A stretch of 41,214 nucleotides of DNA from positions 1-41,214 of the forward strand of contig WQXG01000026.1 of NCBI GenBank assembly GCA_009784975.1, in the 5' to 3' direction. This document shows positions 1 through 41,214 of this stretch, piece by piece. Source of the stretch: Treponema sp. (lineage in GTDB: Bacteria > Spirochaetota > Spirochaetia > Treponematales > Breznakiellaceae). The position numbers and the translations under genes are program-made. Below the pieces are notes generated by a model. The model saw only the letters and a program-made list of their open reading frames with translations, did not search any database and was not told the DNA's origin. Position 1 is the stretch's first letter; every line of letters begins with the position of its first letter.

Positions 1-244
1 AAGCGCAGAAGATCCCAACTTATCTTTTGTTAATGTAATCATTGATTCCAACGATAACTGGATTACATACTGTGACTATCCTAAAACTGACGGCACCTAT
101 ACCATGAAGATTCCAACATCGTATTTTGGCAGGCGCGTTTGGCTTGGGTATGCAGCGCATAGTATCAACAGATTAACATCTGTATTGGTAACCGGCAATA
201 TGCCGAATCATGATATTGTGGTTACGGATATTTGGGAGGATTAA
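1..244 (+). CDS. C-terminal fragment of a hypothetical protein
   Basis: An open frame (codons starting at base 2) runs from the window edge to TAA at 242-244 and gives about 80 residues. The start lies outside the window. The fragment is rich in short beta-type stretches (VNVIIDSNDNW, GTYTMKIPTSYFG, RRVWLGYAA, NHDIVVTDIWED), which suggests the end of a beta-sandwich or carboxypeptidase-regulatory-like domain; that is inference only. No family is recognised. No close downstream gene shares its strand, so it probably ends a transcript stopped by the weak hairpin at 328-366. Confidence 0.6.
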   Translation, partial: SAEDPNLSFVNVIIDSNDNWITYCDYPKTDGTYTMKIPTSYFGRRVWLGYAAHSINRLTSVLVTGNMPNHDIVVTDIWED

Positions 245-264
245 AAGGTAGTACCAACCATTAT

Positions 265-294
265 GCGGGGGTCAGACAATTTGTCTGACCCCGC
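265..294. repeat. GC-rich palindrome with a GTCAGACAA/TTGTCTGAC core
   Basis: The arms GGGGTCAGACAA (268-279) and TTGTCTGACCCC (281-292) are perfectly complementary around the T at 280. Pairing continues outward with a one-base bulge (GC/GC). A second small hairpin, CACCAT/ATGGTG, lies at 298-311. Palindromes of this GGGGTCAGAC type are, to my knowledge, common extragenic repeats, some linked to RAYT/REP elements; no RAYT gene is present here. It could also fold in RNA downstream of the gene ending at 244. Confidence 0.7.
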
Positions 295-327
295 AAACAC
301 CATTTATGGTGGTATCAGTTAGTTTTC

Positions 328-366
328 GGGGAAGTTGCATAACGGCGGCTCCCCTGGATTTTTTTT
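328..366 (+). terminator. Possible rho-independent terminator
   Basis: A 5-bp GGGGA/TCCCC stem (328-332 with 350-354) is followed after GGA by eight T residues (359-366). The stem is short and the loop long, so the call is weak. It is correctly placed to end the transcript of the gene that stops at 244. Confidence 0.4.
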
Positions 367-387
367 ATCAAAACTCTTAAAAAAAAC

Positions 388-417
388 TTGACAATTCCAC
401 CTTAAATACCGTATATT
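388..417 (+). promoter_or_regulatory. Sigma70-type promoter for the small RNA candidate
   Basis: A perfect -35 TTGACA (388-393), an 18-nt spacer and a -10 TATATT (412-417) predict a transcription start near 424. No open reading frame follows on this strand, only a structured stretch ending in a strong terminator, so the promoter appears to serve a short RNA. Confidence 0.65.
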
Positions 418-423
418 TTATGA

Positions 424-495
424 AGTGCCACAGTCCGAGGCGGCCTTGTAGCATCGGACCCCAACGGGGGGTGTAACAGCCCCCCGGATTTTTAC
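424..495 (+). ncRNA. Candidate small RNA, about 70 nt, unknown family
   Basis: Between the predicted start (about 424) and the T-rich end (489-500) the RNA would form two hairpins. The first is GTCCGA/TCGGAC (433-438 with 454-459) with a 15-nt loop. The second is a very stable terminator, CGGGGGG/CCCCCCG (465-471 with 480-486). No start codon with a useful frame is seen. I do not recognise an Rfam-type family; 6S, tmRNA, SRP and RNase P do not fit the length or motifs. The terminator lies against the 3' end of the opposite-strand gene at 492-1067, so that gene's readthrough RNA would be antisense to it. Function unknown. Confidence 0.5.
465..493 (+). terminator. Rho-independent terminator of the small RNA
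   Basis: A 7-bp GC stem (465-471/480-486, plus a possible T-G pair) with loop GTAACA is followed by GA and TTTTT, then ACTTTTT. Orientation is plus; on the minus strand the bases after the stem are not T-rich. Confidence 0.7.
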
Positions 496-1067
496 TTTTT
501 AAAGTCTTTAATCCTAAAGAAATATGTTTTTTCCTCTAGCCCATCTCCAAAGGTGAGAATAATGTTTCCTTTGTATCCTCCTTGATACCTTGGATTATTT
601 ATGTACTTTGCTAAGTAATTAATTACACGTGGTTTTATTAAGTCAGGATTATCAACACGAATATAGACATTGTTTCCTTGCATTCTTGATTCCCTAAATC
701 TAGCTCCAATTTTGTCCATTCTTCCCGTCACAGTTTTAAACTCAAAAAACAAGCCGTTAACAATAGCGTCAGGTCCCGGCAGAAAACCCTTACCGTCCGG
801 TCTTTTTATTCTGGGAATGAGAGTAACTGCGGCTTCATGTTTCTTTAATATTATTGCCGATTTAATTTCTTTGATAAAATCTAATTCTTCTTGTTGGTTT
901 ATTGGCAGCCTCGACATTGCCACAATGATTCCCTCTGCGTTTTTTGGCATATCTACATAGTGGAGTTTTATATTTTCTGCGCTAATCCATGTTTCGCTCA
1001 AGAATTCTTTTTTTGCAATAGCTTCATTAGCCGCTGCATTTATCGCCATTTGCTCAGCAGGAGTCAT
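492..1067 (-). CDS. PD-(D/E)XK nuclease-like domain, CdiA-CT/polymorphic-toxin type (possibly truncated)
   Basis: The 191-residue protein ends in a domain with the pattern GPDAIVNGLFFEFK. Asp100, Glu109 and Lys111 give a PD-x8-ExK signature. It is followed by strands and the text VYIRVDN and GNIILTFGDG, as in CdiA C-terminal tRNA-nuclease domains and domains fused to phage minor-head (MuF) proteins. Family assignment is by recognition, not search. The frame stays open and protein-like for about 20 codons upstream of ATG 1067, back to a TAA at 1128-1130, with no GTG or TTG in that stretch and only a weak ribosome site. This suggests a fragment of a longer toxin or phage protein. No immunity gene is obvious beside it. 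An intact stand-alone endonuclease is the alternative. Confidence 0.6.
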   Translation of the reverse strand: MTPAEQMAINAAANEAIAKKEFLSETWISAENIKLHYVDMPKNAEGIIVAMSRLPINQQEELDFIKEIKSAIILKKHEAAVTLIPRIKRPDGKGFLPGPDAIVNGLFFEFKTVTGRMDKIGARFRESRMQGNNVYIRVDNPDLIKPRVINYLAKYINNPRYQGGYKGNIILTFGDGLEEKTYFFRIKDFKK

Positions 1068-1127
1068 TGTATATGTCTCTTGAAAATCGTAATTTGATCC
1101 TGCATCGGCAGAAACAGCATCTGGTAT

Positions 1128-1456
1128 TTACCTGATGGGTAATGATGTCGTAATAAAGTAAATTATACGCAGTTTTTCAAAGAAAAACAAGTCTTCACAA
1201 AAAGCCGGAAATATAACGGCATCAGCGGGAGAGCAAGGTATTGGGAACGCAAGTGTACCTGTTACTTGCAGCGAGCCCTAATCGAAGGTTAGGGCGAAGT
1301 TTCCAGCGCCGCTTTTTGGGGGTGTACCTGGGTTCACGCAAGGTATCAATTACCACTTTTTATTTGATAAAAGCCAATATGTACATCGCAGGTATTTTTA
1401 CCGGCTGTCTTCCCCTCAATTGACAAAAATATCAATTTAGGCAAAAATAAACCATT
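1128..1456. other. Non-coding region with consecutive hairpins and a permuted repeat
   Basis: No credible gene is seen. Hairpins follow one another: GCAAGT/ACTTGC (1249-1254/1264-1269), GCCCTAA/TTAGGGC (1275-1281/1289-1295) and GGCG/CGCC nearby. The words GGTAT, GGGAACGCAA and GTGTACCTG before the hairpins return after them in another order (GTGTACCTG, GGTTCACGCAA, GGTATC; about 1323-1349). It could be a degenerate mobile-element remnant or a structured RNA. A TTGACA at 1420-1425 may be the -35 box of the next gene, but no good -10 follows. Confidence 0.4.
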
Positions 1457-2101
1457 ATGGATATAACAACTTTATTTAAACTGTCATCCGGATTATATAT
1501 TATCGGTTCAAAAGACAATGACAGGAATATAGGCTGTGTTGTAAACACAGTTGTACAAACAACATCGCGTCCTGTAACATTGTCGGTATGTATTAATAAA
1601 GATAATTTTACAAATACCTGCATAAAAAAGACGGGCGGATTCTCTGTTTCTATTTTATCAGAAAATATAAAAGAAAATGTAATAGGCGCTTTTGGTTTTT
1701 CTAGCAGCCGCGAAAAGGACAAATTTTCCGATGTTTCTTTTGGACTTACACCCAGCGGAATGCCTTATTTAAAAGAAGGCGTTACAGGTTTTATTCAATG
1801 CAAGGTAATAAGTACAACAGAAAACTTTACACATACAATTTTCATCGCGGAAGTTCAGGAAGCGGAAAATATCTCGCAAGAACCGCCCATGACTTACGAT
1901 TATTACCATAGGGTTATCAAAGGAAAAACGCCCAAAAACGCTTCATCCTATGCAGAGAATACAAAAACAACAGGCAGCTCATACAAATGCAGCATTTGCG
2001 GCTATGAATTTTCCGGCAGCAAAGAAGAATTTGAAAATTTACCGGATGATTATAAGTGCCCGATATGCTCGGTGGCAAAGAGCTTGTTTTTGCCTGTCTA
2101 G
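1457..2101 (+). CDS. hrb: Flavin reductase-rubredoxin fusion (high-molecular-weight rubredoxin, Hrb type)
   Basis: The 214-residue protein has an N-terminal flavin-reductase-like (FMN-binding split barrel) domain at about 1-150. Recognisable text includes NTVVQTTSRPVTLSVCINK and GFSVSILSE. A C-terminal rubredoxin domain holds two CxxC knuckles, Cys178/Cys181 (CSICGYEF) and Cys201/Cys204 (CPIC). Proteins of this build pass electrons from NAD(P)H through FMN and rubredoxin iron to flavodiiron or other oxygen- or NO-reducing proteins in anaerobes (Moorella Hrb). No flavodiiron gene is next to it here. The ATG lacks a Shine-Dalgarno site, and a TTGACA lies only 32 bases upstream, so the mRNA may be nearly leaderless. 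Cytoplasmic. Confidence 0.85.
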   Translation: MDITTLFKLSSGLYIIGSKDNDRNIGCVVNTVVQTTSRPVTLSVCINKDNFTNTCIKKTGGFSVSILSENIKENVIGAFGFSSSREKDKFSDVSFGLTPSGMPYLKEGVTGFIQCKVISTTENFTHTIFIAEVQEAENISQEPPMTYDYYHRVIKGKTPKNASSYAENTKTTGSSYKCSICGYEFSGSKEEFENLPDDYKCPICSVAKSLFLPV

Positions 2102-2106
2102 GATAA

Positions 2107-2126
2107 AACTTCCCCCGTTCGTGTCC
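2107..2126 (-). repeat. Fragment of the CACGAAC repeat module
   Basis: Bases 2109-2126 are the exact reverse complement of 41020-41037 (18 identical bases) in the repeat array after the neuB-like gene. It fills the 36-bp gap between two convergent genes. Confidence 0.6.
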
Positions 2127-2137
2127 CTTTTAAATGA

Positions 2138-2677
2138 TTAATAGCGCATATTAAATACAATCGCAAAACGGTGCACGGCTTTGGAATTGCTTATAAATTG
2201 TCTGCCTGTTGGTTTTAAATAAGTGTATTCTATGCCAATACCGTTTAATGCCATCATTACGCCGTAAGTCATGGAAAACCCTGTTAATAAACTCAAGTTT
2301 ATTCCGACAAATGGCTTAATATCAAATGGTCCAAATCTGGACAGGTTATAAACACGGGCTCCTATATCCAAAACACTATATTCAAAGTCATCTACTTCAA
2401 AAATATATTGCAAAAGCAACGGCAACAACCAAAAATTAGCCTCTCCATATATACCCGGCATTAAAATATTTGGTATTATCGGCAGATGAACACCCGCGCC
2501 GGCATGAAGCGATGAAAAAAGCATCGATCCAAAAATATTCCCGGCTACAGACCAATCTTCAATTAAAGGATAAATACAGCTAATACCCGCATTAATTATA
2601 AAGAAATCTTTTTCCGCCGCATACAATACGGTATTTGCCAGAAAAATTATAAATATCAATATTATCAATTTCTTCAT
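2138..2677 (-). CDS. Outer-membrane or periplasmic protein, hypothetical
   Basis: The 179-residue protein begins with a classical signal peptide (MKKLIILIFIIFLANTVLYA, cleavage likely before AEKDF). It continues with alternating aromatic/glycine stretches (HAGAGVHLPIIPN, GIYGEANFWLLP, VLDIGARVYNL) and ends in an aromatic residue (FNMRY), as small beta-barrel proteins do. No enzyme motif is seen. It resembles short treponemal hypothetical proteins. It is convergent with the Hrb gene and divergent from the DUF4143 ATPase. The upstream ribosome site is weak. The barrel prediction is inference. Confidence 0.7.
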   Translation of the reverse strand: MKKLIILIFIIFLANTVLYAAEKDFFIINAGISCIYPLIEDWSVAGNIFGSMLFSSLHAGAGVHLPIIPNILMPGIYGEANFWLLPLLLQYIFEVDDFEYSVLDIGARVYNLSRFGPFDIKPFVGINLSLLTGFSMTYGVMMALNGIGIEYTYLKPTGRQFISNSKAVHRFAIVFNMRY

Positions 2678-2726
2678 ATTATAAATATAACGCAGAATTT
2701 TCCTTTTACTGCGCTTTTTAAATTAC

Positions 2727-2755
2727 TTGACACTTTGCGCAAAATACCATATAAT
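2727..2755 (+). promoter_or_regulatory. Consensus sigma70 promoter of the DUF4143 ATPase
   Basis: TTGACA (2727-2732), a 17-nt spacer and TATAAT (2750-2755) match the consensus perfectly. The predicted start is near 2762, giving a leader of about 55 nt before ATG 2818. Such a strong promoter in front of this ATPase is notable. Confidence 0.8.
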
Positions 2756-2817
2756 TCTATTTATACATTTTGCAATATTGTATTTTAGCTTTTTGTATAA
2801 TTATCTTGGAGGAATAC

Positions 2818-4080
2818 ATGGAATATTTGCACAGAATTTTAACTAAAAAACTGGAAAATACTGCAAATTCCTTCTCTGCAACTTATTTAAGCGGAGCCAG
2901 GCAATGCGGAAAATCTACTTTGGTTCGTCATCTTTTGTCCTTTAATAATGTAAATTATCTTACTTTTGATACAACAGCAATCAGAATGGCAGCTAAAAAA
3001 GACCCTGATGCTTTTGTTGCCTCTCTTCCTTCAGATAAATTAAATATAATTGATGAAATTCAAAGAGTTCCGCAAGTTCATCTATTAATTAAAAAAGCAA
3101 TTGATGAAAAAAGGTTAGATGGTCATGGAAAATCTTTGTTTTTATTAACCGGCTCTGCAAACATATTCGGATTACCTAAGCTCTCTAAAGCAATGGTTGG
3201 CAGAATGGCTGTTTTAACTCTTTATCCTTTTTCTGCAGCAGAAATAAATAATTCCTATTCTAACTTTATAGAATCATTATGGAATGATAATTTATCTGTT
3301 AAAAACCATAAAAAAGCTCCTATAATAAATGTTATTAAAGATGCTACCTTTCCTGAATTGGCGCTTAATAAGGGAATAGACAGAAATGTCTGGATGGATA
3401 GTTATATCGACACTATTTTAGACAGAGATGCGGCAGAAATTGCAAAAATAAACAAGCCAGATCTTATATATCAGCTTCTCTCTTCATTTAGCAGCCGTGT
3501 AGGCAGTTTAATTAATAATGAAAATATTATGAAAGAAACAGGTTTTAATCAAGGTACTTATGACAAATACAAATCATTTTGCAATGCTTCTTATTTAACA
3601 TTTGAAATTCAACCATGGGCAAAACCAAATAAACTAAATAAAAGATTTGTTAAAAGCAAAAAAATATATTTTACAGATACAAACCTTTTATGCTTTTTAA
3701 TGAGACGTGATCTTTTGGAAGTATATGAAAATGATCCTTCACTTATGGGGCACTTATTTGAAAACTTTATCGCAACTGAAATTATGAAATCAACCAGCGC
3801 TTTACCGGGTAAATTTTATATATCTCATTTTAATCCTGTAAGGGGAGAAGGCAATGAGACTGATTTTATTATAGAAAAAGATAATGGAGAGACAATCGCA
3901 ATAGAAGTAAAGCTGGATTCTTCTTTAAATGATAAAGATTTTAAAAACCTTGCAATTTGCCGTGATACAATTGGCAAAAAACTAAAAAAAGGCATTGTTC
4001 TTTATACAGGAGAATCTCTTGTACCATATGGTGAAAAACTATGGGCTGTTCCTATAAGTTATCTTTTTAATGACTTATAA
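2818..4080 (+). CDS. AAA_14/DUF4143 family ATPase
   Basis: The 420-residue protein has the two-part build of this family. An N-terminal P-loop ATPase carries Walker A GARQCGKST (residues 26-34) and Walker B LNIIDEI (Asp79-Glu80). A C-terminal DUF4143 region includes a restriction-like segment, ETDFIIEKDNG..IAIEVK. I chose ATG 2818 because GGAGGA sits at 2808-2813; an earlier ATG at 2770 would add 16 residues but falls inside the expected leader. The family is widespread, often multicopy and associated with accessory DNA; its role is unsettled, with suggestions of toxin-antitoxin or defence links. It is monocistronic, with a consensus promoter upstream and a large inverted repeat just after the stop. 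Confidence 0.88.
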   Translation: MEYLHRILTKKLENTANSFSATYLSGARQCGKSTLVRHLLSFNNVNYLTFDTTAIRMAAKKDPDAFVASLPSDKLNIIDEIQRVPQVHLLIKKAIDEKRLDGHGKSLFLLTGSANIFGLPKLSKAMVGRMAVLTLYPFSAAEINNSYSNFIESLWNDNLSVKNHKKAPIINVIKDATFPELALNKGIDRNVWMDSYIDTILDRDAAEIAKINKPDLIYQLLSSFSSRVGSLINNENIMKETGFNQGTYDKYKSFCNASYLTFEIQPWAKPNKLNKRFVKSKKIYFTDTNLLCFLMRRDLLEVYENDPSLMGHLFENFIATEIMKSTSALPGKFYISHFNPVRGEGNETDFIIEKDNGETIAIEVKLDSSLNDKDFKNLAICRDTIGKKLKKGIVLYTGESLVPYGEKLWAVPISYLFNDL

Positions 4081-4094
4081 CAATCACAAGAATT

Positions 4095-4230
4095 CGGGAA
4101 GGCGGGGCAGCCTGCGTGCGCAGAAAAACCCCTCAGGAGCCCGGCTATGAGCCTCTCGCTACGCTCGGTCTCTCCGCCGGAGAACTTCGGAAGATGTTTT
4201 TCTGCGCCCGCAGGCTGCCCCGCCTTCCCG
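4095..4230. repeat. Large GC-rich inverted repeat, 35-bp arms
   Basis: The arms 4095-4129 and 4196-4230 are complementary at 34 of 35 positions (both start CGGGAAGGCGGGGCAGCCTG when read inward). The loop of 66 bases contains CCGCCGGAGAACTTCGG and other short stems. The GC content contrasts sharply with the AT-rich genes on both sides. It lies between two convergent genes and could end transcription from both. Alternatives are a MITE-like element or an attC-like folded site; no open frame or transposase accompanies it. Confidence 0.9.
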
Positions 4231-4280
4231 TTGCTTGGTTATAATTGCAAAAAACAGTAACAGGCATCACGGCAAAGATT

Positions 4281-4325
4281 CCTTCTTCAAACTTTCGGTT
4301 TGCGGTCAGCGCCTTAGTGTGAGTC
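4281..4325 (-). repeat. Degenerate copy of the CAAACC/GGTTTG repeat module
   Basis: The stretch CCTTCTTCAAACTTTCGGTT followed by TGCGG and, further on, GTGTGAGTC resembles the reverse complement of 41040-41083 and the insert at 18148-18168, with several mismatches including one in the hairpin stem. It ends just before the stop codon of the SpoIIE-type phosphatase. Confidence 0.55.
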
Positions 4326-4327
4326 CC

Positions 4328-6646
4328 TTACCTACAATGCTTCTTGGCAATCACCAGCACATTACAATCATTCACCCTGCTATACTCCGCGCTATCCATC
4401 AATTTCCTGAACAGGAATATTCCCAGCCCTCCAACAGGACGATCTTTTATTGATTTATCCAAATCTGGCTGGGGATACTCTAAAGGATTATACGGCTTTC
4501 CGTTATCTTCAAACCTTATTACAGTTTTTTCATCTGTAGAAATTTTTATGCTAACTTCTCCCGCAGAGTTTTCATAGGCATGATTTACAATATTCATAAA
4601 TATTTCTTCTGCCGCAATGCAAATCTCGCTCATTGAATCTGAGAGACAGTTTTTTTTATTAAGTTCTTCAGAAACAAAACCAATAACTTTTTCCAGATTC
4701 TTAATTTCAGATGTTACTCTTAGCTCTTGTCCGTAATTAATTTTATCGTTTTTATCTTTTATTTTTAAAGCAAGCATCGTGATATCATCCGCCTGCTCTT
4801 CCTGCATGGCAAAATTGTCAACATCATGCTTTATTGCCGCAAGCAGCCCTTTTGCGCAGGATGAAGTATTTTTGTTTACAGTTTTCAAAAGCCTTTCTTC
4901 GCCGAATAATTCTTTTTTGTTATTCATGGCTTCTGTTACGCCGTCTGTATATAAACAAAGAACCTCTCCGGGCTCTAAATATATTTCTTCCTGTTTATAT
5001 TTAATGTCTTTCATAAAACCCAAAATAACACATGGGTCTGTTTTTAAAAAAGCAAAATCTTTATTGTTCTTTTTAACAAGGGGCGGATTATGTCCTGCAT
5101 TAACAAATGTTAATTTACCTGTAGGCAAATGATAAAATCCTATAAAAGAAGTAACAAACATTCCAATTTCATTATTTTCGCATAATTTATTGTTTACAGT
5201 TTCAAAAACTGCCTGCGGGCTTTTGCATGAACTGCAGTTTTTAATCAGGGTTTTTGCAACTACCATAAACAAAGCGGCAGGCACTCCTTTTCCTGAAACA
5301 TCCGCAACAAGGACAACTAGCGTATCCTTATCTATAAAGAAAAAATCATAAAAGTCTCCGCAAACTTCCTTTGCCGGGATCATGGCGGCATGCAGGTCAA
5401 ATTCCGCAAATACAGGGAAAACATTAGGAAGCATGCTGGTTTGAATTGCCGCCGCGACATTTAACTCTGCTCTTATTCTTTCTTTTTCTTCGCGCTCTTT
5501 TGTTTTTTCTTCTATGGATTTTTTTAAGTCCAATGTCATTTTGTTAAATACTTTTGCCAAAAAACCAATTTCATCGTTGGATAAAACTGTTATCTGTTTG
5601 TCAAGATTTCCAAAAGCAATTCTGGAAACATCAAGCGCAAGTCTTTTTATCGGCGTATTAATTAATTTAGATATTAAAACCCAGGCTATAAAAAGTTTTA
5701 CCAATGCGACAATTAAAAATATTAACGAAAACCTTTTATTTCTTTTTTCAACTTCCGCGAATATTTCTTTTTCCGGTATTTGAATGGACAAGAGCCAGCC
5801 GTTATCCATATATTTTCCAAAACGCAGATAATTAATACCGTTAAGCTTAAAAGCATCTGATGTAATATCCCAGGGAATTTCGGAAATTGAAACGCCTGTT
5901 ACTTCATCTGTCCGCGTGCTTGATATAATATAATCTTTATCCGGCACGCAAAGCAAAATAAAACTATTCGGTGTCGGTTTTATGGCAGTTAACTCTTTTA
6001 CAACTTCATCTATTTCCCAATCCGCCGTTGTAATCCCGATTAAATCTCCGTTATCATTAAAAATACCAACTCCTGAAGTTGTCATTATGCTGAATTTCTC
6101 GGCATAATCGACATAAGGTTCTGTCCAGATAACCTCGTACGGAGCGCTGATATTTTCCAATATTTCACGGTACCATGATTTATTATGATAATCATACTCG
6201 CTCATAATAATTCTGTCTGCGATAAACACGGCCATTTCGGGTTTTTCACGGTATGCGTAAAAAGCGGCATGGGGGCTTGCGCCCCCCTGTCTGTCTTTTT
6301 TAAAAGTATAAGGTTCAAACCAAAAACCGCCTCCTGTTAAAACAGGATAATTTTCGATATATTCAACCGCCAGCCTTTCCGCGGCATCTTCTGATTCATT
6401 TTCAAACATCAGCATACCGCGTACATTGTAAAGAAGAGTTCCGTGTTCAATTTCCGTAATTATTTTATTTACCTTTTCTGTTTCGTAAGCTACGGTTTTT
6501 TCTATATTTTCAAGGCGCAGCAATTTATAATTATGGGTTGTAGCAATGGAATATACAAGAAAAGCCGCTCCGATAAAAGCCAGAAAAACAAGAACAATTA
6601 ATAATATCTTGGTTCTTATTGAATAAATCATGGATTTATAAATCAT
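4328..6646 (-). CDS. Membrane sensor with SpoIIE/PP2C phosphatase and anti-sigma-type kinase domains
   Basis: The 772-residue protein contains, in order: a membrane segment (about 11-33); an extracytoplasmic dCache-like sensor (about 60-300; WYREILENISAPYEVIWTEP, GIFNDNGDLIGITTADW); a second membrane segment (about 305-327); a HAMP linker; a SpoIIE-type PP2C phosphatase (about 415-620; CGDFYDFF, VADVSGKGVPAALFM, NAGHNPP, LYTDGVTEA); and a HATPase_c anti-sigma kinase-like domain (about 640-765; EIFMNIVNHAYEN, RFEDNGKPYNP, GGLGIFL). Such proteins set the phosphorylation of a STAS partner. That partner is encoded immediately upstream with an ATGA overlap. A second in-frame ATG 15 bases later is a possible start. 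The ligand and the final target (a sigma factor or flagellar/motility output) cannot be read from the sequence. Confidence 0.9.
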   Translation of the reverse strand: MIYKSMIYSIRTKILLIVLVFLAFIGAAFLVYSIATTHNYKLLRLENIEKTVAYETEKVNKIITEIEHGTLLYNVRGMLMFENESEDAAERLAVEYIENYPVLTGGGFWFEPYTFKKDRQGGASPHAAFYAYREKPEMAVFIADRIIMSEYDYHNKSWYREILENISAPYEVIWTEPYVDYAEKFSIMTTSGVGIFNDNGDLIGITTADWEIDEVVKELTAIKPTPNSFILLCVPDKDYIISSTRTDEVTGVSISEIPWDITSDAFKLNGINYLRFGKYMDNGWLLSIQIPEKEIFAEVEKRNKRFSLIFLIVALVKLFIAWVLISKLINTPIKRLALDVSRIAFGNLDKQITVLSNDEIGFLAKVFNKMTLDLKKSIEEKTKEREEKERIRAELNVAAAIQTSMLPNVFPVFAEFDLHAAMIPAKEVCGDFYDFFFIDKDTLVVLVADVSGKGVPAALFMVVAKTLIKNCSSCKSPQAVFETVNNKLCENNEIGMFVTSFIGFYHLPTGKLTFVNAGHNPPLVKKNNKDFAFLKTDPCVILGFMKDIKYKQEEIYLEPGEVLCLYTDGVTEAMNNKKELFGEERLLKTVNKNTSSCAKGLLAAIKHDVDNFAMQEEQADDITMLALKIKDKNDKINYGQELRVTSEIKNLEKVIGFVSEELNKKNCLSDSMSEICIAAEEIFMNIVNHAYENSAGEVSIKISTDEKTVIRFEDNGKPYNPLEYPQPDLDKSIKDRPVGGLGIFLFRKLMDSAEYSRVNDCNVLVIAKKHCR

Positions 6647-6963
6647 GGATTTGATACTAACATTTCTTTTAAGGCAACCATTCCTAAAACATTTTTGACA
6701 ATTTTAGACGGACGTTCAACATTAAATGTACTGCCGTTTTCATTTGCCTGTTTATATATTTTTAATATTACCCTTATTCCGATAGAGCTAAGATAATCAA
6801 CCTGAGACATATCCAGAACGATAGATTTAAGCCCGTTATTCAGGGCATTTTCCAGCCTTACAAGCAGCATATCCGCGCTGTTTGAATCGACGCGTCCTTT
6901 GGCATAGAGACGGCATATTCCCTCATCGATATTTTCTGTAATTTTTAGGTCTTCATTGTCCAT
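6643..6963 (-). CDS. STAS-domain anti-anti-sigma factor
   Basis: The 106-residue single-domain STAS protein has the typical pattern KSIVLDMSQVDYLSSIGIRV, with Ser59/Ser60 at the position phosphorylated in SpoIIAA/RsbV proteins. It is the natural substrate of the phosphatase/kinase gene directly downstream (4-base ATGA overlap), so the two form a partner-switching module. No Shine-Dalgarno site precedes ATG 6963; a promoter-like pair places the RNA start almost at the ATG. Cytoplasmic. Confidence 0.9.
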   Translation of the reverse strand: MDNEDLKITENIDEGICRLYAKGRVDSNSADMLLVRLENALNNGLKSIVLDMSQVDYLSSIGIRVILKIYKQANENGSTFNVERPSKIVKNVLGMVALKEMLVSNP

Positions 6964-6969
6964 AAAAAC

Positions 6970-6998
6970 ATTTTATTTTAATATTAAACAGAAATCAA
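6970..6998 (-). promoter_or_regulatory. Possible promoter of the STAS-phosphatase pair, leaderless
   Basis: On the minus strand TTGATT (6998-6993), a 17-nt spacer and TAAAAT (6975-6970) precede ATG 6963 by 6 bases. The transcript would begin at or next to the start codon, which fits the missing ribosome site. The rest of the 133-bp divergent gap is AT-rich, with no clear promoter for tmk. Confidence 0.4.
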
Positions 6999-7096
6999 GG
7001 CATAACAATCTGTAATTCATAAAAAATTGATATTTACACAGATTCTTTTTAAAAAAGCACTTTTCATACCATCCTTTTTTATGTTACTTTTTATCA

Positions 7097-7705
7097 ATGA
7101 ACATAATTAAAAACTTTTATGTTTTTGAGGGCGGGGACGGAAGCGGTACAACTACCCAAATATCTTTGCTTGCCAAACGTATTAAAAACATTGATTTTTA
7201 CCCTACTTTTGAGCCTACAGACGGGCAAATCGGCAGAATAATAAGATCTGCGCTTAAAAAAGAAATTGTTATAAAGCCGCAAACGCTTGCCTTGCTTTTT
7301 GCCGCAGATCGCAATGAACATCTTTACGGAGCAGACGGTATTTTAGCGCAGGTTGATAAAGGCTGCCTTGTTATAAGCGACAGATACGCTCTTTCTTCCC
7401 TTGTTTACCAGGGGATTGAATGCGGCGATGAATTGCCCGGGTTGCTGAATTCCGGTTTTCCGGCGCCTGAACTTACCTTTTTTCTGGATATAGAGCCAGA
7501 AACCGCGATTTCCCGCATGAAAGACCGCTCCTCCCTGGAAATTTACGAATATCTTGATTTTCAGAAGAAAGTCCGCGAAAAGTACCTGTCCCTTATTAAG
7601 GGGTATAAGGCAAGGGTTGAGATAATTGACGCTTCAAAAAGCGCCTCTGAAGTTGAAGATCAGGTATGGAATATTTTAAGGCAAATGCCGATATTTAATA
7701 TATAG
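7097..7705 (+). CDS. tmk: Thymidylate kinase with an atypical P-loop
   Basis: The 202-residue protein matches dTMP kinase throughout: P-loop region FEGGDGSGTTTQ, FEPTDGQIGRIIR, the DRY motif ISDRYALSSLVYQG, and PELTFFLDIEPETAISRM. It converts dTMP to dTDP with ATP in the cytoplasm. The odd point is the P-loop: the lysine of GxxxxGK[ST] is threonine (GGDGSGTT). The rest of the fold and motifs are intact, so I do not call it a pseudogene; the variant may be lineage-wide, which I cannot check. No Shine-Dalgarno site is visible. Its TAG overlaps the GTG of the next gene by one base. Confidence 0.92.
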   Translation: MNIIKNFYVFEGGDGSGTTTQISLLAKRIKNIDFYPTFEPTDGQIGRIIRSALKKEIVIKPQTLALLFAADRNEHLYGADGILAQVDKGCLVISDRYALSSLVYQGIECGDELPGLLNSGFPAPELTFFLDIEPETAISRMKDRSSLEIYEYLDFQKKVREKYLSLIKGYKARVEIIDASKSASEVEDQVWNILRQMPIFNI

Positions 7706-8313
7706 TGAAAACAGTCCTTAAAACAGCCATTTTCCTCATACTGATTTCGATTGCGCTTCCCGCAAGCGGTTACCCCGTCATTTTTAAGGAGCAATTTTAC
7801 AGGTTATTTCATGTCCACCTTGTCCAATATCCCGATGACACTATGGAAAATATCTACTGGCTGGAAAAAGCCCTAAAAGCTGATTTCGCCAATCCGCTGT
7901 ACGCTCTTGCCAAAATAGAAAATGAAATTCAATGGGAAAAATACCGTTATCTTTTTACCATGCACATAAACATTAAATTGATAGAACAGCATCTTTTTCT
8001 GGGGAACAGATTTAACAAGCGAAATGCGTATTTCTACAATGCTCCCTGGAAAGATCAAAACCTTGAAAGCCTGGAAGTAGCCGAGGCGTGTTACCGCACT
8101 GCTTTATACTATTGGGACGAAGCTGTAAGCTGGGCAAAAAAAGCTAACGAAAGACGCTTCCGCTGGATAGACATACCGCGTATTCAATTCTGGCAGGACG
8201 AAGCATTCAGAATAGAAAAAGGCACCCTTAACTACGGCAGAACAATAAAGCGCGAGCTGGATTTACTTCAAAAAGTACGCGAGCGTTTCGAAGCCATGGA
8301 CTACCACTACTAG
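7705..8313 (+). CDS. Exported hypothetical protein co-transcribed with tmk
   Basis: The 202-residue protein starts at GTG within the tmk stop (TAGTG). It has a signal peptide (VKTVLKTAIFLILISIALPASG). The mature part is rich in Trp, Tyr and charged residues, with TPR-like helical text (ENIYWLEKALKADFANPLYAL, VAEACYRTALYYWDEAVSWAKKA). It resembles conserved treponemal proteins of unknown function. Its stop codon overlaps the stop of the convergent helicase gene in the palindrome CTAG. Periplasmic location is predicted; function unknown. Confidence 0.8.
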   Translation: MKTVLKTAIFLILISIALPASGYPVIFKEQFYRLFHVHLVQYPDDTMENIYWLEKALKADFANPLYALAKIENEIQWEKYRYLFTMHINIKLIEQHLFLGNRFNKRNAYFYNAPWKDQNLESLEVAEACYRTALYYWDEAVSWAKKANERRFRWIDIPRIQFWQDEAFRIEKGTLNYGRTIKRELDLLQKVRERFEAMDYHY

Positions 8314-10592
8314 CTCAATAACATGGCAAATGTCGCTTTCTTGTTTCCGGCAGGGCCTACGCAGGAGGGGCAGCCGTTTTTGCAGGGGCATTTTTCCAGC
8401 GCTTCACGTATATATCCGAATAAAGGTTTAATTTTCTGCGCGAGACTTTCCACAAGACCTGTTCCTCCGGGATACTTGTCGTAAACAAAAAGGGAAGGTA
8501 CAGAAAAATGCGGATCTTTAACACGTTCCGCTATCCCTAAATCGCGGGTGTCGCAGAGCAGGAAAACAGGAGCGATATTTTTAATCAATGTCCCAAGACC
8601 GCAAAGAGCCTCCCCTATCTGCTGCTCGTCCATTTTAGCCAATACTTTTCCTGTTTGGCTTTCCGGGGAAAACTGAAATACAATGGCGCGGGTTTGTATT
8701 TCTTCTTCCGGCAGCATAACATCGCCGAACCCGATGTTTTCATGAGTACGGAATTTCAATTTTTTAAATTTGGTAACCTGCGAACGAACCAAAACATCGC
8801 CTATCACGGCGCTAAAAGCCTCTTCGCTGCCAAAACCGTCCACAGAGATAACTTCATCCTCTGTTAACACTTTAATATCTGTCTTAACCAAACCGTCTGT
8901 AAAATAATTGACATCCGCTTCACTTACATGACATTTGCGGTTTTCTACATCAAGTTTTTCTACAATGTACTGCCGCCCCCGGTGAATATATACGGCTTTT
9001 TCAAAGATCATTTCCTTCGCGCTTGGCCTGTCCATCTCTCCTATTACATTATTTCTTCCCTGAGTAATATCAATTATTACAATATTATCCGCTCCGCCTG
9101 TTCTAAGGCTTACTCCCTCTGCCGGGTACGACCTGTCTGCCCAGTGCCATTTAGCCGATGTATGTCTTATAACGCCTTCTTCTTCAAGATACTCCAGTAC
9201 CGGCAGCACATTTTCTGTAAAAATACCGTCTTTTATTTCTTCATCTGTGAACGGCAATTCAAAACACGCGCATTTTACATGATCCGTTAAAATATAGGGA
9301 TTATCCGGGTCTACATGAGCTTCCTCCGCGCTTTTGCGGAAAAACCACTCAGGGTCATTCATAATAAATTGATCCAGCGGCGACACGCTTGCGATAAAAA
9401 CAGAAACAGAAGTGCCTCCCCTCCTTCCCGCTCTTCCCGATTGCTGCCAAAAACTGTTAAAAGAGCCGGGAAAACCCGCTACAACAGAAGCATCAAGTCC
9501 TCCTATATCAATTCCCAATTCCAGCGCGTTAGTTGACACTACACCCTGAATATCGCCCTCGCGCAGGCCTTTTTCTATCTCGCGCCTTTCATTGGGCAGG
9601 AAACCTCCGCGGTAACTTTCTACCCTTATCCGCGAATTATCGGTGTAAATATTTTTTAAATCTTCGTTTACATAGGAAGCGGCTACTTCTACCCTTATTC
9701 TTGAATGCGCGAAAAGAATCGTTTTTATTCCTGCTTTTAAAAGCGCAAGCATCCAGCGGCGGCTTTCTGTAACAACAGAACGCCTGATACCCTGCACAGC
9801 GTCAACCAGCGGCGGGTTGTAAAGAATGATGCGTTTTTCGCCGCGGGGAGCGCCGTTTTTATCGGCAAGAGATACTTCCTGTCCGATAAGGGATTCTGCC
9901 AATTGCAGCGGATTGGCAATTGTAGCGGAACAAAGAATAAACTGAGGATTTGCGCCGTAAAATAAAGCAATTCTGCGCAGGCGGCGGATAACATTGGCAA
10001 CATGGCTGCCCATTACTCCCCTGTACGCGTGGGCTTCATCAATTACGATAAATTTTAAATTGGAAAAAAACTTTATCCATTTAGGATGATTCGGAAGAAT
10101 TCCCGAATGAAGCATATCCGGGTTTGATATTATTATCCTTCCCGTATCACGCGCGCTTACCCGCAAAGATTCAGGAGTGTCGCCGTCATAAGTCGCTATT
10201 TTTATATTCAGCCCCTCGCCTGAAATTTCATTTAATTCTGACTGCTGATCCTGCGAAAGTGCCTTTGTGGGGAAAAGGTAAAGACAGCGGGCTTTTTCAT
10301 CGTTTAAAAGCGCCTGAAGACACGGTAAATTGTAACAGAGAGTTTTCCCGGAAGCTGTCGGCGTTACAACCACTGTATTTCTGCCTGATTTAGCCAAATT
10401 CCAGACTTCTGCCTGATGGATATAAATCTCATTAATACCGCGTTTTTGCAGCACTTTAACAATTCTGGGGTCTAAATCTTCAGGGAATTTTGCGTATATT
10501 CCATCCTGCGCGGGCAATAGCCTGTTTATTACGATATCCTGCGCAAATTCAGGACTATTAAGCAGTTTTTTAAGGTTTTCATGTTTATTCAT
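8310..10592 (-). CDS. DEAH-box helicase with C-terminal zinc-binding DUF1998 region (MrfA/YprA type)
   Basis: The 760-residue protein carries motif I TPTASGKT (77-84), DEAH (185-188), motif III CSAT and helicase-C motifs (STNALELGIDIGGLDASV, QQSGRAGRRG). The C-terminal region ends in a four-cysteine cluster, Cys735, Cys737, Cys741 and Cys744 (CPCKNGCPSCVG), the metal site of the MrfA family. Bacillus MrfA acts in mitomycin-lesion repair and similar proteins are found in many bacteria; a DNA-repair role here is inferred. The ATG has no ribosome site, and a promoter-like pair lies only 7 bases upstream. It is divergent from glgC. Confidence 0.88.
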   Translation of the reverse strand: MNKHENLKKLLNSPEFAQDIVINRLLPAQDGIYAKFPEDLDPRIVKVLQKRGINEIYIHQAEVWNLAKSGRNTVVVTPTASGKTLCYNLPCLQALLNDEKARCLYLFPTKALSQDQQSELNEISGEGLNIKIATYDGDTPESLRVSARDTGRIIISNPDMLHSGILPNHPKWIKFFSNLKFIVIDEAHAYRGVMGSHVANVIRRLRRIALFYGANPQFILCSATIANPLQLAESLIGQEVSLADKNGAPRGEKRIILYNPPLVDAVQGIRRSVVTESRRWMLALLKAGIKTILFAHSRIRVEVAASYVNEDLKNIYTDNSRIRVESYRGGFLPNERREIEKGLREGDIQGVVSTNALELGIDIGGLDASVVAGFPGSFNSFWQQSGRAGRRGGTSVSVFIASVSPLDQFIMNDPEWFFRKSAEEAHVDPDNPYILTDHVKCACFELPFTDEEIKDGIFTENVLPVLEYLEEEGVIRHTSAKWHWADRSYPAEGVSLRTGGADNIVIIDITQGRNNVIGEMDRPSAKEMIFEKAVYIHRGRQYIVEKLDVENRKCHVSEADVNYFTDGLVKTDIKVLTEDEVISVDGFGSEEAFSAVIGDVLVRSQVTKFKKLKFRTHENIGFGDVMLPEEEIQTRAIVFQFSPESQTGKVLAKMDEQQIGEALCGLGTLIKNIAPVFLLCDTRDLGIAERVKDPHFSVPSLFVYDKYPGGTGLVESLAQKIKPLFGYIREALEKCPCKNGCPSCVGPAGNKKATFAMLLS

Positions 10593-10599
10593 TATAAAA

Positions 10600-10628
10600 A
10601 GTATATCAATGTACCTGCTTTTTTACAA
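10600..10628 (-). promoter_or_regulatory. Possible leaderless promoter of the DEAH helicase
   Basis: On the minus strand TTGTAA (10628-10623), 17 nt and TATACT (10605-10600) lie 7 bases from ATG 10592, so RNA would start next to the start codon. This agrees with the lack of a Shine-Dalgarno site. Confidence 0.45.
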
Positions 10629-10645
10629 TATTGTACAGTACACCC

Positions 10646-10674
10646 TCGACAAAGATTTTTGTTTACTCTATACT
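10646..10674 (+). promoter_or_regulatory. Promoter of glgC
   Basis: TCGACA (10646-10651), a 17-nt spacer and TATACT (10669-10674) give a start near 10681, followed by AAGGAGG (10683-10689) and ATG 10696. The same TCGACA-17-TATACT arrangement occurs before the zinc-ribbon gene (39604-39576, minus). Confidence 0.65.
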
Positions 10675-10695
10675 ATTTTTTAAAGGAGGACTTAT

Positions 10696-11967
10696 ATGTC
10701 TGAAGTTTTGTCTATAATTTTAGGGGGCGGCAAAGGTACCCGTTTATTTCCCTTAACCCAGTTTCGTTCAAAACCCGCAGTCCCCTTTGGCGGTAAATAC
10801 CGCCTTGTTGACATTCCCATATCTAATTGTATTAACGCGAATTTAAGGCAAATTTATGTAGTTACCCAGTTTAACTCCGCTTCATTGCATCTTCATATCG
10901 GGCAAACCTATGTGTTTGACTCTTTTACCAATGGCTTTGTTGAAATCCTTGCCGCGGAACAAACTTTTGAACATTCCGGCTGGTATGAAGGCACTGCGGA
11001 TGCTGTGCGCAAAAATTTACCGCATTTCAGGACACGCAACCCTTCGTATTATATTATACTTTCCGGAGATCAGCTTTACAGAATGGACTTGCAGGATCTT
11101 TTAAAACAGCACATTGATTCTGGCGCCGCTATTTCCATCGCCTGTACAGGTGTAACCCGCGAAAACGCAAGCGGGCTTGGTATTTTAAAAGTAGATAAAA
11201 GCAATCAGGTAACAGATTTTATGGAAAAACCTGGGCCCACAAGGGATATTTCCGAATATAAAGCGCCTTCCCAATTATTAACAGAAAAAAATAAAGACGA
11301 TTGTTATCTTGGTTCAATGGGTATTTATATTTTTAACGCAAAAACAATGGAAGATTGTCTTGCAAACGAACTGACCGATTTTGGAAAAGAAGTAATCCCC
11401 GCCGCTATTAATAAACTTAAAGTTAACGCGTATCTTTTTGACGGTTACTGGGAAGATATAGGAACCATAAGAAATTTTTACGAAACCAATCTTGAATTAA
11501 CTACATTAAAACCGCGTTTTGATTTTTATGATGAGCATAAACCGATTTACACACATATGCGCAATTTGCCGCCGTCCAAAATGAATTTTTCAAGCATGAA
11601 TCAGTCTATTGCGGCAGAAGGATGTATTATTACCAATGCCAACATTACAAACTCTATTGTAGGTATACGAACAATAATTGAAACCGGCTCAAGCCTTAAC
11701 GGCGTAATATGTATGGGTGCCGACTACTATGAAACAGAAATACAAAAGCTTCAGAATGCCGAGGCAAGAGTACCGAATGTAGGGATAGGCAGGGGCGCGA
11801 TAATCAAAGGCGCTATTATCGATAAAAACGTCTGCATCGGCGAAGGCTGCCGCATCGGCGTGGATGATATAAAACGGACAGACGGCAATTACGGGCATTA
11901 TTATATTGTAGACGGAATAATTGTAATTCCCAAAAATACGATTTTATACCCTGGAACAGTAATTTAA
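10696..11967 (+). CDS. glgC: Glucose-1-phosphate adenylyltransferase (ADP-glucose pyrophosphorylase)
   Basis: The 423-residue protein is a full-length GlgC. The N-terminal nucleotidyltransferase shows LGGGKGTRLFPLT, SKPAVPFGGKYRLVDIPISN and GTADAVRKN; the C-terminal part is a left-handed beta-helix with hexapeptide-like repeats (INSIVGIRT-type, GRGAIIKGAIIDKNVCIGEGC). It makes ADP-glucose from glucose-1-phosphate and ATP, the committed step of glycogen synthesis, in the cytoplasm. A strong AAGGAGG site and its own promoter precede the ATG. No other glycogen gene is adjacent. Its TAA overlaps the clpC stop in TTAA. Confidence 0.96.
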   Translation: MSEVLSIILGGGKGTRLFPLTQFRSKPAVPFGGKYRLVDIPISNCINANLRQIYVVTQFNSASLHLHIGQTYVFDSFTNGFVEILAAEQTFEHSGWYEGTADAVRKNLPHFRTRNPSYYIILSGDQLYRMDLQDLLKQHIDSGAAISIACTGVTRENASGLGILKVDKSNQVTDFMEKPGPTRDISEYKAPSQLLTEKNKDDCYLGSMGIYIFNAKTMEDCLANELTDFGKEVIPAAINKLKVNAYLFDGYWEDIGTIRNFYETNLELTTLKPRFDFYDEHKPIYTHMRNLPPSKMNFSSMNQSIAAEGCIITNANITNSIVGIRTIIETGSSLNGVICMGADYYETEIQKLQNAEARVPNVGIGRGAIIKGAIIDKNVCIGEGCRIGVDDIKRTDGNYGHYYIVDGIIVIPKNTILYPGTVI

Positions 11968-14525
11968 GCGAAAACTAGAGAATCTTTTTCCTGTCTCTTT
12001 GCCTTAATTCTAATCTCTCCGTTTTTGCCCTCTGCAGTAAAAACTGTGCCGTCATTTACACTGCCATCCAGTATTAATTCCGACAATTTTACTTCCAGTT
12101 CCTTTTGAATTGTGCGCCTTAGCGGACGGCCTCCGTATTTAGGATCCCAGCCTTTCTGAGCGAGAATCTGTTTTGCGGATTGTGTTACTTTTAAAATATA
12201 ATTCTGTTCAAAAAGACGGTTTGCAAGTTCAGCCAATTCAATATCCAGAATCGATACAATTTGCTTTTCGTCAAGCGGATTAAAAACAATAATTTCATCT
12301 ACTCTGTTTAAAAATTCCGGATTGCAGATTCTTTTTAGCTCATTCATTGCAGACGCTTCAATTTCTCCTGCGCTCATTAGCCCTGAGTTTTGAGTAAATC
12401 CAAGCCTTGAATCTTTGGAAATTTCCCTAACCCCTGCGTTACTTGTCATAATAATGACCGTATTTCTAAAACTTACCGTATGCCCCAAATTGTCTTTTAG
12501 TTCGCCTTCTTCCAATACCTGAAGCAGAATATTAAAAATATCATGATGGGCTTTTTCTATTTCGTCAAATAAAATTACGCGGTAAGGATTGCGTCTTATT
12601 TTTTCTGTCAGCATTCCGCCTTCATCATAGCCGACGTATCCCGGAGGAGCTCCTACAAGGCGGGATGCGTTGTGTTTTTCCATGTAGTCAGACATATCAA
12701 TGCGGACAAGAGCGTCTTCACTGGAAAAAAGGTATTGTGAAAGTTTGCGCGCCAAAAGAGTTTTTCCAACTCCTGTAGGACCCAAAAATATAAATGAACC
12801 CATTGGACGGCGGGGAGAAGATACGCCCGCTCTTGCTCTTCTAATGGAAGACGCTATTTTTTTAATCGCGTTTTCCTGCCCAATTACAGATCTTTCAAGT
12901 TCTTCCTCTATTGATAACAGCCTTTTTGCTTCCTGCTGTTCAAGATGTTTTACGGGAATTCCTGTCGCTTCTGTTACCACGTCTCTTACATCATCATCTG
13001 TTACAACAGGCAATTCGTTTCTGGAAGCAAATTCCCACGCGCGGCGGGCATCCTCAAGACGCACCTTTAACTCACGGACTTTATCGCGCAAAAGAGCCGC
13101 GCTCTCATAATCCTGGGAAATAACATACGAAGACTTTTCTTCGCACAATATACCAATTTCCGCTTCAAGACCCTGAATTTCAGGCGGCTGCTCGCGGTTT
13201 TCCAGCTTACGCAGAGCCGCAGCTTCATCAAGAATATCAATCGCCTTGTCAGGCATAAACCTGCCCATAATGTACCGCTGGGCAAGTTTAGCGGCTAACT
13301 TTACCGCGCCCTCCGCAAATTTTACCTGATGATGCTCCTCATACTTTTTCTGAATACCTTTTAAAATTTCTATTGTATCTTCAAAAGCGGGTTCATCTAC
13401 AATTATTGGCTGAAACCGCCTCTCTAAAGCGGCATCTTTCTCAAAATGCTTGCGGTATTCTTTAAGTGTTGTCGCTCCTATACAGCGTATCTCTCCGCGT
13501 GAAAGCCCGGGTTTTAACATATTGGAAGCGTCAAGCGTACCTTCCGCTCCTCCAGCCCCGATAATCGTATGTATTTCGTCTATAAACAGAATTATATTTC
13601 CGGTCTGACTAACTTCTCTTATTATTTTTTTAATTCTTTCTTCGAACTCTCCGCGGTATTTTGTCCCGGCTACTACAAGTCCCATATCAAGGCATAAAAT
13701 ACGTTTACCGCTTAATGTTTCAGGAACAGCATCGCTTACAAGCACCTGAGCCAATCCTTCTACAATGGCAGTTTTTCCCACACCAGGCTCTCCGACCAAA
13801 ATGGGATTGTTTTTTGAACGGCGAGCCAGTATTCGAATCGCCCTGTTTATTTCCGCTTTTCTGCCTATTACAGGATCTATTTTTCCGGCTCTTGCCATAG
13901 CGGTTAAATCGCGTGAATAAATATCAAGGATCGGCGTTAACACAGGATAAACCGCAGGCTTAATGCGCGTAGATGTGCCGGAATATTTTGCTCCCACAGG
14001 CTCTCCCCTGTCTGTTTCAGATCCTGCTTTATGATGAATTGCGGTTCTTTCCCTCTGCGTTAAATACGGCTGAGGGGTAGTATATTCCTGTTTAAAAGTA
14101 GTTTGAATAATTACGCGCAGCATATCTGTATCAACAGCGCGCTGATTCAAATAAACCTGAACGCTGGAATCCTGCTCGCGCATGGCGGCGAATAAAAGAT
14201 GCTCTGTGCCAAGATAAACACTGTTCATTGCCCTTGCTTCTTCTGTTGCAATATCCAGCATATTTCTTGTACGTTTGGACGGTGGTACTTCTGAGCGGAT
14301 AATAAGACCTGGAATTCTTGGGATGGAACTTTCCAAAAGAAGCTTGAATTCAGGTATATCAATTCGTAAAAACATCAATGCTTTGCAGGCGGTTCCTCCG
14401 CCTTCTTTTAACATTGCGATAATAATATGTTCCGGTAAAAGCTGATCTGAATTAAAGCGTTTTGCTTCATCCTGCGCATACACAGAAAGAAGTTTCTGCA
14501 CGCGAGCTGTTAATCCTTTAAACAC
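11964..14525 (-). CDS. clpC: ATP-dependent Clp protease ATP-binding subunit ClpC
   Basis: The 853-residue protein has two N-terminal Clp repeats (about 1-145), AAA module 1 with Walker A GEPGVGKT (about 244-252), a middle region with a UVR-type coiled motif (about 452-485; [20 protein letters not shown]), and AAA module 2 with GPTGVGKT (about 581). This arrangement marks ClpC rather than ClpB or ClpA. It unfolds substrates for ClpP, which is not in the window. The start is GTG at 14525 with AAGAGG seven bases upstream, 17 bases after the DUF192 stop, so it is the last gene of a DUF192-containing operon. Confidence 0.95.
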
Positions 14526-14542
14526 AAATATACCTCTTTATA

Positions 14543-15028
14543 TTAATTATAATCTATTTTTACAATATCTCCAACTTTTACACCAACTCTTGTAAACCAG
14601 CCTTGAGGCACTTCCAGAGCATAGCGGACAGAACGGCTTGATTTAACCGAATTTGTATCATTGGGGTACATATCTTTTATATCTGTGATTCTGCCGTCAT
14701 AAGTTATATACGCAATGGACAGCGGAATAATCGTATTTTTCATCCAGAAAGATTTTATCTCATCCCTTTGGGAAATAAATAACATCCCCTCTCCGTCCGG
14801 CAGGCTTTTCCTGAACATCAGCCCTTTTGAATGTTCTTCCTGTGTAACAGCAAGTTCCGCTTTAACAACTGCTATAACCTGCCCGTCCCTCTCAATTGAA
14901 ATTTCCCTTACAGGAAGCTTCTGCGCCGCGCATGACAAAAACACAAGTAAAAACAAACCAAAAAAAACCGTTCGTGTTGGTTCGTGTTGGTTCGTGGTAA
15001 AATTTGCTTTTAAATTCCTAGAATTCAT
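14543..15028 (-). CDS. DUF192 lipoprotein with a repeat-encoded signal-peptide start
   Basis: The 161-residue protein has a lipoprotein signal ending LLVFLSC (Cys33) and a DUF192 domain (GLMFRKSLPDGEGMLFI, FWMKNTIIPLSIAYI, ALEVPQGWFTRVGVKVGD). DUF192 proteins are small secreted or envelope proteins of unclear function. ATG 15028 overlaps the end of the upstream gene by 11 bases and has AGGA upstream; an ATG at 15055 would overlap more. Residues 11-20 (TTNQHEPTRT) are encoded by a tandem TTCGTGTTGG repeat of the dispersed CACGAAC family, so the n-region of the signal peptide comes from a repeat. It sits between an exported protein gene and clpC. Confidence 0.88.
   Translation of the reverse strand: MNSRNLKANFTTNQHEPTRTVFFGLFLLVFLSCAAQKLPVREISIERDGQVIAVVKAELAVTQEEHSKGLMFRKSLPDGEGMLFISQRDEIKSFWMKNTIIPLSIAYITYDGRITDIKDMYPNDTNSVKSSRSVRYALEVPQGWFTRVGVKVGDIVKIDYN
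14971..14998 (+). repeat. CACGAAC-type repeat inside the DUF192 gene
   Basis: Two tandem copies of TTCGTGTTGG (14971-14990) plus TTCGTGGT read as ACCACGAACCAACACGAAC on the coding strand. The same ACCACGAACC start occurs at 41002-41011. The reading frame of the lipoprotein passes through it. Confidence 0.75.
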
Positions 15029-15566
15029 CAAGGAAATCCTGGCGCATCTGTACATGACCTGATTCTACAAGACCAGATTCATTTACAATGTCGTTAAAAA
15101 CAATTTTATCGATATATTTAACCGTAAGCGGACGCTCAATCGCGATCCTGGTATTTTCCGTTTCCCAAATTGCCGACCTTGGATCAAGATATGCCGGCTG
15201 CCCGTATTTTCCCGTAAACTGCATAAATACCGAATAGTGATCGATGATATCCGTATTCAGGGTAAATGACATAATAAAAACATTACCGTCCCTTAACTGG
15301 AAAAACGCCCGTTTTATAAATGTTGAACCTGTTGTTTCTACAAGACTCTGTTCTCTTTGCGGCAGGAAAGAAACATCTCTGTCTCCCCTGAAATTAAAAT
15401 ACCCGTCCCTTAAAAGGCTTGTTTTAAGGTCTTCCAGCTGCATCCCCAGCGTAAATTCCCTGAATTGACGGGGCAGTTCTTCCTGAGCGGAAATTCCACA
15501 AAAAACCGTGAAGAACAATATCGATAAAGCGAAAACTCTTAAAATTATTGATGTTTTTAAGTCCAT
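15018..15566 (-). CDS. Exported hypothetical protein
   Basis: The 182-residue protein has a signal peptide (to about residue 27, ISAQ). The mature domain is mixed alpha/beta, with text such as FTLGMQLEDLKTSLLRDGYF and YSVFMQFTGKYGQPAYLD. It resembles short periplasmic proteins of treponemes with a GMxxxDVK-like start, but I know no function. It is the first gene of the run leading to DUF192 and clpC; its stop lies 8-10 bases inside the next gene. It begins 45 bases after the cyclic-nucleotide-type regulator stop, so co-transcription with that gene is possible. Confidence 0.75.
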   Translation of the reverse strand: MDLKTSIILRVFALSILFFTVFCGISAQEELPRQFREFTLGMQLEDLKTSLLRDGYFNFRGDRDVSFLPQREQSLVETTGSTFIKRAFFQLRDGNVFIMSFTLNTDIIDHYSVFMQFTGKYGQPAYLDPRSAIWETENTRIAIERPLTVKYIDKIVFNDIVNESGLVESGHVQMRQDFLDEF

Positions 15567-15611
15567 TACTTATATTATCGGCAAAAAGCGCCTGTATCCG
15601 ATGCTAAATTA

Positions 15612-16832
15612 CTATCTTTTTGATTCCATTCTTGATTTTTCAAGCTGCTGCATTTTTTTGTAATACGCGTTTTGCTTGGGGATTTCTTTTACATCTTTTA
15701 TAAAAAGCTTGTCATTTAACAGCTGGAATACCTTGTTTTCCATGAATTTTTTGCCAAAAATTGTGGCATCTGCCTGGGAAAGACCGACCATGTTAACCAG
15801 TTCTTTAAGCCCAAAATCAAATGAAAAGTTGGTAGTGGTATTAAGATCGACTTTTTTCTTGTCCAGCTGGATTTGAAGCATATCGTACATCCGTCCAAGC
15901 GGATCATGTATCTGGGTATTGGCAAGCTGGCGGTAAATCAGCCAAATTCTCTCTGCCAGCAAGGTTGTAAGGCGGGCGATTAACTGCGGCTGGGTTTTTA
16001 TCATCTGCTGGAAATTTTCCTTGTTTACAGCCATTAGCTGGCAATCTTCGAAAGCAACAGCTCCCGCGGCGCGCGGCTTGGATTCCAAAAGAGCCATTTC
16101 CCCGAAAATATCTCCGGATTTTAATACGGCAAGCAGAATTTCGTTATTTTCTGTAATTTTAATTATTTTAACGGAGCCTTTCTGGATAATAAAAAGTTCA
16201 TTGCCCGGCTCACCTTCGCAGAAAACTATCGAATTTTTTGAATATGTGCGGGTCATTTCTGTAGGAGCATACTCTTTTTGGGGATTTTTTACATAAGGAG
16301 CGATTTTTTTAAGCCTATCCACAGCGGCTGCTACATTTTCGCCTTTTGGACAGCATTTTACATATTTTTGGTAAGCATAAAAAGCCTGATCATACTGGTT
16401 ATGTTTCGCGTAGTATTCGCCAACATGAAATATATGGCTGGGGTCTTCCAAAGCGTTGTTTTTTAAGGTTAAGCGGGTAAGGGCTTCATCCAGATAGCGC
16501 ATTCTTTTGGAAAATTGCAGGATTATCTTCATGGCAACCGGCGCGTTATTCTGAATAAGCTGGCTGAATTGGTCTTTTTGGACAGAAATAAGAGTAACAT
16601 CTGTAAGGGCTTGCGCGGTTTCGATATGGGAATGGCTTGTCATTGTAGAAACAACGCCGAAGAAATCGCCAGGACCCAGGGTATCGCCCTGTTCTTCCGC
16701 GACTATCTGAACTTCCTTGGAAAGCCTTACTTTGCCGGATCTGATAATGAAAAATCTGTCAGCATTCCTTTTGCCTTCAACAATTATATAAGAGTTAGCG
16801 GCAAAATTAACAAATGCAAGTTGTAATGACAT
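15612..16832 (-). CDS. Regulator with two cyclic-nucleotide-binding domains
   Basis: The 406-residue protein contains two cNMP-binding beta-barrels. The first (about 12-120; FFIIRSGKVRLSKE, LGPGDFFGVVS) lacks a clear phosphate-binding cassette. The second (about 195-310; EGEPGNELFIIQKGSVKIIK, SGDIFGEMALLESKPRAAG) keeps a good FGEMALL-RAA cassette. A TPR-like helical linker joins them (GEYYAKHNQYDQAFYAYQKY). The C-terminal region resembles a weak winged-helix (LKELVNMVGLSQADATIFGKK), so DNA binding is possible. It likely senses a cyclic nucleotide; target genes are unknown. GAGGGG precedes the ATG, and a TTGACA-18-TATAAT promoter lies upstream. Confidence 0.85.
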   Translation of the reverse strand: MSLQLAFVNFAANSYIIVEGKRNADRFFIIRSGKVRLSKEVQIVAEEQGDTLGPGDFFGVVSTMTSHSHIETAQALTDVTLISVQKDQFSQLIQNNAPVAMKIILQFSKRMRYLDEALTRLTLKNNALEDPSHIFHVGEYYAKHNQYDQAFYAYQKYVKCCPKGENVAAAVDRLKKIAPYVKNPQKEYAPTEMTRTYSKNSIVFCEGEPGNELFIIQKGSVKIIKITENNEILLAVLKSGDIFGEMALLESKPRAAGAVAFEDCQLMAVNKENFQQMIKTQPQLIARLTTLLAERIWLIYRQLANTQIHDPLGRMYDMLQIQLDKKKVDLNTTTNFSFDFGLKELVNMVGLSQADATIFGKKFMENKVFQLLNDKLFIKDVKEIPKQNAYYKKMQQLEKSRMESKR

Positions 16833-16858
16833 TTTTCCCCTCTTTACACTTCAAATAC

Positions 16859-16888
16859 ATTATATTAATTATATCGACATATTGTCAA
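16859..16888 (-). promoter_or_regulatory. Strong promoter of the cNMP-domain regulator
   Basis: On the minus strand TTGACA (16888-16883), an 18-nt spacer and TATAAT (16864-16859) are consensus hexamers. The leader to ATG 16832 would be about 20 nt and contains the GAGGGG ribosome site. Confidence 0.75.
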
Positions 16889-16946
16889 CTAGCCTGAATA
16901 CTCTAATTGACGGTAAATAAAACGCCGATATTTTAAGGGGAGATAT

Positions 16947-17390
16947 ATGAATAAGCGTTTTAATTTTGAAGATACAGTTTTTATCTTAAATGTCAGAATC
17001 AGAATGATCCGGGACTTTTTAAAACTTGATACGGATTCGTCTCTGTTTTACAGCCAAACCATGAGCGATCTTGAATTTATCAGCTCTATTATGGATAAGC
17101 TTATGGAAAAATTCCTTGAAAACATGAAATTTCTGGATCGTGAAGCTGAATCCGACAATCTTCTTGATACAGAATGGCAATTCAGCCAGATTTTAAATGA
17201 AGTTTCCAACAGTTCCAGCACATTTCCGCCCAATATTTATACTCAAATGCTGCCCATAATTTCTAAACTAAGAAAAGACAGCGCTTTACGCCAAAAACAA
17301 ATTGAAGCATCTTATGTCCCCACAGAACATTCCATGGCTGAACCTGTCGTAAGCAACGCGGAACTTAACGGGCTTTTAGGAAGCGCTTGA
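16947..17390 (+). CDS. Hypothetical helical protein upstream of rsmD
   Basis: The 147-residue, mostly helical protein has no signal peptide (FNFEDTVFILNVRIRMIRDF, LEFISSIMDKLMEKFLENMK). No catalytic motif is visible and I do not recognise a family. AAGGGG lies just before ATG 16947. Its TGA overlaps the TTG start of rsmD (TTGA), so the two are translationally coupled. The charged helical content could fit a structural or chaperone-like cytoplasmic role, but that is a guess. Confidence 0.75.
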   Translation: MNKRFNFEDTVFILNVRIRMIRDFLKLDTDSSLFYSQTMSDLEFISSIMDKLMEKFLENMKFLDREAESDNLLDTEWQFSQILNEVSNSSSTFPPNIYTQMLPIISKLRKDSALRQKQIEASYVPTEHSMAEPVVSNAELNGLLGSA

Positions 17391-17917
17391 GAATCACAGG
17401 CGGCACGCTGAGAGGAAGGCTTATTGCCGTTCCGCAGGGCGAGATACGACCTAGCATGGACAGAATGCGCGAGTCTGTTTTTGCCTGTCTTGGAGATTTA
17501 ACAGGACTTTCATTCCTTGATATTTTTACAGGTTCCGGAATTATCGCAATAGAAGCGGCATCCCGCGGGGCACAATACATTGAAGCTGTTGAACAGGACA
17601 GACAAAAAAGCAAAACCCTCCTTGAAAATGTTTCAATTTCGCCCATTCGCATTAATTGCCGGTTTATGCCGGCAGAACTTTATGTAAAACGCGCCAAAAA
17701 TCCTTTTGATATTATTTTCCTGGACCCGCCTTTTCCGTATCAATTCAAATGGGAACTTGTTACAAACATTGCCTCATCTGTCCTTGTAAAAAGCGGCTCC
17801 CGTATTTTAATTCACAGACCCAGACCTGAATATCTGCAATCAGAAATCGCAAACCTGCAAAAAACCGACACCCGCGAATACGGCCGCTCAGTAGTAGACT
17901 TCTTCACCATTAACTAG
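17387..17917 (+). CDS. rsmD: 16S rRNA (guanine966-N2)-methyltransferase RsmD
   Basis: The 176-residue Rossmann methyltransferase starts at TTG 17387 with the family-typical MRITGGTLRGR. It has SAM motif I FLDIFTGSGIIAIEAASRGA and the catalytic DPPF (FLDPPFPY), and RPSMDRMRESVF matches the conserved N-terminal box. It methylates G966 of 16S rRNA in the 30S subunit. It overlaps the preceding hypothetical gene by four bases. A full-length palindromic repeat element begins five bases after its stop. Confidence 0.93.
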   Translation: MRITGGTLRGRLIAVPQGEIRPSMDRMRESVFACLGDLTGLSFLDIFTGSGIIAIEAASRGAQYIEAVEQDRQKSKTLLENVSISPIRINCRFMPAELYVKRAKNPFDIIFLDPPFPYQFKWELVTNIASSVLVKSGSRILIHRPRPEYLQSEIANLQKTDTREYGRSVVDFFTIN

Positions 17918-17921
17918 GACG

Positions 17922-18220
17922 ATTGGCAAGGACTCACGCAGAGGATTGGCAAGGACTCTCGCAGAGGCGCGGAGGCGCAGAGGACGCGGAGGGAAGAGGG
18001 GAAGAAAGGAAAAGAATTGTGGTATGAAATCTTCCTCATTAATACCTAGAAATATATGATAGCTATCAAAGATTTCGTACTCTCGAGAGACTCTCTCCCA
18101 ACCTCTTCCCCCTCTTCCCTCTTCCCCTCTTCTCTTCCTCCGCGTCCTCCTTCAAACCTTCGGTTTGCAGTCTGCGCCTCTGCGAGAGTCTTTTGCAAGT
18201 CTTTTCCAAGTCTTTTGCCA
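17922..18220. repeat. Full-length palindromic repeat element, copy 1
   Basis: The left arm (17922-18005) reads GGCAAGGACTCTCGCAGAGG and then GCGCAGAGGACGCGGAGGGA. The right arm (about 18084-18220) is its reverse complement, with an extra hairpin module (CAAACCTTCGGTTTG, 18154-18168). Between them an inner inverted pair (GTATGAAATCTT / AAGATTTCGTAC) flanks a core, GAAATATATG...CAAAGATTTCGT (18049-18078), that recurs at 25566-25596. The ends carry tandem GGCAAGGACT- and CAAGTCTTTT-type repeats. It fills the whole gap between rsmD and the next gene. A short ORF inside it is composed of repeat text and is not called. Confidence 0.88.
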
Positions 18221-18265
18221 AAAATGCTTGTTTTTTAAGCAGAATCGACCAATAATTATAGTAAC

Positions 18266-18613
18266 ATGGATAAAAAGACTTTGGAAAAATTTGATGACCA
18301 GAATGCTTTTATTAAGGTATCAACTCCGGCTCCTGTAGACGGGGCGTCTAAAGCAGCTTTAAACCGCAAAGGGAACCAGCTCTATAACGATGGAAAAGTA
18401 GAAGAAGCGCGAAGGGTTTTTATGACAACCGGTTATTCCGACGGGCTTTCCAGAGTTGGAGATTACTACAAATCAAAAGGCAGGCCTCTTGAAGCATTAA
18501 GAATGTACTGGATTGCTCCCGATAAAGCAAAGGCTCAAATACTTATTGAATCGCTTTCCGGGGTATTGAAGAGTTTAATAAAAGAAGATACCATGGAATT
18601 TAAAAATGATTGA
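18266..18613 (+). CDS. Hypothetical TPR-like protein
   Basis: The 115-residue soluble protein has a helical repeat-like middle (NRKGNQLYNDGKVEEARRVF, LSRVGDYYKSKGRPLEALRM) resembling one or two degenerate TPR motifs. It overlaps the next gene, a clear TPR protein, by 8 bases, so the two likely act together. No Shine-Dalgarno site precedes ATG 18266. Similar paired genes exist in treponemes as far as I recall, but I know no function. Confidence 0.75.
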   Translation: MDKKTLEKFDDQNAFIKVSTPAPVDGASKAALNRKGNQLYNDGKVEEARRVFMTTGYSDGLSRVGDYYKSKGRPLEALRMYWIAPDKAKAQILIESLSGVLKSLIKEDTMEFKND

Positions 18614-19703
18614 TGAAAAACTTTCAGGCGAAAAAGACGCTGCAAAAATTACAGAAATTTCAAAAACAGGATATCAGTTATTAAAAGATAACAAAACAAG
18701 CGATGCCATTGACTGTTTTTCAAAGATTTTGCTTCTTGATGAAAACAACAATTATGCTCTTGTAGGAATGGGAGACGCGAGCCGTAAAATCGGATCCATA
18801 AAAGAGGCTGTAAAATATTATCAAAGATGCCTGGAACATCATGCGGGCAACAATTACGCCCTTTTCGGGTTAGCCGACTGCTACAAGGCAATGAACCAGT
18901 ATCAGAAAGCCATTGGTATTTGGGAACAATACCTGCTTCATGATGACAAAAATATTACTGTTCTTACAAGAATCGCTGACGCATACAGAAAAGTCCGCGA
19001 TTTTGCAAAATCCAAAAATACATATCAGAAAGTCCTGGATATGGAAGCCGCTAATCCTTACGCGATTATAGGGCTTGGTCATCTTCATTATGATTTTAAA
19101 CATTATAAAGAAGCGCTTTTTTACTGGGAAAAAATGATGAATACCGATGTTGATATCCGTGTTTTAACTTCAATCGGCAACTGTCACAGAAAATTAAAAA
19201 CCTTCAGCGACGGCATCATTTATTTTGAGACCGCGCTTGCAAGGGATGAACAAAACTTTTATGCCCTCTTTGGGCTTGCGGATTGTTACAGGGGCATGAA
19301 TAAGATGGAAAAATCCCTTGAGTACTGGGCAATTATCCTTGAACAAGATCCAAAAAACAAGATGATTCTTACACGAACAGGCGATGCTTTAAGAAATATA
19401 AATGAATACGAAAAGGCAAAAACTTATTACGAAAAGGCTTTGAATATTGAATTTGATATTTACGCCGTTTTGGGGCTTGCGCTTATTTCCAAAGAACAGA
19501 AAAAATATGATGAAGCCATTACCTCCCTAAAAAAACTAATCCAGCAGGACAATAAAAACTACAGGCTTTATTATGAACTATCCGATTGCTATTTAAAAAA
19601 AGGCGACAAAAAATCATCGATAGAAACTCTTGAAAGTTTCCAAAAACTTGGAATTAAAAATCAAAAAATCTCCGATATGCTGGAAAGCTTAACCAGGACT
19701 TAA
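18606..19703 (+). CDS. TPR-repeat protein
   Basis: The 365-residue protein is almost entirely tetratricopeptide repeats, roughly ten, e.g. NYALVGMGDASRKIGSIKEA, NYALFGLADCYKAMNQYQKA and AYRKVRDFAKSKNTYQKVLD. No signal peptide or catalytic domain is present, so it should be a cytoplasmic protein-protein scaffold. The ATG lies in the end of the preceding gene, and its TAA overlaps the ATG of rlmN (TAATG), forming a tight operon of two TPR-type proteins and a ribosome/tRNA modification enzyme. Confidence 0.88.
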   Translation: MIDEKLSGEKDAAKITEISKTGYQLLKDNKTSDAIDCFSKILLLDENNNYALVGMGDASRKIGSIKEAVKYYQRCLEHHAGNNYALFGLADCYKAMNQYQKAIGIWEQYLLHDDKNITVLTRIADAYRKVRDFAKSKNTYQKVLDMEAANPYAIIGLGHLHYDFKHYKEALFYWEKMMNTDVDIRVLTSIGNCHRKLKTFSDGIIYFETALARDEQNFYALFGLADCYRGMNKMEKSLEYWAIILEQDPKNKMILTRTGDALRNINEYEKAKTYYEKALNIEFDIYAVLGLALISKEQKKYDEAITSLKKLIQQDNKNYRLYYELSDCYLKKGDKKSSIETLESFQKLGIKNQKISDMLESLTRT

Positions 19704-20716
19704 TGAAAAAATCTCTTGCGGGAATTCCTCTTTTAGAACTGGAAACGCTCTTTTCTTCACTTCCCCGCTACAGGGTAAAACAAATTTATAAATGGATAAT
19801 CCGCGGCGTCGGCTCCTTTGATCAAATGACAGATATTCCCTCTTCCCTGCAAAAAGAATTAAATGAACAATATTGCGTTTTTTCAAACGCCGTATCTTCC
19901 TGTTACGAAGACCCGGATGGCGCGAAAAAAATAATTATCACTTTAAAAGACGGCGCTAAAATAGAGGCTGTGCTTTTAAGCGATGCAAAAAAACGATTAA
20001 CAGCCTGCATTTCTACGCAGGTTGGCTGCCCCTGCGCCTGCGTCTTCTGCAAAACAGGCTCAATGGGATTCAAACGCAATCTTGAACATACGGAAATAAC
20101 GGAACAATTCCTTCACCTTAATTCTTCCGGCATAGATAATATCGTCGTAATGGGCATGGGCGAGCCGCTTTTAAACCTTGCCGCCTTAAAAAAAGCAATC
20201 GAATACCTAAACGACAAATCCGGTTTAAATATATCAAGGCGGCGCATTACTGTTTCTACCTGCGGAATTAACGAAGGTCTTTTTGACATTGCGCAAAATC
20301 TGCCGTTTGCCAAACTCGCGCTTTCACTTACAACCGCAGATGAGCCTCTTCGCCAAAAACTTATGCCTGTAACAAGGACAAACCCTCTTAACAAAGTGAA
20401 AGAAGCGCTTTTACTTTTCCAGCGTAACGGAGGAGGACGCGTAACCCTTGAAGTGCCTCTTTTGGGCGGCATTAACACGCGCGAAAAAGACGCAAAATCC
20501 ATCGCAAACTTCGCGAAAGGGCTTGATACTGTAGTAAATATTATTCCCTGGAATCCCGTCTCAGGGCTCCTGTTTGAAGATACCCCCATCCGCGAGTGCG
20601 GCAAAAAAGAAATAATAGATTATATTTCCTTACTGGAAAGTTACAACCTAAAAGTAACAAAACGCCTCCACAAAGGCAGAAAAGCAACAGCCGCCTGCGG
20701 CCAACTAGGAACTTAA
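19703..20716 (+). CDS. rlmN: Dual-specificity 23S rRNA/tRNA adenine-C2 methyltransferase RlmN
   Basis: The 337-residue radical-SAM enzyme has the cluster motif CxxxCxxC in GCPCACVFCKTGSMGF, the family text VVMGMGEPLLN and TVSTCGI, and the C-terminal catalytic cysteine in TAACGQL. It methylates A2503 of 23S rRNA and A37 of some tRNAs using the methyl-cysteine mechanism. Length is normal. The start overlaps the TPR gene stop by one base. A half-copy of the dispersed repeat begins within 10 bases of its stop. Confidence 0.95.
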   Translation: MKKSLAGIPLLELETLFSSLPRYRVKQIYKWIIRGVGSFDQMTDIPSSLQKELNEQYCVFSNAVSSCYEDPDGAKKIIITLKDGAKIEAVLLSDAKKRLTACISTQVGCPCACVFCKTGSMGFKRNLEHTEITEQFLHLNSSGIDNIVVMGMGEPLLNLAALKKAIEYLNDKSGLNISRRRITVSTCGINEGLFDIAQNLPFAKLALSLTTADEPLRQKLMPVTRTNPLNKVKEALLLFQRNGGGRVTLEVPLLGGINTREKDAKSIANFAKGLDTVVNIIPWNPVSGLLFEDTPIRECGKKEIIDYISLLESYNLKVTKRLHKGRKATAACGQLGT

Positions 20717-20720
20717 CTTA

Positions 20721-20797
20721 TTGGCAATCTTCCCCCCCTCCTCTTCTTCCTCCGCGTCCTCTGCGCCTCTGCGCCTCTGCGAGAGTCTTGGCAAATA
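20721..20797 (-). repeat. Half copy of the dispersed repeat (pyrimidine strand on +)
   Basis: The segment reads TTGGCAATCTTCCCCCCCTC, then TCCTCCGCGTCCTCTGCGCC, tandem TCTGCGCC units and GAGAGTCTTGGCAAAT. It is the reverse complement of the purine-rich arm seen at 17940-18000. TTGGCAA occurs at both ends. It occupies the 83-bp gap between the convergent rlmN and DUF445 genes and could serve as their shared transcript end. Confidence 0.85.
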
Positions 20798-20799
20798 TA

Positions 20800-21759
20800 T
20801 CATCTGAGCAGGTAGGTAAATGTTGCCTGGAATAGACCGATAAAGAAACCCAGTATTCCGCCGAAGATGTGTATCCATTTGAATTGATCCGACATTACAT
20901 CCAGAATTATTCTTTCTACCCTTTCCATGTCAAGGGAATCAATTCTGTCTGTAACAAGAGCTTTTATATTTATTGTAGCAAGAATATTTTCTATCTGTGA
21001 ATCGGCAGCCGTGACTAATTTTTCAAAAAGATACGTGTCCAGCTTTTTTTTGTAATCTTCGTCTATTTCCAGCATTTCGCGGAGTGTTTTGCTTTTATCA
21101 GATACCATGTTTCCTATAGCTTTAGACGCTGTATCAATAAGAGTATTTTTTACATTGGTCTCGTTTAACAGGTTTTCAAGGCTGAGGCAAAGATCATCTA
21201 TAATTTCCGGCATTTTTTCTTCCAGTGTTTGATCGTACTGGCCGGCAGAAATAAAAAAACGCTGAAGAGAACTTAACTTTAAGATAATAGCGCGGAGAAT
21301 AATACGGCCTTTTGATTCAATCTGTCTGCGGATATCATCGCGTCGTATAAAATCCATAACAGAATTGCAGAAAACCGGATATACTTTTTCTATCGTACAG
21401 GGAATTCTGTCTTTTAAATAGTTTTCAATGTTTTCTGATAATTGTCCCGGAGTTTTATCCAGAATATTCGCGGTAAAATATGAGATAGACTGTAATATTT
21501 TTTCCCGAACCTCATCCAGCATAAGGCGGCGGCGTAAAATATCAGGCGTTAAAAGCTCTCGTTCTACCATCGCGCCGATACTAACTGCCAGTTTTTTACG
21601 CTGGCGCGGGAGAATACCCGGCGTAAAGGGAAGTCTTATCCCCAAAACACGCACTTCCCTAAGCGGGCGGAACAGCATTTTTATCGCTATAACATTTGTA
21701 GTGTATGCGATAATGGCTCCCGCGATGGGGGGAACTATAAAAAGCAATAGCGTATTCAC
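20800..21759 (-). CDS. DUF445-family membrane protein
   Basis: The 319-residue protein has a hydrophobic N-terminus (LLFIVPPIAGAIIAYTTNVI), the DUF445 signature AIKMLFRPL...PFTPGILPRQRKKLA, long amphipathic helices in the middle, and a C-terminal membrane segment (FGGILGFFIGLFQATFTYLL). The family (YheB-like) is membrane-anchored with unknown biochemistry. The start is GTG 21759, overlapping the stop of the upstream lipoprotein (GTGA), so the two are co-translated. The gene ends 3 bases from a repeat copy. Confidence 0.88.
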   Translation of the reverse strand: MNTLLLFIVPPIAGAIIAYTTNVIAIKMLFRPLREVRVLGIRLPFTPGILPRQRKKLAVSIGAMVERELLTPDILRRRLMLDEVREKILQSISYFTANILDKTPGQLSENIENYLKDRIPCTIEKVYPVFCNSVMDFIRRDDIRRQIESKGRIILRAIILKLSSLQRFFISAGQYDQTLEEKMPEIIDDLCLSLENLLNETNVKNTLIDTASKAIGNMVSDKSKTLREMLEIDEDYKKKLDTYLFEKLVTAADSQIENILATINIKALVTDRIDSLDMERVERIILDVMSDQFKWIHIFGGILGFFIGLFQATFTYLLR

Positions 21760-22157
21760 TTGGGCATTGACTCCGATGCTGTTTTAGCCTGGCTTTCATT
21801 GCTGTAAATATCAACAAATTCTTCCTTTAGCCAGCCTGACCAGGCGCTCTGCGCATTGGACAAATTCCCGTCTGTAAGTATCCATGTAACAAACTCATTT
21901 CTGGTTCTGATTGTCTGCCTCTTAATAATGCGCACCAGCGACCCGCGCCTCAAATACCCAAGAGATGGGCTGTCTTCACTCGGCTCTGCGCAGATGTGGG
22001 TAAAAGAAGCATTTATAACCCCATAACCTATGTAATCTCTGGATAAGGGGGAAGTAACGGGCGGAATTACAGAGAAATCTTCTTTTTTAGCACTGCATGT
22101 ACACAGCAAAAAAAGACATAAAATAACGGCTAATTGACTTGATATACCTTTTAACAT
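21756..22157 (-). CDS. Lipoprotein with an SH3-like segment
   Basis: The 133-residue protein has a spirochaete-type lipoprotein signal with Cys21 (FLLCTC). A later segment (INASFTHICAEPSEDSPSLG, GSLVRIIKRQTIR) resembles bacterial SH3 domains, which often bind cell wall. It is the first gene of a two-gene unit with the DUF445 protein. Only 12 bases separate its ATG from the ATG of the divergent omptin-like gene, so its promoter must lie within that gene or overlap its start. Confidence 0.75.
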   Translation of the reverse strand: MLKGISSQLAVILCLFLLCTCSAKKEDFSVIPPVTSPLSRDYIGYGVINASFTHICAEPSEDSPSLGYLRRGSLVRIIKRQTIRTRNEFVTWILTDGNLSNAQSAWSGWLKEEFVDIYSNESQAKTASESMPK

Positions 22158-22169
22158 TATTATCTTCTT

Positions 22170-23156
22170 ATGAAAAATATAGCTATTCTTTCGGCTTTTG
22201 TCATCATGTTATTTTTATTTTCGGCAATAACACCGGCTTTCAGTCAGCATAATCAGCAATTTGCCAGAAGTTACGGATTTTCTGTCGGAGCGCAAACGGG
22301 GTTTGTTTACGGACAAGCCGGGGAATACGTCTATCCTACCAATACTTTGGCAGACCTTTTAAGCGAACTTTTATGGGATATGAAACCGGTTTTTTACTGG
22401 GGGATCGCTCTTGATTTTGGGCTAATAGATTTTATGGAAAAACCGGGTTTTTTTGCCAGCTTATCTTTTAAATCCGGGATAGCAGGGGATTCCGGCAAGA
22501 TGGAAGACAGAGACTGGAAGTCAATTTTAAATACAGATCTAACCAATTATTCAGAGCATATAAACAGAACCCGCGAATTTTTCTGGCTGGACGCGGCAGC
22601 CGGAGCTTCCATACCTGTCAGACATTATTTTTATATAAAACCATTTTTAAGTTTTTCCTGGATGCGTTTTGCGTTTACAGCGCGGGACGGTTTTTATCAA
22701 TACGCGACTGAAGTTATAAAAGGCATATATCTCCCAATTGAAGATGCTCCAAAAACACCCGTTCAGGGCGAAGTAGTAAAATACGAACAGGACTGGATTA
22801 TTTTGGCGCCGGGTTTTAAAATCGGAATGGATTTTTTATCTTTTATTTCTGTAGATTTATCTTTTCAAATAAGCCCGTTTGCCTTTTGTATTGCACGGGA
22901 TGATCATCTTATAACACAAACTGTTTTTTTGGATTATACAGGCTGGGGGCTTTTTCTGGAACCGCGTGTAAACCTTACATTCAAATGGGATTCATTTTCT
23001 ATATCTTTGGAAGCAGCTTACAGATTTATTTCCAAAACGACAGGTTATACACATATGAGGGAATCTCCATGGCACTCCTATGTACTTTCTGCGAACGCTT
23101 CAGGAGCAAGTCTTTCAATCTTTGACGCGCGTCTTATCGCAAGACTAAGGTTTTAA
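22170..23156 (+). CDS. Omptin-like outer-membrane protease
   Basis: The 328-residue protein has a signal peptide (cleavage after about 25, AFS-Q) and a beta-barrel pattern ending in aromatic RLRF. Landmarks of omptins are visible: SELLWDMKP (65-73), MEDRDW with Asp113/Asp115 in place of OmpT Asp83/Asp85, RFAFTARDGFYQYAT (166-180), and RDDH with Asp244/His246 in place of OmpT Asp210/His212. The family cleaves peptides at basic residues from the outer surface. Retained catalytic residues argue for activity, but the assignment comes from motif comparison, not a search. It is monocistronic, with a 12-base divergent gap to the lipoprotein gene. Confidence 0.75.
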   Translation: MKNIAILSAFVIMLFLFSAITPAFSQHNQQFARSYGFSVGAQTGFVYGQAGEYVYPTNTLADLLSELLWDMKPVFYWGIALDFGLIDFMEKPGFFASLSFKSGIAGDSGKMEDRDWKSILNTDLTNYSEHINRTREFFWLDAAAGASIPVRHYFYIKPFLSFSWMRFAFTARDGFYQYATEVIKGIYLPIEDAPKTPVQGEVVKYEQDWIILAPGFKIGMDFLSFISVDLSFQISPFAFCIARDDHLITQTVFLDYTGWGLFLEPRVNLTFKWDSFSISLEAAYRFISKTTGYTHMRESPWHSYVLSANASGASLSIFDARLIARLRF

Positions 23157-23163
23157 AGAAACT

Positions 23164-23197
23164 TGTTTCCTAGAGAAACATGTTTCCTAGAGAAACA
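23164..23197. repeat. Tandem 17-bp direct repeat
   Basis: Two exact adjacent copies of TGTTTCCTAGAGAAACA (23164-23180, 23181-23197). Each is a near-palindrome (GTTTC/GAAAC). The second copy contains the stop codon of the minus-strand membrane protein (23187-23189). It lies between convergent genes and may fold as a short transcript end. Confidence 0.85.
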
Positions 23198-23579
23198 GCG
23201 CGTTTGGAAGAAGAAAATGTAGAAGGGCAACAACCATCAATCCTATTCCGATTGGTTTTCTAAAAGTCATAAGGCTTGTTCCAAGACGATCCAGTTCCCC
23301 CGATTTTTCAGAAGTATTCTGGCGGTAAATACCAAATATCAGCATAAGACCTGCAATTATCCCGGCTGCCGCGGGAATAAGATCTCCCAAAATGGGAATT
23401 CCCTTCTCGGCAGGGGAAAGGAGCTTTAAAACCCCCGTCACTATACATATAATACCGAGCACAAGATAAAAAACAGGGTTGTTGATGGAAAATCTGGCAT
23501 TTTCACGATCCCCGCCGGCAAACAATGCATACCCAGCCACGCCATTACACAATACTGATAAAAAATACAATTGTATCAT
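23187..23579 (-). CDS. Small membrane protein, four predicted helices
   Basis: The 130-residue hydrophobic protein has about four membrane segments (MIQLYFLSVLCNGVAGYALF, NPVFYLVLGIICIVTGVLKL, LGDLIPAAAGIIAGLMLIFG, IGIGLMVVALLHFLLP). I chose ATG 23579; an in-frame TTG at 23615 would add 12 polar residues. No family is recognised. Its stop lies in a tandem repeat. It follows another membrane protein gene by 55 bases on the same strand and may be the last gene of that operon. Confidence 0.72.
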   Translation of the reverse strand: MIQLYFLSVLCNGVAGYALFAGGDRENARFSINNPVFYLVLGIICIVTGVLKLLSPAEKGIPILGDLIPAAAGIIAGLMLIFGIYRQNTSEKSGELDRLGTSLMTFRKPIGIGLMVVALLHFLLPNALFL

Positions 23580-23634
23580 AACTACATAAATAACACTAAA
23601 TTCTGATTTAGTCAATATATTTAATGTAATTTTA

Positions 23635-24213
23635 TTAAGGTTTAAACCGCATTTGCAAAGTATTTTTTTCGTTTTGCAATAACATTACAAGTTCTTCAGC
23701 GTCAAAAGGGACTACAAAACGGTATATTTCTTCGGTCTCATAAGTGAAAAAAACACGATGTGTAAAGACGGGATACTGATCTTCGCCTGATTTTACAATC
23801 GGCGTAACCGCTATATCTACAGAACCGGAATAAGCGCCTGTGTTTTTCGCGGTTTTTTTAAGAACTACTATTGTTGTACCTTCAAAACCGGCGGCTGTAA
23901 CATCAATTCTGTTACCTTCCAGCGTATAAGATGTATCAAAATACCCCGTTATTGACAATACCAGTATTCCGGCACACATAACAATAATTAGAATAAAAAG
24001 CATTCTTCTGGGTTTATCAGCAAGCAATGGGCCCAAAAGGCTGAATTGATTTTTTTTCTGTTCTTTATAAAGATTTTTTACTGAATCCGGAGCGTTTTCC
24101 AGGCGGCGTTCACGGTTATAATAAAAATGAAGTTTTTCTTCATTTTCTTTTTTATCAAGATGATTTTTATCATCTAGGTTGCTTAAATTATATTTAGCAT
24201 TCGGTCTTTCCAT
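23635..24213 (-). CDS. Hypothetical single-pass membrane protein
   Basis: The 192-residue protein has a charged cytoplasmic N-terminus (KNHLDKKENEEKLHFYYNRE), one membrane helix (about 73-93; MLFILIIVMCAGILVLSITG) and an external beta-rich domain (IDVTAAGFEGTTIVVLKKTA, HRVFFTYETEEIYRFVVPF). ATG 24213 overlaps the TAA of the upstream lipoprotein gene by one base, which fixes the start; a longer frame would add 12 residues. No known family is recognised. Confidence 0.75.
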   Translation of the reverse strand: MERPNAKYNLSNLDDKNHLDKKENEEKLHFYYNRERRLENAPDSVKNLYKEQKKNQFSLLGPLLADKPRRMLFILIIVMCAGILVLSITGYFDTSYTLEGNRIDVTAAGFEGTTIVVLKKTAKNTGAYSGSVDIAVTPIVKSGEDQYPVFTHRVFFTYETEEIYRFVVPFDAEELVMLLQNEKNTLQMRFKP

Positions 24214-25409
24214 TATTTTATTTCTCCGATAAACCTGTCTGTCCGCCACCAGACCATCTTTACGCTAAAAGTATCCGCCAGCATAGCGCACAGGATCCCT
24301 TCCGCAGAAAGATAAAAATCATTGAATATCTGCTCTTCATTGGAAAACCGGATACTGCCTCTTCTCTGCTCGCGTGTAAATAAATCGATATAAATTAAAG
24401 TATAGCCGTTTTCTACCGGGAAATAAAAAAGAGTTTTTCCCGAACGCGCTGTGCCAAGGAGGGAGTAAAACACCCTGATATTTGACGGGCGTCCATTTTC
24501 GATTATTTCGTAAAGAGGAATTTCTACAGAGTCTGTGTAAGTGCCGTCTTCTACATTTAATGTCCAGATACAGGAACCAATGGGTTCACTTCCGGTTCGG
24601 GTATTTGTAGATTGATCAAAGGTGTCACGGCTGTAATCTACTTTTATATATAACCTTCTTGAATCAACCGAAGAAGTTATGCTGTCTACAACGGCAAAGG
24701 CATTCGGCCAGTCAGGAAGCGCGGGCACCTGATTTGCTGATATTTTTACCAGATAAAGAAGCTGTCCTTGCGGGCTGAACCAGTATATTTCCCATCCGTC
24801 AGGGATACGGCAAACTACGGAGAGTTCATCCCTTATCGAAGAAGAAAGTCCGACAATGCGCGGAAACGGGCTTCCGCCAATTCCATCCTTACCCAGATAA
24901 TTGATAAAGCGCCCGTCCTGATCAAAATGCAGGATTATCCCGTCATGCAATGCCCTTGTCTCCGTGTCTATTTTTTGCTGCTGGATGGGGAGCCTGTCTT
25001 CCACAAAAATGTGCCTTCTGGAATCCACGGTTATCCAGCCGGGCTCTTCAAGGGGATGGGTAAATGCCCAGCGGGTTGCCGCTTCATCTGCAGAAATGTT
25101 TGTTTTTAAAGTAAGAGGCACAGGATTGGTTTCCTCGTTATATATCATAAACAATAAATCGCCGTAAGAATTGTACCTGACAATTTTTCCGCTGTTTCCA
25201 TCGGATATATAAAAAAGCCCGTCCCGCATTGTAAAACCGGTTCTTTTTATTCCCCTGTTTCCGTCAAGTTTATACAGGGCAATCTGATCTTCCATGAGAC
25301 CTATTTCCAGCGTAAACAGTTCTTCTCTGTCTACGGAACCTGCCGTGTTATTTCTGCACGCGCCAAAGAGCAAAAACGGCAAAATTAAAAGTAATAAACA
25401 CTGCTTCAT
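24213..25409 (-). CDS. Lipoprotein with a beta-propeller/NHL-like body
   Basis: The 398-residue protein starts at ATG 25409, because the lipoprotein signal (LLLLILPFLLFGAC, Cys18) follows directly; a longer frame upstream would place polar residues first. The body contains repeats of the type seen in NHL/propeller proteins (RDGLFYISDGNSGKIVRYNS, GWITVDSRRHIFVEDRL, HFDQDGRFINYLGKDGIG). It is probably a membrane-anchored binding protein of treponemal type. It is the first gene of the operon with the two downstream membrane proteins. A palindromic repeat fills the upstream gap, and a TTGACA at that repeat's edge (25447-25442, minus) may supply a -35 box. Confidence 0.8.
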   Translation of the reverse strand: MKQCLLLLILPFLLFGACRNNTAGSVDREELFTLEIGLMEDQIALYKLDGNRGIKRTGFTMRDGLFYISDGNSGKIVRYNSYGDLLFMIYNEETNPVPLTLKTNISADEAATRWAFTHPLEEPGWITVDSRRHIFVEDRLPIQQQKIDTETRALHDGIILHFDQDGRFINYLGKDGIGGSPFPRIVGLSSSIRDELSVVCRIPDGWEIYWFSPQGQLLYLVKISANQVPALPDWPNAFAVVDSITSSVDSRRLYIKVDYSRDTFDQSTNTRTGSEPIGSCIWTLNVEDGTYTDSVEIPLYEIIENGRPSNIRVFYSLLGTARSGKTLFYFPVENGYTLIYIDLFTREQRRGSIRFSNEEQIFNDFYLSAEGILCAMLADTFSVKMVWWRTDRFIGEIK

Positions 25410-25440
25410 ACTATCTCTAAATTCCACTTTTTCTGCCTGT

Positions 25441-25678
25441 TTGTCAAGACTTGCAAGATTTGCAAAGATTTGCAAAGACTTGCAAAGACTCTCGCGGAGG
25501 CGCAGAGACGCAGAGGACGCGGAGGAAGAGGAGGAGGATGTCTTTTTAAAAAATATCGAAGCTTTGAAATATATGGGATTAAAGCAAAGATTTCGTTCTT
25601 TGTTCTTTGCTCTTTGCTCTTTGCTCTTTCCCTTCTTCCCTCTGCGTCCTCTTCGAGAGTCTTAGCTAAATCTTCCTA
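25441..25678. repeat. Full-length palindromic repeat element, copy 2
   Basis: The left arm has four tandem units like ATTTGCAAAG (25456-25490), then ACTCTCGCGGAGGCGCAGAG and GACGCGGAGGAAGAGGAGG. The right arm (about 25590-25678) has tandem CTCTTTG units, then CTGCGTCCTCTTCGAGAGTC and TTAGCTAAATCTTCC. The inner pair CGAAGCTTTG/CAAAGATTTCG flanks the core GAAATATATG...CAAAGATTTCGT (25566-25596) shared with 18049-18078. The right end overlaps the 3' end of trmB and supplies its stop. Confidence 0.88.
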
Positions 25679-26328
25679 AAGAGGAGTTCTCTGATTACGT
25701 GGGATTTGTTTAGGGCTTTTTGTTCGAATTTTGTTTTGGGGCGCCAGGGTTGCGGCTCTGCGAATCCTTCGCTTGTGTTTTTTAGAGCTGCTGTTTTGCC
25801 AAGTTCTTCCAACGCGTGAAAAGCGTAATCTTCCCAGTCTGTTACCATGTAGATATAGCCGTTTGGTTTTAAACAACAAGACATAATTTCTGTAAAAGGT
25901 TTTTGTACAAGACGGCGTTTTCTATGCCTTCTTTTTTGCCAGGGGTCAGGAAAAAAAATGTGGATAGCGTCCAATGAATCAGGCGGGATCATTTTTTTAA
26001 AAACCTCTGCCGCGTCATATTCGATTATTCTGATATTTGAAAGAGAGCGGTTTTCTATCTCCCACAACAGCCGCCCTATGCCGGGCTTGTGTACTTCTAT
26101 GCCTAAATAATTTTTACCGGAATTAACCTGCGCTATTTCTGCCGTAGCAAATCCGGAGCCAAAACCTATTTCTGCAGTAACACTTGCGTTATTTGCGAAT
26201 ATTTGCTCAAAATTAATATAATTTTGGGAAAACGGAATTATAAATTTATCTGCCAGAGTTTCATAAGATTTTTTTTGCGCGTCTGTGAATCTGCCCTGTC
26301 TTTTTACATAACTTTTAATTTCAAGCAT
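25666..26328 (-). CDS. trmB: tRNA (guanine46-N7)-methyltransferase TrmB
   Basis: The 220-residue SAM enzyme has EIGFGSGFATAEIA (motif I), YLGIEVHKPGIGRLLWE, and the TrmB hallmark IHIFFPDPWQKRRHRKRRLV. It makes m7G46 in tRNA variable loops. The last residues (RKI) and the TAG lie inside the palindromic repeat: the coding strand GGAAGATTTAGCTAAGACTC parallels the repeat end GGAAGATTTGCCAAGACTC at 41110-41128, so the natural C-terminus may have been replaced. It may follow the lipoprotein gene at 26343 in one transcript (14-base gap). Confidence 0.94.
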   Translation of the reverse strand: MLEIKSYVKRQGRFTDAQKKSYETLADKFIIPFSQNYINFEQIFANNASVTAEIGFGSGFATAEIAQVNSGKNYLGIEVHKPGIGRLLWEIENRSLSNIRIIEYDAAEVFKKMIPPDSLDAIHIFFPDPWQKRRHRKRRLVQKPFTEIMSCCLKPNGYIYMVTDWEDYAFHALEELGKTAALKNTSEGFAEPQPWRPKTKFEQKALNKSHVIRELLFRKI

Positions 26329-26342
26329 TATATTTTTTAAAT

Positions 26343-26993
26343 TTAGTTAACAGAAACCGCATTTGTAAAAGCGCTGCAGAAATTATCTTCGTCTTCTGCC
26401 CAAAGAGCAACTGTTCTTACAGCAGATGTCAGCCTTAACTGCGAAATATTTCCTGACAATGAATCCAGAACGACAGTCATTATATAGTTGCCGTTTCTGT
26501 CATAACCAATCAGCCTGTTTACAGGCCATTCTGAATTAACCGTATACATTCCGCCGGAAACCGAAAGCTCCGGAAAGGGATAGTGAACAGTGCCGTCGAA
26601 AGTAAAATTACGCTCGGAGCTTTCTCCTCCCTTGTTCACAAGAACAGCGCGGTATACTCCTTTTGGAAGCCCTCCCTCTCTTACGGCAATTCCTCTTGAC
26701 CCAATCCATTCCCTTCTTTCGTGGGTATATTTTACCCATTCATCGTGTTTAATGTGCCAGCGTAATTGTTCCCTGTCGTGATAAAGAAATATTTCTTCCA
26801 GGTTTTCAATACCGTCATCGTCTTCCGGAATGATAAAAAATGAAAACCTTTCCAGCGGCTCGGGATTTCCCTGATACAAAACAAGCTGGATAAAACCGAA
26901 TACGATCTCGGGTTTTGTTCTGGAGCAAGATATCGATAAAAATGCCAAAATGACAATAAAAAAGGCGGCTTGTAAAATTCTTTTTAGTACCAT
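26343..26993 (-). CDS. Hypothetical lipoprotein
   Basis: The 216-residue protein has a lipoprotein signal (VILAFLSISC, Cys23). The mature part contains beta-strand-rich text (EIVFGFIQLVLYQGNPEPLE, PLERFSFFIIPEDDDGIENL, FCSAFTNAVSV). It resembles treponemal lipoproteins of unknown role. It heads a short unit with trmB and is divergent from nadE across 54 bases of AT-rich sequence without a clear promoter. Confidence 0.75.
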   Translation of the reverse strand: MVLKRILQAAFFIVILAFLSISCSRTKPEIVFGFIQLVLYQGNPEPLERFSFFIIPEDDDGIENLEEIFLYHDREQLRWHIKHDEWVKYTHERREWIGSRGIAVREGGLPKGVYRAVLVNKGGESSERNFTFDGTVHYPFPELSVSGGMYTVNSEWPVNRLIGYDRNGNYIMTVVLDSLSGNISQLRLTSAVRTVALWAEDEDNFCSAFTNAVSVN

Positions 26994-27050
26994 AGATTAA
27001 ATATATAACAAAATAAAAAAAAATGATAGTATCAAATACGGGAGAAAATG

Positions 27051-27770
27051 ATGTTTGATGCGGTTAAAACAAAAAACGGAATATTAAATTGGATTTGCGA
27101 ATATTTTAATAAAAACGGCCCTGATTGCATTGCTGTAATTGGAATTAGCGGCGGCAAGGACAGTTCCATAGCTGCCGCCCTCTGCAAAGAAGCTCTGGGA
27201 AAAGACAGGGTGCTCGGTGTAATAATGCCGCAAGGAACCCAGCATGACATCGATTTCGCGCGGGATTTGGCTGCTCATTTGGGTATAAAACACATAGAAA
27301 TCAATATTAAAGACAGTGTTGATACCCTGCTATCCGGTATAAAAGGGCTAAATGTTAACAGACAGGCATTGGTAAACACACCTGCAAGGGTAAGAATGAC
27401 TTTTCTCTACGCCGTATCCGCGATAGTGAACGGGCGTGTCGCCAATACATGTAATTTAAGCGAAGACTATGTCGGCTACTCCACAAAATACGGCGACAGC
27501 GCCGGTGATTTTTGCCCCCTTGGCACTTTTACGGTTACGGAGGTAAAAGAGATAGGCAGGGAACTTTCCCTTCCTGAAAGGTTTATAAACAAAGTGCCGG
27601 AAGACGGACTTTCCGGCCTCAGCGACGAGGAAAATCTTGGGTTTACCTATGATATTTTAGACAGATATATCCGCGAAGGAGTATGCGAAGATAAAGAAAT
27701 AAAAGAAAAAATAGACAGGCTTCATAAAACAAATAAACACAAATTAGAGCAGATGCCAAAATATGGGTAA
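27051..27770 (+). CDS. nadE: NH3-dependent NAD+ synthetase
   Basis: The 239-residue N-type ATP pyrophosphatase has the P-loop GISGGKDSSIAAALC and family text VNTPARVRMTFLYAVSA, CNLSEDYVGYSTKYGD, GDFCPLGTFTVTEVKEIG and PEDGLSGLSDEENLGF. No glutaminase domain is present, so ammonia is the nitrogen donor. It makes NAD+ from deamido-NAD. CGGGAG lies six bases before ATG 27051; ATG 27048 is an alternative. It overlaps the dinG-like gene by 8 bases and heads the operon that continues into the Ton system. Confidence 0.95.
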   Translation: MFDAVKTKNGILNWICEYFNKNGPDCIAVIGISGGKDSSIAAALCKEALGKDRVLGVIMPQGTQHDIDFARDLAAHLGIKHIEINIKDSVDTLLSGIKGLNVNRQALVNTPARVRMTFLYAVSAIVNGRVANTCNLSEDYVGYSTKYGDSAGDFCPLGTFTVTEVKEIGRELSLPERFINKVPEDGLSGLSDEENLGFTYDILDRYIREGVCEDKEIKEKIDRLHKTNKHKLEQMPKYG

Positions 27771-29826
27771 AATTGACAGCGATAAAATAATTCATGCGCT
27801 AAAGGAAGATGTCGCAAAGAGACTTCCTACCTATGAACCGCGCAAATCCCAGATGGACCTTCTTTCTCTTATTACCCGCGCCTTTAACGAAGACGCTCTT
27901 TGCATGGCAGAAGCCGGAACAGGAGTAGGTAAATCATACGCGTATCTTCTTCCTGCCATGCACTTTGCATTGTCAACCAAAGAAAAGGTTGTAATTTCCA
28001 CAGCTACAATCACTTTACAGCAGCAGCTTTTTGAAAAAGACATTCCGTTTGCCGCAGACTGCATGGGAATGAAAATAAAAGCCGTTCTCATGAAAGGCAG
28101 GGGCAATTATATTTGCAAGCGCCGCCTGGATGATGTTATGAGTGAGCCGCCTCTTGACAGGGAGGAATTTGAAGAAGTAAAAAAAATAGGCTCTTGGGCG
28201 CAAACATCCAAAACAGGAGGAAAATCTGAAATTTCTTTTTTGCCTTCGGATAGCGCATGGTCTTCTGTCTGCTCCGAATCGGATTTATGTTTGGGGTTAC
28301 ACTGTCCCTGGAAGGAAGAATGTTTTATAGCCGCAATGCGCAAAAGAGCAAACGGCGCTAATATAATTGTTGTTAATCATCATCTGCTCTTTGCGGATTT
28401 ATCAGCGCGTTTTAAGGGAGCGGGTTATGAAAACGCGGTTGTGCTTCCCCCGTTTAACCGGCTTATTATTGACGAAGCGCACACTATCGAAAACTCGGCA
28501 ACATCGTTTTTTTCATCCGAATTCGGGCGCACGGCAATTTTCCGCCAGCTTGGAAAACTTTACTACAGGGGAAACCGCGGGTTATTGGTTAAATTAACTT
28601 CACTTGCCCGCATGGAAGAACATCTTGATACGATGACAGATATCATCGACAAGATCCGCAAAAGCGCCGAAGAACTTGATGATAATGCTCTTGATATCTG
28701 CGGGATGGATGGAATTTTCAGGCTTTCTCCAGACATCGATGATCTGTTCCTTAAAAAAACTCTTTTTTCAAATTTAAAATCTTTGCGCAAAGAAATTCTA
28801 AAACTTACAGGCGCTATCAGGGATATTACAGAAAACCTTGATGATGAAAAGGCTATAGACCCTTCTGTATGGGAAATAAAAATGATAGTAAGGCGGCTGG
28901 AAAATATAGCGGAAATCTGCGATGTTTTCTGTAAATATAAAAAACAAGAAAATGATATTTTGTGGATAGAAAAACAGCGTTTTTCAAAATATCCCTGGGC
29001 GGTATTTACAAGAACGCCGCTCGATCTTGCGCCCATACTAAGAGACAGTGTTTTCTCTCCCAATAAAACTGTAGTCTGCGTTTCTGCCACATTGGCGATT
29101 AACGAAGATTTTTCCTATTGGGCAAATAATTGCGGCATACTTTCCAGCCGCGCCGTCCTTTCGGGTTGTTTCCCTTCTCCTTTCCCGTATTCCAGCTCGG
29201 TGCTTTTAACAGTCCCAAAAGACGCGCCTCTTCCCGACGAAGACGGCTACCAGGAATTTGTTGACAAAGCAGCCGGCGCTTTAGCCGCCGTTTCTGAAGG
29301 CTCCGCGCTTTTGCTTTTTACATCTTACCAGTCATTAACAAGCGCGTATCTTGCCGCAAAAGACAAATTAACAGCTTTAGGCATTCGCTGCCTGAAACAG
29401 GGCGATGATGACAGAACGCGTCTTTTACAGGACTTTGTTTCTGATACCAAATCCTGCCTTTTTGCCACAGATTCGTTTTGGGAGGGTGTGGATGCGCCCG
29501 GAGATACCCTCAGAATGGTAATAATCAGCCGCCTGCCTTTCCGTACCCCCGGTGACCCTGTTTTTGAGGCAAAACGGGAAGCTGTAGAAAAACGGGGCGG
29601 AAACCCGTTTTTGGAACTGTCTTTGCCTCAGGCGGTTATGAAGTTTAAACAGGGTTTCGGGCGGCTCATGCGAAGGAGCGCCGATCATGGGGTTGTCGCT
29701 GTATTGGACGGACGGCTTCTTAAAAAAAGCTATGGCAGACTGTTTCTGCAATCCCTGCCTGAAACAAAGACAAGTTTTGACAGCCTGCACAATATCATTG
29801 AAGATATAGAAAATTTTTTATACTAA
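27763..29826 (+). CDS. dinG: DinG/XPD-type ATP-dependent DNA helicase
   Basis: The 687-residue protein has Walker A EAGTGVGKS (50-58), DEAH (237-240) and C-terminal helicase motifs (CVSATLAINEDFSYWA, SFWEGVDAPGD, QGFGRLMRR). Cysteines 118, 176, 181 and 187 reproduce the spacing of the E. coli DinG iron-sulfur cluster (the last three separated by 5 and 6). It probably unwinds DNA with 5'-to-3' polarity in repair or R-loop removal. It overlaps nadE and is followed after 10 bases by the TonB-dependent receptor. Confidence 0.92.
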   Translation: MGKIDSDKIIHALKEDVAKRLPTYEPRKSQMDLLSLITRAFNEDALCMAEAGTGVGKSYAYLLPAMHFALSTKEKVVISTATITLQQQLFEKDIPFAADCMGMKIKAVLMKGRGNYICKRRLDDVMSEPPLDREEFEEVKKIGSWAQTSKTGGKSEISFLPSDSAWSSVCSESDLCLGLHCPWKEECFIAAMRKRANGANIIVVNHHLLFADLSARFKGAGYENAVVLPPFNRLIIDEAHTIENSATSFFSSEFGRTAIFRQLGKLYYRGNRGLLVKLTSLARMEEHLDTMTDIIDKIRKSAEELDDNALDICGMDGIFRLSPDIDDLFLKKTLFSNLKSLRKEILKLTGAIRDITENLDDEKAIDPSVWEIKMIVRRLENIAEICDVFCKYKKQENDILWIEKQRFSKYPWAVFTRTPLDLAPILRDSVFSPNKTVVCVSATLAINEDFSYWANNCGILSSRAVLSGCFPSPFPYSSSVLLTVPKDAPLPDEDGYQEFVDKAAGALAAVSEGSALLLFTSYQSLTSAYLAAKDKLTALGIRCLKQGDDDRTRLLQDFVSDTKSCLFATDSFWEGVDAPGDTLRMVIISRLPFRTPGDPVFEAKREAVEKRGGNPFLELSLPQAVMKFKQGFGRLMRRSADHGVVAVLDGRLLKKSYGRLFLQSLPETKTSFDSLHNIIEDIENFLY

Positions 29827-29836
29827 TGATATAATT

Positions 29837-32449
29837 ATGATGATGGCTAAATTCAAAATAGTATTTTTAATGTTTTTTATTTTAACCTCTCCCCTGTTTG
29901 CGCGCGATGTTACAATAATTGTTACAGATGCGGATATAGATCTTCCTTTGGAAGGCGCGATTGTAAGAACAAGGGAAGGCGTTCAATATATCTGCGATGA
30001 AAACGGAGCCGCCGTTATACAAGCCCCCATAAACAGGCAAATTGTAATACAGGCAACTTACCCCGGATATGAACCGAGCATTATAACAATACCTGTCTCC
30101 GGCAGCGTTTTTACAATTGGCCTTCGCCTTGGCGGTTTTTTACAGGGACGGGAACTTGTAGTTGAAGCAGCCAGGCCCGGAGCGACAGAAACAAGAACAG
30201 GAAGAAGCATTGCCGTAACAGCCAGAGAAATAACGCAAACCGGAGAAATCGGGGTAATAGAAGATGTTATGAATACAATAAAACTTCTGCCCGGCGTTAA
30301 TTATTCCGGAATGTTTAACGCGCTGCCGAGTATTCGCGGAGGACATCCCGGTGACATGATTGCGTCATTTGACGGATTTTACATTAACAATCCGTATCAT
30401 TGGGGAGGCGGCTTTTCCATCTTTGACCCGCGAATGGTGCAAAGCGCCCAATTGTCACACGGCGTTTTTTCCGCCCGTTACGGGCATACAATTTCCGGCC
30501 TTCTGGAAATATCTTCCAAAGCCCCTTCTCCCGCGGAAACTTTATTTGAACTTGGATTAAATACAAGCGCGGCAAACTTTAATCTTTCCATCCCGTTATT
30601 TGGAAAGGGCGGACTTTTATTTATGGGACGTATTACTTATTATGATCCTGTAATTTTTCTCGCAAAGCAGCTGTCGGGTATTATTCCTGAACTGGAACCT
30701 GTTAATTTTATAAGGAAGGCGCCGTATATAAGATCGGGGGCAATCAGCGGTAACTACAGATTTACAGATAACCTTGAACTTTCCGCTACAGGATTTTTCG
30801 GCATGGACGGCATTGGGGTTTATTATTTAACCACAAACAGAAGCCCATTGCTTGACAGCGATACTTCCATAGACTTTGATTTTATGAATTATCAGGTTTT
30901 CTTTACTACATCTCTTACATGGAATCCACGTTCCAATATGCTTTTAAAATTTACGGCAGGAACAGGATACGAAGACATGATAATAGACGGGGACATGACC
31001 TTTGAAATCCATAACAAATATTTTTCTCCAACTTTTATAAGTATGTACGGGTCATTGTTAGCCGCAATAGGTCAGGGAACATATTATCAGTTTTATGAAA
31101 ACAATATTATCGAACAAAAAGACACTCAATTTAACCTTCAGGCGCGCCTTGATTATGACTGGGAAATATTCGACAGGCTATTGCTTGCAGCCGGTGTCCA
31201 GGAATTATTTTCTATTTCCAAACAGCAAGGCGTTCAGAAAATGCTGCACAATGTAAACTTTAGTTCTCTAGATGAAGATGACAGAGATGAAATAAGAGCG
31301 CTTTTTTTTCCTTTACCTGTACCGGGTAATTTAAGAGTTGGCATACCCGTAAGATTTGATCCAAACTCGCAAAACAGGCTTTTAACATCGTCAGGATATA
31401 TACTTGGAGAATATACTTCAAGGTCTAACCGTTTTAAAGCGGAACTTGGCGTGCGCCTTGATCATTTTATTTTATTCGGAAAAGACGGCTATACATTAAG
31501 AAGCGATCCTGTATTAAATCCCCGTTTAAACATAGATCTTAATATTTTAAAAAACAAATGGATTTTTCAATCTCTTGATATATCAGCGGGAACAGGATTA
31601 TTTTCGTCCATAAACGACGCCGTTTTCATGGCAGAAGAAAGATACGACATAGAAAAAATATCCCCCAACCGCAGCTGGACTTCTGTTTTGGGGATAAGAG
31701 CGGAATTTCAGGAAGGTATCAGTTTAAATATCGAAGGTTATTATAAATATATTTTTGACAGAATGTATGTACCTGTTAGCTTTAGTCTTGAAGATGTTGA
31801 CGCAAGACCTTTCACAGACGGCGAAGGAATGGTATGGGGAATAGATATTATGCTGCAAAAACACCAGTCCCGCTACTGGGACGGCTGGCTCTCCTATTCA
31901 TACAACTGGTCTAAATACCGCGACCCTAACGGCAGAGCCGGCGGAATGGGCATAACAGGAGGCAACAGGGGCGATGAATGGTATTTTCCTTCCTATCACA
32001 GGTTTCATAATTTAAACCTGGTTTTAAATTTTAAACCTATGACAAGTATGAATATTTATGTCCGTTTTGGACTTGCTTCCGGCGTACCGTTATCACGCAG
32101 GGTTGGAAACGCTCCCCTTAGCTATCCTGTTCTGATATATGATAAAGCAAATCCGGGGCAAAGTTATTTTATAGAAAATTATTTATGGCCTACCGTACTT
32201 GATGAAAATAACCGGACAACACCATCACTGCCTATGGATGTAAAGTTTTCCATATTTGGCAGCAACAAAACCGGAAAAACAAGATACGAAGTATATGTCG
32301 CTGTGGAGAATGTTCTTTCACTTTTATACTCCGCGGAAGGAAACACAAGATTTAATACATATACAGGGCAAGTGGATCAGGGCAATAATTCAGCCAGTTA
32401 TGAAATACCAATGCCGATTCCATCTTTTGGATTCAAGATTAGTTATTAA
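29837..32449 (+). CDS. TonB-dependent outer-membrane receptor
   Basis: The 870-residue protein has a signal peptide (to about residue 22, SPLFA), a carboxypeptidase-regulatory-like domain (about 23-105), a plug domain (EDVMNTIKLLPGVNYSGM, LPSIRGGHPGDMIASFDGFY, SAQLSHGVFSARYGHTISG) and a long beta-barrel ending FGFKISY. No obvious TonB box is visible. The substrate is unknown. A lipoprotein, ExbB, two ExbD and TonB follow on the same strand with short gaps, so receptor and energising complex form one operon. Confidence 0.9.
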   Translation: MMMAKFKIVFLMFFILTSPLFARDVTIIVTDADIDLPLEGAIVRTREGVQYICDENGAAVIQAPINRQIVIQATYPGYEPSIITIPVSGSVFTIGLRLGGFLQGRELVVEAARPGATETRTGRSIAVTAREITQTGEIGVIEDVMNTIKLLPGVNYSGMFNALPSIRGGHPGDMIASFDGFYINNPYHWGGGFSIFDPRMVQSAQLSHGVFSARYGHTISGLLEISSKAPSPAETLFELGLNTSAANFNLSIPLFGKGGLLFMGRITYYDPVIFLAKQLSGIIPELEPVNFIRKAPYIRSGAISGNYRFTDNLELSATGFFGMDGIGVYYLTTNRSPLLDSDTSIDFDFMNYQVFFTTSLTWNPRSNMLLKFTAGTGYEDMIIDGDMTFEIHNKYFSPTFISMYGSLLAAIGQGTYYQFYENNIIEQKDTQFNLQARLDYDWEIFDRLLLAAGVQELFSISKQQGVQKMLHNVNFSSLDEDDRDEIRALFFPLPVPGNLRVGIPVRFDPNSQNRLLTSSGYILGEYTSRSNRFKAELGVRLDHFILFGKDGYTLRSDPVLNPRLNIDLNILKNKWIFQSLDISAGTGLFSSINDAVFMAEERYDIEKISPNRSWTSVLGIRAEFQEGISLNIEGYYKYIFDRMYVPVSFSLEDVDARPFTDGEGMVWGIDIMLQKHQSRYWDGWLSYSYNWSKYRDPNGRAGGMGITGGNRGDEWYFPSYHRFHNLNLVLNFKPMTSMNIYVRFGLASGVPLSRRVGNAPLSYPVLIYDKANPGQSYFIENYLWPTVLDENNRTTPSLPMDVKFSIFGSNKTGKTRYEVYVAVENVLSLLYSAEGNTRFNTYTGQVDQGNNSASYEIPMPIPSFGFKISY

Positions 32450-32464
32450 AGGTGTAAAGAAAAC

Positions 32465-33271
32465 ATGAAAAATATTTTTTATATTGTTTTTATATTGTTT
32501 TTATTCACAGGCTGTTTAGGGCTGATGGAAAAGACAGGGCGTTTTCTTGACGGCTCTGTATTTGCGGAAAAAACAATTGCCGTTTACAGGGCAGATAATA
32601 TAGACCTTTCCGTTGCAAGAAGCAAAGATGGAGAACAGTTTATTATAATAACTTTTAAAAACTACCCCATGCTGCAAATACGCGGCTCTATGCCTGACAA
32701 TGAAGGCAGTTTTCATTTTACCTCTCTTGAATACCTTGCCGGTAATGTTCATGGGTGGAATGAATATTCATTGCAAATGGTTGGAACAGGCAGTTTTTGT
32801 TTGGAAAACGGTGTTCTTGAAAATATCGAAGATATTGAGACAATTCAAATAACACAGGGGCGAATTCACCGTTATGATACCCGTATCACGGGAAACGACG
32901 CTTTAACGGCTTTGCGCAACCGCCGCGAGCGCATTTTGGCTCTTTGTGAATGGATGGATGGTCCAAAAGGGCAGGATATCAAAACATTCGAAAAACACTG
33001 GAAACCCTTGTTTTTCCCTGAAATTACCGCAAAATCCAGAAAACCTGACAGCTGGCGTTTGGATGGCGACAGTTTCCAGAGGGCAGAAGATATTAACTGG
33101 AATACCGGCTATACTGAACGTATCTTCCCGGAAGAACTTTGGCCTGTCAGAAACTCAGGTACACTGCTGAGGGATTGGGAAGAAGCGCTTTATTGGATAT
33201 ACTTTAAATATGAATGGGATAATATAATTGATTTATTTTCCGGTCAAATAGTTTTTAATAAAATTAAGTGA
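32465..33271 (+). CDS. Lipoprotein between the receptor and exbB
   Basis: The 268-residue protein has a lipoprotein signal (FILFLFTGC, Cys17) and AAGGTG before its ATG. The mature part is unrecognised (AVYRADNIDLSVARSKDGEQ, NYPMLQIRGSMPDNEGSFHF, TITQ-like IETIQITQGRIHRYDTRITG). Its position suggests a surface or periplasmic partner of the receptor, for example a substrate-binding lipoprotein as in SusD-like pairs, although it does not resemble SusD. Confidence 0.75.
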   Translation: MKNIFYIVFILFLFTGCLGLMEKTGRFLDGSVFAEKTIAVYRADNIDLSVARSKDGEQFIIITFKNYPMLQIRGSMPDNEGSFHFTSLEYLAGNVHGWNEYSLQMVGTGSFCLENGVLENIEDIETIQITQGRIHRYDTRITGNDALTALRNRRERILALCEWMDGPKGQDIKTFEKHWKPLFFPEITAKSRKPDSWRLDGDSFQRAEDINWNTGYTERIFPEELWPVRNSGTLLRDWEEALYWIYFKYEWDNIIDLFSGQIVFNKIK

Positions 33272-33280
33272 GGGTTATTT

Positions 33281-33928
33281 ATGGAAACTTCTGCTTTTTC
33301 GGTACTAGAACTTTTCATGCTTGGGGGCGTTATGATGTGGCCCCTTTTGCTGTTTTCAATCGCGGTTGTGGCAATCTCAATTGAACGCGCTGTTTTTCTT
33401 TTTTACCACAATCTTAACATTGATGATCTTGAGCAGAAAACAAGAGAATTTGTTAAAAACAAAGATTATAACGGAGCGCAGGAATACCTTGGCGGTTTAA
33501 CCAAACGGCGAATGGGAGCGAGAATCTTTCTCGCTCTTGTAAGCTCTGTTAAAGCGGAAAAAGGTGACGCCGGTTTTGAACGCCGAGCAGAGCGCGCTGT
33601 AGAAACAGAAGCGGCAAATTGCATCAATTCTCTGGAAAACGGATTTAACTTCCTTACAGCTCTTGGCTCTCTTTCTCCGCTGACAGGCTTTTTGGGAACT
33701 GTTACAGGAATGATTGGCGCGTTTAGGTCAATCGCGGAAGCAACAGAAGTTAACGCTCAGATTGTCGCAAACGGCATTTACGAAGCGCTTATTACAACCG
33801 TCTTTGGGCTTATAATCGCTATTATAGCAATGGTATTTCATTCAATTTTCAGCCATATCGTTGATAAATTTACATCCAGAGTTGAAGGAGCAGTTACCAA
33901 ATTAATTTCCCAGATTGCAGATCTATGA
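33281..33928 (+). CDS. exbB: ExbB/MotA/TolQ-family proton-channel protein
   Basis: The 215-residue protein has three membrane segments (MLGGVMMWPLLLFSIAVVAI, LTALGSLSPLTGFLGTVTGM, ALITTVFGLIIAIIAMVFHS) and the signature GSLSPLTGFLGTVTGMIGAF. GAGGG precedes the ATG. It forms the inner-membrane stator with ExbD and TonB that energises the receptor. It overlaps the first exbD by four bases. Confidence 0.93.
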   Translation: METSAFSVLELFMLGGVMMWPLLLFSIAVVAISIERAVFLFYHNLNIDDLEQKTREFVKNKDYNGAQEYLGGLTKRRMGARIFLALVSSVKAEKGDAGFERRAERAVETEAANCINSLENGFNFLTALGSLSPLTGFLGTVTGMIGAFRSIAEATEVNAQIVANGIYEALITTVFGLIIAIIAMVFHSIFSHIVDKFTSRVEGAVTKLISQIADL

Positions 33929-34329
33929 AATTTAAACGTTCAAAAAAAACAGGTTTTCTTGAATCATGCGCGGCAAGCGATCTTGCTTTTCTTTTAATTA
34001 TTTATTTTATCGTAATAGCAGGTTTTAACATTAACCAGGGCTTTTTAATGAACCTTCCGGCAAAAGATTCGCAAAGGCTTATATTAAGGGAAGATCTTCT
34101 TCGCTTTGAGATGAACAATGAAGGGGAAATTATTTACACGGATGAAGTAATAGATATTACGCGGACAAGAAACATTATTTATACCACTCTAAAAGAAAAC
34201 CCTGATATTGCTGTAATAATTACAATTGACAAAGAAGCGCGATGGCAAAATGTTGTTTCTTTTGTTGAACTTGCCCAGGATCTGCAAATTGATGCGTTTT
34301 CCTTCTCCATGAAAAAGGAAATTCAATGA
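33925..34329 (+). CDS. exbD: ExbD-family protein, first copy
   Basis: The 134-residue protein has a short cytoplasmic N-terminus, one membrane helix with the conserved aspartate (AASDLAFLLIIYFIVIAGF) and a periplasmic domain (IIYTDEVIDITRTRNIIYTT, AVIITIDKEARWQNVVSFVE). It is coupled by ATGA overlaps on both sides. It differs clearly from the second ExbD, so the two may form a heteromeric stator. Confidence 0.92.
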   Translation: MKFKRSKKTGFLESCAASDLAFLLIIYFIVIAGFNINQGFLMNLPAKDSQRLILREDLLRFEMNNEGEIIYTDEVIDITRTRNIIYTTLKENPDIAVIITIDKEARWQNVVSFVELAQDLQIDAFSFSMKKEIQ

Positions 34330-34727
34330 AATTAACAAAAAACAGAAAAGCGTTTTTTATTCCTCTTTTTTCCATGTCAGACATTGCTTTTTTACTTTTA
34401 ATTTTTATTATGCTTGTTTCTTTAATAAATTACAGGCAGGAAGTAAATATAGAATTTCCGCAGGCAAACATGGCTCTTAAAACTACAGCGGAAAAAAACC
34501 TTGAAATATGGATAGATATTGACGGTGAAATATACCTGGACGGCAATTTATCTGATGCCTCTGAGCTGGAAAAAACAATATCTCATCTTTACACAACAGC
34601 TCCTGATACAAGGGTGCATATAATAGCAGACCGTAATGTTCAATACGAAAAAATAAACAGCATAATTGAGATCATGCAGATCCTTCAATACCGTGTTGTA
34701 AGTTTTGTGGTAAAAACTCATGAATGA
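34326..34727 (+). CDS. exbD: ExbD-family protein, second copy
   Basis: The 133-residue protein has the membrane helix with aspartate (MSDIAFLLLIFIMLVSLIN) and the ExbD periplasmic pattern (EIWIDIDGEIYLDGNLSDAS, RVHIIADRNVQYEKINSIIE). The periplasmic part is closer to typical ExbD than that of the first copy. It overlaps tonB by 8 bases. Confidence 0.92.
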   Translation: MKLTKNRKAFFIPLFSMSDIAFLLLIFIMLVSLINYRQEVNIEFPQANMALKTTAEKNLEIWIDIDGEIYLDGNLSDASELEKTISHLYTTAPDTRVHIIADRNVQYEKINSIIEIMQILQYRVVSFVVKTHE

Positions 34728-35310
34728 AAAACTAGTCCGCATTATTATTTTACTTATTACTGCCGCCCTGCACATTGTTGTTATATTTTTTATTGTATTT
34801 GAAACGCAGACATTTTTGCATGAAGCGTCCGAAAATGCCAGAGTAATGAAACTGGTTGACCTGGAAGAACTCCCCCCTCCGCCGCCTGCTGAGCCTGAAA
34901 TACCCAAAGTAGAAGAAATCGCTGAAGTTATGATAGAGACAGATGTCGCGCCGATACAGGAAGTTGTCGCGGCAGGCTCGATTGTATCTTCCAATGAAGC
35001 GGAAGAATTTCTGCCCGCTCATCTTGTTTCAACAACGCCGCAGCTTGATGAAGAAGCAATTATCGCTGATATGCTCTATCCGCCTATCGCGCTCCGTTCA
35101 GGAATAGAGGGCAGGGTAATCCTTGAATTATTTGTTGACCGCTCAGGGACAGTTCAAAGGGTAACCATTATCCGCGAAGTGCCGGAAGGCAGAGGTTTCG
35201 GCGAAGCCGCTTCGCGCGCGTTTATGGGCAGGAAAGGGTTTCCGGCAACAGCGAACGGCGTCCCCGTTTCATGCCGTTACAGATACCCTGTATCTTTTAC
35301 TATTAAATAA
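34720..35310 (+). CDS. tonB: TonB energy-transducing protein
   Basis: The 196-residue protein has an N-terminal membrane anchor with an internal histidine (IIILLITAALHIVVIFFIVF), a short proline/glutamate-rich spacer (LPPPPPAEPEIPKVEEI) and a C-terminal TonB domain (YPPIALRSGIEGRVILELFV, FPATANGVPVSCRYRYPVSF). The spacer is short compared with E. coli TonB, suggesting a narrower periplasmic reach or extended helix use. It is the last gene of the operon; its TAA directly abuts the queA stop with no gap. Confidence 0.92.
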   Translation: MNEKLVRIIILLITAALHIVVIFFIVFETQTFLHEASENARVMKLVDLEELPPPPPAEPEIPKVEEIAEVMIETDVAPIQEVVAAGSIVSSNEAEEFLPAHLVSTTPQLDEEAIIADMLYPPIALRSGIEGRVILELFVDRSGTVQRVTIIREVPEGRGFGEAASRAFMGRKGFPATANGVPVSCRYRYPVSFTIK

Positions 35311-36369
35311 TTAATATATAAGCATAGCATCGCCGTAACTAAAAAATCTGTACTGCTCATGTATGGCTTTCGCGTAACTTTCAAGTATCAGTTCCCTGCC
35401 CGCAAACGCGGACACAAGCATTAAAAGAGTAGATTCCGGCGTATGAAAATTGGTAATTACCGCGTCTGTTACTTTAAAATCAAATCCCGGATAAATAAAT
35501 ATAGAAGTGCTTCCTTTATTCTTGCCGTCCCTGTATGCGCTTTCCAGAGTTCTTACGCTTGTTGTTCCCACAGCGATAATTTTCCTGCCCTCTGCTTTTG
35601 CTTCTTTAATCTTTTTTTCCGCCTGCTCTTCTATAAAATACTGCTCTTCGTGCATAACATGATCTTTTATACTTTCGCTTCGTACAGGCAAAAAAGTCCC
35701 CAAACCTACATGAAGCGTAATAAATACACATTCAATTCCGTTTTCATTAAGCCTTTTAATAATTTCCTGCGTAAAATGAAGTCCTGCCGTTGGAGCGGCA
35801 GATGATCCTGTTTCATTCGCGTAAATTGTCTGATACCTTTGCGTATCAATTGGAATGTTGTTCCGTCTTATATACGGCGGCAATGGCATATCTCCGTATT
35901 TTTCAAGCCAGCTGTCATTTACGGGATTTTCAAATTTTAAAATCAAATATTCATCTTCAAAACTGTAAACAGCCGCTTTCGCGATCTGCGTCTGTGTTTT
36001 ATCATAGAATAAAAAAACGCTACCCTCTTTTTTTCGTTTTGCGCGTTTTGTCATTGTTTTCCATAAAAATCCTTCGCTGTCTTTTTTTTCTATCAAAAGA
36101 AAATCTGTATCCATGTTTGTTTTTTCGTCTTTCCCCGCGATACGCGCTTTTCTTACCTTTGTATTGTTAAAAACAAGCAATGGCTTTTTTCCGCCGGGGC
36201 TTAAAAAACAATCTTCGCAAAGGATATCCGGTAAATCGCCAATTGTTTTATGAGAAAGATTTTTTGTTTTTCTGTCGAGTGTCATAAGTCGGCTTTGCCC
36301 TCTTTGTTCACAGGGAAATTGCGCAATTAGATTCATGGGAAGTTCAAAGAAAAAATCACTTGTTTTCAA
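35311..36369 (-). CDS. queA: S-adenosylmethionine:tRNA ribosyltransferase-isomerase QueA
   Basis: The 352-residue protein starts at TTG 36369, giving the conserved MKTSDFFFELPMNLIAQFP. It has VFNNTKVRKARI, PLPPYI, NETGSSAAPTAGLHFT, LHVGLGTFLPV and ITNFHTPESTLLMLV. It makes epoxyqueuosine from preQ1 in tRNA. It follows ruvB on the minus strand after 12 bases (or about 20 from the alternative), typical of the queA-ruv cluster. Confidence 0.95.
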   Translation of the reverse strand: MKTSDFFFELPMNLIAQFPCEQRGQSRLMTLDRKTKNLSHKTIGDLPDILCEDCFLSPGGKKPLLVFNNTKVRKARIAGKDEKTNMDTDFLLIEKKDSEGFLWKTMTKRAKRKKEGSVFLFYDKTQTQIAKAAVYSFEDEYLILKFENPVNDSWLEKYGDMPLPPYIRRNNIPIDTQRYQTIYANETGSSAAPTAGLHFTQEIIKRLNENGIECVFITLHVGLGTFLPVRSESIKDHVMHEEQYFIEEQAEKKIKEAKAEGRKIIAVGTTSVRTLESAYRDGKNKGSTSIFIYPGFDFKVTDAVITNFHTPESTLLMLVSAFAGRELILESYAKAIHEQYRFFSYGDAMLIY

Positions 36370-36381
36370 TTATTTGCTCCG

Positions 36382-37389
36382 TTAAAACAATTGTCCTTCC
36401 AAAGGCTCAATTCCAAGATGTCCGTATGTAAGGCTTGTCACTACCCTTCCCCTTGGAGTACGCTGCAGAAGCCCTGCCTGAATTAAATATGGCTCGTAAT
36501 AGTCTTCCAGCGTTTCTACAGATTCGCCTATCGTAATCGCAAGATTATCAGCGCCTACAGGACCGCCCTTATAGCGCTCAATTATTATTTTTAAAATTTC
36601 CCTGTCCTGTTTTTCAAGCCCCAGTTCGTCTATCTCCAGCCGTGCCAGCCCTGTGCGAACTACCTGCACTGAAATGGAATCCTCACCTGAAAACTGCGCA
36701 AAATCCCTCATCCTCTTTAAAAGTTGATTTACAACTCTTGGAGTTCCCCTGGAAGATTTTGCCAAAAGGCTTGCAGCCTCTTCATCTATTTTTATATTTA
36801 AAAGCCCCGCGGAGCGATGTACTATTTTTTTTAGATCTTCCTGTTCATAAAAAGAAAACCTGCACGTTATTCCAAAACGGCTGATCAATGGGCTTGATAC
36901 TACTCCTGCTTTTGTTGTAGCTCCAACCAAAGTAAAAGGTTTTATGGCAATCCTAATGGTTCTTGCCATCGGTCCCTGCCCTACTACCCAGTCAATTCCA
37001 TAATCTTCCATTGCTATATAAAGCAGCTCTTCTATCGCGGGTTTTAAGCTGTGGATTTCATCTATAAAAAACACATCGCCTTTTTTAAGGTTTGTTAAAA
37101 ATCCAACAAGGTCTTTTGGTTTATCCAAAGCGGGAGCTGTTGTCTGAACAAAACCGCCCTGCATTTCATTTGCGACTATCTGCGCCATTGTTGTTTTGCC
37201 AAGCCCCGCAGGTCCTATTAAAAAAAGATGATCAAGGCTGTCTCCCCTTTGTTTTGCGGCGGTTATAAAAACATTAAGATTATCCTTCATTGCCTGCTGT
37301 CCCAAAAATTCATTTAAAGCGCGGGGACGCAGAGCTATATCCTGAGCATCTTCTTTTATTAAATCGGGACGGACAAGGCTTTTTTCCAT
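36382..37389 (-). CDS. ruvB: Holliday junction branch-migration ATPase RuvB
   Basis: The protein of about 335 residues has Walker A GPAGLGKTT, Walker B FFIDEIHSL, sensor GATTKAGVVSSPLISRFG and the C-terminal winged-helix PRGRVVT. I chose ATG 37389, one base after the ruvA stop; GTG 37398 overlapping ruvA is possible. RuvB hexamers drive branch migration with RuvA. It is directly followed by queA. Confidence 0.95.
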   Translation of the reverse strand: MEKSLVRPDLIKEDAQDIALRPRALNEFLGQQAMKDNLNVFITAAKQRGDSLDHLFLIGPAGLGKTTMAQIVANEMQGGFVQTTAPALDKPKDLVGFLTNLKKGDVFFIDEIHSLKPAIEELLYIAMEDYGIDWVVGQGPMARTIRIAIKPFTLVGATTKAGVVSSPLISRFGITCRFSFYEQEDLKKIVHRSAGLLNIKIDEEAASLLAKSSRGTPRVVNQLLKRMRDFAQFSGEDSISVQVVRTGLARLEIDELGLEKQDREILKIIIERYKGGPVGADNLAITIGESVETLEDYYEPYLIQAGLLQRTPRGRVVTSLTYGHLGIEPLEGQLF

Positions 37390-37390
37390 T

Positions 37391-37999
37391 TTACGCACCG
37401 CTTAAATAAATAATGGCTTCTTTAAAAACAAGTTTTTCTTTTTCCAAAGAAGATGAGGCAGACTGCCATAAATCACTTCCTTCCAGCGCTGAATGCGCTT
37501 TTTCAAGAGCCACAAGCGCCAAACGTCTTTCATATCCCATGTCTACAAGAGCATCTGCCAAATCATTGTAAGGAGATGATAAATTATTTTTATTTTGAGC
37601 CGCTACAAGTTTACCTTTTAGGGAAAGCACCATCTTCTGCGCCGTCTTTTTCCCAAGACCGGGCACAGCCTCAAGTCTTGCGATATCAGCGTTTTCAAGA
37701 GCCTGTTCAAGATCTGTCTGGCTGATACCGCCCATTATTCTTACGGCTGCCTTTGGACCTATTCCTTCTACTTTTAACAGTTCCAAAAAAGTACAGCGTC
37801 TTGTATCATTTAAAAAACCAAAAAGTTTCATTTGATCTTCACGATGATACAGCCAGGTAAAAATCCTGCATTCACTGTTTAAGGGCATTTCCTGTACATC
37901 ATTTGCGGGCATGGCTATTTCCCACTCTATATCGCCTGTTAATATAAAAACCGCGTCTACGTTTTTCGCACTGACTATTCCGCGGATACTGTTAAACAT
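37391..37999 (-). CDS. ruvA: Holliday junction branch-migration protein RuvA
   Basis: The 202-residue protein has an N-terminal OB-fold, helix-hairpin-helix text (LLKVEGIGPKAAVRIMGGIS, LEAVPGLGKKTAQKMVLSLK) and a C-terminal domain (DLADALVDMGYERRLALVAL). It binds four-way junctions and loads RuvB. It sits between ruvC and ruvB in the complete ruvCAB cluster. Confidence 0.94.
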   Translation of the reverse strand: MFNSIRGIVSAKNVDAVFILTGDIEWEIAMPANDVQEMPLNSECRIFTWLYHREDQMKLFGFLNDTRRCTFLELLKVEGIGPKAAVRIMGGISQTDLEQALENADIARLEAVPGLGKKTAQKMVLSLKGKLVAAQNKNNLSSPYNDLADALVDMGYERRLALVALEKAHSALEGSDLWQSASSSLEKEKLVFKEAIIYLSGA

Positions 38000-38032
38000 G
38001 TTAATAATCCTATCATTTTTTTGTTAATTTAT

Positions 38033-38521
38033 CTATACAATTGCTTTGCTATTAATCGCGCAAATAGCCGCGGCAAGCGCATCTGCGCCATGATCCGGCT
38101 TGGGCGGTTTTTCCATCCCTAAAATTATACGCACCATTTCCTGCACCTGTTTTTTATCCGCGCGGGCGCTTCCTGTTACCCCCATCTTTATTGCGTTAGG
38201 TGTAAACTCGCGCAGGAATATCCCCTTTTCCGCAATTGCCGCGCAAATTACGCCTCTGGCTTCCGCTACAGGAATAGCGCTTGTTACGTTTTTTCCAAAA
38301 TAAAGATTTTCTATTGCAGCCTCGCCGGGCTCAAACTTTTCCAAAAGCGATCTTATGCTCTGCAAAATAAAAAAAAGGCGATCAGCCCTTTGGCTGTCCG
38401 CCCTTGTTACAATTACTCCATGATCGACATATTGGATATTACCATTGTTTTCGATCAGCACTCCCCAGCCAGTACTTGCAAGTCCAGGGTCTATACCCAG
38501 TATAGTCCTTTGGGCACCCAC
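38033..38521 (-). CDS. ruvC: Crossover-junction endodeoxyribonuclease RuvC
   Basis: The protein of about 162 residues has ILGIDPGLASTGWGV with the first catalytic Asp, AAIENLYFGKNVTSA, and PDHGADALAAAIC with the last acidic residues. It cuts Holliday junctions. The start is uncertain: GTG 38521 is two bases after the yebC stop; TTG 38536 would overlap yebC. Neither has a clear ribosome site. Length is near the family norm either way. Confidence 0.94.
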   Translation of the reverse strand: MGAQRTILGIDPGLASTGWGVLIENNGNIQYVDHGVIVTRADSQRADRLFFILQSIRSLLEKFEPGEAAIENLYFGKNVTSAIPVAEARGVICAAIAEKGIFLREFTPNAIKMGVTGSARADKKQVQEMVRIILGMEKPPKPDHGADALAAAICAINSKAIV

Positions 38522-38522
38522 C

Positions 38523-39263
38523 CTAGACTGCTTCAAAACCTTCGGGTATCGCTATATTGGAATAAACGTTTTGTACATCATCGTTTTCTTCGAGCTTGTC
38601 TATTAACCTTAATGCTTTTGCTGTCCCGTCATTATCCAGCGTTACTTCCGCTTCTGCAACCATGCTAATCTGAGCGCTTAAGGTTTCAAATTCTTTGGAC
38701 TGCAATGCGTTTAATACGCTTTCAAAATCTTCCGGCGCCGTTGTTACTTCGATAATGCCTTCCTGTGAAGATACATCCTCCGCGCCGCCTTCCAACGCTA
38801 CTTCCATGACAGCATCTTCTGTGTATTTATCGCCGTCCATCGTTATAACACCCTGACGTTTAAAAAGCCTGGAAACAGACCCCGATGTTGCAAGCTGTCC
38901 GCCGGCACGGGTAAGTATATTGCGGATATCCGCCGCTACCCTATTTTTATTATCCGTAAGAACTTCGATAAAAATCGCTACCCCTCCGGGCGCATAGGCT
39001 TCGTATACGAGTTCTTCGTAATTTATACCTTCGAGCTCCCCTGTGCCTTTTTTAACCGCCCTATCGATATTATCTTTGGGCATATTTGCCGCTCTTGCCT
39101 TAAGAATTGCTGTCCTAAGACGAGGATTACCATCAAGACTTCCACCGCCCATTCTCGCGGCAATGGAAATTTCTTTAATCAATTTTGTAAACATTTTGCC
39201 GCGTTTCGCGTCTGCGGCACCTTTAGCGTGTTTAATCGTCGCCCATTTACTGTGGCCCGACAT
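38523..39263 (-). CDS. yebC: YebC/PmpR-family protein (TACO1-like)
   Basis: The 246-residue protein begins with the hallmark MSGHSKWATIKHAKGAADAK and has ARMGGGSLDGNPRLRTAILK, YEELVYEAYAPGGVAIFIEV and a normal C-terminus. The family has been described as transcriptional regulators and, more recently, as factors helping ribosomes through difficult sequences such as proline runs. It heads the yebC-ruvC-ruvA-ruvB-queA set. GGAG (AAGGAGTT) precedes its ATG. Confidence 0.95.
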   Translation of the reverse strand: MSGHSKWATIKHAKGAADAKRGKMFTKLIKEISIAARMGGGSLDGNPRLRTAILKARAANMPKDNIDRAVKKGTGELEGINYEELVYEAYAPGGVAIFIEVLTDNKNRVAADIRNILTRAGGQLATSGSVSRLFKRQGVITMDGDKYTEDAVMEVALEGGAEDVSSQEGIIEVTTAPEDFESVLNALQSKEFETLSAQISMVAEAEVTLDNDGTAKALRLIDKLEENDDVQNVYSNIAIPEGFEAV

Positions 39264-39294
39264 AATAACTCCTTAATTCTAAAATGAGGAATGT

Positions 39295-39317
39295 AAAAAA
39301 AAAGTCCTAAAGGAACT
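39295..39317 (-). terminator. Rho-independent terminator after the zinc-ribbon gene
   Basis: On the minus strand AGT(T)CCT/AGGACT forms a 6-bp stem with one bulge, followed by a run of nine T. It separates the small gene at 39324 from yebC, so yebC should have its own promoter or depend on readthrough. Confidence 0.6.
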
Positions 39318-39323
39318 TATCTG

Positions 39324-39545
39324 TTACCTGCCCCTGGAAACCGATTTTGAAAGACTGTCCCCAACCAGTTTACCATACCAATCATAAGAAAAAGGCTCTT
39401 TACCCCTGACAGTGGTTTTCATTTGGTTTTCCAGGTTATCCTTACAGGCTTCACATACACTGTACTGTGCATAATAAAACAATGTACGGTTAGTGAACGG
39501 ATCTTCTACTTTTTTTCTACAAACATCGCAAGTAATGGTTTGCAT
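39324..39545 (-). CDS. Small zinc-ribbon protein
   Basis: The 73-residue protein has two CxxC knuckles: Cys5/Cys8 (TCDVCRKK) and Cys31/Cys34 (SVCEACKD), with DPFTNRTLFYYAQYS between. A perfect AGGAGG site and a TCGACA-17-TATACT promoter precede it, and a terminator follows, so it is a single-gene transcript. Metal binding is predicted; possible nucleic-acid binding is inference. It resembles small treponemal zinc-ribbon proteins. Confidence 0.85.
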   Translation of the reverse strand: MQTITCDVCRKKVEDPFTNRTLFYYAQYSVCEACKDNLENQMKTTVRGKEPFSYDWYGKLVGDSLSKSVSRGR

Positions 39546-39575
39546 TTAGGACCTCCTAAGTCTAATATTAAAGTA

Positions 39576-39604
39576 AGTATACAAAATAAAAGTATTTATG
39601 TCGA
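39576..39604 (-). promoter_or_regulatory. Promoter of the zinc-ribbon gene
   Basis: On the minus strand TCGACA (39604-39599), 17 nt and TATACT (39581-39576) give a start near 39569, about 24 bases before ATG 39545 and upstream of AGGAGG. It lies in the 66-bp gap shared with the divergent neuB-like gene. Confidence 0.65.
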
Positions 39605-39611
39605 GTACCAA

Positions 39612-40937
39612 ATGATAGAAATTGAAAATATTTACAGTCCCCAAAACCCGCTTATTATTGCCGAATTGGGTACTTCCCACAATTGCGACATCGTTAAATG
39701 CAAAGAAATGATTGACGCAGCCGCAAAAGCCGGCGCAAATTGCGTTAAATTCCAGATTGTCTATGCCGATGAAATCCTGCACCCCAAAACAGGGGTAGTT
39801 TCCCTGCCCGGCGGGAATATCAGGCTCTACGACAGGTTTAAATCACTGGAAGCTCCGCCGGATTTTTACGCGGAAATCAAAGAATACACGGAATCTCTGG
39901 GACTTTTGTTCCTTTGTACCCCATTTGGTCTTAAAAGCGCTGCAGTTTTAAAGAATTTACAGCCTAAACTGGTAAAAATAGCCTCCCCTGAACTGAATTT
40001 CACCGGTTTACTGGAAGAAATTGCAAGTTGGGGTGTGCCAATTCTTCTTTCTACAGGGGTTTCCACCCTTGGAGATATAGAGAAAGCTCTGAGGACTTTG
40101 CAGGGATTTGGCAAGGACTCTCGCGGAGACGCTGAGGCGCAGAGGACGCGGAGGGAAGAAGGGGAAAAGGAAGAGTTTGCTAAGAGCTCTCGCAGAGACG
40201 CGGGAAGTTCCCTCTCTTCCTCTTCCTCTTCCTCTTCTTCCTCTTCTTCTTCCTCTTCTTCTTCTTCCTCTTCTTCTTCTTCCTCTTCTTCCTCCTCTTC
40301 TTCCTCCGCGTCCTCCGCGCCTCTGCGCCTCCGCGAGATCTCTTGCCCAACTCTCTTACATTGTGTCACTGCCTATCCGGCGCCGGAGGTTGATTATAAT
40401 TTGAGGGTGTTGGCTAATTTGTCGGCTATTTTTGGGGTTTCTGTTGGGGTAAGTGATCATAGCGGCGATCCCGAGCTTGTTCCCGCTTTGGCTGTTTGTA
40501 TGGGAGCGTCTGTCGTGGAAAAACATTTTTGTCTTTCCAAAACTGACCCTGGTCTTGATGACCCTATTGCTTTGCCGCCAGATGATTTTGCAAAGATGGT
40601 AAGAGCTGTGCAGATTGCCGCAAGAAATGGTCCGCAAGAGACTATCGCTCACTACAGTAAATTAAGGGGTGCCGCTTTAATCGAACAGATTTTAGGGAAC
40701 GGCGTAAAAGTTCTTGCTTCTTCCGAGATTGCCAATTATGGTTTAACCAACCGCTCCATCCATGCGCTGCGTGATATTAAAGCAGGCGAGGTTTTAAAAC
40801 GCGGCGATTATGCGGTTCTTAGAACAGAAAAAATTCTGCGTCCCGGACTTGAACCTTGCTGGGAAAAAGTTATCGAAGGCAGAGTTGCCAGAAACTTTAT
40901 TCCCGCAGGTGAAGGGATACGGTTTGAGGATGTTTGA
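39612..40937 (+). CDS. neuB: Sialic-acid synthase (NeuB/PseI/LegI) family protein with an in-frame repeat insertion
   Basis: The 441-residue protein has an N-terminal NeuB TIM barrel (IAELGTSHNCDIVKCKEMID, GANCVKFQIVYADEI, LFLCTPFGLKSA, KIASPELNF, VPILLSTGVSTLGD, LLHCVTAYPAPEVDYNLRVL, GVSDHSGDPELVPALAVCMG) and a C-terminal SAF domain (about 360-441). The family condenses phosphoenolpyruvate with an amino sugar. The exact sugar is not readable; flagellin or surface glycosylation is a likely use. Residues about 165-246, including 31 serines at 202-232, are encoded by a dispersed repeat and separate the helix ALRTL from the strand LLHC. Without them the protein is about 359 residues, the family's usual size. 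The frame is intact. I chose ATG 39612; a longer frame upstream is not family-like. Confidence 0.9.
   Translation: MIEIENIYSPQNPLIIAELGTSHNCDIVKCKEMIDAAAKAGANCVKFQIVYADEILHPKTGVVSLPGGNIRLYDRFKSLEAPPDFYAEIKEYTESLGLLFLCTPFGLKSAAVLKNLQPKLVKIASPELNFTGLLEEIASWGVPILLSTGVSTLGDIEKALRTLQGFGKDSRGDAEAQRTRREEGEKEEFAKSSRRDAGSSLSSSSSSSSSSSSSSSSSSSSSSSSSSSSSSSASSAPLRLREISCPTLLHCVTAYPAPEVDYNLRVLANLSAIFGVSVGVSDHSGDPELVPALAVCMGASVVEKHFCLSKTDPGLDDPIALPPDDFAKMVRAVQIAARNGPQETIAHYSKLRGAALIEQILGNGVKVLASSEIANYGLTNRSIHALRDIKAGEVLKRGDYAVLRTEKILRPGLEPCWEKVIEGRVARNFIPAGEGIRFEDV
40105..40350. repeat. Palindromic repeat inserted in the neuB-like gene
   Basis: The left end reads ATTTGGCAAGGACTCTCGCG and then GAGGCGCAGAGGACGCGGAG. 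The right end is the reverse complement of the same text (TCCTCCGCGTCCTCCGCGCC to CGCGAGATCTCTTGCCCAAC). A second left-type unit (GCTAAGAGCTCTCGCAGAGA) starts near 40180. A pure pyrimidine tract of TCT and TCC codons covers 40209-40307. The length (about 246 bp, 82 codons) keeps the frame. Confidence 0.92.
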
Positions 40938-40969
40938 GACTTTGCCGCTGACTTGTATCAAATTATGAC

Positions 40970-41182
40970 AAGTTTGCGGAGACGCTGGGGAAGAGTTTTT
41001 TACCACGAACCATACTAACGGACACGAACGGGGGAAGATTAGCCAAGACTCACACAAACCGCAAACCGAAGGTTTGAAGAAGGGCACAAAGGCACAGAGG
41101 GAAGAAGGGGGAAGATTTGCCAAGACTCACGCGGAGACGCGGGGGCGCAGAGGACGCGGAGGGAAGAAGGGGGGAAGAGGGG
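40970..41182 (+). repeat. Composite array of repeat modules after the neuB-like gene
   Basis: Modules in order: a short A piece (GCGGAGACGCTGGGGAAGAG); the CACGAAC module (41001-41037); a C module with the hairpin CAAACCGAAGGTTTG and GGGCACAAAGGCACAGAGGG (to about 41108); and an A module (GATTTGCCAAGACTCACGCG, then GGCGCAGAGGACGCGGAGGG). Shorter copies elsewhere match single modules, so the family is modular. A hairpin, ACTTGT/ACAAGT (40951-40973), lies just before it. No gene is seen here. Confidence 0.85.
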
Positions 41183-41214
41183 TTGGGAATTTAATGGACC
41201 CTTTAAATTCCCAA
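41183..41214. repeat. Perfect 12-bp inverted repeat at the window edge
   Basis: TTGGGAATTTAA (41183-41194) and TTAAATTCCCAA (41203-41214) are perfectly complementary around an 8-base loop, TGGACCCT. The second arm coincides with the last base of the window, so its outer context is unknown. Confidence 0.8.

Follow-up and report, generated by a model that had tools for sequence, protein, structure and literature searches.

A genome of the termite-gut Treponema group carries one family of dispersed palindromic repeats, the arm unit of which is present at ~80 places, and its copies occupy two settings: those with a stop-rich 77-nt core are intergenic, whereas those consisting of arms only are found between genes and also in frame within conserved genes. 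We analysed a 41,214-nucleotide stretch of this genome (henceforth referred to as ‘the window’), and the genome itself was examined as stretches around known copies. A first-pass annotation of the window had described two elements with inverted arms, at 17922-18220 and 25441-25678, as copies of one element rather than chance text. Both are present at these positions, and their kinship is borne out by further copies across the genome: element 1, used as a BLAST query, gave 206 matches within its own genome, and a 22-mer of the arm had 87 genome matches compared to none for its reversed control (≤3 mismatches). The part that defines the family is the arms, built of tandem units of CGCAGAGG, and not the 30-bp core. 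Each arm comprises a varying number of 8-bp and ~23-bp units, and 44 of the 80 family places have a single arm only. The short core GCAAAGATTTCGT was rejected as a family signature because it had six genome matches compared to four for its control (1 mismatch) and is thus not diagnostic. For the pattern CACAGAGG the reversed control is invalid, since its reversal looks like a member of the family.

The complete core is ~77 nt long, reads ...GAAATCTTAACCTTAATCCCTAGAAATATATGATAGCTATCAAAGATTTCTAGGGATTAAGGTTAAGATTTC... and occurs in at least 24 copies in the genome; its consensus contains 16 stop triplets (both strands summed) compared to none in the arm, which is open in all six reading frames. 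Copies with a core are found between genes, with no reading frame spanning them. The openness of the arm was matched by 11% of letter shuffles and is therefore not significant; we rejected it as an adaptation, and the coding compatibility of the arms may be luck, since six-frame openness is nothing exceptional at such base composition. In the core, RNAalifold detected no covariation that would support a conserved RNA fold, and an Rfam search of the window matched no family. Literature searches, on the repeat sequences themselves and on palindromic repeats or MITEs in Treponema, returned nothing relevant.

Element 1 (17922-18220, forward strand) is a two-armed palindrome located between two genes, which folds far better than its shuffles (z = -8.4). 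Its left arm (17941-17999, forward; ATTGGCAAGGACTCTCGCAGAGGCGCGGAGGCGCAGAGGACGCGGAGG...) carries the unit that recurs across the genome; its right arm (18137-18220, reverse) is the reverse complement of the left, broken by a nested mini-hairpin, ACTGCAAACCGAAGGTTTGAAGG (18149-18172, reverse). Between the arms lies a core remnant (18021-18080, forward) shortened by an internal deletion: compared to complete copies, ~28 nt are gone between two AAGATTTC repeats. Element 2 (25441-25678, forward) has two arms but only the right half of the core, and folds moderately better than its shuffles (z = -3.4). The first-pass annotation had given the two elements a common core with a variable middle of 8-9 bases. 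The letters of GAAATATATG and CAAAGATTTCGT do occur in both, but they do not form one homologous unit: in element 1, CAAAGATTTCGT is the join left by the deletion and the palindrome is centred on the middle, ATAGCTAT, whereas in element 2 the middle, GGATTAAAG, is right-half core sequence, the left half being gone. Three further features of the window had been overlooked. A lone arm (20740-20797, reverse) is intergenic. Element 3 (40110-40350, forward), two-armed and coreless, lies in frame within a NeuB-family synthase gene (39423-40937, forward; 504 amino acids; Pfam NeuB and SAF). A composite array at the contig end (40997-41214, forward) consists of CACGAACGG-type, CACAAAGG-type and CGCAGAGG-type units and holds a nested mini-hairpin at 41061-41079.

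The arms themselves hold a smaller, nested repeat. The mini-hairpin ACTGCAAACCGAAGGTTTGAAGG has 45 matches in the genome compared to none for its control, and the nested 23-nt hairpin ACYGCAAACCGAAGGTTTGAAGG recurs in at least 42 contexts. Two different arm units carry it, interrupted at the same position (CGCRG^AGG), and uninterrupted arms provide the paralogous empty sites. The SDR elements of Nostoc punctiforme are reportedly (Elhai et al. 2008) 21-27-nt hairpins nested inside tandem repeats, and by this description the Treponema hairpin, with its empty sites, may be similar to them; the phylum is a different one.

Open-armed copies lie in frame within at least 13 conserved genes of the genome, a habitat which is the most remarkable one of the family and which the first-pass annotation had missed. 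Pfam matches flanking or around the insert support NeuB, IspE, MutL, TrmD, FolC, HemW, DHFR, an Eco57I-type methylase and PurL as hosts; a dihydrouridine synthase, a GH95-like enzyme, TruB and a DUF115/flagellar-motility-like protein were identified by eye, and the GH95-like enzyme and TruB carry two inserts each. Element 3 adds 79 residues (231-309) to NeuB, which are missing from orthologues of the same genus and from solved structures; by alignment, solved structures also lack the TrmD insert. The inserts are located in loops and linkers and their peptides are charged or serine-rich. Across genes, all three forward frames of the arm DNA are used, resulting in the unrelated peptides GKDSRRGAEAQRTRR, SRRRRGAEDAEE and TLAEAQRRRGRGG. 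Judged from these sequences, the spread of the repeats appears to make proteins longer and not to disrupt them.

Comparison with up to ~30 orthologue loops per gene revealed that, in NeuB, TrmD and IspE, other species of the genus carry at the corresponding position either a short loop or another repeat, also in frame, which provides the empty sites in relatives that the first-pass annotation had asked after; with further copies in the genome as well, its idea withstands the refutation that it had set for itself. All 89 loops recovered from orthologues are in frame and stop-free, and some of the inserted ones are short or non-palindromic. With the repeat classes of loops assigned from motif counts at a low threshold, the type of repeat depends largely on the genome (henceforth its ‘dialect’), each genome tending toward its own. 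Our own genome has 104 matches to CGCAGAGG and none to GGGGACT. Genome G035 has 315 matches to GGGGACT, and its NeuB and TrmD each carry an insert of this type; G019 has 483 matches to CACRRAGG; a second repeat-rich species, G026, has 63 CGCAGAGG arm matches, and the family is absent from 22 of the 40 genomes. In the neuB genes of the closest pair (G016 and G020) the repeat is 63% identical compared to 83-84% for its flanks, which suggests that sequence has been replaced at a shared site. The 25-mer of the arm is found exactly in ~ten phyla.

By analogy, the family would work like the Rickettsia palindromic elements (RPE), but it belongs to another phylum, has a different sequence and uses several interchangeable repeat types. 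RPE and the Wolbachia palindromic elements (WPE) are palindromes of 100-150 bp, both intergenic and in frame in conserved metabolic genes, which are tolerated by the enzyme and whose movement mechanism is unknown (PMC2229807, PMC10969869). The Treponema palindromes share these two settings and, like RPE, are missing from orthologues and keep the reading frame. They differ from RPE and WPE in that they belong to Spirochaetes and have a different sequence (we claim no descent), in their arms of 8-bp tandem units, in the use of three forward frames and in the sharing of one loop by several unrelated repeat types across sister species. The coreless and core-bearing copies recall the NEMIS/Correia elements of Neisseria, in which an open 107 bp form is fused in genes and a stop-bearing 155 bp form is almost only intergenic; however, target-site duplications are present in NEMIS, as are TA ends (PMC2229807), whereas no target-site duplications were detected in the Treponema family, and the sequences are unrelated. 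Nostoc has heptameric GGGGA(C/T)T repeats of the cyanobacterial STRR class, the GGGGACT/GGGGATT unit of which was described by Rehm et al. (PMC4692102), mostly from intergenic positions and as a quadruplex former; the same unit is the dialect of G035 and its relatives, there within genes, but our own genome lacks GGGGACT and uses CGCAGAGG. PARCELs are translated palindromic DNA with a patchy distribution over phyla (PMC2996958), and the Treponema palindromic DNA appears similar in lying within coding sequence and in its patchiness, but PARCELs occur as 25-residue domains in tandem, in surface or orphan proteins, and not as single inserts in housekeeping enzymes.

We consider it probable that the repeats are a high-copy, non-autonomous palindromic family, open in six frames, which spreads by hairpin copying to new places, with gene-breaking copies selected out and the survivors tolerated. 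New copies would arise when hairpin-forming pieces are copied into new places through an intermediate that is probably single-stranded or RNA and handled by host or unknown enzymes, not by a cut-and-paste transposase. Because selection would purge copies that break genes, those that survive would be intergenic, or open and in frame in surface loops and linkers where the folded enzyme tolerates them. At an occupied site, units may expand by slippage and then be overwritten by the resident dialect, so that the site would still hold a repeat, though one of altered sequence. The inserted residues would be translated and mostly neutral, as is reported of the RPE in Rickettsia guanylate kinase. We regard it as unlikely that the family is a classical MITE, with the arms as terminal inverted repeats on which a DDE-type transposase that this genome has, or once had, acts in trans. 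The first-pass annotation had favoured a MITE-like unit, and the family is indeed dispersed, non-autonomous and numerous, is 150-300 bp in size with inverted arms, and has empty sites in relatives; what did not hold up are the fixed ends and the target-site duplication. The inverted arms are present but their ends vary in unit number, many places having one arm only, and across 23 two-armed copies, the ends of which are uncertain, the longest word shared by the flanks averaged 5.65 bp compared to 5.59 bp for mismatched flanks. No transposase with matching ends could be linked to the family in a search for Y1_Tnp, the sole transposase family searched. Further, unrelated repeat families occupy the same sites in other species, and a MITE reading therefore needs several transposases that share their choice of site.

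Copying to new places also has to be weighed against mainly local growth, in which short seeds within loops and spacers lengthen through replication slippage and are made palindromic by template switching, with no dispersal. The tandem units, the polypurine and poly-serine tracts, the direct repeats inside arms and the change of units at a fixed site are all consistent with such growth; yet 22-mer arms and the 77-nt core at unrelated places cannot arise locally, and the nested 23-nt hairpin recurs in too many contexts, so we hold this to be quite improbable as the main process. REP/REPIN elements moved by a RAYT (Y1 HUH) transposase are also palindromes in spacers, and the genome has one Y1_Tnp gene (C18:41784). 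However, G026, with its 63 arm matches, has no Y1_Tnp match (this genome is 67% complete), more than half of the genomes compared are without the family, and the units are 8-bp tandem repeats and not 20-40-bp REPs tagged GTAG or CGTC; since Y1_Tnp does not track copy number, we rejected RAYT as the mobiliser and consider this origin very unlikely. That the inserts are selected protein features, i.e. flexible charged or serine linkers, with the DNA similarity as a by-product, would fit their location and composition, but the same DNA is read in three frames into unrelated peptides and is also intergenic with a stop-rich core, which makes this highly unlikely. That the copies are an artefact, arising when metagenome-derived genomes are assembled or binned, is hardly credible, even though many copies lie at contig ends, where some contigs may be chimeric: the same loops are filled in frame in many independently assembled genomes, each in its own dialect, and interior copies are flanked by intact genes on both sides.

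Tentatively, and with well less than even confidence, we consider whether one widespread, unnamed process spreads short tandem-unit palindromes (CGCAGAGG, CACRRAGG, CACGAACC, GGGGANT and similar) over many phyla, with genome dialects overwriting each other at shared sites; in the termite-gut treponemes this process would then have become a major source of in-frame protein insertions, the same enzyme loops being re-filled by different repeat types. The identical 25-mer unit in ~ten phyla calls for either a common mechanism or frequent exchange. So far, the discussion of protein-coding palindromes has centred on Rickettsia and Wolbachia; the Treponema family is apparently an independent case in another phylum. 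The empty, filled and replaced sites in NeuB, TrmD and IspE allow the gain, loss and overwriting of inserts to be traced, and suggest that selfish repeats are a route to longer enzymes.

The first-pass annotation described two palindromic elements in the window, at 17922-18220 (element 1) and 25441-25678 (element 2), as copies of one MITE-like unit. Both were found at these positions, and both fold better than their shuffled versions (z = -8.4 and z = -3.4, respectively). The further copies that it anticipated were recovered in the genome that contains the window (G000; 2.6 Mb in 73 contigs), where element 1 as query gave 206 matches, the arm GACTCTCGCAGAGGCGCAGAGG gave 87 matches at up to 3 mismatches and CGCAGAGGCGCAGAGGACGCGGAGG gave 104, with reversed controls giving 0 in both cases. 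Inspection of the regions around the matches resolved about 80 distinct places, which a script sorted roughly into core (15), inverted arms (21) and single arm (44), although some core copies were put into the other classes because the core test looked only near arms. Few genomes of the phylum carry the arm: of 393 sampled, 12 have any match and, G000 apart, none of these has more than 6.

In a complete copy, two arms that are reverse complements of each other enclose a dyad-symmetric core of ~77 nt; the left arm reads (ATTGGCAAGGACT)CTCGCAGAGGCGCAGAGGACGCGGAG, and direct repeats often stand before it. The core is complete in at least 24 aligned copies and hardly varies at its ends, GAAATCTT...AAGATTTC. 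Since no base pair in the alignment showed convincing covariation, the core is conserved as sequence and not evidently as a folded RNA. Both window copies carry a damaged core: element 1 lacks what lies between two AAGATTTC repeats, a loss that created the string CAAAGATTTCGT, and element 2 retains the right half alone. The shared core with a variable middle originally read from these two copies is therefore in part an effect of palindrome symmetry. Nested in the arms is a smaller hairpin-forming repeat of 23 nt, ACYGCAAACCGAAGGTTTGAAGG (45 matches in G000 vs 0 in the control; window 18149-18172 and 41061-41079, and the stretches L331-L360). Across 42 inspected contexts it nearly always interrupts one or the other of two successive arm units at CGCRG^AGG, and arms lacking this interruption constitute paralogous empty sites; a few copies stand in a different context, with GGAATCTTTGCCGTAT directly after them. 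A second palindrome, GGGAATTTAATNGWCCCTTTAAATTCCC, recurs beside arms near contig ends (window 41187-41214; L079, L084, L091, L093, L097, L109 and L116) and is possibly another repeat family.

The two forms differ in their setting in G000. Core-bearing copies are intergenic and no reading frame runs through them, the core consensus containing 16 stop triplets over both strands, whereas coreless copies occur in frame within genes. The arms have no stops in six frames, a degree of openness matched by 11% of letter shuffles. Pfam supports as hosts NeuB, IspE (GHMP kinase), MutL, TrmD, FolC (Mur ligase), HemW (radical SAM), DHFR, PurL and an Eco57I-type methylase; hosts identified by eye only are a dihydrouridine synthase, TruB, a GH95-like enzyme and a DUF115/motility-like protein. 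Three WD40 proteins, a GH3-like protein and a FecCD-type permease carry additional copies in terminal or signal-peptide regions; in the three WD40 paralogues (L070, L072 and L096) the element occupies the N-terminal signal-peptide region and differs in its degree of nesting. Both truB (L325) and purL (L108) hold two in-frame inserts, one of them of another repeat type (CACRRAGG-like in truB, CACGAACC-like in purL). In-frame copies use all three forward frames, which argues against selection for one particular peptide. Because copies were sought via open frames, the in-frame count in G000 is biased, a bias from which a comparison of orthologous loops is free.

For this comparison NeuB, TrmD and IspE were searched in 40 congeneric genomes, yielding 29, 30 and 30 loops, respectively, and all 89 were in frame and stop-free. 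The NeuB loop has 91 residues in G000 and usually 12-23, the TrmD loop 70 residues in G000 and 16-28 in many species, and the IspE loop 147 residues in G000 and 35-78 in other species; relatives with short loops provide empty sites, which the first-pass annotation had proposed to compare. Alignments with solved structures of NeuB and TrmD homologues break into two blocks, one on each side of the insert, and by our reading both inserts fall in the link between a helix and a strand. In other species the same loops hold different repeats: GGGGACT palindromes in NeuB and TrmD of G035, GGGGAGT in TrmD of G061 and NeuB of G009, CACRRAGG in G020, G026 and G008, CGCAAAGR in G016 and G006, CACGAACC in G008 and G016, TTCGACAGGCTCAG in G012 and CGCRGAGG in G034, while motif classes defined by two units (e.g. 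neuB of G001, G010 and G062) may reflect chance. The TrmD loop of G012 (L273) contains the palindrome TTCGACAGGCTCAG...CTGAGCCTGTCGAA in frame. Several loop repeats fold far beyond shuffles (e.g. G035 neuB, z = -6.4; G061 trmD, z = -9.4), and others are short or unremarkable.

The type of repeat follows the genome. G000 has 104 matches to CGCAGAGG and 0 to GGGGACT, G035 has 315 to GGGGACT, G019 has 483 to CACRRAGG, and G026 has many of all three types. Where a genome contains repeats in more than one tested gene, their type is usually the same (3/3 genes in G000, G027 and G020; 2/2 in G034 and G035), G008 and G016 being mixed. In G016 and G020, the closest pair available, position and length of the neuB repeat are preserved, but its identity is only 63%, against 83-84% in its flanks, so that, on this one pair, the repeat at a site seems to be exchanged faster than the adjoining sequence diverges. 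G026 matches Treponema sp. isolate Nt197P3bin89 (WRJO01), Nt197 denoting the termite Neocapritermes taracua in a study of higher-termite MAGs (PMC7024585); belonging to the same genus, G000 is among the termite-gut treponemes.

GTDB genomes from about ten bacterial phyla also contain the exact 25-mer CGCAGAGGCGCAGAGGACGCGGAGG, in 83 stretches in all; simple base counts predict well under 1 match in 257 Gb. The carriers are Sphingomonas and relatives, Nostocales, Chloroflexota, Planctomycetota, Verrucomicrobia, Acidobacteriota, Myxococcales, Desulfobacteraceae, beta- and gammaproteobacteria, and Treponema. The leading letters of the 25-nt unit are clade-specific (..gaac in cyanobacteria, ..ttcg in sphingomonads, ..ttcac in others; L140-L222). 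Several copies in low-GC Nostocales are in frame in long reading frames, encoding NRRGAEDAE or PQRRRGRGG; high-GC cases are uninformative on framing because long frames arise there by chance.

With respect to a transposon-like unit, copies showed neither target-site duplications nor fixed ends, and Y1 transposases, the one kind searched for, did not correlate with them. As the 23-nt hairpin enters the arm unit at a single point and all repeat types form hairpins, our preferred guess, held with moderate confidence, is that copies would move when a structured RNA or single strand is copied into a new place. The closest match in behaviour is the Rickettsia palindromic element (RPE), which likewise inserts in frame in conserved genes whose enzymes tolerate it (PMC2229807, PMC10969869); the likeness is one of behaviour and carries no claim of common descent. 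The existence of two forms in the Treponema family is reminiscent of the 107- and 155-bp versions of the Neisseria element NEMIS (PMC2229807), and Nostoc heptamers (PMC4692102) match the GGGGACT type. The literature searched, which excluded most subscription papers, contained no description of in-frame palindromic repeats in Treponema. Overall, the evidence fits spreading copies that are filtered by selection, whereby core copies would persist between genes and open copies would persist in loops.
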